In this document: piece after piece, positions 1 to 64,000 of the stretch
Numbering within the stretch: the stretch's first letter is position 1
How the letters are laid out: every line of letters starts with the position of its first letter
NCBI GenBank assembly: GCA_016201905.1
Contig: JACQBQ010000018.1
Location: 79,971-143,970, forward strand
Reading direction: 5' to 3'
DNA length: 64,000 bases
DNA from: Candidatus Melainabacteria bacterium
Lineage (GTDB): Bacteria > Cyanobacteriota > Vampirovibrionia > 2-02-FULL-35-15
Translations under genes and position numbers: made by a program
The notes under the pieces: model-generated
The model's input: the letters and a program-made list of their open reading frames with translations, nothing else
Databases searched by the model: none
What the model was told of the DNA's origin: nothing

Positions 1-787
1 TTAATTTTTTATTAATTACATCTAATATTTCTTCATCCATTTCTGTCGGATATGCATACATAAGGCGAATCCATTTGGCACCAGATTTGTCTGCTACTGC
101 TCTAAGTAAATCTGCAAGAGCTCTTCTTTTATAAATGTCAGTTCCATAAGCTGTACTATCCTGTGAAACCAAAACTATTTCTTTAACGCCATTTTTTACA
201 AGTGTTTTTGCTTCAGTTACTATGTCTTCAATGGTTCGTGATTTCATATCACCTCTTAGATAAGGAATAATACAGAAAGCACATCTATGATCACAGCCCT
301 CAGCAATTTTTAAATAAGCACTGGGACCGATTTGTGTATTTAAGCGAGGAGTAGATGAATTAGCTACTGCCATTGGTATTTCATCGACTCTAACTATCTT
401 TGAATCTTTGCCGGCATTTAAGTTAACAGTTACTTTTTTTACTACATCTAGAATATCTTTTATATTTCCTGTACCGACTACTGCTTGTGCTTGAGAGAAT
501 TCATCAAAAAGGTTTCCTTTAAATCTTTGAGCCATACAGCCAGTGATAATTAATTTTTGCTCTTTATTTGATAGCTCTGATAAGACTTCTTTACTTTCAT
601 TTGTACTTCCTTCTATAAATGTGCAGGTGTTTACAAGAGATAAATCAGCTTTATCGTGATCAGCTGTTATTGGATAGCCTGCAGCATGTAAGATACCTAT
701 GATATTTTCAGTATCCACAAGGTTTTTAGGGCATCCTAGGGTTGAAACACCAATGGTTGGTAACACTTTATGTTTTTTTGTCTTCAT
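1..787 (-). CDS. rimO: Ribosomal protein S12 methylthiotransferase RimO (partial, C-terminus beyond window)
   Basis: Reverse-strand reading from ATG at 787: VSTLGCPKNLVDTE..., radical SAM motif CDHRCAFCIIPYLRG, ...LVSQDSTAYG...GAKWIRLMYAYP; typical RimO motifs; runs off the left edge. Confidence 0.9.
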   Translation of the reverse strand, partial: MKTKKHKVLPTIGVSTLGCPKNLVDTENIIGILHAAGYPITADHDKADLSLVNTCTFIEGSTNESKEVLSELSNKEQKLIITGCMAQRFKGNLFDEFSQAQAVVGTGNIKDILDVVKKVTVNLNAGKDSKIVRVDEIPMAVANSSTPRLNTQIGPSAYLKIAEGCDHRCAFCIIPYLRGDMKSRTIEDIVTEAKTLVKNGVKEIVLVSQDSTAYGTDIYKRRALADLLRAVADKSGAKWIRLMYAYPTEMDEEILDVINKKL

Positions 788-818
788 ATTAAGAGGTTTA
801 TAATTATATCAAATTGAT

Positions 819-1943
819 ATGGATATAAAACAATTAATCACTGAAATAGCCTTTGACCTTGGTTTTGATGCTGTTGGCATTACAGTAGCTGATGATTTAG
901 AAAAATCAAATGAGCATTTTATACGGTGGAGAGAAAAAGGATTTGCTGGAGATATGAAATATCTTCTCAGAGAAAACCCAATAAATGCAAAGCCAAAACA
1001 AATTCTTCCGGAAGCTAAATCAGTAATTAGCTTGCTTGTAAATTATTACACAGAACCACCCAGCGATCCTGGAGCTAACTATGGGAGGGTTGCAGCTTAT
1101 GCGGTAGGGCTAGATTATCATAAGGTCTTAAGAAAAAAAATAAGACAATTTCAAGAAAAGATTGAGAAAAATATTGGTAAACACTTTCTTTCAAGAGGTT
1201 TTTCTGACTCTGTGCCATTGCTTGAAAAGTCATTTGCAAGGAATTCTGGCTTAGGTTTTTTTGGAAAACATACTTTAATTATTAATAAACCATTTGGCTC
1301 TTATTTTTTTATATGTGAGTTAATCTCAGATCTTGAAATTGAAACTACCCATGAAATCTCTGGCACATGTGGACAGTGTACAAGGTGCAAGGATATTTGC
1401 CCGACTAGTGCTTTAGATAATGAATATCAGCTTGATGCAAGGCTTTGCATTTCGTATTTAACCATTGAAAATAAAGAAAACATTCCACTTGAATTAAGAG
1501 AAAAAATAGGACCGTGGGTTTTTGGCTGTGACTTATGTCAGATGATTTGTCCTTATAATAAAGAAATTAAATCTACAAATTGGGAAGAGTTTAAACCAGA
1601 GTCAGGAGCTAGCCACTGGTTGAGCTTAAAAGAGATTTTAAGTATTAAATCTGAAAAAGAATTTCACGACAAGTTTTGTCATACACCACTTACCAGGCCA
1701 AAAAGGTCTGGGCTTTTAAGAAATGCAGCTGTTGTTGCAGGAAACAGGCTGGCAGAAAATGTTTTACCGGAGCTGATTTGGCTAGCTGAAAATGAGCCAG
1801 ATCTGGTTATTAGAGAACATGTTTTGTGGGCATTGTCTAAATATCCAGATCGCAAGGCTAGTCAAATAGTTAGTAAGTTTGCGACACGTCATTGCGAGGA
1901 ACAAAGTGACGAAGCAATCTTACTAACTTATTCACATTTTTGA
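819..1943 (+). CDS. queG: Epoxyqueuosine reductase QueG; last ~18 codons derive from a repeat element
   Basis: Two 4Fe-4S motifs CGQCTRCKDICP and CDLCQMICPYN, overall QueG architecture. Confidence 0.93.
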   Translation: MDIKQLITEIAFDLGFDAVGITVADDLEKSNEHFIRWREKGFAGDMKYLLRENPINAKPKQILPEAKSVISLLVNYYTEPPSDPGANYGRVAAYAVGLDYHKVLRKKIRQFQEKIEKNIGKHFLSRGFSDSVPLLEKSFARNSGLGFFGKHTLIINKPFGSYFFICELISDLEIETTHEISGTCGQCTRCKDICPTSALDNEYQLDARLCISYLTIENKENIPLELREKIGPWVFGCDLCQMICPYNKEIKSTNWEEFKPESGASHWLSLKEILSIKSEKEFHDKFCHTPLTRPKRSGLLRNAAVVAGNRLAENVLPELIWLAENEPDLVIREHVLWALSKYPDRKASQIVSKFATRHCEEQSDEAILLTYSHF

Positions 1944-1983
1944 GATTGCTTCGTTGGCTCTTTGAGCCTCCTCGCACTGACAA
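1888..1983. repeat. Inverted-repeat element, GTCATTGCGAGG...GAAGCAATC family, copy 1
   Basis: Left arm GTCATTGCGAGGAACAAAGTGACGAAGCAATCT; right arm GAGATTGCTTCGTTGGCTCTTTGAGCCTCCTCGCACTGACA; related copies at 50071 and 54567. Confidence 0.85.
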
Positions 1984-1996
1984 CTGGAAGTAATAT

Positions 1997-2773
1997 TTAT
2001 TTCAAGTGTTTAATTAATTCACTGTGTATAAATCCATTAGTGGCAACGATTTCTTTGCTGTAGAGATCATATTTTTTACCTTTAAACTTTGTGATTTTTC
2101 CACCTGCTTCTTTTAAAATGAGTGCCCCAGCTGCTACGTCCCACGGACTAAGTTTTAATTCCCAGAAACCATCTACTTTTCCTGATGCTACATAACACAA
2201 ATCAAGTGCTGCTGCACCGTCCCTTCTGACACCTTGACTAACTAGGGTTAGGTTTCGAAAGTTATTAAAATTATTTGTTTTAGGGTTTTTTCTGTCATAT
2301 GAAAATCCTGTTACAAGAAGGCTATCTCTTAAAGTTTTAATTTTTGAGACTGAGATTACTTTTCTATTTAATTTTGCACCTTTATTTTTTCTTGCGCTAT
2401 AAAGCTCATCGGTTAAAGGATTTTTTATAAGCCCAAATTCAAGAATGTTATTTACAGAAAAACCAATTGATATGCAAAAGCATGGATAACCGTGTGCAAA
2501 ATTTGTTGTTCCATCTATTGGATCAATAAACCATTGATACTTTAAGTTTTTTGTGTGTATGCCTGATTCTTCAGCAACTATAGAATGATCAGGATACTTT
2601 GAGTTTATTTCTTTTAATATTAGAGCTTCAACTTCATGATCAACATTAGTTACCAGATTAAAATCACCTTTTTTATAAGAGATTGTTCTTATTTTGTCGT
2701 AACTTTTTAGAATTACTCTATTAGCTTTTTCTATTAGTTGTTTTGCAAAGTTAAATACATTGTCCACAAGCAC
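1997..2773 (-). CDS. suhB: Inositol monophosphatase family protein
   Basis: EESG, WFIDPIDGTTNFAHG, SPWDVAAGALILKEAGG motifs. Confidence 0.9.
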   Translation of the reverse strand: MLVDNVFNFAKQLIEKANRVILKSYDKIRTISYKKGDFNLVTNVDHEVEALILKEINSKYPDHSIVAEESGIHTKNLKYQWFIDPIDGTTNFAHGYPCFCISIGFSVNNILEFGLIKNPLTDELYSARKNKGAKLNRKVISVSKIKTLRDSLLVTGFSYDRKNPKTNNFNNFRNLTLVSQGVRRDGAAALDLCYVASGKVDGFWELKLSPWDVAAGALILKEAGGKITKFKGKKYDLYSKEIVATNGFIHSELIKHLK

Positions 2774-3098
2774 AAATTCTAATTTAAAAATAAGGGTAAT
2801 GAGTTTAGAGTTTAGGTTTTAAACCATTTTTTGCCTTGACTTGTATATGTAGCTTGTTATCGGTCAGTGTTCTTAACCTTTATTCTTAACTAATCAAGAT
2901 AATGTTTGCAAGTTAAGAGATTTAGGTTTTTCATCAATTTTCCTAAAAATTTCTTTAAAAAATCAGTGTTTTAACCCCACTTTAGTATTAAGCCATACTT
3001 AAATATAAAATATTTATATATTTTTTAATACATTCGTCAATACTACGATAGATTATATATTCGGAACGAACGGTAATAAAAAAGTAAGAGGGAGAAAT

Positions 3099-3353
3099 AT
3101 GGATACATTGTTAAATCAACAACAAAGCCGAAAGAAAACTGGTCCTAAGCCTTTATATGGAGAAGCAAAAAAGATGGTTTCATTCCGTCTATCTCCAAGG
3201 GCATTGGAAATAATCAGACATGTTGCTACACAAAAAGGTGTAAGCCAAGCTGAAGTTATTGAACAATGGGCTCGTTTAATTGGCAGTAATGCAGATAGTC
3301 TTTTCACACAAAAGACTGAAGCTGTCAGTGAACTAGTTCCATCATTAAACTAG
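3099..3353 (+). CDS. Small putative ribbon-helix-helix DNA-binding protein
   Basis: 84 aa ORF with GGGAG RBS; MVSFRLSPRALEIIRHVATQKGVSQAEVIEQW resembles an RHH fold; followed by a terminator. Confidence 0.6.
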   Translation: MDTLLNQQQSRKKTGPKPLYGEAKKMVSFRLSPRALEIIRHVATQKGVSQAEVIEQWARLIGSNADSLFTQKTEAVSELVPSLN

Positions 3354-3376
3354 TAAGCTTTGATTGTAAAAAATTT

Positions 3377-3413
3377 AAAAGCCCTCAGGATTTATTCTGG
3401 GGGCTTTTATTTT
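3377..3413 (+). terminator. Rho-independent terminator
   Basis: AAAAGCCCTCAGGATTTATTCTGGGGGCTTTTATTTT hairpin plus T-rich tail. Confidence 0.75.
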
Positions 3414-3434
3414 GTAAGAGAAAAAAGAAATTTA

Positions 3435-3650
3435 TCAACTGACTTTACTTACCGGATAAATCATTTTATTTGAGACCAGTGTCTTTGATATAATTTCAGG
3501 TTCTTTTTGAATCGGTTCATTTTTATACTGCAATAAATATCTTCTTAGAGCTTCTCTTATAAGTGAACTTCTAGTTCTGTGTTCAAGCTCTGCAATTTTG
3601 TCGATCTCTTGTAAAAACTCATTTTGAAAATTTACTAAAACTTTTGCCAT
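3435..3650 (-). CDS. CopG/ribbon-helix-helix family protein
   Basis: KVLVNFQNEFLQEIDKIAELEHRTRSSLIREALRRYL, canonical RHH pattern. Confidence 0.75.
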   Translation of the reverse strand: MAKVLVNFQNEFLQEIDKIAELEHRTRSSLIREALRRYLLQYKNEPIQKEPEIISKTLVSNKMIYPVSKVS

Positions 3651-3764
3651 AATTGTTTTTCCTTTTTTCTGTTTTGCTTAAATTAATTTTATCAACAATT
3701 AAATTTTAGACAATGGATTTATACAGTTATAAGAAAATATTCATAAAGCATTAATAATAGAAAT

Positions 3765-4739
3765 CTATTTTATAAAGTTGCTGGCAGACATTATTATTTC
3801 GCGAATATCATCATGTTTGGGCTGCCAATTTAAGTCTTTTCGTATTTTACTTGAATCTGCAATTAATACAGGTGGATCTCCTGGTCTCCTCTTACAAAGT
3901 TTGTATTGAATGTCTTTTTTTAGAACTTCTTTTGCTGAGTTTACAATTTCTAATACAGAATATCCATGACCGTAGCCTATGTTATAAATGATTTCATGTT
4001 TTTTGTTTGTAATGAGTATCTCAAGTGCTCTTATGTGGGCGTGGATTAAATCTGCTACATGTATATAATCCCTAATTGCAGTACCGTCTTTAGTGGGATA
4101 ATCATTGCCGTAAACTGATAACTCATAGTTTTTGTTGTTTGCAGCTCTAATTACTAGAGGAATTAAATGTGTTTCGGGATTATGGTTTTCACCATGCTTT
4201 TTAGATGCACCGGCTACATTGAAATATCTAAGAGCAATATAATCTAAATTATGGTTTTGCTTATACCACGCAAGGGCTTTTTCAAAAGCTAGTTTTGACT
4301 CACCATATGGATTAATTGGTTTTGTTTGTGTCTCTTCTTTTATTGGTATATCATCAGGCTTTGGTATTCCATATGTTGCGCAGGTAGATGAAAATACAAT
4401 TTTTTTTACATTGAAACGAATCATTACGTCTAACAGGTTTTGAGCTTGACAAAAATTTATATCAAAGTACTTCAATGGATCTCTCATTGACTCTTCAACT
4501 AAAGCTGCTCCTGCAAAGTGCAAAACAATATCAATCTTATTTTCTTTAAAAATTTTTTCTACAGAAGCAGTATTGCCAATGTTTGTATTAAAAAAAGGAA
4601 TATTAGGGGGTATTGCTTCCATGTGTCCTGTCGAAAGATCATCTACAGCTAGGACCTCGTATCCTTCTTCAAGTAACATTTCTGAAGCTATTGAGCCTAT
4701 GTATCCTGCAGCGCCAGTTACTAGTATTTTAGATTTCAA
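3765..4739 (-). CDS. galE: UDP-glucose 4-epimerase
   Basis: VTGAAGYIGS, ATYG, YGESK, GTAIRDYIHVADL motifs of GalE. Confidence 0.93.
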   Translation of the reverse strand: MKSKILVTGAAGYIGSIASEMLLEEGYEVLAVDDLSTGHMEAIPPNIPFFNTNIGNTASVEKIFKENKIDIVLHFAGAALVEESMRDPLKYFDINFCQAQNLLDVMIRFNVKKIVFSSTCATYGIPKPDDIPIKEETQTKPINPYGESKLAFEKALAWYKQNHNLDYIALRYFNVAGASKKHGENHNPETHLIPLVIRAANNKNYELSVYGNDYPTKDGTAIRDYIHVADLIHAHIRALEILITNKKHEIIYNIGYGHGYSVLEIVNSAKEVLKKDIQYKLCKRRPGDPPVLIADSSKIRKDLNWQPKHDDIREIIMSASNFIK

Positions 4740-4755
4740 ACTTTTGGGAGCCTTT

Positions 4756-5583
4756 TTATTTTTTACTATCTTTTTTTTGAAGATTCATTTTATTACCAAG
4801 CAAGATTCTTTGTAACTCTGCTGTGGCAGCCCTAAGTCTCCTCGATACCTGCATTTGGGAAATTCCTAGTCTTCTTGCAACTTCTGTTTGACTTAGATCT
4901 TTATAGTAAGTCATTTCAACTACTTGTCTTAGATTGTCTTTTAGCTGGCGTATGGCTGCTTGAAGCATTATATTGTCTTCTTCTGAACCAAATTTAAGCT
5001 GGTGGGATGAATCTTCTAATGTATCTATAAGTAGTTGTTCACTGGTTCCATCAGTAGTTAATGTTTGGTCAAGCGAAATAAGTGTTCTTCTGCGATCAAC
5101 TTCATAGGCCTCAGATATTTTATCAGGGTGAATCTGTAGAACTTCAGCAACTTCAGCATCTGTAGGTTCTCGTCCCAGCTCATGAATTAAATCCTGGACT
5201 AGTCTTGAAATCCTGAAACTTAATTCCTGTAGTTCTCTTGGAGCCCTAATCATTGATGTTTTATCTCTTAGGTAGTGTCTTATTTCACCGGTGATTAAAT
5301 GTGTGGCATAAGTATGAAACTTTGCTCCAGCATCAGGATCAAACTGTTCAATTGCTTTAACAAGTCCAATACTGCCTACCTGAATCAGATCATCAACAGG
5401 GTCTGTGCTTCGTCTGGCTAAACCATAAGCAATTCTTTTAACTAAAGAAATAGAATATTGAACGATTTTATCTCTTATATTTTTATCTTTGGTTTTATGA
5501 TATTGAGAAAGAAGTTTATGAATATCCTTACTATCTAATTCATCAAAATCTGTTGATGTTGAGTTTATTGGACTGGGTGACAT
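4756..5583 (-). CDS. RNA polymerase sigma factor, sigma-70 group 3 (SigF/SigB-like)
   Basis: Region 2 DDLIQVGSIGLVKAIEQFDP, region 3, region 4 LSQTEVARRLGISQMQVSRRLRAA. Confidence 0.9.
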   Translation of the reverse strand: MSPSPINSTSTDFDELDSKDIHKLLSQYHKTKDKNIRDKIVQYSISLVKRIAYGLARRSTDPVDDLIQVGSIGLVKAIEQFDPDAGAKFHTYATHLITGEIRHYLRDKTSMIRAPRELQELSFRISRLVQDLIHELGREPTDAEVAEVLQIHPDKISEAYEVDRRRTLISLDQTLTTDGTSEQLLIDTLEDSSHQLKFGSEEDNIMLQAAIRQLKDNLRQVVEMTYYKDLSQTEVARRLGISQMQVSRRLRAATAELQRILLGNKMNLQKKDSKK

Positions 5584-5699
5584 GCAGTCTTTACCTTTAT
5601 TAAATATATTTTAAGTGTTAGACAATTACTATTATATTTGCTTTATGATGAGCATATTTATTAAAATGTTACCACAGTATGGCCGCTAACTGAATTAAT

Positions 5700-6647
5700 A
5701 TGAAAGTTTTAGAAGTACATAACTTAACTGTATCTTTTGATGGTAAAGCTGCTGTTGATAATGTTTCTTTTGATCTTAATTCAGGTGAAATTGTGGGTTT
5801 GGTTGGTGAATCAGGATGCGGTAAGTCTTTAACAGCTTTTTCTATACTAGGAATTTCACCTCCAAGCAGTATATTGAGTGGAAAAATTATTTATAAAGAT
5901 ACTGATTTGTTGTCAATGGATGATGAATCAAAAAGAAAAATCAGAGGAAATAAAATATCCCTTATACCCCAAGATCCCTTGTCAGCTTTAAATCCTGTTT
6001 ATACCATTGGTGAGCAAATATCAGAAGTCTTAGAGGTTCACAAAAATGCTACACATCAGCAGGCTCTTTTAGAGTCTGAAAAAGTATTAGAAAGTGTCAA
6101 CATCCCAAACCCAAAACAAAGATTAAAAGATTATCCACATCAATTCTCAGGTGGTATGAAGCAAAGAGCACTTATTGCAATGGCTTTAGTGGCAGAACCG
6201 GATATATTAATTGCGGATGAGCCTACTACAGCTTTAGATGTAACTATTCAGTTGCAAATATTAGAAATCATGAAAGGCCTAAAAAATAAAGGCAAGGCTA
6301 TTTTATTAATCACTCATGATTTAGCGCAAGTGGCTGAAGTATGTGATCGTGTTTTTGTAATGTATATGGGAAAAATTGTTGAATCTGCACCTACACGAGA
6401 AATATTTCTTAACCCGAAACATCCTTATACAATTGGTTTGCTCAACTCTCTTCCAAGTGACAGTAAAAAATCATTAAGCCCAATTCTAGGCCAGCCGCCA
6501 AGTATAGATTCTATTCCACAGGGCTGTGCATTTAACCCTCGATGTCCATTTGTTTTCGATAAGTGTAAAAAAGAAGTACCAGAATTATATGATGTAAAAA
6601 GCTCAAACGATCATAAGAGTAGATGCTTCTTAGAAATTAAAAATTAA
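5700..6647 (+). CDS. Oligopeptide/dipeptide ABC transporter ATP-binding protein (OppD/DppD family)
   Basis: Walker A GESGCGKS, LIPQDPLSALNP, signature QFSGGMKQR, Walker B LIADEPTTALDVT, C-terminal GCAFNPRCPF. Confidence 0.92.
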   Translation: MKVLEVHNLTVSFDGKAAVDNVSFDLNSGEIVGLVGESGCGKSLTAFSILGISPPSSILSGKIIYKDTDLLSMDDESKRKIRGNKISLIPQDPLSALNPVYTIGEQISEVLEVHKNATHQQALLESEKVLESVNIPNPKQRLKDYPHQFSGGMKQRALIAMALVAEPDILIADEPTTALDVTIQLQILEIMKGLKNKGKAILLITHDLAQVAEVCDRVFVMYMGKIVESAPTREIFLNPKHPYTIGLLNSLPSDSKKSLSPILGQPPSIDSIPQGCAFNPRCPFVFDKCKKEVPELYDVKSSNDHKSRCFLEIKN

Positions 6648-7375
6648 TGTTCTTCAGCATGCTCTCCATGAGCAACTGCAGTACCTATGTAAACAGTGGT
6701 AAGCAGTGAAAATACTAAAGCTTGTATTAAGCCTACAAAGAGTTCAAATGCTAGAGCAAACATTGGCAAGACCAGAGCAACTAATCCTAGGATAGACATT
6801 ACAAGCACTTCGCCAGCAATAGTGTTTGCAAAAAGCCGTAGCGATAATGTCAAAGGCCTTATTAACAAATCCAACCATTCAACAAATCCTAAAGGCTTAA
6901 AATAATTTAGGATGTATCCAGCTCCTCCGGATTTAATACCAGCAATAATATATGTTACTAATGAAATTAGTGCCATACCAGCTGTAACATTTATATCTGC
7001 TGCTGGTGAAGAGCCTTCCCAGTGATTACCATTGTCTAATTTTGGCCACCAACTAAATGCCTCTCCTATTTTCCATGGCATAAGTCCAAGCCAGTAGGCA
7101 AAGAGCGTGAAAATAAAAATGCCACCAATTAATGGAATATAATTTTTGCCTTTTTTACCTGGGATTTGAGATGAAGTTAAACCGTTTATTAATTGCCATA
7201 TTGTTTCCAGGATGGTTTGTCTTAAACTGTAACCCTCAATCCTTAGATTTCTTGTTAGAAGAAATGAGACAGCTAATATTGAAGCCATGATTACCCATGA
7301 ATAAGCGATGGTATCCATATGGACTTTCTGTCCTAGTATTTCATTTGTAATATGTACTCCAAGAGAAGATGACAT
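6644..7375 (-). CDS. atpB: F0F1 ATP synthase subunit a
   Basis: LSLRLFANTIAGEVLV and C-terminal FVGLIQALVFSLLTTVYIGTAV motifs. Confidence 0.93.
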   Translation of the reverse strand: MSSSLGVHITNEILGQKVHMDTIAYSWVIMASILAVSFLLTRNLRIEGYSLRQTILETIWQLINGLTSSQIPGKKGKNYIPLIGGIFIFTLFAYWLGLMPWKIGEAFSWWPKLDNGNHWEGSSPAADINVTAGMALISLVTYIIAGIKSGGAGYILNYFKPLGFVEWLDLLIRPLTLSLRLFANTIAGEVLVMSILGLVALVLPMFALAFELFVGLIQALVFSLLTTVYIGTAVAHGEHAEEH

Positions 7376-7396
7376 TTTTATTCAATTAAAATTTAT

Positions 7397-7768
7397 TTAT
7401 TCCTTAATTTGCATATTTGCATAAAACCAGACAAAAATTAAATATATTGTTTGGCAAATCGCAAAACCAATAAATAATGCTATCAGGTTAGAATGCAATT
7501 TGTGAACAAGTATTGCGCAAGGCAGGGCTACAATTACAAGCCTAATTGGAAAACCTAAAAGAACAAATATTTTACTATAGCTGCTGGCCTTAATTAATTG
7601 TGTGTAAGTAAATGATGTGAGCCCACTGATTAGTATTCCTGTCAAAATTGAAAACTCTTTATATATTAAATAAATCAGACTTATTAAACAAGTTATACCT
7701 GCTTGTGTGTAAGATATTTTGTTTAACATATCAGTAAAACTAGTTATCTTTATTTTCATTTTTCCCAA
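7397..7768 (-). CDS. ATP synthase subunit I-like membrane protein
   Basis: Four-TM small protein immediately upstream of atpB, overlapping an AtpZ-like ORF. Confidence 0.6.
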   Translation of the reverse strand: MGKMKIKITSFTDMLNKISYTQAGITCLISLIYLIYKEFSILTGILISGLTSFTYTQLIKASSYSKIFVLLGFPIRLVIVALPCAILVHKLHSNLIALFIGFAICQTIYLIFVWFYANMQIKE

Positions 7769-7955
7769 GCTGATTTTTATAAATCTGATTTGATTTAATT
7801 ACAAGTCTGGCTAAGCCGAAAATTATTGCTGTGATTCCGAAAATTATTGCTAGTGCTGGACTAGTGTGAAATTTTTTGTCGAGATAGTTCCCAAATGTAG
7901 CCAGTAGGGCTGTAAGAACAAAAACCCCAAAAATTAAATCATAAAGAAGACCCAT
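7740..7955 (-). CDS. AtpZ/AtpI-like small membrane protein (F0F1 assembly)
   Basis: LATFGNYLDKKFHTSPALAIIFGITAIIFGLARLV resembles AtpZ-type proteins; operon with atpB. Confidence 0.65.
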   Translation of the reverse strand: MGLLYDLIFGVFVLTALLATFGNYLDKKFHTSPALAIIFGITAIIFGLARLVIKSNQIYKNQLGKNENKDN

Positions 7956-7987
7956 GAGGGCATTATAGCTTAAAATAGTATATTGAA

Positions 7988-9790
7988 ATGCTTAGAAAAT
8001 ATATATTAATTTATGTTTTATTTTTTCTTTTTACTAATGCTTTGTTTTGCTTTGCGCAGGACGAGAGCTATCCGCAAGATCCAGAGATAGTGAGATTAGT
8101 AAATGAAGGTATTAAATTGCATAAGGATAAGGATTATTTAGGTGCACTTAAATCTTTTAGTGAAGCACTTTCTATAGAGCCTAATAATGTTCTTGTCAAA
8201 CAAAATATAAGTATTGCTCATAATAATTATGGAAAATATTTAGCTGAAAGAACAGACTATGAAAAAGCTTTAAAAGAATTCAGGCTTGCAATTTATTATG
8301 ATTCACAGAACAAAACAGCTGATGCAAATCTGGATGCATTGCTAAAACAAAAAGGCGTTAGGTCTGACGATCCACAAGCAAGAACTCAGATTGGTGATAA
8401 GTTAAGGGCTGATGCAAATTTTGAACTTGCTTTAATTGAATATCAAAAAGCTCTAAGCTTGTCAAAATCACCAGATCCAAATTTATTGATAAGCATTGGA
8501 GATATTCATTATATTCTGTACTTAAGGGAAGGGCAAAAAACAAACGATATTGATAAAGCTAACGACTATTATAAAAAGGCACTTGAAATTAAAGAGACAG
8601 CTAAAGCTCATATAAAAGTGGGCGACGGGTTGTTAGCTTTAAAAGATATTGCCGGTGCGGTACAGCATTATAAACGTGCCCTTGAGCTAGAACCTAATTT
8701 GCCTGATGCTTTAACAGCAAATATCAGAGGCTGGAATGAAGCGGTTAGACTGGCACCACTAGTCAGTGAAAATCATATTGGTTTAGCAGTAGCCCTACAG
8801 TTAAAAAAAGATTTTGTCAATGCAGAAGAAGAATACAATCAGGCTTTAAAACTTGATCCAAATAATGAAACAGCCCTTAAAGGGCTGGAATCCCTTAAAA
8901 AGGATAAAGTTAGAGCTCAGGCTGCTCAATATTCGGATAGTGCACTTAAGCTGCAAGTGGAAGAGAAATATGATGAAGCCATTGAACAATATATAAAAGC
9001 GCTTGAAATAAATCCAGGTGATTCAAAGCTTCACTACAATATTGGAACTGCATTCCAGGCAAAAGGAGATTTTGAACATGCCGAAAAAGCATATAGAAAA
9101 TCATTAGAAACAGATGCTGCTAATGAAAAAGCAAAAAGTGCTTTAGAGCAGCTAACCAAGCAAATAAATGCTAAAAAAACTCAAGAGCTATCTTCAAGAG
9201 CAGTTGAGTTACAAAAATCTGGAAATTTTCAGGAGGCTATTACTACTTACCTAGCTGCAATTTCTATAGACTCTTCTAATGCATCCCTTCTTTATAATCT
9301 CGGCACAGCATATCAGGCAGCTGGTGATTTAACAAATGCCCAAACCCAATATCAAAAAGCATTAGACCTGGATAAAAATAATCAAACATATTCTAATGCT
9401 ATAAAGCTTTTAAAGACGGAGCTTGCAAATCCATTAATTCAAAGTGCTGTAAATAAACAATCAAGCAATGATTATGCTGGTGCTGTAGCTGAATATACTA
9501 AAGCTCTTGAACTTGTTCCTGATGATGCTCAAACACATTTTAATTTAGCAACTGCATATCAAGCAAATAAACAAACCGATCAAGCCATTCAATCATATTT
9601 GAAAGCAGTTGGTCTCGATCCAAAAGGCCAAGTTGATGCATTTTTTTTCTTGGGTACTTTATATGAGGAAAAGAAAAATAATAAGTCTGCAATTGAAAAT
9701 TATCAAAAATACATACAAAATGCTCCTACAGGTTCGTATGCTAAAGATGCAAAGGAAAGAACGGCTTATTTAAAGACACAGAAGCAGTAA
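7988..9790 (+). CDS. Secreted/periplasmic TPR-repeat protein
   Basis: Signal peptide then many TPR units (e.g. YDEAIEQYIKALEINPGDSKLHYNIGTAFQAKGD). Confidence 0.85.
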   Translation: MLRKYILIYVLFFLFTNALFCFAQDESYPQDPEIVRLVNEGIKLHKDKDYLGALKSFSEALSIEPNNVLVKQNISIAHNNYGKYLAERTDYEKALKEFRLAIYYDSQNKTADANLDALLKQKGVRSDDPQARTQIGDKLRADANFELALIEYQKALSLSKSPDPNLLISIGDIHYILYLREGQKTNDIDKANDYYKKALEIKETAKAHIKVGDGLLALKDIAGAVQHYKRALELEPNLPDALTANIRGWNEAVRLAPLVSENHIGLAVALQLKKDFVNAEEEYNQALKLDPNNETALKGLESLKKDKVRAQAAQYSDSALKLQVEEKYDEAIEQYIKALEINPGDSKLHYNIGTAFQAKGDFEHAEKAYRKSLETDAANEKAKSALEQLTKQINAKKTQELSSRAVELQKSGNFQEAITTYLAAISIDSSNASLLYNLGTAYQAAGDLTNAQTQYQKALDLDKNNQTYSNAIKLLKTELANPLIQSAVNKQSSNDYAGAVAEYTKALELVPDDAQTHFNLATAYQANKQTDQAIQSYLKAVGLDPKGQVDAFFFLGTLYEEKKNNKSAIENYQKYIQNAPTGSYAKDAKERTAYLKTQKQ

Positions 9791-9806
9791 CGCTATAATT
9801 AACTTT

Positions 9807-10901
9807 ATGACTTATCTTGTTTCAAATCCTAAATATAAAAGACGAAAATCAAAAAGACTTTTTGTTGGTTCTGTTCCAATTGGTGGTGATGCACCAGTAG
9901 TAATCCAGTCAATGACTACGACAGATACAAGGGATGCTGAATCTACATTAAGACAGATAAATGAACTTTATGATGCTGGTTGTGAAATAGTTCGAGTTGC
10001 AGTTCCTGATAAAGAAGCTGCAGCTAGGCTTGGTGAAATAAAAAATAAATCTCCTATTCCTGTAATTTCTGATATTCATTTTGACTGGCGTCTTGCCCTT
10101 GAAGCAATTAGACAGGGCGTTGATGCTCTTCGCTTAAATCCTGGAAATATTGGAGAACATAGTCGTGTAAGAGAAGTAGTAAGTGCTGCTAAAGAAAGAA
10201 AGATTCCTATAAGAATTGGAGTAAATGCTGGTTCGCTTGATGCAAAATGGGGTTCTACTTATGGTGCTGATAGAGTTCATGAAGCAATGGTGGCTAGTGC
10301 TCTTGAGCATGTAAAAATTTTAGAAGACCTGGACTTTGATTTGATAAAAATTTCCTTAAAAGCATCGGATGTTCCGGTAATGCTAGAAGCTTATCGTCTC
10401 ATGGCAGAAAAAGTTGATTATCCCCTTCACCTTGGTGTTACAGAAGCAGGAACTCCAAAAGGTGGTACGATTAAATCATCAGTAGGTATTGGAACGCTTT
10501 TAGCTGAAGGGCTTGGAGACACTATCAGAGTGTCTTTAACAGGGGATCCTGTCAATGAGATTGAAGTTGCAAAGGGTATTTTAAAATCTCTTGGCTTAAA
10601 ACATGAAGGATTAAATTTGGTTAGTTGTCCAAGTTGTGGCCGTATGGAATTAAATGGTTTTGAAGAAATGGCTAAAACAATTGAAGAAAAATTAAAAAAA
10701 TTAAAAAAACCAATTACTGTTGCTGTTATGGGCTGTGTAGTAAATGGTCCGGGGGAATCAAAAGCAGCAGATATTGGTATTGCTGGCGGTAATGGCAAAG
10801 GAGTAATTTATAAGAAAGGTGAAGTGTTTAAAGTATTACCTGAAGAAAAACTGCTGGATACTTTGCTAGAAGAAATAGATAAGATGGTTGTAGAGGCTTG
10901 A
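9807..10901 (+). CDS. ispG: 4-hydroxy-3-methylbut-2-enyl diphosphate synthase (flavodoxin)
   Basis: VIQSMTTTDTRD, CPSCGR, GCVVNGPGE motifs of IspG/GcpE. Confidence 0.95.
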   Translation: MTYLVSNPKYKRRKSKRLFVGSVPIGGDAPVVIQSMTTTDTRDAESTLRQINELYDAGCEIVRVAVPDKEAAARLGEIKNKSPIPVISDIHFDWRLALEAIRQGVDALRLNPGNIGEHSRVREVVSAAKERKIPIRIGVNAGSLDAKWGSTYGADRVHEAMVASALEHVKILEDLDFDLIKISLKASDVPVMLEAYRLMAEKVDYPLHLGVTEAGTPKGGTIKSSVGIGTLLAEGLGDTIRVSLTGDPVNEIEVAKGILKSLGLKHEGLNLVSCPSCGRMELNGFEEMAKTIEEKLKKLKKPITVAVMGCVVNGPGESKAADIGIAGGNGKGVIYKKGEVFKVLPEEKLLDTLLEEIDKMVVEA

Positions 10902-11008
10902 TATATCAAGTCTTCAAGTTGTATTACATTGAACAATTTAATTTTTTTAGGTATTATTAAATACTCTGAAACAAGTAAAGAAGTTTAAGATTGTTTGAGA
11001 TAAGTAGA

Positions 11009-11097
11009 CTGAGCGAAGGATGAGTCCACTGCGGTGAGCAATATCCTGAGCGTCGGGAAGGAAAAGGAAAAATCATGTTTGATCCATGATTTTTCCG
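11009..11097 (+). promoter_or_regulatory. Repeated structured leader element, copy 1 (upstream of rpmE)
   Basis: CTGAGCGAAGGAT...GCGGTGAGCAATATCCTGAGCGTCGGGAAGGAAAAGGAAAAATCATG-TTTGATC-CATGATTTTTCCGG; 12-bp terminal stem; related copies at 13474, 53563, 60539. Confidence 0.7.
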
Positions 11098-11107
11098 GTA
11101 TAAAAAA

Positions 11108-11311
11108 ATGAAAGAGAAAATACACCCACAATATCACAGGCTAGTTGCTACATGTATCTGTGGCAATGAAATCGAAATTGGTTCTACAAGAGCAGAAATA
11201 AGAGTAGAAATTTGTAGCGCATGTCACCCTTTCTATACAGGTACGCAAAAAATCCTTGATTCAGAAGGTCGTGTTGATAGATTCCAAAAGCGTTACGGTA
11301 CAAAGAAATAA
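11108..11311 (+). CDS. rpmE: 50S ribosomal protein L31
   Basis: MKEKIHPQYH, CICGNEIEIGST, CSACHPFYTGTQKILDSEGRVDRFQKRY. Confidence 0.95.
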   Translation: MKEKIHPQYHRLVATCICGNEIEIGSTRAEIRVEICSACHPFYTGTQKILDSEGRVDRFQKRYGTKK

Positions 11312-11320
11312 ATTTTCCAT

Positions 11321-11596
11321 TTGAAACAAAAATCAAAAGTAGAAATATATACTTGGGATCATTGTCCTTATTGTCAAAAGACAATTCAACTTTTTGATAA
11401 TAAAGGCATTAAGTATACCCGGTACAGAATAGATGGGGATGAAGTAGCAAGAGAAAAGATGTCTATCAGGGCAGGTGGTAGAAAGACTGTTCCACAGGTA
11501 TTTGTTGATGATAAGCATATTGGTGGTTGTGATGATACTCATGTGCTAGACAGTAAGGGTGAACTAGATAAGTTAATCTTTGAAAAGGCAACTTAA
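11321..11596 (+). CDS. grxC: Glutaredoxin 3
   Basis: WDHCPYCQKTIQLFDNKGI, TVPQVFVDDKHIGGCDD; TTG start. Confidence 0.93.
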   Translation: MKQKSKVEIYTWDHCPYCQKTIQLFDNKGIKYTRYRIDGDEVAREKMSIRAGGRKTVPQVFVDDKHIGGCDDTHVLDSKGELDKLIFEKAT

Positions 11597-11613
11597 TTTT
11601 AAAAATTAGAAAA

Positions 11614-12441
11614 ATGAAAAAAAGCTTCGGACAGCATTTATTGACTGATAAAAATTACTTAAAAAAAATTCTTAATGAAATGGATTTAAAACGAGATGAT
11701 AGTGTCTTAGAAATTGGTTCTGGGACTGGTCTTTTAACTTGTCTTTTGGCTCAGAATTCAAAAAAAGTTTTTGCTGTTGAACCTGAAAAAGGTATTTTGA
11801 AAAAACTGAAAGAAAATCTTGCGGTAAACAATGTAAAAAATGTTGAAATTGTTGAAGCTGATTTCTTAGATTTGGATTTAACTGAAATGTTAAATAGTTC
11901 GGGTATTGTTGTAGGTAATATTCCATACAATATTACTTCAAAAATATTGATTAAATTGTTTGGTGAGATTGATAAGCCTGTACCTCATATAGGATTATTA
12001 AAGAGAGTATATTTAATGCTGCAATATGAAGTAGCTAAGCGAATTGTTTCAAGTCCCAATACAAAAGACTATAGTCCTTTAACATTATTAGTTCAGTATT
12101 TTTCCTGTCCTAAAATATTATTTAAAGTTCCAAGAGGTGTATTTTACCCTGTGCCAAGGGTTGACTCAGCTTTTGTGAGATTAGACATTAAAAAAAATCT
12201 TCAAACGATTAAAAATCCTTCATTGTTGAAAAATGTAATTAGAATTAGTTTCCAGCAAAGGAGAAAAAAAGTTATTAATGCTTTAAGCAAACTATGTGAG
12301 AATAAGGACCTTTTGGGAGAAATTTTTACTAAGCTGCACTTAGATCATAATTTAAGAGCAGAGAACCTTGAGTTTGAAAAGTTTTTAGCTATATCAGATA
12401 TTTTAGACGTCAGTAATTACAGACATGCCTCGATTTTTTAA
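11614..12441 (+). CDS. rsmA: 16S rRNA dimethyladenosine transferase
   Basis: KKSFGQHLLTDKNYLKKI, VLEIGSGTGLLT, VGNIPYNITS, FYPVPRVDSAFVRL. Confidence 0.95.
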   Translation: MKKSFGQHLLTDKNYLKKILNEMDLKRDDSVLEIGSGTGLLTCLLAQNSKKVFAVEPEKGILKKLKENLAVNNVKNVEIVEADFLDLDLTEMLNSSGIVVGNIPYNITSKILIKLFGEIDKPVPHIGLLKRVYLMLQYEVAKRIVSSPNTKDYSPLTLLVQYFSCPKILFKVPRGVFYPVPRVDSAFVRLDIKKNLQTIKNPSLLKNVIRISFQQRRKKVINALSKLCENKDLLGEIFTKLHLDHNLRAENLEFEKFLAISDILDVSNYRHASIF

Positions 12442-12693
12442 GCCAATAGCGTTGTATAATTCTAATTCTCTTATTTTCTTTTCTGCATTTATTATTGCTT
12501 GTGCTATGTTAAGTGCATCTTGTGCTTTTTCTTGAACAGTGCGTCTTGGATCGGACAATTTTTTCTTGGCTTCATCCATGTATTCATCTGTTGCTTCTTG
12601 AACAATAAATAAAACCTGTTTTAACTTTTCAGGATCTTTTAGAACCTTGCTTGCTTGATTGTCTTTTGCAAAATGTTTTAATAGTTTTGACAT
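12403..12693 (-). CDS. Hypothetical 96-aa helical protein
   Basis: ORF 7 bp downstream of the 12700..13200 gene on the same strand; 39-bp tail overlap with rsmA. Confidence 0.6.
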   Translation of the reverse strand: MSKLLKHFAKDNQASKVLKDPEKLKQVLFIVQEATDEYMDEAKKKLSDPRRTVQEKAQDALNIAQAIINAEKKIRELELYNAIGLKNRGMSVITDV

Positions 12694-12699
12694 TGATTT

Positions 12700-13200
12700 T
12701 TATACGTTGCCTCCTATGAATGCTTCTATAATTCTTGCTGCGACATCAACTGTATCTGGATCGAAATTTTTATTTCTAGAATATCTATTGCGAATATTTG
12801 TTGCTATTTGTGCAGCAGCACCAGTAATGCTTCCTTCTCTGTGAGCGCGGGTAGATGAAGTTGCAGCTTGGCTCAATATCTGTACTTGTTTTGGAGCAAG
12901 GTTGACTTGTTGGTTTGTTGAGGCTTCAAAACCTGCTTCAAATATTAACCTTGCAGTGTCTCCTATTAAACTTCTAGCGGCATTTATAACTCTTATTATT
13001 ATGTCTGCAGTAGTTGTGCGTGTAGGTGTAGGTGTAGGTGGTGCTTGTCTTGTTACCTGAGTTTCCGCATCTTTTTCTTCTGTAGTTTGTGGATGAGTCT
13101 CTGCTCTTTTAGTTTTTTCTTGTTGCTTAATATTACGAACTTGCTGGGCCGCCAGAGCACGTGCAGCATTTGATAATGGATTGTTCGGATTTACTGGCAT
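12700..13200 (-). CDS. Hypothetical 166-aa protein with Pro/Thr-rich linker
   Basis: ORF with N-terminal Ala/Gln helix, linker APPTPTPTRTTT, C-terminal helical domain; no family recognised. Confidence 0.6.
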   Translation of the reverse strand: MPVNPNNPLSNAARALAAQQVRNIKQQEKTKRAETHPQTTEEKDAETQVTRQAPPTPTPTRTTTADIIIRVINAARSLIGDTARLIFEAGFEASTNQQVNLAPKQVQILSQAATSSTRAHREGSITGAAAQIATNIRNRYSRNKNFDPDTVDVAARIIEAFIGGNV

Positions 13201-13473
13201 AAAAAAGTAGAGTACTTAAGGAACCTCTTTCTCCTTATAGCCGTACAGTTTAGTGGTTTAGACTAAGAATTGGTAAAGAAGTGTAATTGTAAAAATATTT
13301 TAGGTCTAACCCTTGATTTAAAGCAGAGTTCTAATGTTTTCTAACTTTAGATATATTTTTTAATTTATTGTGAATAATTAAGATGAGATTAAACATAGTT
13401 ATGATTTAACCAAACGCTATCTTTTATTGGTTAGTTTATAGGATAAATGGACATAGATAAATTATAAAGCAAA

Positions 13474-13541
13474 TAAGCGAAGAATATTCTGGTGAGGAAT
13501 ATTCTGAGCGTTAGGAAGGAAAAGGAAAAGGAAAAGTCTTG
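13474..13541 (+). promoter_or_regulatory. Repeated structured leader element, copy 2 (divergent, upstream of flhB-like gene)
   Basis: TAAGCGAAGAATATTCTGGTGAGGAATATTCTGAGCGTTAGGAAGGAAAAGGAAAAGGAAAAGTCTTG; same core as copies 1, 3, 4. Confidence 0.6.
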
Positions 13542-13659
13542 TGAGAACTAAACTTTTTAATGAAGCGAGTCTTGATCCAATTTATTTAGGCAAGCCGAGT
13601 GCTTTGTGGAAAGCTGGTTCGAGGAGCAACGTCACCGCAGAACCAGCGGAGTAAAAAAC

Positions 13660-14739
13660 ATGGCTGATCAAGAAGCCGGTGATAAGCAGTTTGATGCTAC
13701 ACCGCATAAATTAAGAGAAGCTCAAAAAAAAGGACAGGTTTTTAAAAGCAAAGACCTTACTCAGCTTGTTACTTTTATTGTTGGTTTTTTTATGATTTAT
13801 TACAATGTGGGTTTTATTTGGGAAAACTTTGCAAGATTATTTAACACTCTTTGGAGAGAGATTCCTCATAAATCGCTTTCAGCAATTGGTGGTGGATATA
13901 TTTTTTATGAAAGTTGGCATTGTATAGTTGTTATTATTGTCCCGTTGTTACTGGCTCTTTTGGCAACAGCGCTTGTGGTGGAGTTTTTCCAAGTCGGACC
14001 AATTTTCACGACTGAAACTATGAAATTTGATCTTGCTAAGCTTAATCCATTTGAAGGTTTTAAAAAGGTTATTTTCAATGTCAGATCATTGTTTGAATTA
14101 GTTAAGTCTGTTTTTAAAGTAAGTGTTTTAGGATACATTGCATTCTTAAGTTTAAAGAGATATATGCCTGAACTTTTGGGTCTTGTTGAAGTAAATAACA
14201 GGTTTGCTTCAATCGCAATACTAGGAAAAGTATTTTATGATTTTGCAGTTAAAAGTGTAATCTTTTTGTTGATCATATCAATCCTTGATTATCTCTTTCA
14301 AAGATGGAGATATATGAATGATCAAAAAATGACATTTAAAGAATTAAAGGATGAATTTAAACAAACTGAAGGTGATCCTTTGGTTAAATCTATGAGACGT
14401 CAGAGACAGCAACAAATTGCCTATGGTCAAATGATGGCGCAAGTTAAAGAAGCAGATTTTGTTGTGAAAAATCCAGATCATATTGCTATGGCATTAAAAT
14501 ATGATTCACAGATGAATCAAGCACCAAAAGTTTTAGCTAAAGGGTCGGAGTTGATTGCTGAGCAGATAATTGAGATTGCAAAAGAATACGGAATTCCTAT
14601 TGTAGAAAATATACCATTGGCCAGGGCATTGTTTCGCCTTGTCAGGGTTAATCAGGAAATCCCAGCTGAGCTTTACAGAGCTGTAGCTGAGGTGCTTCTA
14701 TTTGTCTATCAATTGCGTGGGAAGGAGCAGTTTCGTTAA
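13660..14739 (+). CDS. flhB: FlhB/SctU-family type III secretion export apparatus protein
   Basis: ATPHKLREAQKKGQVFKSKDL; VKNPDHIAMALKYD cleavage region; IPIVENIPLARALF. Start moved from ORF start 13606 to the FlhB-like ATG at 13660 (GGAG RBS). Confidence 0.88.
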   Translation: MADQEAGDKQFDATPHKLREAQKKGQVFKSKDLTQLVTFIVGFFMIYYNVGFIWENFARLFNTLWREIPHKSLSAIGGGYIFYESWHCIVVIIVPLLLALLATALVVEFFQVGPIFTTETMKFDLAKLNPFEGFKKVIFNVRSLFELVKSVFKVSVLGYIAFLSLKRYMPELLGLVEVNNRFASIAILGKVFYDFAVKSVIFLLIISILDYLFQRWRYMNDQKMTFKELKDEFKQTEGDPLVKSMRRQRQQQIAYGQMMAQVKEADFVVKNPDHIAMALKYDSQMNQAPKVLAKGSELIAEQIIEIAKEYGIPIVENIPLARALFRLVRVNQEIPAELYRAVAEVLLFVYQLRGKEQFR

Positions 14740-14907
14740 AATCAAGCTGACATTTAGAATTTCTTATCTTGAATTAGATAAAAAATTTAAATAGAGCAAC
14801 TAATTAAGCAAATGAAGTATTATTTAAAATTAGGCGTAAATAAAATGCCAGAGCAGGGTATTAATTTATAAAGAAGAGAGCAAGAGCTTTTTTCTAAATA
14901 TAAAAGA

Positions 14908-15684
14908 ATGAAAGCAAGCGAAGAAAAATATAAAAAAAATAAAAGAGTAGAGAAGGAAAGTCTGACTTTGGGAAAAGAAAAGCCTCCTGTATCTACTAAA
15001 GATCTTTTCATTGGTCCAGGCACAGGTACTAGTGAAGAAATTCTAAAGCAATACTTGCCAATAATAGAAATGGTCGTAAAAAAAGAATATAAAACAATAC
15101 CATCTTATCTGGCTGAGTATAGTGAATTAATTAATATTGGATTACTTTCAGTAAACAAGCTTCTTAAAGAAGCAGAAAAAAATAATAAGACTTATAATTC
15201 TAGCTACATTGCACAAGCAGTAAAGTGGGCAATTAAAGATGAACTGCGTTCTAAGTACAACTGGTATGGGGTTAAGCAGACACAAGCTAAAGAAAAAAGT
15301 TTTGAGAATGATACCGATGCTTATCCAAAGGAAATTGCTAGTGAGGGTGACTTGGGTAGCATGACCGAAGAAGAAGCTACTGAAAAAGTATTTGAAACAA
15401 TTTTGTATCTGGATGATTTTACGAGAGAAACGGTCTCTCAGGATCAGTTGACTACTGATGAGCTTGCAAAATTAGAACTTATGGAACTTAAAGCGGCTGT
15501 AAAAAGAGCTATTGACAAGCTGCCTCCAAAGCATAAGAAAGTAATTGAGCTGCGTTTCTATGAAGGTAAGCGAGGAAATGATATTGCATCCTGGCTTGGA
15601 GTGACACCATCAAGGGTTTCACATATGATTCAGGATGCTATAGAAAAAGTTCGACAGTCCTTGTTAAGTGAAGGCTTTAGCTAA
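14908..15684 (+). CDS. Sigma-70 family factor, FliA/sigma-28-like
   Basis: Region 4 LPPKHKKVIELRFYEGKRGNDIASWLGVTPSRVSHMIQDAIEKVRQSL; region 2-like YSELINIGLLSVNKLLKEA. Confidence 0.8.
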   Translation: MKASEEKYKKNKRVEKESLTLGKEKPPVSTKDLFIGPGTGTSEEILKQYLPIIEMVVKKEYKTIPSYLAEYSELINIGLLSVNKLLKEAEKNNKTYNSSYIAQAVKWAIKDELRSKYNWYGVKQTQAKEKSFENDTDAYPKEIASEGDLGSMTEEEATEKVFETILYLDDFTRETVSQDQLTTDELAKLELMELKAAVKRAIDKLPPKHKKVIELRFYEGKRGNDIASWLGVTPSRVSHMIQDAIEKVRQSLLSEGFS

Positions 15685-15700
15685 TTAACGAAAATCAAAA

Positions 15701-17188
15701 ATGACGGGATTTGGAAACAATTTATCGTTCAATATTTTGTCAGCCATAAAAAACATTGGCAAGCAGGCTAAAGAAGTGCTTAATAAGGAAATATTTAATA
15801 AAGCAAATCAGATTGAGCAAACTACCAAAAACATCCAGCAAGCTCAAGCTAATCTAAATCAGAATCCTGTTAATCAGAGTATAAGCCTGGCTGAAAACCA
15901 GTCTACACTGTTGACTAATAATGCTGCAAGCCAGGCTGCTTTAAATACTTCAAATCAACCACAGACGAATTTAAACTCTGACATAAAAAATATTTCTAAT
16001 ATTCAAGTAAAACCAACACCATCACAAGCTGAATTTCAAGGACCTAAAGACTTGCCTGCTTATGCTGGCATTGCAAATATGTCATTGAAGTCATGGATTG
16101 CTGGGCACGATAGCAAAAATCTTGTTAATGTGGAGCCGAGAGGAAAAGAGTTAACTACTACCCTTGAAGGGATTAAAGGATTTCAAAGACAAAACCAGGA
16201 AGGGTTTGATGGTGATTCTGAAAAAGGTAGAAATGCTAAGGGCTTAAAATTGCCTAACAGAAATAAAAATCTTCTTATTCTGTCACATATATTTTCAGAT
16301 ATTGAGCAATCTGGCTCACAGGAAACTGAATTGTTTGTCAATATCACTAATTTTAAAAAGTTGGGTTCATCCTTAAAAGAAAATGAAAGTAACTCTACAG
16401 AGGAGGAACTATATTCTGACATTAAGTTGGCCCCTCCGTTACCAAATGAACTTCAGAAGCTAGATAGCCTGGATCCAACGCAGATAAAATATTTGCACCA
16501 ACTGCTAGCCTTACCTTCAGAATTTCCTGAATGCCTTAGGTTGTTTGCAAAAGATAACATTGAAATTAATCCCAGGGATTTAAATTCTTTTCTTATGCAG
16601 AGGTTAGAACTTGCTCAAGGACAGATTTTTGGTGGAGACAAGTTTCTTAATAAAACAATTTCAGATTTTGTACCACTTTTAAAACATATAGATTTTCCTG
16701 TATTGCTTCCATTAATTTTACTTTATTATCCTTTGCCATTACCTAATATAAAAGAATTTGATTTTTTACATGAGTGGAGAAAAAAGAAAAAAGAAGCTAA
16801 TAAAGATCTCGATATAATTGCGTCCTGCGAAATATACTACTTATCAAAAATACGAGGTAGATTCCTGCTTAAGTTTTTGCTAAATGAAAAGCAGGAACTC
16901 TCTTTCGATGTTCAGACTTCTGCTGAGAATAATGGTATAGTTCAGGATTTGGAGGTGGCAGTTGCTGAAAGCATGTATTTGCTTGAAAAGCCTCCGCTGC
17001 TGACAGATTTAAATGTAATGTTAACTGAAGAAATTTATAAAGCTACAGACTTAGATGAAGAGTTGTCTATTGTGTCTACTGGTCCTTTAAGATTAGAAAT
17101 TGTGCTGGCAGTATACGCTGTATTGATTGCTTTAAATAAGCTAAATGATGAACCAGATCCATCTGGTTTAATTGAAATGAATGATTAG
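15701..17188 (+). CDS. Hypothetical 495-aa protein; possible FliK-like C-terminal region
   Basis: Gln/Asn-rich N-terminus, hydrophobic middle, C-terminal ...KIRGRFLLKFLLNEKQELSFDVQTSAENNGIVQDLEVAVAES; 16 bp after the sigma factor. Confidence 0.55.
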   Translation: MTGFGNNLSFNILSAIKNIGKQAKEVLNKEIFNKANQIEQTTKNIQQAQANLNQNPVNQSISLAENQSTLLTNNAASQAALNTSNQPQTNLNSDIKNISNIQVKPTPSQAEFQGPKDLPAYAGIANMSLKSWIAGHDSKNLVNVEPRGKELTTTLEGIKGFQRQNQEGFDGDSEKGRNAKGLKLPNRNKNLLILSHIFSDIEQSGSQETELFVNITNFKKLGSSLKENESNSTEEELYSDIKLAPPLPNELQKLDSLDPTQIKYLHQLLALPSEFPECLRLFAKDNIEINPRDLNSFLMQRLELAQGQIFGGDKFLNKTISDFVPLLKHIDFPVLLPLILLYYPLPLPNIKEFDFLHEWRKKKKEANKDLDIIASCEIYYLSKIRGRFLLKFLLNEKQELSFDVQTSAENNGIVQDLEVAVAESMYLLEKPPLLTDLNVMLTEEIYKATDLDEELSIVSTGPLRLEIVLAVYAVLIALNKLNDEPDPSGLIEMND

Positions 17189-17202
17189 AGACTGTAAAAC
17201 TT

Positions 17203-18138
17203 CTAGTTTGATCTTAAGGATTTAAATTTATCGTCTTGATTTGATTTAAGCTTATATTCTTGCCATTCGTCAAAGTTATTAAATGCTTCTTTTGCAACAG
17301 TATCATTTACTTTTGCATACCGCAAAGTTGTTCTGATGTCATTATGTCCGGCTAGTCTTTGCAACACAAATGAATCAATATGTCCTGCTCTTTCAGTGCA
17401 AAAGGTGTGTCTTAATTGGTGAATGGTAATTTGAGTGTTGTCGGAATTTAAAATATTTCTTGCAGCTTCCATAAACAACTGTCTTGCTCTTGCATATGAT
17501 AGCCTTTGTCCATGAGTTGTTACAAAAAGTGGACCGCTGCTTGGGTTTCCTCTTTCTTCTAAGTATTGAATTAATAATTTTTCTGTTTGTTTACTTAAAT
17601 ATGCTTGACGCGGTTGATTTCCTTTACCTTGTTTGATATGTATAGTGCCGTCATGAATGTCTTGGATATTTAAGTCTAATGCTTCACTTATTCTGGTACC
17701 GCTTGTATATAGCAGAGTAAACAACAGTCTTTCTCTAGTTGTTTGAGCATTTTTAAGTAATTTCTCTACTTGCTCTTTCCTTAAAGATCTTATAATTGAG
17801 CCTGGTGTTACTTCACCCATATCTTTGTTAGGCCTTCTCCTTGGAAGATTTTCCATGGGGTTTTCTTCAATTAATTTCTCCTGAAGGCACCATTCGAAAA
17901 ATCTGTGCAATGATGCATAGTGCCTGTTTTGAGTTGCAAGTGAAACTCTTTGTCCATATTTTGAAGTCAAATTGTCCAAATAGTTTTTTAATGTGTCTTT
18001 TGTTATGCTGTTTAAAGGAATATTTTCTAAGGTTTTTTCAAATCTATGTAGGTCAATTGTATAAGCTCGAAGCGTATCCCCATCTAAATTCAGACTTGAT
18101 AAATATCTTGTTGTTGATTCAAAAAGTTCTATTTGCAT
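17203..18138 (-). CDS. Tyrosine recombinase (XerC/XerD family)
   Basis: YTSGTRISEALDL, HQLRHTFCTE, LAGHNDIRTTLRYAKV catalytic motifs. Confidence 0.9.
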   Translation of the reverse strand: MQIELFESTTRYLSSLNLDGDTLRAYTIDLHRFEKTLENIPLNSITKDTLKNYLDNLTSKYGQRVSLATQNRHYASLHRFFEWCLQEKLIEENPMENLPRRRPNKDMGEVTPGSIIRSLRKEQVEKLLKNAQTTRERLLFTLLYTSGTRISEALDLNIQDIHDGTIHIKQGKGNQPRQAYLSKQTEKLLIQYLEERGNPSSGPLFVTTHGQRLSYARARQLFMEAARNILNSDNTQITIHQLRHTFCTERAGHIDSFVLQRLAGHNDIRTTLRYAKVNDTVAKEAFNNFDEWQEYKLKSNQDDKFKSLRSN

Positions 18139-18247
18139 AATTGCTTTTTATTTGAAACATTTATCTTAGACGGAAAACAAGGTAAATTAAGTTCCGAAAG
18201 GTTTACAAGTTAAATGTTATCTGAAGCTTATTGGATTCATTTATATG

Positions 18248-19543
18248 TTAAACAGCTGAGATAACCTGCTTATATACAGCTAAGGTCTTTTTTATATCTT
18301 CTTCTTTATGAGAAGTGGATATGAAATTTGCTTCAAATTGGCTGGGTGCTAAGTAAATCCCATTCTGTAACATATTCTGAAAAAATTTAGTAAAAATTTT
18401 TGTGTTGGATTTCTTTGAACTTGCATAGTCATAAACTCTGGTTCCTGTAAAAAAGATAGTAAACATTGAGCCAACCCTGTTTATTTGTACTTTGTTGTTA
18501 GTTTCTTCATTGATTTCTTTTATACTTTCGCATAAAAGCGATGAAATACTTTCCAGGTAAGTATAGGTCTCTTCATTTAGCATGTTTAAAGTTGCAATGC
18601 CACAAGCAACAGATATTGGGTTTCCGGATAGTGTACCAGCTTGGTAGACAGGTCCTAATGGTGCTAAAAGTTCCATAATTTCTTTTTTCCCACCTACAGC
18701 GCCTATTGGCATGCCACCACCAATAATTTTTCCAAGTATTGTTAGATCAGGAATTATTTTATAGATATTTTGTGCTCCACCTAATGCTAGTCTAAAGCCA
18801 GTTATTACTTCATCAAAGATAAGTAAGCAGTTATGTTTTTTTGTTAGTTCTCTTAATGATTTTAAAAAGTTAGCTTCTGGTGGTATTACTCCAGAATTTC
18901 CTACTACTGGCTCAACTATAACTGCAGCAACTTCTTTTGGAAACTTGCTGATTGTCATTTCTACATTATGAAAATTGTTAAATGGAAGAGTAATTGTTTC
19001 ACTTGCTGTATTTTTAGTAACACCTGCACAAGATGGCAGCCCAAGAGTTGCAATGCCTGATCCACTGTTTGAAAGAACTGAATCTGAGTGACCGTGATAA
19101 CAGCCTGAGAATTTAATTATTTTATTCCTTTTTGTAAAGGCTCTTGCCAAGCGTAATGCTGTCATAACTGCCTCTGTACCAGAATTTACAAGTCTAATTC
19201 TTTCAATACTTGGCATGTGCTTAATTATTATCTCTGCCAGTTCTATTTCATTTTCATGTGATGCACCGTAACTGATTCCTTTTGCTAGTGCGTTCTCTAT
19301 AGCTTCAGTAGCTTCAGGATGTGCATGTCCGTGTATTAAAGGACCCCATGAGCAAACATAATCTATATATTTATTTTGATCTGCATCCCAAATATAAGAT
19401 CCTTTGGCCTTAGTAATAAATAAAGGTTCTGATTCAACTGCTTTAAAAGATCTAACAGGAGAATTTACTCCACCTGGTATTAATTCACATGCTCTTTTGT
19501 AAAGTTCTTTGGATTTTTTTGTGTTGGTTAGAACATCTTGCAT
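18248..19543 (-). CDS. hemL: Glutamate-1-semialdehyde 2,1-aminomutase
   Basis: IPGGVNSPVRSFKAV, SGTEAVMTALRLAR, CYHGHSDS, FDEVITGFRLALGGAQ, GKIIGGGMPIGA. Confidence 0.95.
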   Translation of the reverse strand: MQDVLTNTKKSKELYKRACELIPGGVNSPVRSFKAVESEPLFITKAKGSYIWDADQNKYIDYVCSWGPLIHGHAHPEATEAIENALAKGISYGASHENEIELAEIIIKHMPSIERIRLVNSGTEAVMTALRLARAFTKRNKIIKFSGCYHGHSDSVLSNSGSGIATLGLPSCAGVTKNTASETITLPFNNFHNVEMTISKFPKEVAAVIVEPVVGNSGVIPPEANFLKSLRELTKKHNCLLIFDEVITGFRLALGGAQNIYKIIPDLTILGKIIGGGMPIGAVGGKKEIMELLAPLGPVYQAGTLSGNPISVACGIATLNMLNEETYTYLESISSLLCESIKEINEETNNKVQINRVGSMFTIFFTGTRVYDYASSKKSNTKIFTKFFQNMLQNGIYLAPSQFEANFISTSHKEEDIKKTLAVYKQVISAV

Positions 19544-19556
19544 TTTTTTTTGTATT

Positions 19557-20252
19557 TTATTGTGTAGAAACTAAGATCATCTTTACTGGATTTGATGGCC
19601 TGTCGCTTCCTGGGTATACAGGCTTAGAATCTTTTGCAATCTTTTTTACTGTTTCAAAAGTATCATCAGTGACTTGGCCAAATACAGTATAGCCATATGG
19701 GTCTACACCACCGGGATCTAAAGAAGGAAGGGCTTGTAATGCAATAAAAAACTGGCAGCTTGCGCTGTTTGGAGCAGAAGTTCTTGCCATTCCTACTCTT
19801 CCTGCTCTATCAAATTTTAAATTTGGATTTGTCTCAAGCTTTATAAATCTTGGTTTTCCAGTATCTGGATCTATATAATTTCCTGTTCCATCCCCAATGG
19901 GATCGCCTCCCTGAATTACAAAATTTTCTACTACCCGGTGAAAAATAGTACCGTTATAAAATCCTTTTTTAATAAGTTCAATAAAATTGTTTGTAGTAAT
20001 AGGGGCTTCTTTTGTAAAGAGTTTAATTTTAATAATTCCTTTATCGGTTTGAATTGTTACTGTACCGCTTGTTTGGTTTTCATTTTGAACCACAAGTGAT
20101 TCGTTTTTAATTGTTTGGTCTTTTTTTATTGTTGCAGTTCCTTGTTTTTGACTTGTTTCTTTTTTATTTTTTTCTTGAGCATTAGTAAGGAGATTGGAAG
20201 AAAAAACTGTAAATATTGTTATTAAGGCAAAGTACTTAATGTATTTTTTCAT
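19557..20252 (-). CDS. Peptidyl-prolyl cis-trans isomerase, cyclophilin type, exported
   Basis: Signal peptide; TNNFIELIKKGFYNGTIFHRVVENFVIQGGDP, ANSASCQFFIAL. Confidence 0.93.
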   Translation of the reverse strand: MKKYIKYFALITIFTVFSSNLLTNAQEKNKKETSQKQGTATIKKDQTIKNESLVVQNENQTSGTVTIQTDKGIIKIKLFTKEAPITTNNFIELIKKGFYNGTIFHRVVENFVIQGGDPIGDGTGNYIDPDTGKPRFIKLETNPNLKFDRAGRVGMARTSAPNSASCQFFIALQALPSLDPGGVDPYGYTVFGQVTDDTFETVKKIAKDSKPVYPGSDRPSNPVKMILVSTQ

Positions 20253-20278
20253 ATTCCTTTATCTTTTAAATCTTCTAA

Positions 20279-20695
20279 TCATGGAGTTACTTCAACTAAT
20301 TTACCTTCTTCAGGGATTACTTCTTTTGGTAAACTGGCAGCCTGTGAAGCAAATAAATTCTCTTTAAGCTTTGTAGCTTTTCCTGCTCTTTCTCTCAAAT
20401 AGTAAAGCTTGGCACGTCTTGATTTTCCTGATCTAAGAACTTCTACTTTTTCTATTTTTGGTGAGTGAAGGAAAAATACTCTTTCAACTCCAACTCCCTG
20501 AAATACTCTTCTTACTGTAAACGTTTTATTTAATCCACCACCTTTAATCTTTATGATAGTACCTTCATAGTTCTGACTTCTTTCTTTAGTCCCTTCTTTA
20601 ATTCTTACGGTAACCTTAACAGTATCCCCAACATGAATATTATGCAGTTCTTTTTTTATATTCTTTGATATAAGCTCTGTAATCTTAGGGTTCAT
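20279..20695 (-). CDS. rplS: 50S ribosomal protein L19
   Basis: [34 protein letters not shown]...[30 protein letters not shown]. Confidence 0.95.
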
Positions 20696-20839
20696 TCTTA
20701 ATCCTCAAATTTTTTAAAAAGCAGGCTTTGATTGTATCATGGAAGACATAATTCTGAGATTCATTGCTTAGCTTGAAAAACGCTTAATTTGTCTTGGCGA
20801 TTTTTATTATACAGAAGCGAGTATCTGGCAAAGATAAGC

Positions 20840-21034
20840 TCACTTAAATAATTTAATTACCAGCTTTGCAAAAAAACCAATTATTGAGTACAAAAACAAC
20901 TGATAAATTAATTTAAAAACGTTATCAATTTTTTTTAGATTCATATCTGCAGGCAGTGAACTAATGCCTGATTTTATGTAATTCATGACAGGGATGCCAC
21001 CTCCATTTCTAATAAAAAATTTTATAAGTTCCAT
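20840..21034 (-). CDS. Hypothetical small protein
   Basis: 64 aa ORF with C-terminal hydrophobic segment; no family recognised. Confidence 0.35.
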   Translation of the reverse strand: MELIKFFIRNGGGIPVMNYIKSGISSLPADMNLKKIDNVFKLIYQLFLYSIIGFFAKLVIKLFK

Positions 21035-21262
21035 AGGTTTTAAATTTTCTAAAATTGTCTTAATTAACTCCTTTAAAGTCTAACGTATATTGATAATAGT
21101 ATAAATTCCCAAGTCGTCAATTCTTTGAAATGTAAAGTTTTTAAACTTCTCTATATTCTCATATTTTTCTTAATAACCATTGATTAATTCATATTGACTC
21201 CTGTAATTTGATGTTTATAAGCCTTTGTCTTTGATAATTCAGAAATTCAAATTTTTCAATAA

Positions 21263-21961
21263 ATGAAAAAGAATAAGTTAATAGAGTTTGACTCCTTATA
21301 TACACAAAGCTTTACTGGCTTTTATTTTATTGGAATTGATGAGGTAGGTAGGGGAGCACTGGCTGGACCAGTTATAGCGTGTGCATTTTCCTGGAAAAAA
21401 AAACTAGATTTTTTGCTTGTTGGATCAAATAAGTCATTATTAGAATTAAATGATTCAAAACAGTTGAGTAAAGAACAGAGGGAAAAACTTTACCCCTTGC
21501 TTTTAAAGCTTGGAGATTTTGGTTTGGGCTATGCATCAGTGCAGGAAATAGAAAAATTAAATGTTTTAAATGCAACATTTTTAGCCATGAAAAGAGCATA
21601 TGACAATTTATCGATAAGCAGAGATGAAAGAGACTTAAAGCCTTATCTTTTAGTTGATGGAAATAAATTTAATCCATATATAAACTGTCGCCAGTCTTGC
21701 ATTACTCATGGTGATGCCAAATCGTCTTTAATTGCAAGTGCATCTATTATTGCAAAAGTTTATAGGGACTTACTTATGCGGAAAATTTCAAAATTAAAAA
21801 GATGTAAAAAATTTGGCTGGGATAAAAATAAAGGCTATGGAACTTTGTTCCATAGAAAAGCCATCAAAAAGCATGGCATAACTCCTTTACACAGGAAATT
21901 GTTTGTAAGAAAAGTATTTGCTAGATTAGAATTTAGTAAAGCAAAAATCAAATCACTGTAA
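21263..21961 (+). CDS. rnhB: Ribonuclease HII
   Basis: GIDEVGRGALAGPVIACA, LNDSKQLSKEQRE, HGDAKSSLIASASIIAKVYRD, NKGYGTLFHRKAIKKHG. Confidence 0.95.
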   Translation: MKKNKLIEFDSLYTQSFTGFYFIGIDEVGRGALAGPVIACAFSWKKKLDFLLVGSNKSLLELNDSKQLSKEQREKLYPLLLKLGDFGLGYASVQEIEKLNVLNATFLAMKRAYDNLSISRDERDLKPYLLVDGNKFNPYINCRQSCITHGDAKSSLIASASIIAKVYRDLLMRKISKLKRCKKFGWDKNKGYGTLFHRKAIKKHGITPLHRKLFVRKVFARLEFSKAKIKSL

Positions 21962-23458
21962 AAGACTCATTGCCCTTAAAAGGGCTCCACCTTTTCTAAG
22001 AGTTTCTTGATATTCGTTTTCAGGATCAGAATCTGCAACAATGCCTCCACCTGCCTGAATCTCAAGATGATCTCTGTAAATAACAAATGTTCGTATTGTC
22101 ATGCAGGTATTTATCGTATTATTTAATCCAAATAAACCTGTGCAACCGCCATAAGGTCCTCTTTGATCTTTTTCTAGTTCGTTTATTATTTCTAGAGCTC
22201 GTACTTTTGGGGCACCACTTAACGTGCCAGCAGGAAATGAGGCACATAAAAGATCTATAGCTGTTTTATCTTTTTTTAAATTTCCTTCGACCAGACTCAC
22301 CATGTGTAAAACGTGTGAATATTTTTCAATGATCATAAGTTCGCATACATTTACTGATCCTGTTTCACAGACTCTTCCTAAATCATTCCTTGCAAGATCA
22401 ACCAGCATTAAATGTTCAGCTCTTTCTTTTGGATCACCTAATAGTTTTGAAATGTTATGTAGATCTTCAACTTCATCTTTTCCTCTTGGATAAGTTCCGG
22501 CAATAGGTCTTAAAGAAGCTACTTTAGTTAAGCCGCGATCTTCACATTTAACCATTACCTCAGGAGATGAACCAGCAATTTCAAAATCGTTAAAGTTTAG
22601 ATAAAAAAGATATGGAGAAGGATTTATACTTCTTAGTGCTCTGTATAGCAATAAACCATTGTGGTTCCCACGAACAGTAAGTTTTTGTGAAGGTACTACC
22701 TGAAAAATATCACCACTTCTTATGTATTCTTTTGCTTTAATGACCATTTTTATGTAGTCTTCTTTTTTGTAATTACTGGTATATGAAACTTCTGTTGTAT
22801 TCTTACTGTAGTTTATAGATAGTGGTGCTACATTCTTTGATTTGCCAAAATCTGTTAATAAGGTTTCCAGCTTTGACTTTGCTTCCTTGTGTTTTTCTTT
22901 AATGTCGTTTTCACTCTTGGCAAAAGTAATTGAAATTAGATTTACTTTATGTAAAATGTGATCAAAGATTACAAGTTTTCCTGGCAGCATTAAACAAACA
23001 TCAGGTACCTTTTTGCAAGGATTAAATTTAGTTTTTGGTTCAATCCATCTGATATTTTCATAACCAAAATAACCTACAAATCCCAAGAATCTTTCATTTC
23101 CATTGTCAAGTACATTGAAATCTTTTAATAAATTATTTAATGCTGTAAATGGGTTATCTTCTAATTGTAGTTTTTGACCATCTGTAAAATTATCTAAATA
23201 AGTTTTGTTATCTCTGTTTGTGAATAACAAAATTGGTTCTGTACCAATTATTGAATATCTGCCTAACTTTTCATTTCCTTCTACAGATTCAAGTAGAAAT
23301 GAATATGGTTTTTTTTCGCAGAGTTTATAAAATGTGCTGACAGGTGTATCTAGATCAGCTAGTAACTCAAGGTTAGCAGTTATGATATAAGGCCCAATTT
23401 TTTTATGACTACCAGTCGTGGATTGGCTTGATTTGGTTTCATTGGATTTCAGGTTCAT
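21953..23458 (-). CDS. trpE: Anthranilate synthase component I
   Basis: GDIFQVVPSQ, SPYLFYLNF, RPIAGTYPRG, SFPAGTLSGAPKVRA, QAGGGIVADSDPENEYQETLRK. Confidence 0.95.
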   Translation of the reverse strand: MNLKSNETKSSQSTTGSHKKIGPYIITANLELLADLDTPVSTFYKLCEKKPYSFLLESVEGNEKLGRYSIIGTEPILLFTNRDNKTYLDNFTDGQKLQLEDNPFTALNNLLKDFNVLDNGNERFLGFVGYFGYENIRWIEPKTKFNPCKKVPDVCLMLPGKLVIFDHILHKVNLISITFAKSENDIKEKHKEAKSKLETLLTDFGKSKNVAPLSINYSKNTTEVSYTSNYKKEDYIKMVIKAKEYIRSGDIFQVVPSQKLTVRGNHNGLLLYRALRSINPSPYLFYLNFNDFEIAGSSPEVMVKCEDRGLTKVASLRPIAGTYPRGKDEVEDLHNISKLLGDPKERAEHLMLVDLARNDLGRVCETGSVNVCELMIIEKYSHVLHMVSLVEGNLKKDKTAIDLLCASFPAGTLSGAPKVRALEIINELEKDQRGPYGGCTGLFGLNNTINTCMTIRTFVIYRDHLEIQAGGGIVADSDPENEYQETLRKGGALLRAMSLLQ

Positions 23459-23483
23459 CTCATATATTGTACAATTAGCATTT

Positions 23484-23906
23484 GTGAAGAACTTTTTATC
23501 TTTGAATCGTTTAGTAGTATTTTTTCTTGGTTTAGGCTTTTTAGTGCTTGCATTTGAAATCTACCTCCAGCATTATGAGCTATTGTCAGCTAAAAAGATA
23601 ATGTGGACTCCTATAGTTTTTGGAACAGTTGGAGGACTAATTACTATTTTAATCGCGCTCATTTTTAACAAAACAACTTATTATTTATTTTTTGCTTTAA
23701 TGATCATTTCAATTTTTGTAGGAACTTTAGGTTTATATCTTCATAACAGGTGGAGATTTCCTGCTTTTGCTGGTTTTCTATTTCATGAAAAACCGTTTGA
23801 TTTCAGTATTTTAACTTCATATACTCCATTGCTTGCACCTTCAGCTTTTATTGCAATGGGAGGACTTGGTATTTTGATAGCTATTTATGATAGGTGGGGT
23901 GATTAA
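23484..23906 (+). CDS. Hypothetical integral membrane protein
   Basis: Several TM segments; GTG start at 23484 preferred because the longer ORF start overlaps trpE. Confidence 0.6.
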   Translation: MKNFLSLNRLVVFFLGLGFLVLAFEIYLQHYELLSAKKIMWTPIVFGTVGGLITILIALIFNKTTYYLFFALMIISIFVGTLGLYLHNRWRFPAFAGFLFHEKPFDFSILTSYTPLLAPSAFIAMGGLGILIAIYDRWGD

Positions 23907-23975
23907 AAGTAGAATTTGTATGTTGTTAAATACGTTAAAATCTAAAACAGAAAGAAAAGAAAGGGTGAAATTGAT

Positions 23976-24503
23976 ATGTCAAAAAATAAAAAAGTTGCAA
24001 TTATAGTAGATCAATTATTTCAAGATTCAGAAGTAACTGACCCAAAAGAAAAAGTAGAAAACGCAGGTTTTAAAGTTGAAATAATTGGACCTAATACTAC
24101 CGAAGAGTACATTGGTAAAAAAGGCACAAAAATTAAAGCTGATAAATCAATTGATGATGTTTCAGCAGGTGATTATATTGGGCTTGTAATTCCAGGTGGT
24201 TGGGCACCGGATAAAATGCGGATGAATATAAAGATGGTTAAACTCATAGAAGAAATAAACGCAAAAAATAAGCCGATAGCCTGTATTTGTCACGGTGGTT
24301 CCATGCTTGTTGAAGCTGATGTCGTAAAAGGTAAGAGATTAACCAGTTATGCAAGCATAAGAACTGATCTTATTAATGCAGGAGCAAGGTGGAGTGACAA
24401 GGAAGTTGTGGTAGATGGGAATTTGATTACATCAAGAACACCGGCTGACTTGCCTGCTTTTTGTGCAGAATTTTTGAAAGTACTTTCACTGATAGAAGTT
24501 TAA
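23976..24503 (+). CDS. DJ-1/PfpI family protein
   Basis: YIGLVIPGGWAPDKMR, KPIACICHGGSMLVEADVVKGKRLTSY, VVVDGNLITSRTPADLPAFCAEF. Confidence 0.92.
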   Translation: MSKNKKVAIIVDQLFQDSEVTDPKEKVENAGFKVEIIGPNTTEEYIGKKGTKIKADKSIDDVSAGDYIGLVIPGGWAPDKMRMNIKMVKLIEEINAKNKPIACICHGGSMLVEADVVKGKRLTSYASIRTDLINAGARWSDKEVVVDGNLITSRTPADLPAFCAEFLKVLSLIEV

Positions 24504-24505
24504 TG

Positions 24506-24733
24506 CTATCCCCCGCCTACAAATGTTACAATCTCTATTTCATCTTTTTCATTTAAGATGACAGACTGAAAGCTTTCCTTTTTTAAAATAACCTTGTTTA
24601 GCTCTATAACAACTCTACCGTTATTAATTTTGTATGTTTCTAACAGTTCTAAAATAGAAATATTTTGAGGAATAAATTTGTTTTCACCATTAATTTTAAT
24701 TAAAACTTTTGAAGTACTTGAATCTGTTTTCAT
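24506..24733 (-). CDS. thiS: Sulfur carrier protein ThiS
   Basis: VVIELNKVILKKESFQSVILNEKDEIEIVTFVGGG, C-terminal GG. Confidence 0.88.
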   Translation of the reverse strand: MKTDSSTSKVLIKINGENKFIPQNISILELLETYKINNGRVVIELNKVILKKESFQSVILNEKDEIEIVTFVGGG

Positions 24734-25892
24734 TTTTTTGTTTCCATTTGCTCTTGTTATGTCTATTACTTTTACGGGTATTTTGGTTTATTTGGGTGCA
24801 TTTGTTTTTGTTATCCTACTTATTCTAAAGCAAAAGGAAAAAATTAATTTAGGTGAAGGGATACCATGGCATGTCTCGTGTTTTTTAATTTACATTTTTG
24901 CATTTACGATTAGCAAGTTCGTTAACTCTGGTCTTGAAGGTGGCTTTAACACTTTTTCACGAACCTCTCAGGATTATTTTATTTTCTTATGGATATTCTT
25001 CTTTGTAAGTAAGTCGAATAAAAACCAAAAGCTGGTAATCTCTGCGATTTTAGCAGCTTCTTTAGTTTCAGTTGCTTATGGACTGCTTCAATTTTTTCAT
25101 ATGGACTTTTTTCACAGACAGTCACATGTTGACAGGTTATCCGGATTTCATAAAAATCCGTATTCATATGGTGGACAGTTAATTATTCTTTTCTTTTTCT
25201 TGTTAAATTACTATAAAGATAAAATTAGCAAAATTTACCCCCTTTTGATTTTAGCGGCATGTTTGTTTTGCATTTTAAATACTTCTGAAAGAGCAGTAAT
25301 TTTTGCTGTTATAGCTGGAACAATGTTTTATTTCCTTGTACAGAAAGTAAAAAAAGAAAAGCTTCTTCTTTTGGCAGTGCTATTTTCTATCCCTGCTTTT
25401 CTTACCAGTTTTTATAATAAGAAAGTTTTAAAAAGGGTAAAGAGTGTGCTCTTGCCTAGTAAGCATTCCAGCCCGAATGTTAGATTTAAGCTTTGGGAAA
25501 TCGCATTTAGTATTTGGAGGAGAAATATAATTTTTGGAGTCGGAAAATTTCCGACTGTTTACCATGATGTGGGGTGTTCATTTCCTGTACAGGTTTTAAC
25601 ACATGCTCATAATGTTTACTTGCAAGTCTTGGTTACACACGGTTTAATTGGACTTTTGGCTTACTTGAATCTGTTTTTTATGATTCTAAAAAATCTTGCC
25701 ACGAGCTTAAAAAATAACCAGTACGCTTTATGTCTTATGACAGTAATTTTGGCTCTATTTATAGAAGGTTTTTTTGAATATTTTTGGGGAGATAGTGAAG
25801 TTAGATATTTATTCCTTTACTTTACAGGCTTTGTGTCTGGAACAATATCAAATAATTTCGAAAATAAAGAAAAAACGAAGGAAAAAGTGTAA
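24678..25892 (+). CDS. O-antigen ligase/Wzy-like polytopic membrane protein (start uncertain, likely downstream of 24733)
   Basis: Multiple TM segments; GVGKFPTVYHDVG...THAHNVYLQVLVTHGLIGLLAYLNLF is typical of the Wzy_C/O-antigen ligase family. Confidence 0.8.
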   Translation: MFSPLILIKTFEVLESVFIFLFPFALVMSITFTGILVYLGAFVFVILLILKQKEKINLGEGIPWHVSCFLIYIFAFTISKFVNSGLEGGFNTFSRTSQDYFIFLWIFFFVSKSNKNQKLVISAILAASLVSVAYGLLQFFHMDFFHRQSHVDRLSGFHKNPYSYGGQLIILFFFLLNYYKDKISKIYPLLILAACLFCILNTSERAVIFAVIAGTMFYFLVQKVKKEKLLLLAVLFSIPAFLTSFYNKKVLKRVKSVLLPSKHSSPNVRFKLWEIAFSIWRRNIIFGVGKFPTVYHDVGCSFPVQVLTHAHNVYLQVLVTHGLIGLLAYLNLFFMILKNLATSLKNNQYALCLMTVILALFIEGFFEYFWGDSEVRYLFLYFTGFVSGTISNNFENKEKTKEKV

Positions 25893-25917
25893 AATAGGTG
25901 TCGAAAACAAATTCCCC

Positions 25918-26838
25918 ATGAAGTTATTTTATAAAAAGAAAAAAATTGTTTGCATACTTTGTTCTTCTTTGCTCCTGTTTTTATACTCGGGCTTATATTT
26001 GTCTTATATTGCACAAAGTAACGAACCTCAGGAAGGTGTTGAAAGTGTAAATCAAGAATTAAACTTCGTTGATCCAAAAGAACCTACAATACTTAAAGGT
26101 TATGTTAGCAAGATACCTAGTGGGACAAAGTTAAAAATCATTCTTGAAACCCCTATTGATGAAGTGACAAGCATGATAAATGATGAAGTTACTGCAAGAA
26201 CATCTGAAGATATTGTTGTTGATGGAAATGTAGTAGTTCCAGCAAGCAGCACTGTAGTTGGAGAAATATCTGAAATAAATCCAGCCAAAAGGATGCATAA
26301 AGCAGGTAGCGTAAGAATTGAATTTAAGAACCTTACTGTACCGGATGGCAGGCAAGTTCCTATTGTTGCCAGTGTTTTAACTCGCAGTGGATTGATAAAA
26401 GGAAAATTTACAAAAAAGACTGCTTTAATATCTGGAGCAACAATTGTTGCTCCAGTTGCAGCTGGAATCGGTGTTGGATTAGCTGCTCAAGGTAGTGCTG
26501 TGGGAGCAGCAATTGGCGCTGCTTTAGGTGCAGTAGCTGGAATAGCTTTGTTTGCTTTTCAACGAGGTAACATGGTCGATATAAAAGCAGGCAATGAAAT
26601 GGATATAGAGTTGGTTGAAGAAGCCTTAGTGCCAAACTCACAAAGTAAGCCAGATATTCTGGAGCCAGAAGAAAATAAATTAGATACAGATTCAAGTGGC
26701 AATAAAATTGAAAAACCAAAAATGGATTCTACTGAAATTGATTTTACAGAGCCCAAAGAAATAGAAGTAAAACCACAAGGAAGCCCAAGTTGGGAGAAAG
26801 AGCCTGCAGAATTAAAAGATGGTTCTAAAGATAAATAA
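25918..26838 (+). CDS. Membrane-anchored protein with TrbI/VirB10-like beta region and glycine-zipper segment
   Basis: MKLFYKKKKIVCILC... start at 25918; IPSGTKLKIILETPI...; ATIVAPVAAGIGVGLAAQGSAVGAAIGAALGAVAGIALF. Confidence 0.6.
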   Translation: MKLFYKKKKIVCILCSSLLLFLYSGLYLSYIAQSNEPQEGVESVNQELNFVDPKEPTILKGYVSKIPSGTKLKIILETPIDEVTSMINDEVTARTSEDIVVDGNVVVPASSTVVGEISEINPAKRMHKAGSVRIEFKNLTVPDGRQVPIVASVLTRSGLIKGKFTKKTALISGATIVAPVAAGIGVGLAAQGSAVGAAIGAALGAVAGIALFAFQRGNMVDIKAGNEMDIELVEEALVPNSQSKPDILEPEENKLDTDSSGNKIEKPKMDSTEIDFTEPKEIEVKPQGSPSWEKEPAELKDGSKDK

Positions 26839-26839
26839 T

Positions 26840-27430
26840 ATGGTTGTAAAAAAAAGTGAAAGTGAAAAATCTTATAGTGTTGTTAAACTAAAAGATAGAC
26901 TTGAATACTTGGATAAAGGTATCTTTGAGGATACAAGTGTTGAAAATCCTTTTGATAAGCTAACCTTTCGGGAATATAAAAAAAAATACGAAACTAAAAA
27001 TAATGTATTAGGATATTTTTCTTCTTATAATTTTGGATTATTTGTGCTTGTAGTCTTTTTGCTTAGTACAAGTATTCTTTTCAATAGAGTCTTTTTAGAA
27101 AAATTAGATCCAAAAATATTTAAAGTAGCTTTTCGCTCTGTTTCTTTTACAAAAAAAGCTTTTGTTTCATCTTGGAATTTTTTTGTTGATCAAATTAAAA
27201 AGCCATATGTTGTAACTTTGGGTGAGTTTGGCAATTTTGCAATTGCTAAAGAAGAAGCGATTGCAAAATTGCCTAAATTAAGGCAGGTAGATATAAAACA
27301 GTTAAATGGTGGCATTTATACATTTGAAATAGAGAGGTTTGCTTCTAAGGAAAAAGCATACTCTTTAGCCAATGGCTTTATTAAGGATGGCTTTGATGCA
27401 GTGCATGTACGCTATCTGCCAGATCAATGA
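26840..27430 (+). CDS. Hypothetical membrane protein with C-terminal SPOR-like segment
   Basis: Single TM (YNFGLFVLVVFLLSTSILF) then YTFEIERFASKEKAYSLANGFIKDGFDAVHVRYL. Confidence 0.6.
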   Translation: MVVKKSESEKSYSVVKLKDRLEYLDKGIFEDTSVENPFDKLTFREYKKKYETKNNVLGYFSSYNFGLFVLVVFLLSTSILFNRVFLEKLDPKIFKVAFRSVSFTKKAFVSSWNFFVDQIKKPYVVTLGEFGNFAIAKEEAIAKLPKLRQVDIKQLNGGIYTFEIERFASKEKAYSLANGFIKDGFDAVHVRYLPDQ

Positions 27431-28166
27431 TTTTTGCGAATTCTTCAAACTTTAAGCTGGCCCCTCCAACAAGTCCACCATCAATGTCAGGATATTTAAT
27501 GTGTTCACTAAAATTATCTGATTTTATACTTCCACCATATAATATCCTCACCTTTTCTGAAACTATATTTGTGCTTAATTCTTTAATAGTCTCCCGAATC
27601 ATTTTTACTATTTTGTTTGCGTCTTCACCACTGCAAATTTTCCCAGTACCTATAGCCCAGATTGGTTCATAAGCGACTATTATTTTTTCAAGATCAATTT
27701 TACTTAGATCCTTCAGTCCTGCCAAAATTTGTCTTTTTACCCATTCTTCTGCTTTACCACTTTCTCTGACTTTTAAATCTTCACCAACACAGAAAATAGG
27801 TGTAAAACTAAACTTAAGAGCTGATTTTATTTTTAAATTAATGTCACTGTCTGTTTCATGAAAATATTGTCTTCTTTCACTGTGACCAACAATAACCATA
27901 TTTACGTGTAAGTCAGTTAGCATTTCGGGTGAAATTTCACCAGTGTAAGCACCATTTTCTTTATGAAACATATTTTGAGCACAGATGTGAATGTTACTAC
28001 CTTTTAATATGTTAACTAGTGTTAAAAGATAAACATAAGGTGGACAAATAGCAACCTCCACAGCGCTTTTTGTTTTTACCTGGTTTTTTAATTTGAAAAC
28101 TAAGTCCTGGGCATCAGCTAGGCTTAAGTTCATTTTCCAGTTTCCAATAATTATTTTTTTTCTCAT
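27381..28166 (-). CDS. tpiA: Triosephosphate isomerase
   Basis: IIGNWKMNLS, VIVGHSERR, VAYEPIWAIGTGK, ILYGGSIKSDN, DGGLVGGASLK. Confidence 0.96.
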   Translation of the reverse strand: MRKKIIIGNWKMNLSLADAQDLVFKLKNQVKTKSAVEVAICPPYVYLLTLVNILKGSNIHICAQNMFHKENGAYTGEISPEMLTDLHVNMVIVGHSERRQYFHETDSDINLKIKSALKFSFTPIFCVGEDLKVRESGKAEEWVKRQILAGLKDLSKIDLEKIIVAYEPIWAIGTGKICSGEDANKIVKMIRETIKELSTNIVSEKVRILYGGSIKSDNFSEHIKYPDIDGGLVGGASLKFEEFAKIIDLADSVHALHQSHP

Positions 28167-28225
28167 TTTTTTTATGCTAACTTTAAGTTAATTTATTATA
28201 TAATACTTTTCAAAGTTTGTGAAAA

Positions 28226-28444
28226 ATGAAAAAAGAATACAAAATACAATTAAATAACATTATAAGTGAGCTTTCGTATTTTTTAGAAAGAGACTTTTCC
28301 TCACAGTTTAGAAATCTTTCAAACAAAGAAGATAGACAATTGTTTTTTCTTGCAAAAATATTAACGAGATTGAAGAAATTATCCAGAAATATGAGTGATG
28401 AAGAAAAGATTTTACTTTTTCCTCCTCTAATAACGAAATCATAA
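28226..28444 (+). CDS. Hypothetical small protein
   Basis: 72 aa ORF filling the tpiA/glycosyltransferase gap. Confidence 0.4.
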   Translation: MKKEYKIQLNNIISELSYFLERDFSSQFRNLSNKEDRQLFFLAKILTRLKKLSRNMSDEEKILLFPPLITKS

Positions 28445-28451
28445 GTTTATA

Positions 28452-29528
28452 CTAAGTGGCTTTTGTCAAGTTCAATTGTCTGTTTATTGCATCTAGCATC
28501 ATTTCAGGTGTTACATCTAAGCAGACAGGTGTTGAGCAGGATTCCTTTCTTGTATCAAACAAACAAGGCCGACATGCCAGATCCCTTGCGTGTACTGAAA
28601 TAAATTTTGGATCGCATGGAAGTAATTTTTGTGGATCAGTCGGACCAAAAAATGCAACAAGTTTTTTACCGAGCGCTACCGCAAGGTGCATAGGAGCTGA
28701 ATCTACACAAACTAAAAGGTCAGAAGAACTTATTAGTGCTCCAAGTCGCTCTGTGGATATATCTAATGTACTTAAATCAAAATAATTTTTCGGCCTTGCA
28801 AAAAAACTTAGTTTTTTATGGATCTCAGCAATTGTATCAAGATCATTTTTTCCTCCAAGAAGGATTACAGCGTTATCAGAATTTTCCAATAATTTTTCTA
28901 TTAATAATGCCCAGTTTTTAGGTGCCCAGTTTTTTAATATATTTTTTTGAATACTTAATTTGCTGACTCCTGGATGAATGAAAATCTTTTTTGCATAATA
29001 TCTGTCCTTTATTCTTGGATTTAATATTTCTCTAGCCCACTGAATCGTATCTGGATTTAATTTAATTTCTGGTGCTAAATCTGATTGTTTAATTAACTCA
29101 TTTACTTCTGGGATTATTGGTGATAAAAGTTCTGCGAACATGTTTGCAGCATATTGTTTAGTATTTAGCCTTACAGTATGCGTTAAAAATAAGCGACTAA
29201 AAAGTCCTCTATAAAAACCAACTTTCATTTCAGCATCACTTAAATATGCTGTAAAGTTAGCTTTATATGATGAGCCTGTTAAAATAAGAAATTTATATGG
29301 GCGTTTTCTAATTAGTTCTCTAAGTTTTAAAATATTTAATTTTTTTTCTTTAAAATCAAATTCTCTAATTTTTCTATATAAATTTGTAAGTTCACCTATG
29401 CATGAGCTTCGTGGTTCTGTAATTAAATCTATTTCACAGTCAGGAAATTTTTGCTTTAAGAGTTTAACAGCAGGTAATAATAATATTTGATCTCCAATAC
29501 CACCTGGGTTAATGAATAGTGCTCTCAT
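28452..29528 (-). CDS. Glycosyltransferase family 9 (heptosyltransferase-like)
   Basis: NPGGIGDQILLLPAVKLLKQKFP; IFIHPGVS; LVCVDSAPMHLAVALGKKLVAFFGPTDP. Confidence 0.9.
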   Translation of the reverse strand: MRALFINPGGIGDQILLLPAVKLLKQKFPDCEIDLITEPRSSCIGELTNLYRKIREFDFKEKKLNILKLRELIRKRPYKFLILTGSSYKANFTAYLSDAEMKVGFYRGLFSRLFLTHTVRLNTKQYAANMFAELLSPIIPEVNELIKQSDLAPEIKLNPDTIQWAREILNPRIKDRYYAKKIFIHPGVSKLSIQKNILKNWAPKNWALLIEKLLENSDNAVILLGGKNDLDTIAEIHKKLSFFARPKNYFDLSTLDISTERLGALISSSDLLVCVDSAPMHLAVALGKKLVAFFGPTDPQKLLPCDPKFISVHARDLACRPCLFDTRKESCSTPVCLDVTPEMMLDAINRQLNLTKAT

Positions 29529-29574
29529 ATACTTATTTAATTCTCTCTTTATCTTTCACAAATTATTTTTACAA

Positions 29575-29694
29575 CGATGTAGAGACGATATAAATCGCGT
29601 CTCTACCTATTTTACTTGTCCATGTTGTAATCAGTTAACAACGTCTCTACACTTCTACATTATCATGTTCTTGAGGGTAAATAGAGACGTTGAC
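29575..29694. repeat. GTAGAGACG-type palindromic repeat cluster
   Basis: GTAGAGACGATATAAATCGCGTCTCTAC (29579-29606) followed by CAACGTCTCTA...TAGAGACGTTG inverted arms (to 29692). Confidence 0.8.
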
Positions 29695-29779
29695 CAAAAT
29701 ATCATTGATGGGTAGAATTAACCTTTGCATCTTTAAATATGATTGCACAAACAATAATAATTAAAGCTAATTATAAAAA

Positions 29780-30442
29780 ATGCCGAAATCAAGCACACAA
29801 AATTTGGATGAAAAAAATAAGGATTTTAAGCTACCCGATCTGTTTAAAAGTTTAAAACCCAATACTCATTTATTACATTTATCAGTTTTAAGACAATTAG
29901 CTAACCAGAGAGCTGGTACAGCATCTACCAAAACCAAAGGGGAAGTTCGCGGCGGCGGCAAAAAACCTTGGAAACAAAAAGGTACAGGTAGGGCAAGGGC
30001 AGGCTCTATAAGATCTCCATTATGGGTTGGCGGAGGTATAACTTTTGGTCCAAAACCAAGGACTTATAATATTAACCTTCCTAAAAAAGCCAGGAATTTG
30101 GCAATTGCTCAAGCACTGGTATCAAAATCAGATAATGTAGTTCTGTTAAAAAGCTTACCAGTATTAAAGGAGATTAAAACCAAAGAACTGCTTTCACAGC
30201 TTAAATCCATGGGTGATTTAAAAGCACCGATTTTATTTATAGCTGATTCAAGTGAAGCTGACTTCATAAAAGTAAAGAAAGCGTCAAATAATTTACAGGA
30301 TGTAGTTTTTACTGACCAAAAAGTTGTAGGAACTTTTGAGATTCTTAAGTCTAATACAATTTTAATAACACAGCATGCAATGACTGAGCTTGAAAAAAGG
30401 TTTTCAAAGCTTCTAAAACGTGGAAGTACAAAGGTAACGTAA
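29780..30442 (+). CDS. rplD: 50S ribosomal protein L4
   Basis: GTASTKTKGEVRGGGKKPWKQKGTGRARAGSIRSPLWVGGG. Confidence 0.96.
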   Translation: MPKSSTQNLDEKNKDFKLPDLFKSLKPNTHLLHLSVLRQLANQRAGTASTKTKGEVRGGGKKPWKQKGTGRARAGSIRSPLWVGGGITFGPKPRTYNINLPKKARNLAIAQALVSKSDNVVLLKSLPVLKEIKTKELLSQLKSMGDLKAPILFIADSSEADFIKVKKASNNLQDVVFTDQKVVGTFEILKSNTILITQHAMTELEKRFSKLLKRGSTKVT

Positions 30443-30446
30443 AAAA

Positions 30447-30740
30447 ATGAGTGGAAATTTGTCAAATATATTATTAGAACCAATTATTACAGAGAAGAGT
30501 ACTGCCTTAAGTCAGCACGATAAGTATACTTTTAAGGTTGCCAAGGATGCTACAAAATCCAGTATTAAAAAAGCTTTTCAGGAGATATTCCCTGATAAAA
30601 AAGTTTTATCAGTAAAAACATTAATTGTAAGGGGACATAAGAGACGAACTAAATATGGACATTCATTGCCAAAGGATGGTAAAAAGGCAGTTGTAACTGC
30701 AAGTGGTTCAAAAATTACATATTTCCCGGAGGTTTCATAG
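30447..30740 (+). CDS. rplW: 50S ribosomal protein L23
   Basis: ILLEPIITEKSTALSQHDKYTFKVAKDATKSSIKKAFQEIF. Confidence 0.95.
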   Translation: MSGNLSNILLEPIITEKSTALSQHDKYTFKVAKDATKSSIKKAFQEIFPDKKVLSVKTLIVRGHKRRTKYGHSLPKDGKKAVVTASGSKITYFPEVS

Positions 30741-30796
30741 ATAAAAGGTCGAGGTGGGAATTAAGAATTGAGAATTAAGAGGTTGAAAAATAAATT

Positions 30797-31621
30797 ATGC
30801 CAGTAAAAGAAAGAAGACCAATTACACCTGGACAACGTGGAATGAGCTTTATTGATTTTAGTGAGATAACTAAATCAAAGCCTGAAAAAAAATTACTTAA
30901 ATCATATAGAAGGATATCAGGCAGAAATAATCAAGGAAGAATTACTACAAGACATAGAGGTGGTGGACATAAAAAGCAGTATAGAATAATTGATTTTTTA
31001 AGAAATAAAGATAATGTCCCAGCAAAAGTAATTGCTATTGAATACGATCCAAATAGAAATTGTAGAATTGCATTACTGTCATACAGTGATGGCGAGAAGA
31101 AATATATACTGGCTCCAAACGGACTAAAAGTAAATGATGTAGTAATGTCTGGTGAGAGTGTAGAACAAAAAGTTGGCAATGCTCTGCCTATTAGAAACAT
31201 TACCGTTGGTGAGTTTATCCATAATGTTGAATTAAAACCTGGAGCAGGTGGACAGCTTGCCAGATCAGCAGGTGCAGCTTCACAGCTTCTGGCAAAAGAA
31301 GGCGAGCTTGCAACACTCAGGCTACCTTCTGGTGAAATGAGAAGAGTTAGTAGTAACTGTAGAGCTACACTAGGACAGCTTGGTAATTTAGATCAGCTAA
31401 ATGTTCAGCTTGGAAAAGCAGGACGTAAGCGTTATTTAGGGATCAGACCTACCGTCAGAGGCTCTGCTATGAATCCTGTAGACCATCCGCATGGAGGCGG
31501 AGAAGGCAGAAGTCCTATTGGTGGACAGCCAAAGACTCCTTGGGGAAAACCAGCCATGGGACTTAAGTCCAGGAAACCGAAGCAGTCAGATAAGTATATT
31601 ATTTCAAGGAGAAAGAAATAA
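30797..31621 (+). CDS. rplB: 50S ribosomal protein L2
   Basis: [42 protein letters not shown]. Confidence 0.97.
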
Positions 31622-31624
31622 ACA

Positions 31625-31951
31625 ATGGGCAGATCACTAAAAAAAGGTCCTTATGTTCATCCTTCACTAATAAATAAAGTTAATGAAATGAATAAATTGG
31701 GGAAAAAGCAAGTAATTAAAACTTGGAAACGCGCTTCTATGATTGTGCCTGAGATGATTGGACACACAATTGCAGTTCATAATGGCAGGAAATTTGTTCC
31801 TGTTTATATTACCGAACAAATGATTGGTCATAGGCTAGGCGAGTTTTCGATTTCAAGATATTTTAGAGCTCACTCTGGTATTGCTAAAAAGGATGAAGCT
31901 GGAGCAGGTGCTGCACCAGCCCAGGCAAGTGCCTCTGAGGGTAAAAAATAA
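31625..31951 (+). CDS. rpsS: 30S ribosomal protein S19 with Ala-rich C-terminal tail
   Basis: [43 protein letters not shown]. Confidence 0.96.
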
Positions 31952-31959
31952 AGGATAAA

Positions 31960-32541
31960 ATGGCAAAAGCAGTTGCAAAATTTATAAGAATGTCACCTCG
32001 GAAATTGAGAAGAGTAATCAATGTTATTCGTGGTAAAGATACAGGCAGTGCAAAAACAATTTTAAAGTTTATGCCTTATAGTGCAGCGCGTGTCGTTGAA
32101 AAGGTTTTAACATCTGCAATTTCAAATGCAAAAGAAAATGAGAAACAAAATCCTGAAGAATTAAGAATTACTAAAGCTTATGTTGATCAGTCAGCTACTT
32201 TACGTCGCTGGAGAGCAATGTCAAGAGGTAGAGGTTTTCCTATTTTAAAAAGAATGAGTCATGTAACCTTAGAGGTTAATCATGATCCTGATCTGGCTGA
32301 ACGTAGATCTAAAATGCCAGGAAAATCCACAGTTCATAAAACAGTAGAGCACAAACATGATCATAAACACGATCATAAGCATGATCACGCGCATCATGAT
32401 GAGCATGAACATGAGAAGAAAGAAGCTAAAACAACTCATAAGCAACCCAAGACAAAAGAAGTTAAAGAAATTAAGGATAAAGTAGAAAAAACAAAAGAAC
32501 CTAAGAAGAAAAAAGAAAATAAGGAGAAGAAAGAGAAATAA
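31960..32541 (+). CDS. rplV: 50S ribosomal protein L22 with His-rich/Lys-rich C-terminal extension
   Basis: [20 protein letters not shown]...[17 protein letters not shown] then [25 protein letters not shown]. Confidence 0.95.
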
Positions 32542-32542
32542 A

Positions 32543-33289
32543 ATGGGTCAAAAAGTACATCCAAAAGGTTTTAGATTAGGCATTATCCAGACATGGGATT
32601 CTCAGTGGTATGCCCCACCCAAGTATTATTCAGATTTAGTATTAGAAGATAGACTGATTCGTGAACACATAAAAAGAAAACTTTTTAATGCAGGGATTAG
32701 TAAAATTGAAATCTGGAGAAAAGCTCAATTAATTCAAATTAATATTCATTCTGTAAGACCAGGCATTGTAGTAGGTAAGGGTGGGCAAGGCTTAGAGACT
32801 CTGCGAAATGAAATAATGAATTTAATTAACAGAAAAGATGTCGTTGTTCAGACCAATGTTATAGAAGTTACAAAAGCAGACTTAGATTCTCAGCTTACAA
32901 GTGAGGCAATTGCTCAGCAGTTGGAACGCAGAGTAGCTTTTCGAAAAGCAATGAAACAGGCAATGCAAAGAGCTATGCGTGCAGGTGCAAAAGGTATAAA
33001 GGTAATGGTTTCTGGACGTTTAGGTGGAAATGATATAGCGAGAACCGAGTGGTTAAGAGAAGGTGCTATACCACTTCATACTCTTAGAGCTGATATTGAT
33101 TATGGATTTGCAATTGCTAAAACAATTTTTGGTGTAATTGGTGTGAAGACATGGATATACAGAGGATTAGTTCCTCCTGGAGAAATGGTTCAAAGGAATG
33201 TAAAGCCAGTTTCTAACTTAAATTTGGAAGAAGATGAAATAGGTCAAGGACAAAGAAAGAAAAAAAGAAGAAGGGATAATAAGGAGTAA
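32543..33289 (+). CDS. rpsC: 30S ribosomal protein S3
   Basis: [34 protein letters not shown]. Confidence 0.97.
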
Positions 33290-33292
33290 AAA

Positions 33293-33715
33293 TTGCTAGT
33301 ACCAAGACAGACAAAATTTAGAAAACAAATGCGCGGGCGTATGACTGGAAAAGAGTCACGGGGTGTAAGACTTCATTATGGAGAATATGGTCTACAGGCA
33401 TTGCAGCCAGCTTGGGTTTCATCCAGGCAATTAGAAGCTGCCAGAAAAGCAATGGTGCGAAGTATTAAAAGGGGTGGCAAAATCTGGATTATGGTTTTTC
33501 CAGATAAACCAGTTACAAAAAAACCTGCTGAGGTAAGAATGGGTTCTGGCAAAGGTAATCCCGAATTTTGGGTTACTGTAGTTAGACCAGGTCGTATTCT
33601 TTTTGAGATGACAGGCGTTCCGCAAGATATAGCAGTTGAATCATTAAAGCTTGCATCACACAAGCTCCCGATCAGGTGCCGTATTATTCAGAAAGAGGAA
33701 CACGTAAAAGGATAG
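33293..33715 (+). CDS. rplP: 50S ribosomal protein L16 (TTG start)
   Basis: [35 protein letters not shown]. Confidence 0.96.
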
Positions 33716-33718
33716 GTT

Positions 33719-34072
33719 ATGTTGAAGTTGGTTGAAATAAAAGATTTATCACGAGGTGAGATTGTTGATCAATTAAAAAAATCACGTCTTGAACTCGTTG
33801 ATTTGCGAATGAAATTTATAAGCAGACAGTTAGAAGATCCCTCGCTTATAAAAAAGAAAAGAAAAGAAATAGCCAGACTTCTTACGATTGAAACTCAAAA
33901 ACAAAGTGATAAAGATCAAAAGTTGGAAAGTAAACCTGCAAAGAGTCTAAAGAATAAAAAAGAAAAAGAAATAATTGAAAAGAAAGTCGAAGAGAAAAAA
34001 GTAGAGAAGAAAACTAAAAAGGTAAAAAGTGTTGGGAAGAAAGGTTTAAAGAAGGAAGAAGAAAATGCCTAA
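33719..34072 (+). CDS. rpmC: 50S ribosomal protein L29 with Lys/Glu-rich C-terminal extension
   Basis: [52 protein letters not shown]; position between rplP and rpsQ. Confidence 0.93.
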
Positions 34073-34310
34073 AAAGGTACTAAAAGGAAGAGTAGTAAGT
34101 AATAAGATGGATAAGACCATTGTGGTTGCTGTTGAAAACAGGAGTCCTCATCCAAAATATAGAAAAATGGTAGCAAGAACCAAAAAATTCAAAGCACATG
34201 ATGAATCAAATCAATGCAATATTGGTGATCTGGTAGAAATTTTAGAGCACACACCAATAAGCAAAACCAAAAAGTGGTTATTAAAAGAAGTATTAGTTAA
34301 AGCTGATTAA
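34065..34310 (+). CDS. rpsQ: 30S ribosomal protein S17
   Basis: [42 protein letters not shown]. Confidence 0.96.
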
Positions 34311-34321
34311 AGGGAGATGAA

Positions 34322-34690
34322 GTGATACAACAAGAAACAAAATTAGAAGTAGCAGATAATACAGGTGCCAAAAAAGTACAGTGCATCCGGGTATTAAAAG
34401 GTGGTAATGCTCGCTATGCAGGTGTTGGAGATCTTATTATTGGTGTTGTAAAGGATGCATTACCAAATATGCCTGTAAAAGAACATGAAATTGTAAGGTG
34501 TGTAATCGTCAGAACAAAAAAAACTTTAAGCAGAAATGATGGAAGTAAAATCAGGTTTGATGAAAATGCTGTAGTAATAATCGATAAACAAAACAACCCA
34601 AGAGGAACACGTGTATTTGGACCAGTCGCAAGAGAGTTGAGAGAAAAGCAATTTATGAAAATTATTTCATTGGCACCGGAGGTATTATAA
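34322..34690 (+). CDS. rplN: 50S ribosomal protein L14 (GTG start)
   Basis: [44 protein letters not shown]. Confidence 0.97.
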
Positions 34691-34709
34691 AAACTAAGGA
34701 CTAATAAAA

Positions 34710-35174
34710 ATGAGTGAAACATATATAAAAATAAACAATAAAAATAAAAAGAATAGATTAATCTATTCAAATGCACCGATTAGTGGACGTCCAAAAAAAG
34801 ATGGATTTTATATTGTTTCAAGAGCATTCTTACAACAAGGTGCTACAAACCCAAGGGTTAAACTGCATGTTAAAAGAGGCGATACGGTAATGGTTATGTC
34901 AGGAGAGGATAAAGGCAAGACAGGTAAAGTTATAGCAGCTTTTCCATGTGAAGGGAAAGTAATCGTTGAAAACGTAAATATGATTAAAAAACATCAAAAA
35001 TCTAGAGGTGTAGGTCGAGCAGGTGAAATAATTGAAAAAGAAGCTCCAATTTTTGCGTCAAAAGTAATGGTATATGATTCAGCAAAGAAAAAACCCACCA
35101 GGCTTGGACGTAAAGTTCTAAAAGATGGAAAGAAAGTTCGTATTTCAAAGGTAAGCGGTGAACAAATTGATTAA
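34710..35174 (+). CDS. rplX: 50S ribosomal protein L24 with ~50-aa N-terminal extension
   Basis: KLHVKRGDTVMVMSGEDKGKTGKVI...GEIIEKEAPIFASKVMVYD. Confidence 0.94.
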   Translation: MSETYIKINNKNKKNRLIYSNAPISGRPKKDGFYIVSRAFLQQGATNPRVKLHVKRGDTVMVMSGEDKGKTGKVIAAFPCEGKVIVENVNMIKKHQKSRGVGRAGEIIEKEAPIFASKVMVYDSAKKKPTRLGRKVLKDGKKVRISKVSGEQID

Positions 35175-35190
35175 GTCGTAGGGTACAAAA

Positions 35191-35745
35191 ATGAAAAAGA
35201 ATTTAAGAGAAAGATTTAAAACAGAAATTATAAATGAACTGATGAAAAAGCTTGGTTGCGAAAATATTCTTCAAGTACCAGCCTTAGAGAAAATTGTTGT
35301 AAATATGGGTATGGGTGAAGCTATGTCGGACTCTAAGTACTTAGATGGTGGCCTTGAAAACTTAAAGATGATCACAGGACAAAAGCCAGTTATAACGAGA
35401 GCAAAAAAATCTATAGCTACTTATAAAATTAGGCAAGGTGGACCTGTTGGGTGTATGGTTACTTTAAGAGGTCAAAGGATGTATGATTTCTTTAGTAAAC
35501 TAGTTAACTTTATCCTTCCCAGGCTAAGAGATTTTAGAGGGGTATCTCCAAAAAGTTTTGATGGAAGAGGAAATTATAATTTAGGCTTAAAAGAACAAAT
35601 TGTTTTCCCTGAAATAAACTATGACAAAATTGACAATGTTAGGGGTATGGATATTGCTTTTGTAACTACTGCAAAATCAGATGAAGAAGCAAAAACGCTT
35701 TTAAGTGCTTTGGGAATGCCCTTTAGGAAGCAGGGTGGGAATTAA
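35191..35745 (+). CDS. rplE: 50S ribosomal protein L5
   Basis: [52 protein letters not shown]. Confidence 0.97.
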
Positions 35746-35802
35746 CTATGCGAGGGAGCAAAAAACTAGTAATGCGGAATGAAAAATCCCTGCATTTATT
35801 AT

Positions 35803-35874
35803 GCGGGTGTAATTCAGTGGTAGAATGCAAGCTTCCCAAGCTTGACGTCGCGGGTTCGAACCCCGTCGCCCGCT
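35803..35874 (+). tRNA. tRNA-Gly (anticodon CCC)
   Basis: Cloverleaf GCGGGTG...CGCCCGC; anticodon stem CAAGC/GCTTG with loop TTCCCAA; T-arm GCGGGTTCGAACCCCGT; no encoded CCA. Confidence 0.93.
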
Positions 35875-35898
35875 TAGGAAAAGGAGTATAAAACGAAA

Positions 35899-36105
35899 AT
35901 GGCAAAGCTTTGTATGATAGAAAGAGAAAGAAAGAAAAGGATACTAGTCGCTAAAGGCAAATATCCAAAAATAGGATTACATAATCGTTGTAGAAAATGT
36001 GGTCGTTCAAGAGGCTATTATAGGGACTTTGGTCTTTGCAGATTGTGCTTGAGAGCCATGGCACACCTTGGATTATTGCCAGGTGTTACAAAGGCAAGTT
36101 GGTAA
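35899..36105 (+). CDS. rpsN: 30S ribosomal protein S14 (zinc-binding type)
   Basis: [38 protein letters not shown], four Cys. Confidence 0.96.
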
Positions 36106-36137
36106 GGAAAAAAAACAAAGAAGAGGAAATCTATTAA

Positions 36138-36542
36138 ATGTCTAATACTGATCCAATAAGTGATATGTTAACAAGAATACGAAATGCAATTAAAGCAACA
36201 CATGAAAGTGTTGAGATTCCAGCTTCTAAGTTAAAGATTAGAATTGCGGAAGTTCTAAAAAAGGAAGGTTATATTAGCTCATATGAAGTTGTTGAGGCAG
36301 ATGATAAAGTAAAAAGAAAACTTAAAATATTTTTAAAATATGGACCAAGGGGTGAAAAACTAATTACCAGCATTAAAAAGATCTCTACTCCTGGGTTAAG
36401 AGTTTATTCAAAGTCAAAATATGCACCTCGTGTTCTAGATGGACTTGGCATATCAATTCTTACAACAAGTAAGGGACTAATGAGTGATCGTCAGGCAAGA
36501 AAAGAAAAAGTAGGTGGAGAAGTGCTTTGCCAGCTATGGTAA
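36138..36542 (+). CDS. rpsH: 30S ribosomal protein S8
   Basis: DPISDMLTRIRNAIKA...GISILTTSKGLMSDRQARKEKVGGEVLCQLW. Confidence 0.97.
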   Translation: MSNTDPISDMLTRIRNAIKATHESVEIPASKLKIRIAEVLKKEGYISSYEVVEADDKVKRKLKIFLKYGPRGEKLITSIKKISTPGLRVYSKSKYAPRVLDGLGISILTTSKGLMSDRQARKEKVGGEVLCQLW

Positions 36543-36555
36543 GTTAAAGGAAACA

Positions 36556-37116
36556 ATGTCAAGAATAGGAAAAAATCCGATACAAATACCAGAAAAAGTA
36601 GAAGCTACTATTTCTGATTCTCCCTCTGGGCAAACCGTAAAGGTGAAAGGTCCAAAAGGAGAACTTGAAAGTATTTTTAGAAAAGAAATAAAAATTACTA
36701 AAGAGGAAAATAAAATTGTTTTGAAAAGAGATAGCGATGAAAAGCTAAATAAAAGTCTTCATGGAATGACAAGATCTTTAATTCAAAATATGATCCTTGG
36801 AGTTACTCAAGGGTATAAGAAAGAATTAGATATAGTTGGAGTTGGTTATAGAGCACAAGTACAAAACAATAAACTCCTTTTGCAAATAGGATACAGTCAT
36901 CCTGTAGAAGTTGAATCACCTACAAAAGAAACAAAGATCGAAGTAGATAAAAACCAGACACGTATAACCATAACAGGCATAAGTAAACAAACTGTTGGTG
37001 ACCTTGCTGCTCAGATAAGGTCTGTTAGGTTACCTGAGCCTTACAAAGGAAAAGGTATTAAATATTCTGATGAAAGAGTAAGAAGGAAGGTTGGAAAGTC
37101 TGCTGCTAAGAAATAG
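36556..37116 (+). CDS. rplF: 50S ribosomal protein L6
   Basis: [15 protein letters not shown] start at 36556; [27 protein letters not shown]. Confidence 0.96.
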
Positions 37117-37127
37117 GTTATAAAACA

Positions 37128-37496
37128 ATGATTATAAAAACTTCAAAAAAAGAAAGAGCAAGAAAAAGGCATAATAGGATCAGAAAAAAAATTTCTGGGA
37201 CAAAAGAAATGCCAAGACTGTCTCTTTATAAATCAAATAAACATATTTATGCTCAGCTGATAGATGATGTTCAGTCTTCTACGCTTGCTTATTGTTCTAC
37301 GCTACAGCCATTGCTGAAAAAAGAACTAAAGGCCACTTGGTCTAAAGAAGCAGCAAAAAAGATAGGTGAATTAATTGCTAAAGATGCTTTATCGAAAGGT
37401 ATAAAAAAAGTTGTTTTTGATAGAGGTGGGAATAGATATCATGGTAAAGTTTTAGCTTTTGCTGAAGGAGCAAGAGCCAGTGGTTTAGAGTTTTAA
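37128..37496 (+). CDS. rplR: 50S ribosomal protein L18
   Basis: [36 protein letters not shown]...[26 protein letters not shown]. Confidence 0.96.
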
Positions 37497-37524
37497 TTAA
37501 AAAATTAGCAAGGAAAAGTGAATT

Positions 37525-38301
37525 ATGACTGAAGAAGAAAAAGAAAATATAACAGAGCAAGTACAAAACCAGGAAGAAAAACCATCTGATGCTCCTCGTG
37601 AGGAATCATCTAAGCCTTCTGGTGAAGAGGCTGTAGATGCTGGTGAACCAAAAGCTGTTTTGCCTGATGAAGAGGCTGAAGAGGAAGATGAATTAAGTGA
37701 GCTAACTGGTATTGAAGAAGCAACAGAACAAGAAATTGTCCAGAAAGTTACAAAGAAAGAAACATTCAAAAAGAGAAAGAAACGACGCGGTGACAAATCT
37801 CAGGATAAAAAGGAAGCTTCGGAATGGATTGAAAAAGTTGTTCAAATAAGAAGAGTTACTAAGGTTGTAAAAGGCGGGAAGAAACTAAGTTTTAGAGCTG
37901 TTGTAATTGTAGGCAATGCTAAAGGACAGGTTGGCGTAGGTGTAGGAAAAGCTCTGGAAGTTATAAGTGCAATTCAAAAAGGTGTTGTTGATGCAAAGAA
38001 AAGTTTAGTAACAGTGCCGCTTATTGATTCGACTATTCCTCATCAGGTTCTTGGTAGAGCAGGGGCTGCAAAGGTACTTTTAAAACCAGCCAGAGAAGGG
38101 ACAGGTATAAAAGCAGGTGGAGCAGCAAGAACAGTTCTTGAACTAGGTGGTATTGGAGATATATTGTCAAAGTCACTAGGTTCGAGGTCTCCGCTAAACG
38201 TAGCAAGAGCAACTTTAAATGGCTTAGTTCAGTTGAGAAAATTTGATGGAGTAGCAAAGTTAAGAGGATTGACTTTAAAGGAAATGATATCTGCAAGTTA
38301 A
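37525..38301 (+). CDS. rpsE: 30S ribosomal protein S5 with long acidic then basic N-terminal extension
   Basis: [44 protein letters not shown] after ~90 aa of extension. Confidence 0.96.
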
Positions 38302-38355
38302 GACTTGGGGTAATATAATATAGACAAAAATAGGCAAAATCAGTAAAACATAAAA

Positions 38356-38874
38356 ATGAAATTAACAGATTTAAAATCAAGCAAAGGATCCAGAAGGGAA
38401 GCAAAAGAAGTTGGCCGCGGCAGAGCGTCAGGTCATGGAAAGACATGCTGTCGTGGAAATAATGGGCAGGGACAAAGAGCAGGTAAGGGAATGAGGCTTG
38501 GTTTTGAAGGTGGACAAACCCCTTTATACAGAAGGCTTCCAAAATTTCAAACAAATGAAAGACCAAATAGAAGAGTTTGGACTATACTCAACCTTTCTGA
38601 TTTAGAAAAACTTTCAAATCAGAAACAAATTACTCCAGAGCTTCTTTTAGAAAAAGGTATTATTGATAAATTGAACGATGGCTTAAGAGTATTAGGTGAT
38701 GGTGACTTTAAATCTTCTGCTTTGGTAAAAGCACATTATTTTTCAAAATCAGCAAAAGAAAAAATTGAAGCAAGTGGTGGTAAATGTGAATTGATTGAAG
38801 TTAAATCAAGAGAATTAAATAATAAAAAAACAGTAAAGGTAGAAAAGAAAACGGAAAAAAAGAGACAAAAATAA
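38356..38874 (+). CDS. rplO: 50S ribosomal protein L15
   Basis: LKSSKGSRREAKEVGRGRASGHGKTCCRGNNGQGQRAGKGMRLGFEGGQTPLYRRLPK. Confidence 0.96.
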   Translation: MKLTDLKSSKGSRREAKEVGRGRASGHGKTCCRGNNGQGQRAGKGMRLGFEGGQTPLYRRLPKFQTNERPNRRVWTILNLSDLEKLSNQKQITPELLLEKGIIDKLNDGLRVLGDGDFKSSALVKAHYFSKSAKEKIEASGGKCELIEVKSRELNNKKTVKVEKKTEKKRQK

Positions 38875-38888
38875 ATAAGAAGTAAACT

Positions 38889-40352
38889 ATGGCGGTCTCT
38901 GCAAGAAAACTTGGAAAAGAAGCTGATATCATAACCTTTGCTGAAATGTTTAAAGTTGCTGGCTTAATGCCAAAGATTCTTTTTACCATTGGAATGCTTT
39001 TTATTTACAGGCTTGGAGCTCATATTCCACTAATAGGTGTTAATCATGATCTTTTAAAAAGATCAAATGTGCTTACCAGCGGACTTTTGGGGCTAGTTGA
39101 TTTATTTGCTGGTGGTGCTCTTAGTGCTTTGTCGATTTTTGCTTTAGGAATTGGACCATATATTACTTCTTCGATCATTATGCAGTTAATGACTGAGGTT
39201 ATTCCAGCCTTAAAAAATATGCAGAGAGAACAGGGAGAGCAGGGAAGAAAACAATTCCAACAACTTATAAGAAGAACAACAGTAGTTTTGGCAATAATAC
39301 AATCATTAGCTTTAGCTAGGTTTCTGGATGTAGCAGGTGTGGCTTATGTGGGTACGCCAGCTTTTTATTTAAACACCATTGTAATTCTTGCATGCTCAAG
39401 TGTATTTATTATGTGGCTTGGAGAAGTGATTACTGAAAGAGGAATTGGCAATGGAGCATCGATATTGATTTTTATTGGAATTGCTTCCAGAATGCCAATC
39501 ATGATAAGAGATACTGTTACTGCATTAAACACTGGTTCATCACCAGCATGGGGGGTTGCTGTTTTGCTTATGGTATTTTGTTTGTTAATAGTTTTGATTA
39601 TTTTTATCCAAGAAGGTGCAAGGAAAGTTTTGGTATTAGGGGCACGAAGGCAAACCGCAGGTGGACGAGTGGCTAGTGCGCCTGATCACTATATGCCGCT
39701 AAAAATCAATCCAGCAGGTGTCTTGCCAATTATATTTGCCAGCTCATTAATGTTTCTCCCATTACAATTGCTTGCTTTTGCTGGATTACAAAATAAATCA
39801 ATTTCAATAACTCTTAGGGACTTTTTTACAAATACACCTGGATTTGCACAACTTTGTTTTGCTTTGTCTCAAGTAAAAGTTGGTGAAAATTATATATTCA
39901 GTGATTTTGGTAACTTTCTTGCCTTGCAAGTTGAATACCTTTTTAGGAGCGGACACTGGCAGCATTCATCGGTGTACTTTTTGTTGATCATTTTATTTTC
40001 GTATTTTTATGCTTCAATTATTTTAAATCCGCGTGAAGTAGCTGAGAACCTAAAGAAAAATGGCTCAGCAATTCAAGGAGTAAAGCCCGGAAAGCCTACC
40101 AGTGATTACCTCGATATGATTATAAACAGGATAATTTTTGTCGGAGCAATAGCAATTGGTTTAATTGCAGTTTTGCCAATACATGTAGAGCATCTTTGTC
40201 AGGTAGCTACATTAGGTGGTTTAGGAAGTACATCGCTCATAATTTTAGTTGGTGTTGCAATTGATACCAGAAATCAAATTATTACTTATGCGCAAACTCA
40301 CAGGTATCAGACAAGAAGTATATTAAGTTTTGGCTCAAAGAAACCTTTATGA
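38889..40352 (+). CDS. secY: Preprotein translocase subunit SecY
   Basis: IYRLGAHIPLIGV, LGIGPYITSSIIMQLMTEVIPAL, KINPAGVLPIIFASSL, PREVAENLKKNGSAIQGVKPGKPT. Confidence 0.96.
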   Translation: MAVSARKLGKEADIITFAEMFKVAGLMPKILFTIGMLFIYRLGAHIPLIGVNHDLLKRSNVLTSGLLGLVDLFAGGALSALSIFALGIGPYITSSIIMQLMTEVIPALKNMQREQGEQGRKQFQQLIRRTTVVLAIIQSLALARFLDVAGVAYVGTPAFYLNTIVILACSSVFIMWLGEVITERGIGNGASILIFIGIASRMPIMIRDTVTALNTGSSPAWGVAVLLMVFCLLIVLIIFIQEGARKVLVLGARRQTAGGRVASAPDHYMPLKINPAGVLPIIFASSLMFLPLQLLAFAGLQNKSISITLRDFFTNTPGFAQLCFALSQVKVGENYIFSDFGNFLALQVEYLFRSGHWQHSSVYFLLIILFSYFYASIILNPREVAENLKKNGSAIQGVKPGKPTSDYLDMIINRIIFVGAIAIGLIAVLPIHVEHLCQVATLGGLGSTSLIILVGVAIDTRNQIITYAQTHRYQTRSILSFGSKKPL

Positions 40353-41146
40353 ACCAAGATGTTGGTACTTTGTTTTTAAATACTAAGCAAAAGCTTCAAT
40401 CAAAACTGGTTTTAATTAGTAATTTTATTTCTACACTAACTTTGAGTTTACTGGAGGCATTCCAATTAGTTTTTATTCAAAGAAAAATATATATAAATAA
40501 TTTTCTTGAAAGCTTAAGAAAAATAATATGGACATGCTTGCCAATTGCTACTCTAACAGTGGGTACGAGTTCAATTATTTATTCTATTCATGTAGCACCT
40601 GAGTTTGCAGAAAGGGGTTTAAGTGTTTATCTGGGTGGATTGGTAGCACTGGCTTTAATTCGTGAGGGTGCTCCTGTAATGGGGGCATTGGCTATAGTTA
40701 CACAGTTTTGCTCTGGAATGACAGCTCAGATTGGCTCAATGAAAATAACTGATCAGTTAGATGCAATGAAAATGTCAAAAGTTTCTCCTAATGCTTTTAT
40801 ACTTATACCTATGCTTTTTGCAGGAATAGTTGGTTTCCCGATTGTAATAATTATTTGTATTGTTATAGGACTTACAATCAATTTTTTTTCATCTAACTTT
40901 TTAATTAACATTACCTATAGTCTGTATTCAAATTCTATACTAAATGCAGTTCATGTAAAAGATATTTTATTAGCTTTAACTAAAGCTTCTATATTTGGTT
41001 TTTTTGTAACTTTAGTTAGCTATAACTGCGGGATGCTTACTGTTGGTGGTTCTAAAGCGGTGGGAAATTCCACAAGGCTTTCAGTAGTAATAAATTTTGC
41101 ACTAGTAATAATTTTAGATTATATAATTACAGCACTTTGGCTTTAA
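40349..41146 (+). CDS. MlaE/YrbE-family ABC transporter permease
   Basis: VGGLVALALIREGAPVMGALAIVTQFCSGMTAQIGSMKITDQLDAMKMSKVSP resembles the MlaE permease motif. Confidence 0.85.
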   Translation: MNQDVGTLFLNTKQKLQSKLVLISNFISTLTLSLLEAFQLVFIQRKIYINNFLESLRKIIWTCLPIATLTVGTSSIIYSIHVAPEFAERGLSVYLGGLVALALIREGAPVMGALAIVTQFCSGMTAQIGSMKITDQLDAMKMSKVSPNAFILIPMLFAGIVGFPIVIIICIVIGLTINFFSSNFLINITYSLYSNSILNAVHVKDILLALTKASIFGFFVTLVSYNCGMLTVGGSKAVGNSTRLSVVINFALVIILDYIITALWL

Positions 41147-41812
41147 TTATGGATTCCACTTTTTAATAGCTGGTCTTATAGTTAGTAAAGTGCCTTCTAC
41201 ACCGGGTACTGCACCTCTTACAAGTAGTAGCTTTTTGCTTTTATCGAATTCAATCACCTTTAAATTTCTAACTGTAACATTTTCATTCCCCATACGTGAA
41301 GGCATTTTTTTCCCAGGTAAAACTCTACCAGGGAAAGTATGAGCACCAATCGATCCTGGCTGACGATATGATTTTGAACCATGAGATTTGGGACCACGTC
41401 TTTTATTATAGAGTTTAACCATCCCCTGAAATCCTTTTCCAATAGATATTCCAGAGACATCTACAAGATCATTTGGATTTAAAATCTTTGATGAGTCAAC
41501 AGGCTCACCAATCTTGTAAGATTCTAATTCGGCAGGTTGTACCCTGTATTCTTTTAAAAAGCCAAAGTTAGGCAAGTTTTTCTTCTTTAAATTTCCAAGC
41601 TTAGGCTTATTTAAGTGCTTGTCTTTTTTTATATTTGCCCCGATTTGAACTGCAGCATAACCGTGTTTTACTGGGGTTTTAATTTCTGTCACAATATTTT
41701 CAGCAAGTTCTAAAACGGTTACTGGAATTGCGTCCCCTTCTTGGTTAAAGTATTGGGTCATTCCAAGCTTTTTCCCTAATATTTCTAGTCTTGTTCTAAT
41801 TGGTTTTGTCAT
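41147..41812 (-). CDS. rplC: 50S ribosomal protein L3
   Basis: [69 protein letters not shown]. Confidence 0.96.
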
Positions 41813-42141
41813 AGTTTCAACTCTATATCTACACCAGCAGGCAAATCCAGCCGGGTTAAAGCATCTGTAGTTTCATTTGTAGGGTTTTCAATGTCTATAA
41901 GTCTTTTGTGAACTCTAATTTCAAAGTGTTCTCTGGATTTTTTATCTACGTGTGGCGATCTGTTTACACAGTAAAGGTGACGATCTGTAGGTAAATAAAT
42001 AGGCCCGGTAATAGATGCACCGGTTCTAACAGCTGCTTCTACAATCTGATCACAAGAGGTATCAAGTGCTCTATGATCGTATCCCTTTAAACGGATTCGA
42101 ATACGATTTTTTAATTGTGCTGTTGTTGCACCCTTTGCCAT
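41809..42141 (-). CDS. rpsJ: 30S ribosomal protein S10
   Basis: [64 protein letters not shown]. Confidence 0.97.
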
Positions 42142-42199
42142 TTTTTCTTTTTTTTATGCTCCAGAAAAACTGGAGCTTCCTTGGTTTTACAAGTACGTA

Positions 42200-43414
42200 T
42201 TAAGTTAGAATTTTGCTTACTACACCTGCTCCAACGGTTTTACCGCCTTCACGGATAGCAAATCTCATTCCTTCTTCAATTGCAACAGGCTGTATAAGCT
42301 CTACTTCCATTGCAATATTATCGCCAGGCATAACCATTTCAACTCCTGTTGGCAGTTTGATGGAGCCTGTGACATCTGTGGTTCTCACATAGAACTGAGG
42401 TCTATAACCTGGGAAAAATGGTGTATGTCTGCCACCTTCTTCTTTGGTTAGTACATAAACTTCTGCACTGAACTTTGTATGGGGCTTGATTGAGCCAGGT
42501 TTTGCTAAGACTTGACCGCGCTCAATACCTTCTTTTTCAACACCCCTTAAAAGTACACCAGCATTGTCACCGGCTTGAATTTCATCTAAGGTTTTTCTGA
42601 ACATCTCAAGACCAGTAGCCACTGTTTTTGTAGTGTCTTTAATTCCAACTATTTCAATTTCTTCTTGTACTTTTAGCTTGCCTCTTTCAACACGACCAGT
42701 AGCAACTGTTCCACGTCCTGTAATTGAAAATACGTCTTCAACGGCCATTAAGAAAGGTTTGTCAACATCTCTCACTGGAGTTGGAATGCTCTTGTCAATA
42801 ACTTCCATCAGCTGATGAATACAGTCTATCTCTTTGTTTTCACCTTTTTTAGCATTTGGATTTTTTAACAGAGCTTCCATTGCCTTTAAAGCAGAGCCTT
42901 TTACAAATGGGATTTCAGCTCCCTTAAAACCATACTTAGTTAAAAGATCTCTGGTCTCAACTTCTACAAGGTCAATTAATTCTTTATCATCGAGCATATC
43001 TACTTTGTTTAAGAAGACTACGATATGGGGAACACCTACCTGACGAGCAAGAAGTATGTGTTCTCTTGTTTGTGGCATTGGGCCATCTGCTGCAGAAATC
43101 ACAAGAATAGCTCCATCCATTTGAGCAGCACCGGTAATCATGTTTTTAACATAGTCAGCGTGACCTGGGCAGTCAACGTGAGCATAGTGTCTATCCTTGG
43201 TTTCATATTCTACGTGAGCAGTGTTTATAGTAATTCCTCTTGCTTTTTCTTCAGGTGCTGAATCAATTTCATCGTATTTTTTTGCTTGTGCACCACCTTC
43301 AGCAGCAAGCGCCATTGTAATTGCAGCTGTTAATGTGGTCTTACCATGGTCTACGTGACCGATAGTTCCAATGTTTACATTAGGTTTTTTTCTTTCAAAC
43401 TTTGCCCTAGCCAT
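42200..43414 (-). CDS. tuf: Elongation factor Tu
   Basis: [19 protein letters not shown]-type motif ([19 protein letters not shown]), [38 protein letters not shown]. Confidence 0.98.
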
Positions 43415-43543
43415 TTTACTTAACTCCTTGTATTTGTATGTTTGCCGAATTAATTCGTTATTTCGAGCTTTTACATTCTATCTGAAAAATTATAGCTTGA
43501 AAAGGTATTTTGTTTTAATTATATGTTGGCTTATAAATAGATA

Positions 43544-43567
43544 AGAGGCTTTTTATGGAAAGCCTCT
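43544..43567. other. Perfect hairpin AGAGGCTTT-TTATGG-AAAGCCTCT upstream of tuf / bamA divergent pair
   Basis: 9-bp perfect inverted repeat in the tuf-bamA intergenic region. Confidence 0.6.
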
Positions 43568-43789
43568 ACCTAAGAAATGTTTCCTAGACTAAAAATTGGA
43601 GGTTAATGCTTAGCTTGACGATTTAGTATGATTTAGATATACAAAAAGATAAAAATTGCCTAAATGTTGTTTAAACGTGTTTATAAATGTGAATTTTGAT
43701 GCATATTTAAAATAGGGATGGCTCCTGAAATATGGTTTTCCGTCATAATATTATGTTAAAATTACCACTTCGATAAAATCCTCATAACT

Positions 43790-45874
43790 ATGAGGAAAGA
43801 TTTGTTTGTGAATAAACTGAGTAATAAAAACTTGTTGAAATTGCGTAAAGGATTAAGTCTTGTATTAAGTACATTGCTCTTTACAAATTGCTTTTTGTGC
43901 TTATTACCTTCATATGCTCAATCTGGATTTTCAAATATTGGCTCTTTTTTCCAGAGAGAAGAGCGTCTAGATAATAGTACGAAAATTGATTTTGATAAAG
44001 CACTTACAATAAAACAAGTGTTGATTGAAGGAAACAGACTTGTACCTGAAGAACATATTTTAAATGCCATTGATTCCAAAGCAGGTACACAATTTAATAA
44101 AGACAAAGTCTTAAGCGATTTAGAAGCAATTGACAGGCTTGGTTACTTTGTTCGGGATAGTATACAAGCCAGTCCTGAACAGACCAGCAATGGTATTTTA
44201 TTAAAAATTAGAATTGAAGAAAATAATCCAATAACAAGAGTTCAAATACTTGGGAATGAAGTTATTCCTACAGATGAGATTTTGTTGTTTGTTCAGGATT
44301 TAATTGGTAAGCCAGAAAGCCTAACAAAAATATCTAAAGTTCTGGATCAAATAGAAAAAAAATATCAAGAGAGTGGTTATGTCTTAGCCAGGGTGACTGA
44401 TATTGGACTTGATCCTGATGGAACATTGACGGTTAAATTAGATGAAGGGCTAATTGATAAAGTTGTTATTAAAGGAAATACAAAAACAAAAGAAAAATAT
44501 ATTAGAAGGTTTACTCCAAATCTTGTTTCTGGCGAACCATACAATGAACTTTTGTTGGTTCAGGATTTTAGAGCGCTACAGGGGACAGGGCTTTTTGAAG
44601 ATATACATCGTACATTAACGCCTTCGGGAGAAAATCCTGGTAAGTATGATTTAAATATTGAAATTGCTGAAAAAAGAAATACTTCTTTTGGCTTTGGTGG
44701 TGGTGTAAACACTTTAAATGGTGTCTTTGCAAATCTTGGATTTAATAATAGCAATCTTTTTGGAGAAGCTAAACGGTTTTCATTTAATACACAGTTTGGT
44801 ACTGGTATTCTTGCCAATAGTTTGGTTACGCAGAAGTTTTTATCGAATAGAAAAACCATGCAAGTTGAAGCCAGGTATTCCGATCCAAATTTTTTAGATA
44901 CAAAAAATTCAGTCTCGTTTTTTACACATGGCTATACATTTAATAGTTATCTAGTAGATTTAGCGCAGGAAAAAAATCTTGGGCTTGGATTTACATTGAT
45001 GAGACCATTAGGAAAAAATGTATCGGGTGGTTTTGATTTAATTGGTGAAAGTGTTCAAATGAAAGATTATGGTTCTAAAGCCACTGATTTTTTAACTGAT
45101 CAATTGGTAAAAATAGATGGTGGTAAATATTTAGGAAATATAACTGAAAAGAATGCATTTCAACCAGGGCAATTGTTTGGCAGTCATGAAGATGCCATAA
45201 AAAAACAAGCAGCAAGTGAGCTTGCACAAAAACTGAGGCATGAACAGCTTAAAGCTGGTAATTTTATTCAGTTTAATCCTACAATTGCTTTTGATACCCG
45301 TGATACCCCAATAAATCCCAGAAATGGATGGAACAATAAAATAAATTTTGGTCAGGCAATAGGCATTGGAAATAACAGCTTTTCAAAGCTTGGAATTGAT
45401 TTAAGACGCTATATTCCGATTGGAGAAAAAACAACTCTTGCATTTAATTTGCAAGGTGCATCAAGTTTATTTGGAAATATTCCAATGTACAGCCAGTTTA
45501 AAGCAGGTGGATATTATGGTGTTCGTGGTTATAGGCCGTTTTCTGATCTTGGAATTGGTTCAAGAACCCTGCTTGCAAGTGCTGAAATTCGAACGCCTCT
45601 TTTAGATACGATTCCTGGAATTCAAAATACACCGATTGGCAAAGATTTAAGGCTGGTATTATTTGGAGATCTTGGATATGTTGGTGGCAATGATACAATT
45701 AACCGCTTATTTAACAGATTAACTACTGCAGCATCTGCTGGTATTGGAATTAGAGCAAATATCCCTATGCTGGGTGCAATTAGAGTTGATTACGGTCTGC
45801 CATTTATTAAGCCATTATGGAATAGTAAAAACATTTTCGGCAGATTTAATTTTGGACTAGGAGACAGGTTTTAG
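43790..45874 (+). CDS. bamA: Outer membrane assembly protein BamA/Omp85 family (start may be GTG 43808)
   Basis: POTRA repeats, NPRNGWNNKINFGQ, GGYYGVRGYRPFSDLGIGSRTLLASAEIRTPL, terminal FNFGLGDRF. Confidence 0.93.
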   Translation: MRKDLFVNKLSNKNLLKLRKGLSLVLSTLLFTNCFLCLLPSYAQSGFSNIGSFFQREERLDNSTKIDFDKALTIKQVLIEGNRLVPEEHILNAIDSKAGTQFNKDKVLSDLEAIDRLGYFVRDSIQASPEQTSNGILLKIRIEENNPITRVQILGNEVIPTDEILLFVQDLIGKPESLTKISKVLDQIEKKYQESGYVLARVTDIGLDPDGTLTVKLDEGLIDKVVIKGNTKTKEKYIRRFTPNLVSGEPYNELLLVQDFRALQGTGLFEDIHRTLTPSGENPGKYDLNIEIAEKRNTSFGFGGGVNTLNGVFANLGFNNSNLFGEAKRFSFNTQFGTGILANSLVTQKFLSNRKTMQVEARYSDPNFLDTKNSVSFFTHGYTFNSYLVDLAQEKNLGLGFTLMRPLGKNVSGGFDLIGESVQMKDYGSKATDFLTDQLVKIDGGKYLGNITEKNAFQPGQLFGSHEDAIKKQAASELAQKLRHEQLKAGNFIQFNPTIAFDTRDTPINPRNGWNNKINFGQAIGIGNNSFSKLGIDLRRYIPIGEKTTLAFNLQGASSLFGNIPMYSQFKAGGYYGVRGYRPFSDLGIGSRTLLASAEIRTPLLDTIPGIQNTPIGKDLRLVLFGDLGYVGGNDTINRLFNRLTTAASAGIGIRANIPMLGAIRVDYGLPFIKPLWNSKNIFGRFNFGLGDRF

Positions 45875-45912
45875 GTAATATATAGAAGAAGATATATCAA
45901 GGAGATATTAAA

Positions 45913-46416
45913 ATGCAAAGAATTATCATAGTTTTAATTTTGTTAGTTTTTAGTTTTTGGCCTGCTCTTGCTCAGAATGCTTCAAAAATTGGAGTTGTTG
46001 ATGGAGAGAAAGTTTTTGATTTGTATCCTGGTGTTGAACAAGCCCAGAAAAAAATCTCAGATGCTCAAGATGACTTAAGAAATGCTATTACAGAATCTGA
46101 GAATGTTTACACTGAATTTGAAAAGCAAAAAAAATCAGAAGCTGAAAAGCTTACAAAGAAAAAAGAATTGCAAGCAAAAATAGATGCAAAAGCTCAAGAA
46201 ACAAAAAAGCTTATTGAATCGATTTCACTTAAGATTGAAGATGATATTGTACAAGCCATAAAGAAAGTTGCTGGTGAAAAAGGATTGGAAATCGTTTTTG
46301 ACAAAAGAGCAGTTTTGAATGGTGGTACGGATGTCACTGATGCTGTAAGTGAACAATTAAAGAAAAGAATTCCACTTGCAAATGAAAATAATTTAAAAGA
46401 GAAGAAAACTAACTAG
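45913..46416 (+). CDS. OmpH/Skp-family periplasmic chaperone
   Basis: Signal peptide; KIGVVDGEKVFDLYPGVEQAQKKI...; EKGLEIVFDKRAVLNGGTDVTDAV. Confidence 0.9.
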   Translation: MQRIIIVLILLVFSFWPALAQNASKIGVVDGEKVFDLYPGVEQAQKKISDAQDDLRNAITESENVYTEFEKQKKSEAEKLTKKKELQAKIDAKAQETKKLIESISLKIEDDIVQAIKKVAGEKGLEIVFDKRAVLNGGTDVTDAVSEQLKKRIPLANENNLKEKKTN

Positions 46417-46435
46417 TTTAAGTTAAGAAGAAAAG

Positions 46436-47581
46436 ATGCCTAGTGTTTCCCCAAAAACCTTAGAAGAGATAGCAAGTGCTATTGATGGAGAGGTCTTTCA
46501 GAGACAGGATCAAAAAAACAAAAGTTTGGTCATTGATAGTCTTGCAGTTTCTCCAGAGCATTCGACTGTAAATGATCTGGTTATTGTTTTTGATCAAAAG
46601 TATTTTAAAAATCTCACTAAGATTAAGGCAAAAAGCATGATATTACCTTCTGAAATGAAGGATAAGATTTCTTTAAATGTCCCGGTGATTTTAGTGAAAA
46701 GGCCCCGTATCGTTTTAAAAAAATTGCTGGAGTTTTTTAGTAAGCCCAAGTATTTACCAGGAGCAGGTATTCATAAATCATGCATTATTGACCCCTCAAG
46801 CTCAATTTCCAAGACCTCTTCAATAGGTGCAAATGTTTTTATTGGTCCAAAGAGCACTATTGGAGAAAAGACAGCTATATGTCCAAATGTTTATATTGGC
46901 TCCAATGTTGTAATTGGTGAAAACTGTTTGATATATCCTAACTGTACGATTCTCGATAATACAAGAATCGGAAACAATGTGATCTTGCATTCAGGTGTTG
47001 TAGCTGGTGCAGATGGTTACAGCTATGTAACTGAAGAAGAAAGCAATTTAGAAAAAGCAAAAAAAGGAGACTTTAATTTTAATCTGGGAAGGCAAGTACA
47101 GCATAAAATACCATCTATTGGAAATGTGATTATTGAAGATGATGTTGAAGTTGGTGCAAATACTTGTATTGATTCAGGTACGATTGGTCCGACTGTAATT
47201 GGTTCTGGTACTAAAATTGATAATTTGGTTCAGGTGGCACATAATTGTAAAATTGGGAAAGATTGTTTAATAGTTGGTCAGGTTGGTTTTGCAGGCAGTG
47301 TGAATTTGGGAGATCGTGTTGTAGTAGGCGGGCAGACAGGCTTTGCAGATAATATAGACATAGGCAGTGATGCAATTTTTGTTGCAAGGTCAGGTGTTCA
47401 TGGAAACATACCACCTAATAGTGTTTATATAGGAATGCCAGCTGTTCCATACCGAGATTTCATTCAAAGTGAAAGAACAATAAAACGCTTGCCAAGAAGA
47501 TATGAAAAATTAGAAGAGCAGGTAAAAGTTTTAGAGAGTAAAATAAAAGAGTTGGAAGAAAAGCTGAGTGTAAAGATTTAA
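46436..47581 (+). CDS. lpxD: UDP-3-O-(acyl)glucosamine N-acyltransferase LpxD
   Basis: Hexapeptide repeats; [61 protein letters not shown]. Confidence 0.94.
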
Positions 47582-47590
47582 AACTTAATA

Positions 47591-47671
47591 TGTCATTCCC
47601 ACGAAAGTAGGAATCTATTAACATGTTACGTTAGTTTGTAATTTGGATTCCCAATCAAGTTGGGAATGACA
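47591..47671. repeat. TGTCATTCCCAC...GGGAATGACA inverted-repeat element
   Basis: Arms TGTCATTCCCACGAAAGTAGGAATC and GATTCCCAATCAAGTTGGGAATGACA. Confidence 0.8.
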
Positions 47672-47720
47672 AAACTTGTTTTTTGTATACTCAATAATTG
47701 GAGGTGATAAACTTCTAACC

Positions 47721-48839
47721 ATGAAAAAGATTGCAATTATTATAGGTACAAGGCCAGAAGTTATAAAGCTTGCACCAGTATACTTAGAGCTAAAAAAATC
47801 AAAAAAACTAAAACCGATTTTAATAAACACAGGTCAGCATAAAGAAATGGTTGACCAGATGTTTAAGTGGTTTGGCATTAAAGAAAATTACAATTTAAAA
47901 TTAATGGAAACAAATCAAACCTTGCAAAACCTTACGGCAAAGGCTATAGGGTCTATTACTGATTTACTTAAACAAATAAAACCTGACTTTGTAATGGTAG
48001 AAGGTGATACAGTAACTGTTATGGCAGCAAGTCTGGCTGCATTTTATTTGAAGATTCCTGTGGCTCATGTGGAAGCTGGATTAAGGACAGGTGATATTTA
48101 CAACCCGTTTCCTGAAGAGATGGCAAGGAGGGTGGTTTCACGTCTTGCAAGTATTCATTTTGCACCGACTAAAAAAGCAGTTTTAAATTTAAAAAAAGAA
48201 AATATTAAAAACAATGTTTATTTGACTGGAAATACTGTCATTGATGCACTTTTGTATACGACAAAACATATTTCAGGAAGTAAGAAGAAGCTTGTTCCTC
48301 CAATGATTGTTAGGAGCCTCGATTTTAAGAAGCATAGAGTGATTTTAGTAACGATACACAGGCGTGAAAACTTTGGTAAGGCTCACAGAGAGATTGCAAG
48401 AACACTAATTAAAATATTAAATAATTTTCCGGATACAGTGGTTTTATTACCGCTTCACATGAATCCAAATGTGAGAAATGTAATTAAACCAGTTTTAAAA
48501 AACCATAAGCGTGTATTTTTAATAGAGCCTCCTGGGTATGTGCCTTTTGTGTATGCTATGAAAAATAGTTACTTGATTCTGACTGATTCTGGCGGTGTTC
48601 AGGAAGAGGGACCTACGCTTGGAAAACCAGTACTTGTGCTGCGTACCACGACAGAACGACCTGAAGGTATAAAAGCTGGTTGTGCAAAGCTAGTAGGAAT
48701 AGATCCAAAAAATATTTTCAAAGAAACAGCTAAATTATTAACTGATAAAAAAGCATATAAAAAAATGTCAAAAGTAAAAAGTCCATATGGAGATGGGAAG
48801 GCTAGTAAAAGGATTGTCAAAATTTTAGAAGGGCTTTAG
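47721..48839 (+). CDS. wecB: UDP-N-acetylglucosamine 2-epimerase (non-hydrolysing)
   Basis: IIGTRPEVIKLAPVY, HVEAGLRTGDIYNPFPEEMARR, ILTDSGGVQEEGPTLGKPVLVLRTTTERPEG; ATG at 47721. Confidence 0.94.
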   Translation: MKKIAIIIGTRPEVIKLAPVYLELKKSKKLKPILINTGQHKEMVDQMFKWFGIKENYNLKLMETNQTLQNLTAKAIGSITDLLKQIKPDFVMVEGDTVTVMAASLAAFYLKIPVAHVEAGLRTGDIYNPFPEEMARRVVSRLASIHFAPTKKAVLNLKKENIKNNVYLTGNTVIDALLYTTKHISGSKKKLVPPMIVRSLDFKKHRVILVTIHRRENFGKAHREIARTLIKILNNFPDTVVLLPLHMNPNVRNVIKPVLKNHKRVFLIEPPGYVPFVYAMKNSYLILTDSGGVQEEGPTLGKPVLVLRTTTERPEGIKAGCAKLVGIDPKNIFKETAKLLTDKKAYKKMSKVKSPYGDGKASKRIVKILEGL

Positions 48840-50185
48840 GGATAGCCCCTTCTAAATTTGTTATATTTCTCCTGCCTCTCCAACTCTCTCTCCATCTTTT
48901 CCTGAACTTCATCAAGCGCATCTTTTGGATCTTTTTCAAGTTTCATTACAGATTCAAATGCTCTTTTTAATTCTCTTCTATAGAGTTCATAAAAAGTAGC
49001 CTGTGGAAAAAACATTGCATCTTTTGATTTCGCCAGGTCTATGAAAACTTTTATAAAAGGATGTGGGTGTTTTTTTATAAAATCATCCCTGTCTGAATAA
49101 ATAAGCGGTGAAAACTTTCCCTGTAGAGTACAAAGCTCTTCTATATTTTCTGGTTTAAGAAGCCATTTTATAAACTCAAATGCTTCATGTGGATGCTTGG
49201 CTCCTTTTGGTATTAAAATACAGTCACAATCGACTATGGTGGTTAATCTGCCATCGCTTGCAGGCATTGGCGCAACACCCCATTTTATATCAGGTGCAAA
49301 GTTTTTAATAAAGTTTCCTTCCCAGACCCCGTTGGTTTCAATAGCTATTTTTCCGCTATAAAAAGGATTGTTTAATCCCTGATAATTTCCACAACCTTCC
49401 TGAAAAGTTTGAATATTTCTTGCTCCTAGTTTTTTGGCAAAACTTTGAGCCCATCTCCATGCCTCAATATTCTTTGGGTTATTTGCTGTAATTCTTCCTC
49501 CTTCAGTGTCTCCCCAGTTCCCACCAAATAATAAAGCATAAAAACCAAATGACCAGGAAGGCCAGCTTGGAAGAAAACCAATCTGAGTTATTTTTCCGTC
49601 TTTATTTTTTTTTGTAATTTTTTCTGAATAGATCTCTATATCTTTTAATGTTTTTGGTGGTTTTTCTGGATCAAGACCAGCTTCTTTGAAAAGATTTTTA
49701 TTCCAGTAAAGTGCTGTTGCTGTAGGTGTGGTGGGCAAAGCCCAGGTATGACCGTATAGATTTAACATTTTCCAATAAGCACTTATGAACAACTTTTCAC
49801 TGATCATGCTTTCAATGCAATAGTCATCTAGCGGTATTAGTGCTTCTCTTGAAGCCAGCTCGGGTACCCAGGCTGCAATTGAACTTATTACATCAGGAGG
49901 TATTCCTCCAATAATTGAAAGCAATGTTTTTTTTCTGGGCTCTGAAATCGTAAGCATTCTAACTTTAATATCAGAATGTGTTCTATTAAATTTATCTACG
50001 AGTTTTTCAATGGCTTTGCCTTCAAAGCCAGTCCAATACTGCCAGTAAGTAATTTCAATTACGTCTTTTTTGTCATTGCGAGCCAAAGGCGAGGCAATCC
50101 CAATCGGGATTGCTTCGTCGCTAACGCTCCTCGCAATGACAATTATTGCTAAAATTATTGTCAATAAAACCAAAAATCTTTTCAT
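48836..50185 (-). CDS. ABC transporter extracellular solute-binding protein, family 1 (sugar-type); N-terminus contains repeat-derived codons
   Basis: ITYWQYWTGFEGKAIEKLVDKFNRTHSDIKVRM..., AFEFIKWLLKPENIEE; residues ~17-38 overlap the 50071-50141 repeat. Confidence 0.88.
   Translation of the reverse strand: MKRFLVLLTIILAIIVIARSVSDEAIPIGIASPLARNDKKDVIEITYWQYWTGFEGKAIEKLVDKFNRTHSDIKVRMLTISEPRKKTLLSIIGGIPPDVISSIAAWVPELASREALIPLDDYCIESMISEKLFISAYWKMLNLYGHTWALPTTPTATALYWNKNLFKEAGLDPEKPPKTLKDIEIYSEKITKKNKDGKITQIGFLPSWPSWSFGFYALLFGGNWGDTEGGRITANNPKNIEAWRWAQSFAKKLGARNIQTFQEGCGNYQGLNNPFYSGKIAIETNGVWEGNFIKNFAPDIKWGVAPMPASDGRLTTIVDCDCILIPKGAKHPHEAFEFIKWLLKPENIEELCTLQGKFSPLIYSDRDDFIKKHPHPFIKVFIDLAKSKDAMFFPQATFYELYRRELKRAFESVMKLEKDPKDALDEVQEKMERELERQEKYNKFRRGYP
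50071..50141. repeat. Inverted-repeat element, GTCATTGCGAG family, copy 2 (inside CDS)
   Basis: TGTCATTGCGAGCCAAAGGCGAGGCAATCCCAATCGGGATTGCTTCGTCGCTAACGCTCCTCGCAATGACA. Confidence 0.9.
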
Positions 50186-50187
50186 TG

Positions 50188-51780
50188 CTAATTAAAACTA
50201 TTTAACCTAAATTGCAGAGCTTCTAATATATGCTCGTCCTTAATAATAGCTGAATTTTCTAAATCAGCAATTGTTCTTGATACCTTTAAAACTCTGTCAT
50301 AACTTCTGGCTGTTAAACAAAAGGTTTTAATTGCTTCTTTTAAAAGTTTTTCTGCACCTGATTGTAATTCACAAAAGTGTTTTATCTCTTTGCTTGATAA
50401 GTGTGAATTTGTATGTAGGATAGAAATATCCTTATATCTTCTTTTTTGAATTTCGCTTGATTTTAAAACCTTTTCTTTTATTGCTTTTGAGCTGTGGCTT
50501 TCATCTGTTTTCTTGCTAGTTAACTCAGCTTCAGTAAGCCGTTTTACTTCTACCTGTAAGTCAATCCTGTCTAAAATTGGTCCTGAAATTCTCCCTTGAT
50601 ATTTTTTAATATTGTTTGAAGCACAAATGCATTTTTTGACTGAATCTCCAAAATACCCGCACGGACAGGGATTACATGCAGCTATTAAAATAAAATCACA
50701 AGGGAATGTACAGCTTTTTCTTGATCTTGAAATTGTAATTTCTTTTATTTCAAGTGCTTGCCTTAGACTATCTAAAACTTGTTTCTGAAACTCTGTAATC
50801 TCATCTAAAAATAAAACGCCTTTATGTGCCAGTGAAATTTCGCCTGGCTGTGGCGCGGAGCCCCCGCCAATTAATCCGGCTGTACTTGTGCTGTGGTGGG
50901 GAGAGCGAAAAGGTCTGTTTGCAATTAACTTTGTTTCTCTATTTAACTTCCCTGCTATTGAGTATATTTGAGTGACTTCTATTTTTTCTTCGTGGTTTAA
51001 TGAAGGCAGAATTGTACTTAGCCTTTGAGCCAGCATTGATTTTCCACTTCCAGGTGAACCTATCATTAAAATGTGATGCTGACCGCTTGCTGCTATTTCA
51101 AATGCCCTTTTTGCAAGCATTTGCCCTTTTACATCGCTAAAATCATTTTGATTGATGAGGTTTTTATTTTCAATTTTAGTGTTTGGACCTTTTGTTAGCG
51201 GTTTAATTTGATTTAAATTATTTATGACGTGAATTGCTTCACTTAAATCTGATACAGGATAAATTTTTATTCCTTCAATTAGCGATGCTTCTTCCTGATT
51301 TTCCTTTGGGATTATAATTCCTTTTGCATTTTTATTTTTTGCCAGAATTACAAAAGATAAAATCCCATTTACTTGCCTGACTTTACCTGACAAACCCAGC
51401 TCACCTGCAACATACATGTCTTCCAGATTATTTTTATTTAGTACTTCAATCCCGGATAGTATGCCAATGGCTATTGGCAAGTCATAAGTAGGTCCTGCTT
51501 TTTTTGTATCTGCTGGAGCAAGATTTACAACGATTTTTTTACTTGGGAATTCTAGTCCACTTGACTTTATTGCAGCTCTTACTCTTTCTCTGGACTCATT
51601 TATAGCAGTATCCGGAAGCCCGACCAGAATAAAATGTGGAAGTCCACCTGAAATATCTACTTCAATTTCAACAGGATAAGCACTTACTCCAATTAATCCA
51701 CATGAGTATATTTTTGCAAATGTGCTTTTTACATCTGTTTCAATAATTTCAATTTCTTCTTTTTTTTCTATAATCTTCAC
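50188..51780 (-). CDS. comM: YifB/ComM family Mg-chelatase-like AAA ATPase
   Basis: FILVGLPDTAINESRERVRAAIKSSG, MIGSPGSGKSMLAQRL, RPFRSPHHSTSTAGLIGGG, AACNPCPCGYFGD. Confidence 0.95.
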   Translation of the reverse strand: MKIIEKKEEIEIIETDVKSTFAKIYSCGLIGVSAYPVEIEVDISGGLPHFILVGLPDTAINESRERVRAAIKSSGLEFPSKKIVVNLAPADTKKAGPTYDLPIAIGILSGIEVLNKNNLEDMYVAGELGLSGKVRQVNGILSFVILAKNKNAKGIIIPKENQEEASLIEGIKIYPVSDLSEAIHVINNLNQIKPLTKGPNTKIENKNLINQNDFSDVKGQMLAKRAFEIAASGQHHILMIGSPGSGKSMLAQRLSTILPSLNHEEKIEVTQIYSIAGKLNRETKLIANRPFRSPHHSTSTAGLIGGGSAPQPGEISLAHKGVLFLDEITEFQKQVLDSLRQALEIKEITISRSRKSCTFPCDFILIAACNPCPCGYFGDSVKKCICASNNIKKYQGRISGPILDRIDLQVEVKRLTEAELTSKKTDESHSSKAIKEKVLKSSEIQKRRYKDISILHTNSHLSSKEIKHFCELQSGAEKLLKEAIKTFCLTARSYDRVLKVSRTIADLENSAIIKDEHILEALQFRLNSFN

Positions 51781-51813
51781 AATGACATTTAATCAGATTA
51801 GAGATTAAATTCC

Positions 51814-51880
51814 TGTAACCAAAGGTTACATCTGTGTAATTATGAAAATAATTTAATCAATTGTGTAACCAAAGGTTACA
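51814..51880. promoter_or_regulatory. Two identical 17-bp palindromes TGTAACCAAAGGTTACA
   Basis: Copies at 51814-51830 and 51864-51880, exactly 50 bp apart, in the cdd-comM intergenic region. Confidence 0.7.
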
Positions 51881-51892
51881 TTTTTATGTAAC

Positions 51893-52774
51893 TTATAACT
51901 TAAATGCCCATGGCAATAGCTCTTCAATAGTCGTAACACCCATATTATCGATTATTATTTTTGTTTTTGGATCGCAGTAGTCTGAAATTAGCTGTAATGT
52001 ATCGCCTGGTGGGTATTTTATAAATGGAAAAGCAAAAGCAATTGCTTTAATTTTATTTTTTATGCTGTGTTTTGCAAAAAGGCTTCCAAAGGTTGCCTTA
52101 AGTGGTTCTACTGAACACCCGAAAGAATTACTGTCAACTGTGCATGCAGAAATATTGTCTCTTATATTTTCTACAAGAATGGAAACTCCATATTTTTCTT
52201 TTGAGTGTGGAGTATGAGCATTGTGTAATGCATTTCTGGCAAGATCTAAAACATCCATCTCTTCTATAGTCAGGTTTTTTAATTTGCTTGAATCAAGAAT
52301 AGGATGAGGCAGAAGTTCTTTTGGAGTAAATGTTCTTTCAATACTATCAACTAATATTATTCCTTTTGAATCAAGTTTCTGTAGGATAACTTCTCTGCAT
52401 GCACCACATGGGGTGAATTTATTTACCTCTAATTTTTCTAAGTTACCTTTTGATTTTTCATAAGCTTTTGGCAAACTGATTGCTAAAGCTATAAATTTCT
52501 TATAACCTGCAGATATACCGTTAAAAATTGCAACTCTTTCAGCACAAACAGCTAAATGTATTGTTGGTTCTGAATTAGTACCTGAAAATACCTTTAGCTT
52601 TTTATTTTGGTCAATACCAACAACAACAGCACCTACAGGAAACTGGCTGTATGGAGACCATGAATTATGAGATACCTCTTTAGCTAGATATTTTAAATTG
52701 TCAAAAGATAGATTTGAGCTTGTTAGGAGCTCTTCTATTTCTTTGTATGAGCTTATTATTTCACTTGATGCCAT
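51893..52774 (-). CDS. cdd: Cytidine deaminase (two-domain)
   Basis: NSWSPYSQFPVGAVVVG, HLAVCAERVAIFNG, FTPCGACREVI; second degenerate deaminase domain. Confidence 0.9.
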   Translation of the reverse strand: MASSEIISSYKEIEELLTSSNLSFDNLKYLAKEVSHNSWSPYSQFPVGAVVVGIDQNKKLKVFSGTNSEPTIHLAVCAERVAIFNGISAGYKKFIALAISLPKAYEKSKGNLEKLEVNKFTPCGACREVILQKLDSKGIILVDSIERTFTPKELLPHPILDSSKLKNLTIEEMDVLDLARNALHNAHTPHSKEKYGVSILVENIRDNISACTVDSNSFGCSVEPLKATFGSLFAKHSIKNKIKAIAFAFPFIKYPPGDTLQLISDYCDPKTKIIIDNMGVTTIEELLPWAFKL

Positions 52775-52882
52775 TGAGTAAAAGAGTACAAATCTGTTAA
52801 AATCCTTTTGTTATAAGCTAGCATAAATTAAAGAGTTATGGGATTGGGGAATTAGAAATATTTAGCGTACTTGCACTTAAGA

Positions 52883-52960
52883 GGATTTGTTCCGCTCTAG
52901 ATGGACAAATCCGATCAAAGGAAAGGGGCCGGTTGACGGAAGCTGCAGCTTGTCTGCAGC
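52883..52960 (+). promoter_or_regulatory. Structured efp leader: two hairpins flanking a purine-rich tract
   Basis: GGATTTGT...ACAAATCC hairpin, AAAGGAAAGGGG tract, then GCTGCAG-CTTGT-CTGCAGC hairpin, 12 nt before ATG. Confidence 0.5.
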
Positions 52961-52972
52961 AATATAAAAAAC

Positions 52973-53536
52973 ATGATTTCAGTTAATGATTTTCGTACAG
53001 GTCAGACAGTTCTCTGGAACAATGGAATTTGGACAGTTATTGAATTCCTGCATGTAAAACCTGGAAAAGGTGCAGCATTTGTCAGGGCCAAATTAAAAAA
53101 TGTTGAAAAGGGAAATGTAATTGAGACTACATTTAGAGGTGGAGAAAAAATTCCTTCTGCAAATGTTGAAAAAAAAGAAATGCAATATCTATATAAATCA
53201 GCCGACAGGATCACTTTTATGGATACCTCATCTTATGAACAAATTGAAGTTGGTGAAGCGCAAGTTGGTGAACAGGTAAAGTACTTAAAAGAAGGTACTA
53301 ATGTAATGGTTTTATTTTTTAATGAGAAGATCATCGGGATAGATATACCTGCACATGTGGAATTAAAAGTTGCTGACACACCGCCAGGTTATAAAGGTGA
53401 TACTGCCGCTGGGAATAATAAGCCAGCTACCCTTGAGACTGGAGCTCAGGTTTCAGTACCATTTTTTGTAAACATTGGAGATATTGTTAGAATCGATACA
53501 AGAAATAATCAATATATTGATAGAGTAAAGGCATAA
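52973..53536 (+). CDS. efp: Elongation factor P
   Basis: DFRTGQTVLWNNGIWTVIEFLHVKPGKGAAFVRAKLKN, GYKGDTAAGNNKPATLETGAQVSVPFFVNIGD. Confidence 0.96.
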   Translation: MISVNDFRTGQTVLWNNGIWTVIEFLHVKPGKGAAFVRAKLKNVEKGNVIETTFRGGEKIPSANVEKKEMQYLYKSADRITFMDTSSYEQIEVGEAQVGEQVKYLKEGTNVMVLFFNEKIIGIDIPAHVELKVADTPPGYKGDTAAGNNKPATLETGAQVSVPFFVNIGDIVRIDTRNNQYIDRVKA

Positions 53537-53562
53537 GGAAATGAGGTAATACTAAAAAGTCG

Positions 53563-53643
53563 TGAGCGAAGAATGTTGCGGTAAGCAATATTCTGAGCGT
53601 TGTGAAGGAAAAGGAAAAATCTTGTTCAAAGCGAGATTTTTCC
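53563..53643 (+). promoter_or_regulatory. Repeated structured leader element, copy 3 (upstream of accB)
   Basis: TGAGCGAAGAATGTTGCGGTAAGCAATATTCTGAGCGTTGTGAAGGAAAAGGAAAAATCTTGTTCAAAGCGAGATTTTTCC. Confidence 0.75.
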
Positions 53644-53656
53644 GATATATAAAAGC

Positions 53657-54100
53657 ATGAAGATTCCATGGGAAGAAATTGAAGAACTTACTAAATACCT
53701 TAAAGATAAAGGTCTTACTGAAATTACAATTGAAACTAAGGAAGAAAAGATTACCGTTAAGAAAGATTTACATGGAGAAGTTACCTCTACTGTAATTCCA
53801 CAAGGTGTAAAGTCTGAGAAGATTCCTAAAAAAGAAAAGACAACTGAACCAGAATCAAAGTTTCATGAAATTACATCTCCAATGGTTGGCACATTTTATA
53901 TGGCGCCAAGTCCTGGTTCAGACCCATTTGTTCAGGTTGGTTCAAAAGTTAAGCCTGGTGATGTACTTTGTATTATTGAAGCAATGAAAATCATGAATGA
54001 ATTGCCCAGTGAAGTTTCAGGAACAGTGGTTGAAATCCTTGCTAAGGATAATCAAACGATTGAATTTGGACAAGCCATAATGAGGATTCAGCCGGTTTAG
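53657..54100 (+). CDS. accB: Biotin carboxyl carrier protein of acetyl-CoA carboxylase
   Basis: EITSPMVGTFYMAPSPGSDPFVQVGSKVKPGDVLCIIEAMKIMNELPSEVSG. Confidence 0.96.
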   Translation: MKIPWEEIEELTKYLKDKGLTEITIETKEEKITVKKDLHGEVTSTVIPQGVKSEKIPKKEKTTEPESKFHEITSPMVGTFYMAPSPGSDPFVQVGSKVKPGDVLCIIEAMKIMNELPSEVSGTVVEILAKDNQTIEFGQAIMRIQPV

Positions 54101-54122
54101 TAAGCTTGGAATAAAATATTCT

Positions 54123-54548
54123 ATGTTATGGATTGGAGGTAGTATGAAAAAAAATGTAAGTTTGTTTCTTTTGCTCTCATTGTTTTTAAACTTGTTTTCT
54201 CCTTTATTTGCAGCAGATGTTGCTAAAGTAGAGAAAATAATTGATCAAGATACAAAAAAGGCACAGGAGCAGGCGCCTAAACCAATTAAATTTTTAAATG
54301 CAAAGTATTTAAATGTAACTGTAGTCATTGAAGGTCCTGATGGTAAACCAATTGGCAACAACTGGTCGATTTCCAGAAATCAAATATCTCAAAAACCTCA
54401 ACCACTTATTTATAATGGTGAAAGGATTTTGCTTTCTCCAGAACGAAAAATAAAAATTTTTACATCAACTGGTTTTGAGCTACAAAGATATGGTTTTGAA
54501 TTAGATGTTGACCCGGAAGACTCTAGTTATATTTGGGTCTTGAAATGA
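54123..54548 (+). CDS. Hypothetical exported protein (start may be ATG 54144)
   Basis: Signal peptide MKKNVSLFLLLSLFLNLFSPLFAA; 141 aa; no family recognised. Confidence 0.6.
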   Translation: MLWIGGSMKKNVSLFLLLSLFLNLFSPLFAADVAKVEKIIDQDTKKAQEQAPKPIKFLNAKYLNVTVVIEGPDGKPIGNNWSISRNQISQKPQPLIYNGERILLSPERKIKIFTSTGFELQRYGFELDVDPEDSSYIWVLK

Positions 54549-54566
54549 GGAAGTGCTAACTTTAAG

Positions 54567-54660
54567 TGTCATTGCGAGGAAGCCCAGAAGGCTGACGAAG
54601 CAATCTTACAAACTCTTCACAGCATTGAAATTGTCACATCTCTCCGCCCTCGCAATGACA
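54567..54660. repeat. Inverted-repeat element, GTCATTGCGAG family, copy 3 (intergenic)
   Basis: TGTCATTGCGAGGAAGCCCAGAAGGCTGACGAAGCAATCTT ... CGCCCTCGCAATGACA. Confidence 0.85.
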
Positions 54661-54674
54661 TATTAATAGTTGGA

Positions 54675-56060
54675 CTAAGGTGTTGCTAGGTTTTTTTGTG
54701 CAGTTGTTAAACTGCTACGAATTGCATCTAATACTTTTTTTCCTTGAATGATTTCAATTTCTTTAAAACGATTTGAAGAAATCTCAGTATTGTATGGAAT
54801 TACTATGCGTTCAAAACCTAATTTTATACATTCCTTTATTCTATTTTCAATTTGATTAACCTCTCTTATTTCACCTGTTAAGCCGATTTCTCCAATGTAC
54901 ACTGTTTTTTTTATGGGAATAACATCCTGCTTGCAGCTCACGATGGACATGGCTATCGATAAATCAAGAGCAGGCTCATAACTACTTAAACCACCGACAA
55001 GGTTTACAAATAAATCATGTTTTGAGAAATTAAAACCAACCCGCCTTTCTAAAATTGCAATTATTTGTAAAACACGATTGTAATCTAGTCCATTTGCAAC
55101 ACGTCTGGGGGTGGTATAAGATGTGCCCCCAACAAGAGCCTGGATTTCTGCAATTATAGTTTTACTTCCCTCAACTAGTGCTGAATATGTACTTCCTGGA
55201 ACAGAGTCTTTGTTCTGAGACATAAATAAAAAACTTGGATTTAAAATTATCTTTAATCCTGTTTCTTTCATTTCAAATACAGCAATTTCATCTGAAGAGC
55301 CAAAACGATTTTTTGTAGCACGCAATATTCTAAAATTGTGGAATTTTTCACCTTCAAAATACAAGACAGTGTCTACAATGTGTTCAAGTACCTTTGGTCC
55401 AGCGATAAGCCCTTCTTTATTTACATGTCCGACTAATATGGTGGTTATGTTTTTATCTTTTGCTAGCCTTAGAAGTTTATTTGCACACTCTCTTACCTGG
55501 CTGACATTTCCTGCTGTTGACTCTAGCTCGGGGTGATAAATAGCCTGAATAGAATCAATGATTAAAAAATCCGGCTTTTCTTTTTCAATTAGATCTAAAA
55601 TAATTTCTAAATTATTTTCTGCAAGTAATAAAAGATTTTTATCTTGTAGATTTAATCTCTGAGCTCGAAGTTTGACTTGATAAATTGATTCTTCGGCTGT
55701 TACATAAGCTACTTTCAGATTTCTTGAAAGATGATTAGCTGCTTGTAAAAGAATGGTTGATTTTCCTATGCCGGGTTCGCCACTAAGCAGTATAAGTGAT
55801 CCAATGACAAAGCCACCACCTAAAACGCTATCAAATTCTTTATCAAATGATTTTATCCTTTCAATATTTGAATGATCTATGTTTGAAATTAAACTAAAGC
55901 TGTTTTCTGTTTCACTTGACAGGTTTTGACTTGCAGATTTTTTTCGACTAATTTCTTCAATTAAACTTCCCCATGAATTACACTCAGGACATTTGCCAAT
56001 ATAACTTAGTGATGCATGTCCACATTCTTGGCAGACCCATTTTGATGTAACTTTTGCCAT
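54675..56060 (-). CDS. radA: DNA repair protein RadA
   Basis: CQECGHASLSYIGKCPECNSWGS zinc finger, GEPGIGKSTILLQ, KNRFGSSDEIAVFEM, Lon-like C-terminal domain. Confidence 0.96.
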   Translation of the reverse strand: MAKVTSKWVCQECGHASLSYIGKCPECNSWGSLIEEISRKKSASQNLSSETENSFSLISNIDHSNIERIKSFDKEFDSVLGGGFVIGSLILLSGEPGIGKSTILLQAANHLSRNLKVAYVTAEESIYQVKLRAQRLNLQDKNLLLLAENNLEIILDLIEKEKPDFLIIDSIQAIYHPELESTAGNVSQVRECANKLLRLAKDKNITTILVGHVNKEGLIAGPKVLEHIVDTVLYFEGEKFHNFRILRATKNRFGSSDEIAVFEMKETGLKIILNPSFLFMSQNKDSVPGSTYSALVEGSKTIIAEIQALVGGTSYTTPRRVANGLDYNRVLQIIAILERRVGFNFSKHDLFVNLVGGLSSYEPALDLSIAMSIVSCKQDVIPIKKTVYIGEIGLTGEIREVNQIENRIKECIKLGFERIVIPYNTEISSNRFKEIEIIQGKKVLDAIRSSLTTAQKNLATP

Positions 56061-56089
56061 ATGGAAATTATATAACTTTCTGGCTAATT

Positions 56090-57577
56090 TTATGAGTGGT
56101 TAAGCAGATAGTTTATTAATGCTCTTGTACCAAATCCTGTTGGCCATTTTGCACCATTTGGCCATGCTGGACCTGCAATGTCAAGATGTACAAGTGGTTT
56201 ATCGTTTGTAAATCTTTCTAAAAATACAAACCCTGTTTGTGCACCAGCTAGTCCTTTATCTCCTATATTTTTCATGTCTGCAACATTGCTTTTAATAGAG
56301 TCTCTATTACTGTCGCGTATTGGAAGTTGCCACATATCTTCACCAGCTTCATTGCCAGCTGTAATAACTTTTTGGGCAAAAGGATCACTATTAGTCATTA
56401 CTCCAGCAATATCATCTCCAAGTGCAACCTTGCATGCACCTGTTAGGGTTGCTATGTCAATGATTTCATCTGCACCTTCTCTTACTGCATATGCAATTGC
56501 ATCAGCTAGTATTAACCGTCCCTCTGCATCAGTATTTAAAATCTCAATGGTTTTCCCATTCATTGCAGTAACGATATCTCCAAGCTTCATTGCACCTCCA
56601 CCTGTCATATTTTCAACTGCTGGTGCAATCATAGTAATTTTACTGTCAGGGTGAAACTTTTTCATTGTACTCATAACACCTATTACAGCTGCTGCACCAG
56701 ATTTATCACATTTCATAGTAGCCATTCCGTCAGATGGTTTTATAGAAAGTCCTCCAGAATCAAATGTTACACCTTTTCCAACTATAGCAATATGCTTTTT
56801 AGGCTTTGCTTGAGGTGTGTAGGTGATGACAATAAAACGAGGAGGTTTATCACTTCCTTCAGATACTGCAAGGAATGATCCCATTCCTAATCTCTTGCAA
56901 TCTTTTTTAGTTAAGATTTTAATTTTTAAGTTATTATCTCTTGCAACTTGCTGTGCAACTTGAGCAAGAATTTCTGGTGTCATGTATTTTGCAGGTTCAC
57001 TAGCAATATTTCTTGCTAATGTTTGAGCATTTGCAGTAATGGTCCCCAAGTGTATTCCTTGCGAGCATATTCCTTGATAAAAGTTTACAAGCCTTGCTTC
57101 ATCACTTGGACTAATTATTTGCAAGTTTTGTAATCCACTATAATCATCTTCACTGGATTTATATTTATCAAATTTGTAAGCAGTAAAATATGCGCTCTCA
57201 GTAATGGCTTTTGCAGTTTTTAAAAGAATATAGTCCTTATCAGGAAGCAACATAGAAACATTGTCTAGTCTTTCTTTCTCAGCAGTGCTAACAGCGATAC
57301 TGGCAATCTTTCTAATTCTATTTAGATTTAGCCTTTCTTTTTCACCAGCTCCTATTAGAATTATTTTGGTTGCTGTAGAATAATCACATCCTGTTCTAAT
57401 TATTAAAGTTTTACCTAGCTCTCCTGTAAATTTTTCTTCTAATACAACTTTTGAAATGAATCCGGTTAGTTCACTTGCTAATTCCTTTTCTTGGCTTTCT
57501 ATACCTTTCCCTTTGTAAAAGGATGCAATTATTGCAGCGTTGACTGGAGGGATAGAAGGTGATCCAATTACTTTCAT
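56090..57577 (-). CDS. Leucyl aminopeptidase (M17), copy A
   Basis: VGKGVTFDSGGLSIKPSDGMATMKCDKSGAAAVIG, ILNTDAEGRLILADA. Confidence 0.94.
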   Translation of the reverse strand: MKVIGSPSIPPVNAAIIASFYKGKGIESQEKELASELTGFISKVVLEEKFTGELGKTLIIRTGCDYSTATKIILIGAGEKERLNLNRIRKIASIAVSTAEKERLDNVSMLLPDKDYILLKTAKAITESAYFTAYKFDKYKSSEDDYSGLQNLQIISPSDEARLVNFYQGICSQGIHLGTITANAQTLARNIASEPAKYMTPEILAQVAQQVARDNNLKIKILTKKDCKRLGMGSFLAVSEGSDKPPRFIVITYTPQAKPKKHIAIVGKGVTFDSGGLSIKPSDGMATMKCDKSGAAAVIGVMSTMKKFHPDSKITMIAPAVENMTGGGAMKLGDIVTAMNGKTIEILNTDAEGRLILADAIAYAVREGADEIIDIATLTGACKVALGDDIAGVMTNSDPFAQKVITAGNEAGEDMWQLPIRDSNRDSIKSNVADMKNIGDKGLAGAQTGFVFLERFTNDKPLVHLDIAGPAWPNGAKWPTGFGTRALINYLLNHS

Positions 57578-57687
57578 CTTAATCTCCTTTCATAGAACCT
57601 TGTGGATATAGTATTTCTACCAATTAAAATTAAACAAATCTTACCAGCAAATAGAAAAAAGTAAAAGGTGTTTACACTAAGATAAAA

Positions 57688-59190
57688 TCAATAATTGGTT
57701 AAATAATTAATTAATGTTCTTACACCAACTCCTGTTGGGCCTTTTGGTCCATATTCATTTTCTTTATCAATCCAAGATGGCCCTGCAATGTCTATGTGAA
57801 CCCAAGGAATATCATTAACAAATTTTTCTATAAATACTCCACCGTTTTGTGCACCAGACTTTCCTTTAGATCCTGTGTTTATCATGTCTGCAATATCACT
57901 TTTAATCTTTTCTCTGTCTTCATCATATAAAGGAAGCTGCCACATTCTTTCACCTGCTTCATTTCCAGCTTTTATAATTTTATCTGCAAGCTTTTGGTCG
58001 TTTGTCATAACTCCATTTGATGTATCACCAAGAGCAACGACACAAGCTCCTGTTAATGTAGCAAGATCAATTATTTCATCTGGCTTTTGTCTTACCACAT
58101 AGGATACCGCATCAGCTAATGTCACTCTTCCTTCTGCATCAGTGTTTAATATTTCAATAGTCTTTCCGTTCATTGCTCTTACTACATCACCTGGCCTATA
58201 TGCTTTTCCGCTTGGCATATTTTCTGTAGCTGCAACTATCATTGTAATTGCAACATCAGGCTGAAGTTCTTTCATTGTGCTCATTGCACTGATCACTGCA
58301 GCTGCACCAGACATATCATCTTTCATTGTTTCCATTGAGCCTGCTGGTTTTAAAGAAAGTCCTCCGGAATCAAAAGTAATTCCTTTCCCTACAATTGCTA
58401 CATGCTTTTTGGGTTTTCGTTTCGGCGTATATTTTATTTCAATAAACTTTGGAGGTTCATCACTTCCTTGAGCTACTGCTAAAAATGCACCCATTTTTAG
58501 CTTTTTGCAGGCTTCACGGTCTAGTACTTTTATTTTCAACCTGTTTTCTTTTGCAACTTGTTTTGCAACATTAGCAAGTTTGGTTGGCGTTGCTGATAAA
58601 GCTGGTTCTGTAACTAGATCCCTTGCTAGCTTTTGAGCTCTGGCTATAAGGTTGCCTCTTTTTATTCCAGCCTCTATGTCTTTAATTTTTGATTTATCAA
58701 TCTCGGTGATTATTAACGTTTGGATTTCTTTTCTTGGTTCATTTTTATCCCTTGATTTGTATTTATCAAACTCATATAAAGCAAGTTGTGAGACTTCAGT
58801 AGCTGCCTGTGCGGCATCATAAGGATCAATTTTTCCAATGCTTGCTCCATGCAGAATCGTGCAAACTGTTTTTGCTTTTTCTCTTTTTGCCTGTCTGATA
58901 GCAGCTGCACTTGCTTTTCTGACAGCAGCCAAATTAAATTTTTCTTCTTCACCAAGGCCAACAACTATTACTTTTTTTGCTGGTATCTCGCCATTTGTTC
59001 TGATTACTAAAGTTGATCCGAGTTTTCCTTTAAAATCTTCTTCTTTTATTATTTTTTTTACTAAACCATCTAATGCTTCGTCTATTGCTCCTGTTACACC
59101 GCTTGGTGTTTTAACTCCTTCAAACAGATTTATTATTAAGGCATCGCAAGCTGCATTTTCTAACTTTTGGTTTTTTAAGATAACTTTCAT
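57688..59190 (-). CDS. pepA: Leucyl aminopeptidase (M17), copy B
   Basis: VGKGITFDSGGLSLKPAGSMETMKDDMSGAAAVIS, ILNTDAEGRVTLADA. Confidence 0.95.
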   Translation of the reverse strand: MKVILKNQKLENAACDALIINLFEGVKTPSGVTGAIDEALDGLVKKIIKEEDFKGKLGSTLVIRTNGEIPAKKVIVVGLGEEEKFNLAAVRKASAAAIRQAKREKAKTVCTILHGASIGKIDPYDAAQAATEVSQLALYEFDKYKSRDKNEPRKEIQTLIITEIDKSKIKDIEAGIKRGNLIARAQKLARDLVTEPALSATPTKLANVAKQVAKENRLKIKVLDREACKKLKMGAFLAVAQGSDEPPKFIEIKYTPKRKPKKHVAIVGKGITFDSGGLSLKPAGSMETMKDDMSGAAAVISAMSTMKELQPDVAITMIVAATENMPSGKAYRPGDVVRAMNGKTIEILNTDAEGRVTLADAVSYVVRQKPDEIIDLATLTGACVVALGDTSNGVMTNDQKLADKIIKAGNEAGERMWQLPLYDEDREKIKSDIADMINTGSKGKSGAQNGGVFIEKFVNDIPWVHIDIAGPSWIDKENEYGPKGPTGVGVRTLINYLTNY

Positions 59191-59236
59191 TTGTTTTTTT
59201 AAGCCCTTTCTAATTATGTAAAACCAATTTTAACCT

Positions 59237-59264
59237 GTTGGGGCATACCATGGCATGCCCCAAC
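59237..59264. repeat. 28-bp near-perfect palindrome GTTGGGGCATACCATGGCATGCCCCAAC
   Basis: Only one mismatched pair across the dyad. Confidence 0.8.
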
Positions 59265-59292
59265 GCGATCTTCATATATACAATATTCTTTT

Positions 59293-59320
59293 TTGACAAA
59301 ATATCATTTCGTTATATAAT
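59293..59320 (+). promoter_or_regulatory. Consensus sigma-70 promoter for 5S rRNA
   Basis: TTGACA (59293-59298), 16-bp spacer, TATAAT (59315-59320), 5S start ~7 nt downstream. Confidence 0.88.
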
Positions 59321-59326
59321 AATAAT

Positions 59327-59445
59327 TCCTTGGTGTGTATGCGGCTGGAAAACACCCGTTCCCATTCCGAACACGACGGTAAAGACGGCTAGCAGCGACA
59401 ATATTTAGATAGCAATGTCTAGGGAAGATAGCCATGCGCCAAGGG
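59327..59445 (+). rRNA. rrf: 5S ribosomal RNA
   Basis: Conserved CCCGTTCCCATTCCGAACACGACGGT, terminal helix CCTTGG...CCAAGG, ~118 nt. Confidence 0.92.
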
Positions 59446-59453
59446 TTTTAATA

Positions 59454-59490
59454 AAAAAACCTCGTTACTCACGAGGTTTTTTTATTTTTT
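59454..59490 (+). terminator. Rho-independent terminator of 5S rRNA
   Basis: AAAAAACCTCGTTACTCACGAGGTTTTTTTATTTTTT. Confidence 0.9.
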
Positions 59491-59512
59491 ATCTTAAAAC
59501 TAAAAAAGTTTC

Positions 59513-60226
59513 TTAGTTTTTTCCTGGCTGCCCGGCTGCTTTAAGTTGTTGTTGTAATGGCATGCCGTCACCTGCACTGGCACCTTCTCCTCTAGGGAGT
59601 TCAGTAACTCCTTCAAATGGAGCAACTCTTGGGTCTTGTGCTTTATTCTTTATTTCAGATATTTTTGGTGCATTCTTTGCAAGTGCTGCTTGAATACATG
59701 GAATATCTTTTAGCTTTTCTATTTTGTTTATATTTTCAACTGCAGTTTTTAAATCTCCACCTTTGTCATAAAGGCTAATTGTTGCTCTTATAAACCTGTC
59801 GATTTGACTGTATCCTTTAAAAATAAATCCTTTTCTGTGTTTAAATGCATCGTCAATTGAATATTTTCCGCTTGCAATTAATTCTAAAACCTTACCAGTT
59901 GCAGCTGAAACTTCTTGTTGAGCTTTATAAGTTTCTTTCTTTTCTTTTGAGAGAGCATTTCCTGCTTGAGATATTGCTTGTCCAATAAGAACAGCTCTTC
60001 CAGTGAGTTCTGCTGCACCGCGTTGATCTACATTTAGTCTAGAACCAATTTGAGACTGTAATACAACCCTTTCTTTTTTTGAAATATTTAACTTATTGAC
60101 TGGTTTTGTTTTTAGATCTGGAGTTTGTTGTGCAATATCGAATATTTTGTCTGCCTCTTTCATTACCATAATGTGAGTATCACTTGGACGTACTGAACCA
60201 GGTTTTAGTGCTTCAACTGATGCCAT
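59513..60226 (-). CDS. Hypothetical 237-aa protein
   Basis: GGAGAAATTAAATG start context; helical, Ala/Lys-rich; no family recognised. Confidence 0.65.
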   Translation of the reverse strand: MASVEALKPGSVRPSDTHIMVMKEADKIFDIAQQTPDLKTKPVNKLNISKKERVVLQSQIGSRLNVDQRGAAELTGRAVLIGQAISQAGNALSKEKKETYKAQQEVSAATGKVLELIASGKYSIDDAFKHRKGFIFKGYSQIDRFIRATISLYDKGGDLKTAVENINKIEKLKDIPCIQAALAKNAPKISEIKNKAQDPRVAPFEGVTELPRGEGASAGDGMPLQQQLKAAGQPGKN

Positions 60227-60538
60227 TTAATTTCTCCTCTTAATGCTTCTAAAATAACAATATTATATTGATTAAATTAAAACACGAACACAAAAGCTTT
60301 AATCTTTTTTTATTATGACATAAGCATAATTAAGAAAGCAATACTAAATATTAAAAGATAATGAATTGTTGTTTTAACCATTGTATGGAATGTACAGGAG
60401 ATTAGAATTAGCCTGTACTGTTAAAATTAACTTTGATTTCTTAATCTTAATTCTTAACCTTTAGGTTAAGAGGTTAAGAAAGTGAAGGTTTTTCTAAAAA
60501 CGAAAAACCGGAACGCTGAAAATAGTTAATCAATAAAA

Positions 60539-60617
60539 GCGAAGAATGTTGCGATGAGCAATATTCTAAGCGTCGTGAAGGAAAAGGAAAAATCTTGTTC
60601 AAAGCGAGATTTTTCCG
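60539..60617 (+). promoter_or_regulatory. Repeated structured leader element, copy 4 (upstream of upp-like gene)
   Basis: GCGAAGAATGTTGCGATGAGCAATATTCTAAGCGTCGTGAAGGAAAAGGAAAAATCTTGTTCAAAGCGAGATTTTTCC; nearly identical to copy 3. Confidence 0.75.
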
Positions 60618-60625
60618 AGGTAAAA

Positions 60626-61258
60626 ATGCCTGTAATTAAAACATCAAATATTTTGGCTGAGCATTGGTTAAGTGTTGCAAGAGATAAAAATACTCCGCCT
60701 GAACGATTTCGCACTGCTTTAGAAAATATTGGACTTATTCTATTTTCAGAAGCTATAAATAATGTAAAGGGGCTAACAAAAAAACAAAGTGTAAAAACCC
60801 CTCTGAAAAAGACTTATGCAAGCTTTATCGAACAAAAAAATATTTTTATTATCCCGATTTTAAGAGCTGGACTTGCAATGCTTGCAGGAGTTAAAAATTG
60901 TGTACCGGGCTCTAAAGTTGCTCATGTTGGATTATATAGAAGTGAAAAAACTCTTCAGCCTAATTGGTATTTAGATAAGCTTCCAAGAAAAATCACTAAA
61001 CGGTCAACTTTTTTTGTGCTTGAGCCAATGCTTGCAACTGGAGGTACTATATCAACTGTTTTACAGAGGATAGCAGCACTTGGAACTAACAAGATTTTTG
61101 TGATCAGCGCAATTATTTCGGGACAAGCAAAACAAAAACTTGAGAGTAAATTTCCTAATATAAGCTTTTATGTGGCTGGGATTGATGAATACTTAAATCA
61201 AAAAGGATATATTGTGCCAGGACTAGGAGATGCTGGAGATAGGGCATTTAATATGTAA
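60626..61258 (+). CDS. upp: Uracil phosphoribosyltransferase
   Basis: IPILRAGLAMLAGV, VGLYRSEKTLQP, FFVLEPMLATGGTISTVLQRI, PGLGDAGDRAFNM; ATG at 60626 with GAGG RBS. Confidence 0.93.
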   Translation: MPVIKTSNILAEHWLSVARDKNTPPERFRTALENIGLILFSEAINNVKGLTKKQSVKTPLKKTYASFIEQKNIFIIPILRAGLAMLAGVKNCVPGSKVAHVGLYRSEKTLQPNWYLDKLPRKITKRSTFFVLEPMLATGGTISTVLQRIAALGTNKIFVISAIISGQAKQKLESKFPNISFYVAGIDEYLNQKGYIVPGLGDAGDRAFNM

Positions 61259-61264
61259 TTGTAA

Positions 61265-62623
<1,359 letters not shown>

Positions 62624-62642
62624 TATTTTATGGAGTATAGGA

Positions 62643-63707
62643 GTGTTTCGACAACACGTCGTTAAAGTACTTTTTACTTTTGTTGTTTTATTTAATTTTA
62701 ATTTTGCTTTTGCCCAAGAAAACTTTCTTCTTGAAAACGAGAAAAACAACATTGAAATATATGAAAAAACAAACAAATCTGTTGTAAATATTACTACAAG
62801 GGGAGTCCAGGTTGATGAGTTTTTCCTCTTGGCTGTTCCTACTCAGGGTAGCGGTTCTGGGTTTGTCTTTGATAAGAGTGGACATATTGTAACTAACTAT
62901 CATGTGGTTGAAAATTCGAAAGAATTTATAGTAACTCTTTATGATGGTGAACAATATAGTGCTAGTCTTGTCGGTGTTGATCCAAATAATGATTTAGCAG
63001 TACTTAGGATTAAAGCACCTACTGAAAAACTGTTTCCTGTAAAGTTAGGATCAAGTCAGGGATTAAAAGTAGGACAAAAAGTGTTAGCTATCGGTAATCC
63101 ATTTGGATTAGAAAGAACACTTACTACAGGAATTATTAGTAGTCTGGGAAGGGTATTAAAGTCTGAAAGTGGCAGGCTTATTAAAGGAATAATTCAAACT
63201 GATGCAGCAATAAACCCGGGTAATTCTGGTGGACCTTTATTAAGTAGTCAGGGACTTATTATTGGTGTGAACACAGCGATAATAAGTAGGGTTGGACAAA
63301 ATTCTGGAATTGGTTTTGTAATTCCTATAAACACTGTAAAAAGAATAGTGAAAGATTTAATTGCATATGGTTATGTTGTAAGACCAAATGTTGGAATATT
63401 GCAGGTATATGAAACAGGTCATGGACTTTTAGTTGCGCAGTTAGAACATGGAGGGCCAGCTGAAAGAGCTGGAATTAAAGGTCCAAGATTAATTGTTCAA
63501 AGAGCAGGCCAGATTGAATATAGAGCAATTGATCGTTCACAGGCTGATCTAATTGTTTCTGTAGATGGAAAAAGTTTTCAGACTTTAGATGAACTATTGG
63601 AATATATTGAATCAAAAAAACCTGGAGCTGTTATAAATATTGAAGTGATTAGAGCAAATAAAAGATTTATAATTCCTATTCTTTTGGGAAAGACACAAGA
63701 AGGGTAA
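62643..63707 (+). CDS. HtrA/DegP-family trypsin-like serine protease with PDZ domain
   Basis: HIVTNYHVVE, DPNNDLAVLRI, DAAINPGNSGGPLL triad; C-terminal PDZ; GTG start at 62643 favoured. Confidence 0.92.
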   Translation: MFRQHVVKVLFTFVVLFNFNFAFAQENFLLENEKNNIEIYEKTNKSVVNITTRGVQVDEFFLLAVPTQGSGSGFVFDKSGHIVTNYHVVENSKEFIVTLYDGEQYSASLVGVDPNNDLAVLRIKAPTEKLFPVKLGSSQGLKVGQKVLAIGNPFGLERTLTTGIISSLGRVLKSESGRLIKGIIQTDAAINPGNSGGPLLSSQGLIIGVNTAIISRVGQNSGIGFVIPINTVKRIVKDLIAYGYVVRPNVGILQVYETGHGLLVAQLEHGGPAERAGIKGPRLIVQRAGQIEYRAIDRSQADLIVSVDGKSFQTLDELLEYIESKKPGAVINIEVIRANKRFIIPILLGKTQEG

Positions 63708-63878
63708 AGTGTTTAACTAAAGCATAATAAATGCTGCTAGCCCTATTGCTTAATTAATAATTTTTGTAAGGTATCCCTACAAAAATAGAATTGCCCATAA
63801 AACTTTTTATGAAAGAAAATTCAATGGTCGAAGTAAGTAGTACAGATAACGTACCTATGAATAGAGCTCTTTCGAAAC

Positions 63879-64000
63879 TCAGTTAAATAATTCATAGTTG
63901 TAAACTCCTGCAATCAAATTAAACCTTAAGGCAAATCTTTTTCTTCTATTACGATATCGTTCAGAAATCACCTTGAAACGCTTTAACATACCAATCACAT
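63879..64000 (-). mobile_element. IS5-type transposase, C-terminal fragment running off the right edge
   Basis: Reverse strand reads VIGMLKRFKVISERYRNRRKRFALRFNLIAGVYNYELFN*, typical C-terminus of IS5-family DDE transposases. Confidence 0.85.

Follow-up and report, generated by a model that had tools for sequence, protein, structure and literature searches.

A modular repeat family, probably of mobile type, in the 5' leaders of genes and tRNAs of a Melainabacteria lineage

In initiation regions of the phage T4 gene 38 type, an SD-like tract is followed by a hairpin and then by the start codon, and Rickettsia palindromic elements insert in frame within open reading frames. A GTAG head is a feature of REP sequences, and REPINs need RAYTs. 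REP and REPIN sequences are dispersed, hairpin-forming miniature repeats that are associated with RAYT transposases (PMC3116915). The Correia elements, or NEMIS, of Neisseria are small structured interspersed repeats that can be part of a transcript and are cleaved by RNase III (PMC10969869; PMC3049150), and most of them directly precede a gene (PMC10969869). BOX of Streptococcus pneumoniae is structured, co-transcribed and built of modular, exchangeable sub-units, and the spaces between convergent genes hold more of the pneumococcal repeats, taken as a group, than expected (PMC3049150).

We analysed a window of 64,000 nucleotides (the whole stretch of DNA under study) from a Candidatus Caenarcanales-type Melainabacteria genome (2.28-Mb assembly, 59 contigs), whose IspG is 81-91% identical to records named Candidatus Caenarcanales or Candidatus Melainabacteria. 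The repeat family found there has features of Correia, BOX and REPIN but lacks the terminal repeats and the RAYT link. Like Correia/NEMIS, it is a small structured interspersed repeat placed mostly just 5' of genes; Correia elements, however, have terminal inverted repeats and promoters, whereas here neither end is the inverted repeat of the other, the predicted promoter is that of the host gene, 5' of the repeat, and the copies face in the sense direction. Terminal inverted repeats, the canonical MITE feature, were not detected at the ends of the element; the inverted repeats found in it come from the hairpin inside it and from chance pairing of A with T. Like BOX, the repeat is multi-copy, intergenic, foldable and composed of exchangeable structured sub-units, but it is start-proximal and sense-only, unlike the pneumococcal repeats with their preference for convergent gene pairs. 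With REP/REPIN it shares the form of a dispersed, hairpin-forming miniature repeat, although three genomes that carry it (G000, G001 and G003) have no Y1_Tnp gene.

Architecture and distribution of the family

Each copy has a hairpin between GAGCGAAG...CTGAGCG, an SD-like purine linker and, usually, a second, exchangeable hairpin. The modules follow the order (G/A)AGC(G/A)AAG, stem 1, CTGAGCG(T/C)C, purine linker, 3' module, ~1 to 20 nt, and start codon or tRNA. The 3' modules are of the types GGAAAAATC..GATTTTTCC, GCAAAAATTTAAGCCTAAATTTTTGC with its close relatives, and AAGCGAGTTGAGC..CGAGCGGTATAAA, and no fewer than three different 3' modules occur together with one common stem 1. A scan with the pattern AGCGAAG N16-40 CTGAGCG returned hairpins with wholly different stem sequences between identical flanks, and the reversed control pattern had no match. 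Since the same flanks enclose unrelated stems, what is conserved is the flanking sequence and the capacity for pairing, not the stem sequence.

With a covariance model derived from 32 copies, we found ~39 copies in the host genome and further copies in 8 of the 10 other genomes of the family (9 of 11 counting the host). Outside the family, two of ~135 class genomes, from a draw of 146, gave a marginal single match. Phage records and viral contigs searched for the repeat contained no match, an Rfam search of the window returned nothing relevant, and a literature search found no description of this repeat family, though one may exist elsewhere.

The window holds four copies on the plus strand. 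The first is a full element in the rpmE leader (11011..11102; E 1.5e-19 and 87 bits in the covariance model search). The second, which the preliminary description of the rpmE copy does not mention, is a composite (13475..13584; covariance model E 4.3e-10, and sequence) in which other sequence splits the second hairpin and which is followed by the coding start of an export-apparatus-like ORF, ATG 13661; another locus of the host genome (L027) carries the same composite as 13475-13660, and the end of the normal second hairpin persists after the inserted part. The third and fourth, recognized by covariance model and placement, stand 7 nt 5' of the accB start codon (53564..53649) and 3 nt 5' of the upp start codon (60537..60622). 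Upstream of the upp copy is a hairpin alike in style but with a diverged stem (GGTTTTTC/GAAAAACC; 60487..60509, plus strand), with flanks in the style of locus L348 of G009, and upp is thereby preceded by tandem hairpin elements (60487-60622), the stem-divergent one and then the standard repeat. Elsewhere in the window, two neighbouring minus-strand ORFs at 56090-59190 share ~70% identical DNA over several hundred bases, a tandem gene duplication.

The rpmE leader and the conservation of its structure

The first copy precedes rpmE (11108..11311, plus strand; L31 of the CxxC type, translation MKEKIHPQYHRLVATCICGNEIEIG...). By inspection we predict a promoter, TTGAAC-N17-TATTAT, at 10929..10957 on the same strand, with a predicted transcription start at about 10964, and relatives L057, L063 and L065 keep the same -35/-10 arrangement before rpmE. 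As this putative host promoter is upstream of the repeat, the repeat is expected to lie inside the rpmE 5' leader and transcript. A promoter within the repeat, with its -10 at TATAAA, was considered and rejected, because the box is not conserved among copies and is too near the ATG.

Stem 1 of this copy (11017..11047, plus strand, from alignment and fold) bears a 6-nt insertion in its 5' arm that is found in no other of the 32 aligned copies. Because of it, pairing is reduced to AGGAT (11017-11021) with ATCCT (11043-11047) and TGC (11030-11032) with GCA (11038-11040), the most damaged stem 1 of the aligned set (n=32). Stem 2 pairs perfectly over 12 bp and closes a 7-nt loop (11066..11096, plus strand, 11066-11077 with 11085-11096), recognized as an inverted repeat and by covariation. 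Modelled pairing is 0.53 and 0.20 for the two remaining parts of stem 1 and 1.0 for stem 2, and the leader region folds better than 200 of 200 dinucleotide shuffles (z = -4.25). The structure proposed for this copy in the preliminary description holds for stem 2 and for the region, which folds well, but only in part for stem 1, weakened by the insertion. The same description had seen no good Shine-Dalgarno beside the rpmE ATG. This is correct, yet a purine tract, AAGGAAAAGG, lies 5' of stem 2 (11058..11067, plus strand) and is, from the comparison of linkers, a candidate displaced Shine-Dalgarno; its final two G double as the first two bases of stem 2, and the ATG is 11 nt 3' of that stem.

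Relative to the accB and upp copies, the changes that had been described as compensatory, from A-T to G-C in outer stem 1 and from T-A to A-T in stem 2, are genuine two-sided changes, and the covariation persists when more homologues are added. Among the 32 aligned copies, which are mostly paralogous and for which the family-derived model and alignment lean towards the structure, 9 of 22 pairs have two-sided changes, with 50 such cells against 13.8 +/- 4.5 in shuffles, and 98.2% of pair cells are standard-paired against 34-61% after partner sliding. Orthologous pairs in the genus g6 (n=6; the TERKV, rpmE, MIEMF, MSINKL, SMC a and tRNA-Ser leaders, counts summed) show in stem 1 eleven two-sided changes, nine one-sided compatible changes and two broken pairs, with five two-sided changes and no broken pair in the tRNA-Ser leader, although part of the two-sided changes in g6 could be replacement rather than point change. 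Covariation is above controls, then, in both the paralogous copies and the orthologous pairs. G-U pairs on the sense strand outnumber A-C mismatches 53 to 6 (16 to 6 without two ancestral G-U columns), and the sense RNA is therefore favoured as the strand that folds. Taken together, the data support a structure that is conserved by compensatory change, very probably as sense-strand RNA.

Covariation among paralogous repeat copies alone is no proof of a gene-specific riboregulator. Leaders of rpmE are short and free of the repeat in five relatives (L061, L063, L065, L066 and L067), with the start codon close after the -10 box, somewhat less so in L061. In L064/L057 and L035 a variant repeat with a different second hairpin stands between the -10 box and the rpmE start codon, and in L062 and L068 the leaders hold other inserts, unrelated to the repeat. 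Absence of the element from the rpmE leaders of close relatives had been named beforehand as evidence against a conserved rpmE leader element, and to a large extent this is what we found: five lack it, two carry a variant and two have unrelated inserts. The inserts of L062 and L068 are at the same site before rpmE, which suggests an insertion hotspot.

A cis-regulator specific to rpmE, such as a leader that is bound by L31 and governs its expression, would agree with the position of the repeat between a conserved promoter and rpmE, with the stable fold of the leader and with the repeat also preceding rpmE in two g6 relatives. The same repeat, however, precedes dozens of unrelated genes and tRNAs, five relatives have none at rpmE, the second hairpin of the variant rpmE copies is unrelated, and a cmscan of 10900-11150 against Rfam at E <= 10 returned only three unrelated sub-threshold matches and no L31 leader. 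The element is not conserved before rpmE and specific to it, control of L31 expression by it, which the preliminary description had raised, is not supported, and we regard such a regulator as very unlikely. The rpmE copy is probably a general leader module rather than an L31-specific sensor.

Placement and probable mobility

We scored a copy as start-proximal when, on the same strand, an ORF of >=60 aa began no more than 60 nt downstream or a tRNA lay no more than 150 nt downstream. By this measure 35 of the 39 copies in the host genome are directly 5' of a same-strand start codon or tRNA, against 7 of 39 in a mirror control, and 24% of random positions pass the coding-start criterion; the copies are thus predominantly immediately 5' of genes, as Correia elements are. 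The copy before rpmH, which at 45 aa falls under the 60-aa cut, is a 36th case. The median distance from repeat to coding start is 5 nt. Of the 52 copies in relatives, 35 are start-proximal by the same measure; several of those that fail carry the AAGCGAG-type module and come from G001 and G004. Going by names read off the translations, not by family search, copies stand 5' of ispH, nadE, upp, accB, groS, trpF, pyrF, mrp, rimM, rpmH, rplL, gdhA, metK, a superoxide-dismutase-like gene, ligA, murA, ftsE, tmk and ssb, and also of tRNA genes. Upstream of metK in several relatives, four loci (L302, L303, L284 and L246) share a conserved GGTGCTAATTCCAGATAGATGAGCG-like stretch that may be a riboswitch. 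One copy (L021, around 1495-1580, minus strand) lies close to the N-terminus of a ferredoxin-like ORF that continues through it in frame, in the manner of Rickettsia palindromic elements, whereas nearly all other copies lie in non-coding leaders.

With ~39 copies, nearly all in the same direction and just 5' of a gene or tRNA, the repeat looks like a mobile structured leader and not a private L31 switch. That the hairpins are instead transcription terminators or attenuators is highly improbable. They are strong, and an oligo-T lies inside the 3' arm of stem 2, but no U-tract follows the hairpin, and sense copies are found within operons (rplL), ahead of tRNA genes and a few nt upstream of start codons.

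The leaders of orthologous genes are mostly empty of the repeat. Flanking duplications of ~24-57 nt are present at five of ~105 copies, far above the null, and most copies have none; at this size they greatly exceed the target-site duplications normally seen with MITEs. Those of L040 and L323 are tRNA 3' halves (~52 and 57 nt), those of L042 and L232 are other leader or intergenic DNA, and that of L324 is the C-terminal end of an ORF. At L040 (~1440-1640) and L323 (~1430-1640) the order is a complete tRNA gene, then the repeat, then the duplicate of the tRNA 3' half. On account of the empty orthologous leaders and these five duplications, the elements behave as mobile repeats, although the flanking repeats could alternatively have arisen by tandem duplication with slippage. 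Extra upstream leader bases were also considered as decayed target duplications, a reading rejected because there is no enrichment beyond the five clear cases.

A search for PF01797 (Y1_Tnp) gave no match in G000, G001 and G003, the genomes richest in type-A copies, and gave matches in six other genomes of the family. Reverse transcriptase (PF00078) was absent from all 11 family genomes, in a search whose controls gave matches. Spread driven by RAYTs or by reverse transcriptase is therefore unsupported. A SINE-like retroposon, whose RNA would be copied back into DNA with long duplications and an A-rich 3' end, would account for the ~24-57 nt flanking duplications and the TATAAAAA-type 3' ends; but such A-rich ends are expected anyway in an AT-rich genome and no family genome has the enzyme, so that we give this origin hardly any credence. 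The copies would rather have spread by a DNA-level mechanism.

In our judgement, this family, with its conserved structure, its sense-only placement close to starts, its presence or absence at orthologous leaders and the long duplications flanking a few copies, is probably a small interspersed repeat that is specific to the lineage, modular and of mobile type. Its copies occupy the 5' leaders of many genes and tRNAs in sense orientation, and would be transcribed from host promoters and form one or two hairpins. A serious rival is a purely selfish repeat, which would retain its hairpins solely for the sake of its own mobility as DNA, whose leader position and orientation reflect insertion into the open DNA of promoters and transcription bubbles, and which leaves the host gene unaffected. 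This would fit insertions with long duplications beside tRNA ends and at the 3' end of a gene, stems that are replaced wholesale while the flanks AGCGAAG/CTGAGCG are kept, and the one copy read through in frame near an ORF start. It fits less well with sense-only placement ~5 nt from start codons, with the sense-strand excess of G-U over A-C, with an SD-like linker that is preserved where copies are linked to mRNAs but decayed where they are linked to tRNAs, and with a copy-rich genome that has no Y1 transposase. We hold it to be possible but rather unlikely.

Linkers, start codons and a possible portable leader

A GGA is present in the linker of 34 of 42 mRNA-linked copies and of 1 of 7 tRNA-linked copies, and pairing with the anti-SD is stronger in the former (P = 0.005), in a contrast that is small, with several of the 7 tRNA-linked copies from one genome, and partly confounded by genome. 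The predicted fold of the rpmE leader leaves both linker and AUG open (0.85 unpaired across 11058-11062 for the linker), with stem 2 closed. Over 31 copies of the host genome, folded as short fragments, the start codon is on average 45% unpaired, and accessibility of the AUG is therefore no general result.

At groS, gdhA, rplL and ssb the repeat is upstream of a native Shine-Dalgarno common to the relatives; since this is retained after the repeat, the repeat's own is not needed there. The ssb locus (L201) was for a time taken as a natural experiment, with the linker Shine-Dalgarno working without stem 2, and was rejected because relatives have the same native Shine-Dalgarno. In many relatives the same genes have leaderless or very short leaders, and a supplied Shine-Dalgarno need therefore not matter.

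With these qualifications, the most likely role of the repeat as a structured mobile 5' leader is that it supplies or insulates a ribosome-binding site. Transcription of the repeat would begin at the promoter of the host gene, and the transcript would fold into one or two hairpins. In our working model, the SD-like purine linker, a looped-out hairpin and the start codon would follow one another so that a displaced Shine-Dalgarno comes near the AUG. The order is that of phage T4 gene 38, here in a repeated cassette and with a putative function. Copies before coding genes may have been tolerated or kept because they bring along a usable ribosome-loading site. A more elaborate version strikes us as doubtful: a mobile 5'-leader system of fixed flanks and arbitrary stems that would insert in sense just after transcription starts, coupled to transcription, would need neither reverse transcriptase nor Y1 transposase to leave its ~24-57 nt duplications, and would carry its own hairpin-spaced ribosome-binding site.

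Small interspersed repeats are often seen as tolerated parasites. Placement of this family in sense, so close before starts and also before tRNAs, together with its swappable stems, suggests either that insertion occurs by a mechanism linked to transcription or that selection favours structured leaders that are portable.

Follow-up and report, generated by a model that had tools for sequence, protein, structure and literature searches.

Why do sequences of closely similar structure lie directly upstream of four genes as different as rpmE, flhB, accB and upp? The window analyzed here, a stretch of 64,000 nt spanning G000:C23:79971-143970 in a 2.28 Mb genome of 59 contigs that is 98.9% complete (G000 below), comes from the Melainabacteria, non-photosynthetic relatives of cyanobacteria. 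An earlier note on this DNA reported four structured copies of a module, with two hairpins each, and proposed a cis-acting RNA regulon or a translation leader rather than randomly placed repeats. Bacterial mobile palindromes are usually located at gene ends and are treated as junk or terminators. The family described here instead precedes dozens of housekeeping genes in the sense orientation, its RNA structure is kept by compensatory change, and its Shine-Dalgarno (SD)-like sequence is found mostly where a protein is made. Our tentative answer, in which we place slightly less than even confidence, is that the sequence is an insertable palindromic element, limited to one bacterial family, that serves as a 5' leader RNA and supplies its own ribosome-binding site. 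Other possibilities are a neutral repeat whose sense orientation is maintained by selection, a leader that binds a regulator, and a processing signal.

Structure and extent of the two-hairpin element

The four copies in the window are borne out by the sequence, and they belong to a family larger than first reported, of which G000 contains about 30 full-length members. In order, an element of about 80 nt comprises hairpin 1 (AGC-GAA-stem-UGA-GC), a linker of purines and hairpin 2, and ends in A/U-rich sequence of about 10 nt. All these parts are readily seen in the accB copy (53564-53644, plus strand), which precedes the AUG at 53657: hairpin 1 occupies positions 53564-53603 (the span of covariance model R2, E=2.4e-10, with covariation), the purine linker with the SD-like GAAGGA positions 53604-53612 (anti-SD energy -6.1), hairpin 2 positions 53613-53643 (14 bp, type GGAAAAATC..GATTTTTCC) and an A/U-rich spacer without a local SD positions 53644-53656. 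In the rpmE copy, likewise on the plus strand, the stem of hairpin 1 (11011-11056, matched by models R1 and R2) is enlarged by 6 nt, and hairpin 2 lies at 11066-11096. The plus-strand upp copy includes hairpin 1 at 60537-60576 (R2, E=2e-11), hairpin 2 at 60586-60616 and the spacer GAGGTAAAA; a diverged extra hairpin 1 just upstream of this copy on the same strand (60480-60519; R2, E=3.3e-4) had been missed previously. The proximity to start codons that was originally claimed is confirmed for these three copies, the ATG codons of rpmE (11108), accB (53657) and upp (60626) beginning 11, 13 and 9 nt after hairpin 2, respectively.

The claim of two hairpins in all four copies holds for rpmE, accB and upp and fails for the flhB-side copy, in which hairpin 1 (13475-13514, plus strand; R2, E=1.2e-9) is followed by the linker and a broken hairpin 2, the GGAAAAATC..GATTTTTCC hairpin being absent. 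This copy is followed or interrupted by a second repeat module, type E (13545-13659, plus strand, left boundary approximate), which includes its own hairpin (13613-13647), ends directly before the flhB ATG at 13660 and has a core represented at 8 related places in the genome. Three exact occurrences of the linker GAAGGAAAAGGAAAAATC were located (11057, 53604 and 60577), positions 13515-13538 contain a variant, and 7 occurrences with up to 3 mismatches were observed in the window versus a mean of 0.34 in dinucleotide shuffles. Elsewhere in the window, the proteins encoded at 819-1943 (C-terminus RHCEEQSDEAI) and 48836-50185 (N-terminus ARSVSDEAI) carry, at these ends, repeats that seem to be translated in frame and that we take to be of the common REP-like CGTCATTGCGAG type.

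A relaxed-pattern scan of the genome detected 18 copies, 9 on each contig strand, and none with the reversed-pattern control. A covariance model of the kind that the earlier note had proposed (R1, built on 17 copies) yielded 30 matches in the genome at E<1e-8; the E-values of these models are rough. The places detected by a model of only hairpin 1 (R2), about 38 in total, were almost identical, so hairpin 1 is not scattered elsewhere. Among 60 genomes searched (G000 and relatives), R1 matches were detected in 8 of the 11 members of the family (including G000) versus a single marginal case among the 49 genomes outside it; R2 raised the count within the family to 9 of 11. The exact hairpin 1 pattern, searched in one genome per species for 85,462 species, retrieved only records of Candidatus Melainabacteria, some of them from groundwater, and had no match in viral contigs. 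Judging from these sequence matches, related copies are present in most genomes of this Melainabacteria family and essentially nowhere else among those searched. A match to a known Rfam family, which the earlier note had named as an argument against its own reading, was not found: in a search of the window against Rfam 15, only tRNA and 5S rRNA reached the gathering score, and a relaxed search with six copies of the element returned only chance-level matches. Membership of the element in an Rfam family was accordingly rejected, and we found no published description of it in the open-access literature.

Both hairpins covary across copies, in agreement with the structure originally described. 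In the alignment of hairpin 1 (59 sequences), 98.7% of the cells are paired compared to at most 56% in slid controls, and 10 of the 12 pairs show changes on both sides; shuffle-based measures of covariation are inflated by the shared ancestry of the copies, and the slid controls retain this relatedness. Hairpin 2 covaries across 17 copies and comes in several sequence types, GGAAAAATC..GATTTTTCC, GCAAAAATT..AATTTTTGC and GAAAACATTT..AAATGTTTTC, each of which is self-complementary. On the gene-sense strand, the stem cells of hairpin 1 include 620 Watson-Crick pairs, 72 G-U, 7 A-C and 3 other combinations. Because the mismatches on this strand are G-U rather than A-C, the conserved entity is the RNA of the sense strand; such a bias is expected of sense-strand RNA and would not result from symmetrical maintenance of a DNA palindrome.

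The base of hairpin 1 permits a conserved GA/GA internal loop, which together with its closing pairs is the best-kept part of the element and is replaced by ordinary pairs in a few copies (e.g. L018, L087 and L090). In L001, L013, L018, L040, L080 and L094, the terminal loop seems to be reverse-complemented (e.g. TCACC for GGTGA), as if the tip had been flipped. In the predicted ensembles, hairpin 2 is formed and the linker is 78% unpaired, compared to 50% for positions -22 to -4 of control genes; the predicted openness of the start codon in the leaders with the element is mixed. Strong 5' hairpins are not a general habit of this genome: of 268 genes, no more than 13 were predicted to have one, and in about half of these cases it is the element.

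Placement, orientation and target genes

The sense orientation noted for the window extends to the entire genome, where 30 of 30 full-length copies point in the same direction as the next gene. In 28 of these, hairpin 2 ends 7-28 nt before the gene, which starts with a start codon in 26 cases and is a tRNA gene in 2 (Ser-GCT and Tyr). The remaining two are the interrupted flhB copy (L048) and L041 (G000:C48:3457-3537), a full element located in frame inside the N-terminus of a ferredoxin-like open reading frame (ORF). The upstream neighbor is co-directional in 16 cases and divergent in 14, and for the former alone, the chance of a uniform sense orientation is 2^-16. Moreover, the 14 copies that have at least 109 nt of upstream intergenic DNA are still found at the gene end of it (KS p=3e-12). 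No fixed promoter was detected upstream of the element, -10-like boxes being no more common there than in shuffles; the 3' TATAAA of the element was also considered as a -10 box and rejected, since no more than 2-4 nt separate it from the 5' ends of some tRNAs. In several relatives in which rpmE lacks the element, a promoter-like -10 box is seen about 10-20 nt before the ATG, so that rpmE may be nearly leaderless in those genomes.

The target genes of G000, named by eye from their sequences and with gene starts that are our own calls, some of which will be wrong, include ispH, upp, trpF, accB, nadE, groES, rpmH, rimM, pyrF, mrp/apbC, rplL, gdhA, rpmE, metK, sodB, a fliQ-like gene, murA, ligA, ftsE, tmk and others. 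In the relatives, additional copies precede tRNA-Met, Ile, Gln, Leu and Ser genes. The regulon that had been suggested is not supported by this roster, given that the targets are unrelated and include, in several cases, tRNA genes, for which there is no translation. The median gap between hairpin 2 and the gene is 10.5 nt before tRNAs and 10 nt before start codons; because the two are equal, the spacing may belong to the element rather than to ribosome binding.

Under one alternative, these copies constitute a true cis-regulatory RNA family, in which hairpin 1, with its GA/GA loop, binds a protein or another factor that co-regulates growth genes and tRNAs. The conservation of this loop and its closing pairs, the presence of rpmE, rpmH, rplL, rimM, metK, groES and tRNAs among the targets, and the occurrence of the element before rpmE, metK, sodB and murA in several genera would all fit. 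However, no common thread connects these targets with upp, trpF, flhB, ligA, sodB and pyrF, most of the places are not common to different genera, and the loop is inverted, or the internal loop fully paired, in some copies. We therefore consider a dedicated regulatory family unlikely.

Insertion history and putative ribosome binding

Comparison of orthologous junctions reveals interspersed insertions with empty sites in relatives. At the efp-accB junction, where G000 carries the element, one relative has a spacer of 0 nt and the others have a few nt or, in some cases, different palindromes; at the rpmE junction, the element is present in 3 of 11 genomes. Two members of one genus differ at many junctions by inserted palindromes, several of which lie just before an ATG. 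Elements at unrelated loci are up to 95% identical, whereas their flanks are not, and the nested copy L015 has the loop of hairpin 2 split by the same type E module that follows the flhB copy. Because copies have been gained and lost at orthologous junctions, are nested, occur within one ORF and, in some relatives, are flanked by duplications of 41-61 nt, the element is not a simple fixed leader of a regulon. Thus, the original contrast with randomly placed repeats survives in part: place and direction are non-random, but the copies are insertions.

The direct duplications of 41-61 nt, identified by comparing left and right flanks, surround about 10 sites, mostly those of related element types at tRNAs; shorter duplications of 24-25 nt were also observed. 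The usual layout, an intact tRNA, the element and a copy of the 3' part of the tRNA, gives the appearance, from the sequence, of an insertion accompanied by a long duplication. It is seen most clearly for a full type-1 element at L050; related types are found at most of the other sites. At L050, L068, L122, L126, L128, L129 and G000:C32:97546 (L226), an intact tRNA is followed by a leader element and a 50-61 nt copy of the tRNA 3' portion that starts near the end of the D arm. This linked set points to an insertion process of an unfamiliar kind. No target duplication was found when left and right flanks were compared at 56 gene-proximal copies. Some of the copies shared between genomes look old by their sequence: those of metK in G000 and G010 have an unusual GGAGGAGG linker in common, and those of sodB in G000 and G001 a short-loop hairpin 2.

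Such a history is compatible with a plain selfish palindromic repeat, a MITE or REP that inserts beside genes, is tolerated where harmless and has no function. Apart from the empty sites, the nesting, the copy within an ORF, the near-identical copies in unrelated flanks and the long duplications, this explanation is favored by the fact that these genomes also harbor repeats of the ordinary kind. It does not account for the strict sense direction and the closeness to the start codon, which persist where intergenic regions are long, the sense-strand G-U bias, or the retention of an SD-like linker mainly before proteins, and known REP superfamilies are mostly 3' of genes (PMC3733652). A functionless repeat appears to us improbable, to the same degree as the dedicated regulatory family.

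We return to the insertable leader and its linker. The 3' end of 16S rRNA in G000 carries CACCTCCT, and the comparison of SD strength included 55 full-length copies with an adjacent gene, 47 before proteins and 8 before tRNAs. A strong linker SD was found in 28 of the 37 protein copies that lack an SD after hairpin 2 compared to 1 of the tRNA copies, a group of only 8 (Fisher p=0.0016), and p=0.01 was obtained by permutation within genomes when all protein copies were included. By comparison, a strong SD at the usual position was found for 27% of the ordinary genes in G000, with starts called by us. A clear linker SD is absent in about a quarter of the protein copies, and before sodB, the SD is located after hairpin 2 in both genera (G000 and G001), the linker SD being lost or weak in G001.

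In these 28 protein copies, the SD lies upstream of a stable hairpin and the start codon just after it, and the data are best fitted by a speculation in the earlier note, according to which the purine tract upstream of hairpin 2 serves as the SD once this hairpin is looped out. With hairpin 2 removed, the distance from GG to AUG drops from about 45 nt to about 14 nt. In the mRNA, looping out of hairpin 2 would thus place the SD-like sequence about 12-16 nt from the AUG; a copy could then occupy the near-zero gap between two genes without silencing the second one, and only gene-facing copies would be tolerated. Before tRNAs, the ribosome-binding function would not be needed and might have faded. 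The looped-out spacing is somewhat long, which counts against bypass. We infer that the leader probably brings its own ribosome-docking site when inserted. If so, its copies would illustrate how insertions can be accommodated in a genome with hardly any intergenic space and would represent a natural library for hairpin bypass between SD and AUG. In G005 and G009, unrelated palindromes at gene junctions (e.g. GAGAGGAAAGCTCCAGCTTGTCTGGAGCTATAAAAAATG) are arranged as a purine SD-like stretch, a hairpin, ATAAAA and ATG, and this layout may extend beyond the two-hairpin element.

The equal spacing before tRNAs and start codons, the copies between operon genes and between tRNAs, and the A/U-rich single strand after hairpin 2 would also be expected of a processing or stability signal, with a ribonuclease cutting the hairpins and the A/U-rich tail and thereby trimming the 5' ends of mRNAs and pre-tRNAs. 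However, this scheme leaves the weaker SD-like linkers before tRNAs unexplained, and a cut after hairpin 2 would discard the only SD in most copies, so we regard it as quite unlikely. Finally, spread via RNA ends, whereby the element is joined at the 5' boundary of a mature RNA (nearly leaderless start codons, tRNA 5' ends) and copied back into DNA, is highly improbable and, if true, would mean that bacteria have a mobile leader from which genes acquire a ribosome-binding site.

Comparison with known systems

The GTAG- and CGTC-tagged REP superfamilies are short palindromes located predominantly downstream of coding regions, in opposed dimers (PMC3733652). The present element resembles them in being a short palindrome with many copies at many unrelated genes that is likely transcribed, and differs in its sense placement just upstream of genes (28 of 30 copies directly before a gene) and its fixed two-hairpin layout. 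The Y1 (RAYT) transposase (PF01797) has no match in G000 and is present in 6 of the 11 family genomes; a REP driven by a RAYT was rejected given its absence from G000. The Rickettsia palindromic elements are in-frame insertions in ORFs and are frequently intragenic, to the extent of nearly half of the copies in three of ten families (reviewed in PMC10969869). L041 is a comparable in-frame palindromic repeat; unlike in Rickettsia, however, such copies account for only 1 of 30 here.

With respect to placement, the TAACTGA repeats of marine Beggiatoaceae are similar in that they are intergenic, numerous, forward-oriented and only a few nt from start codons; a translational role has been proposed for them (PMC4679880). 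In Beggiatoaceae, direct repeats of 7 nt without structure take the place of the SD region, whereas the present element has two covarying hairpins and an SD-like linker and is also found at tRNA genes. In an RNA thermometer of the FourU type, the SD that functions is close to the AUG and is paired with UUUU in the hairpin; here, the paired GGAAAAA lies far upstream of the AUG (GG to start about 45 nt linear), and another GGA is free in the linker.

With respect to the suggested mode of initiation, an experimentally tested precedent is provided by genes 38 and 25 of phage T4, in which RNA structure between the SD and the AUG shortens the spacing from 22 to 5 nt and from 27 to 11 nt, respectively (PMC3014915). 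By analogy, structure between the SD and the AUG may bring a long spacing to a working one in the present element as well. The T4 cases are single phage genes, whereas here the putative bypass would operate in a repeat family, with a longer looped-out spacing (about 14 nt from GG) and a second hairpin upstream.
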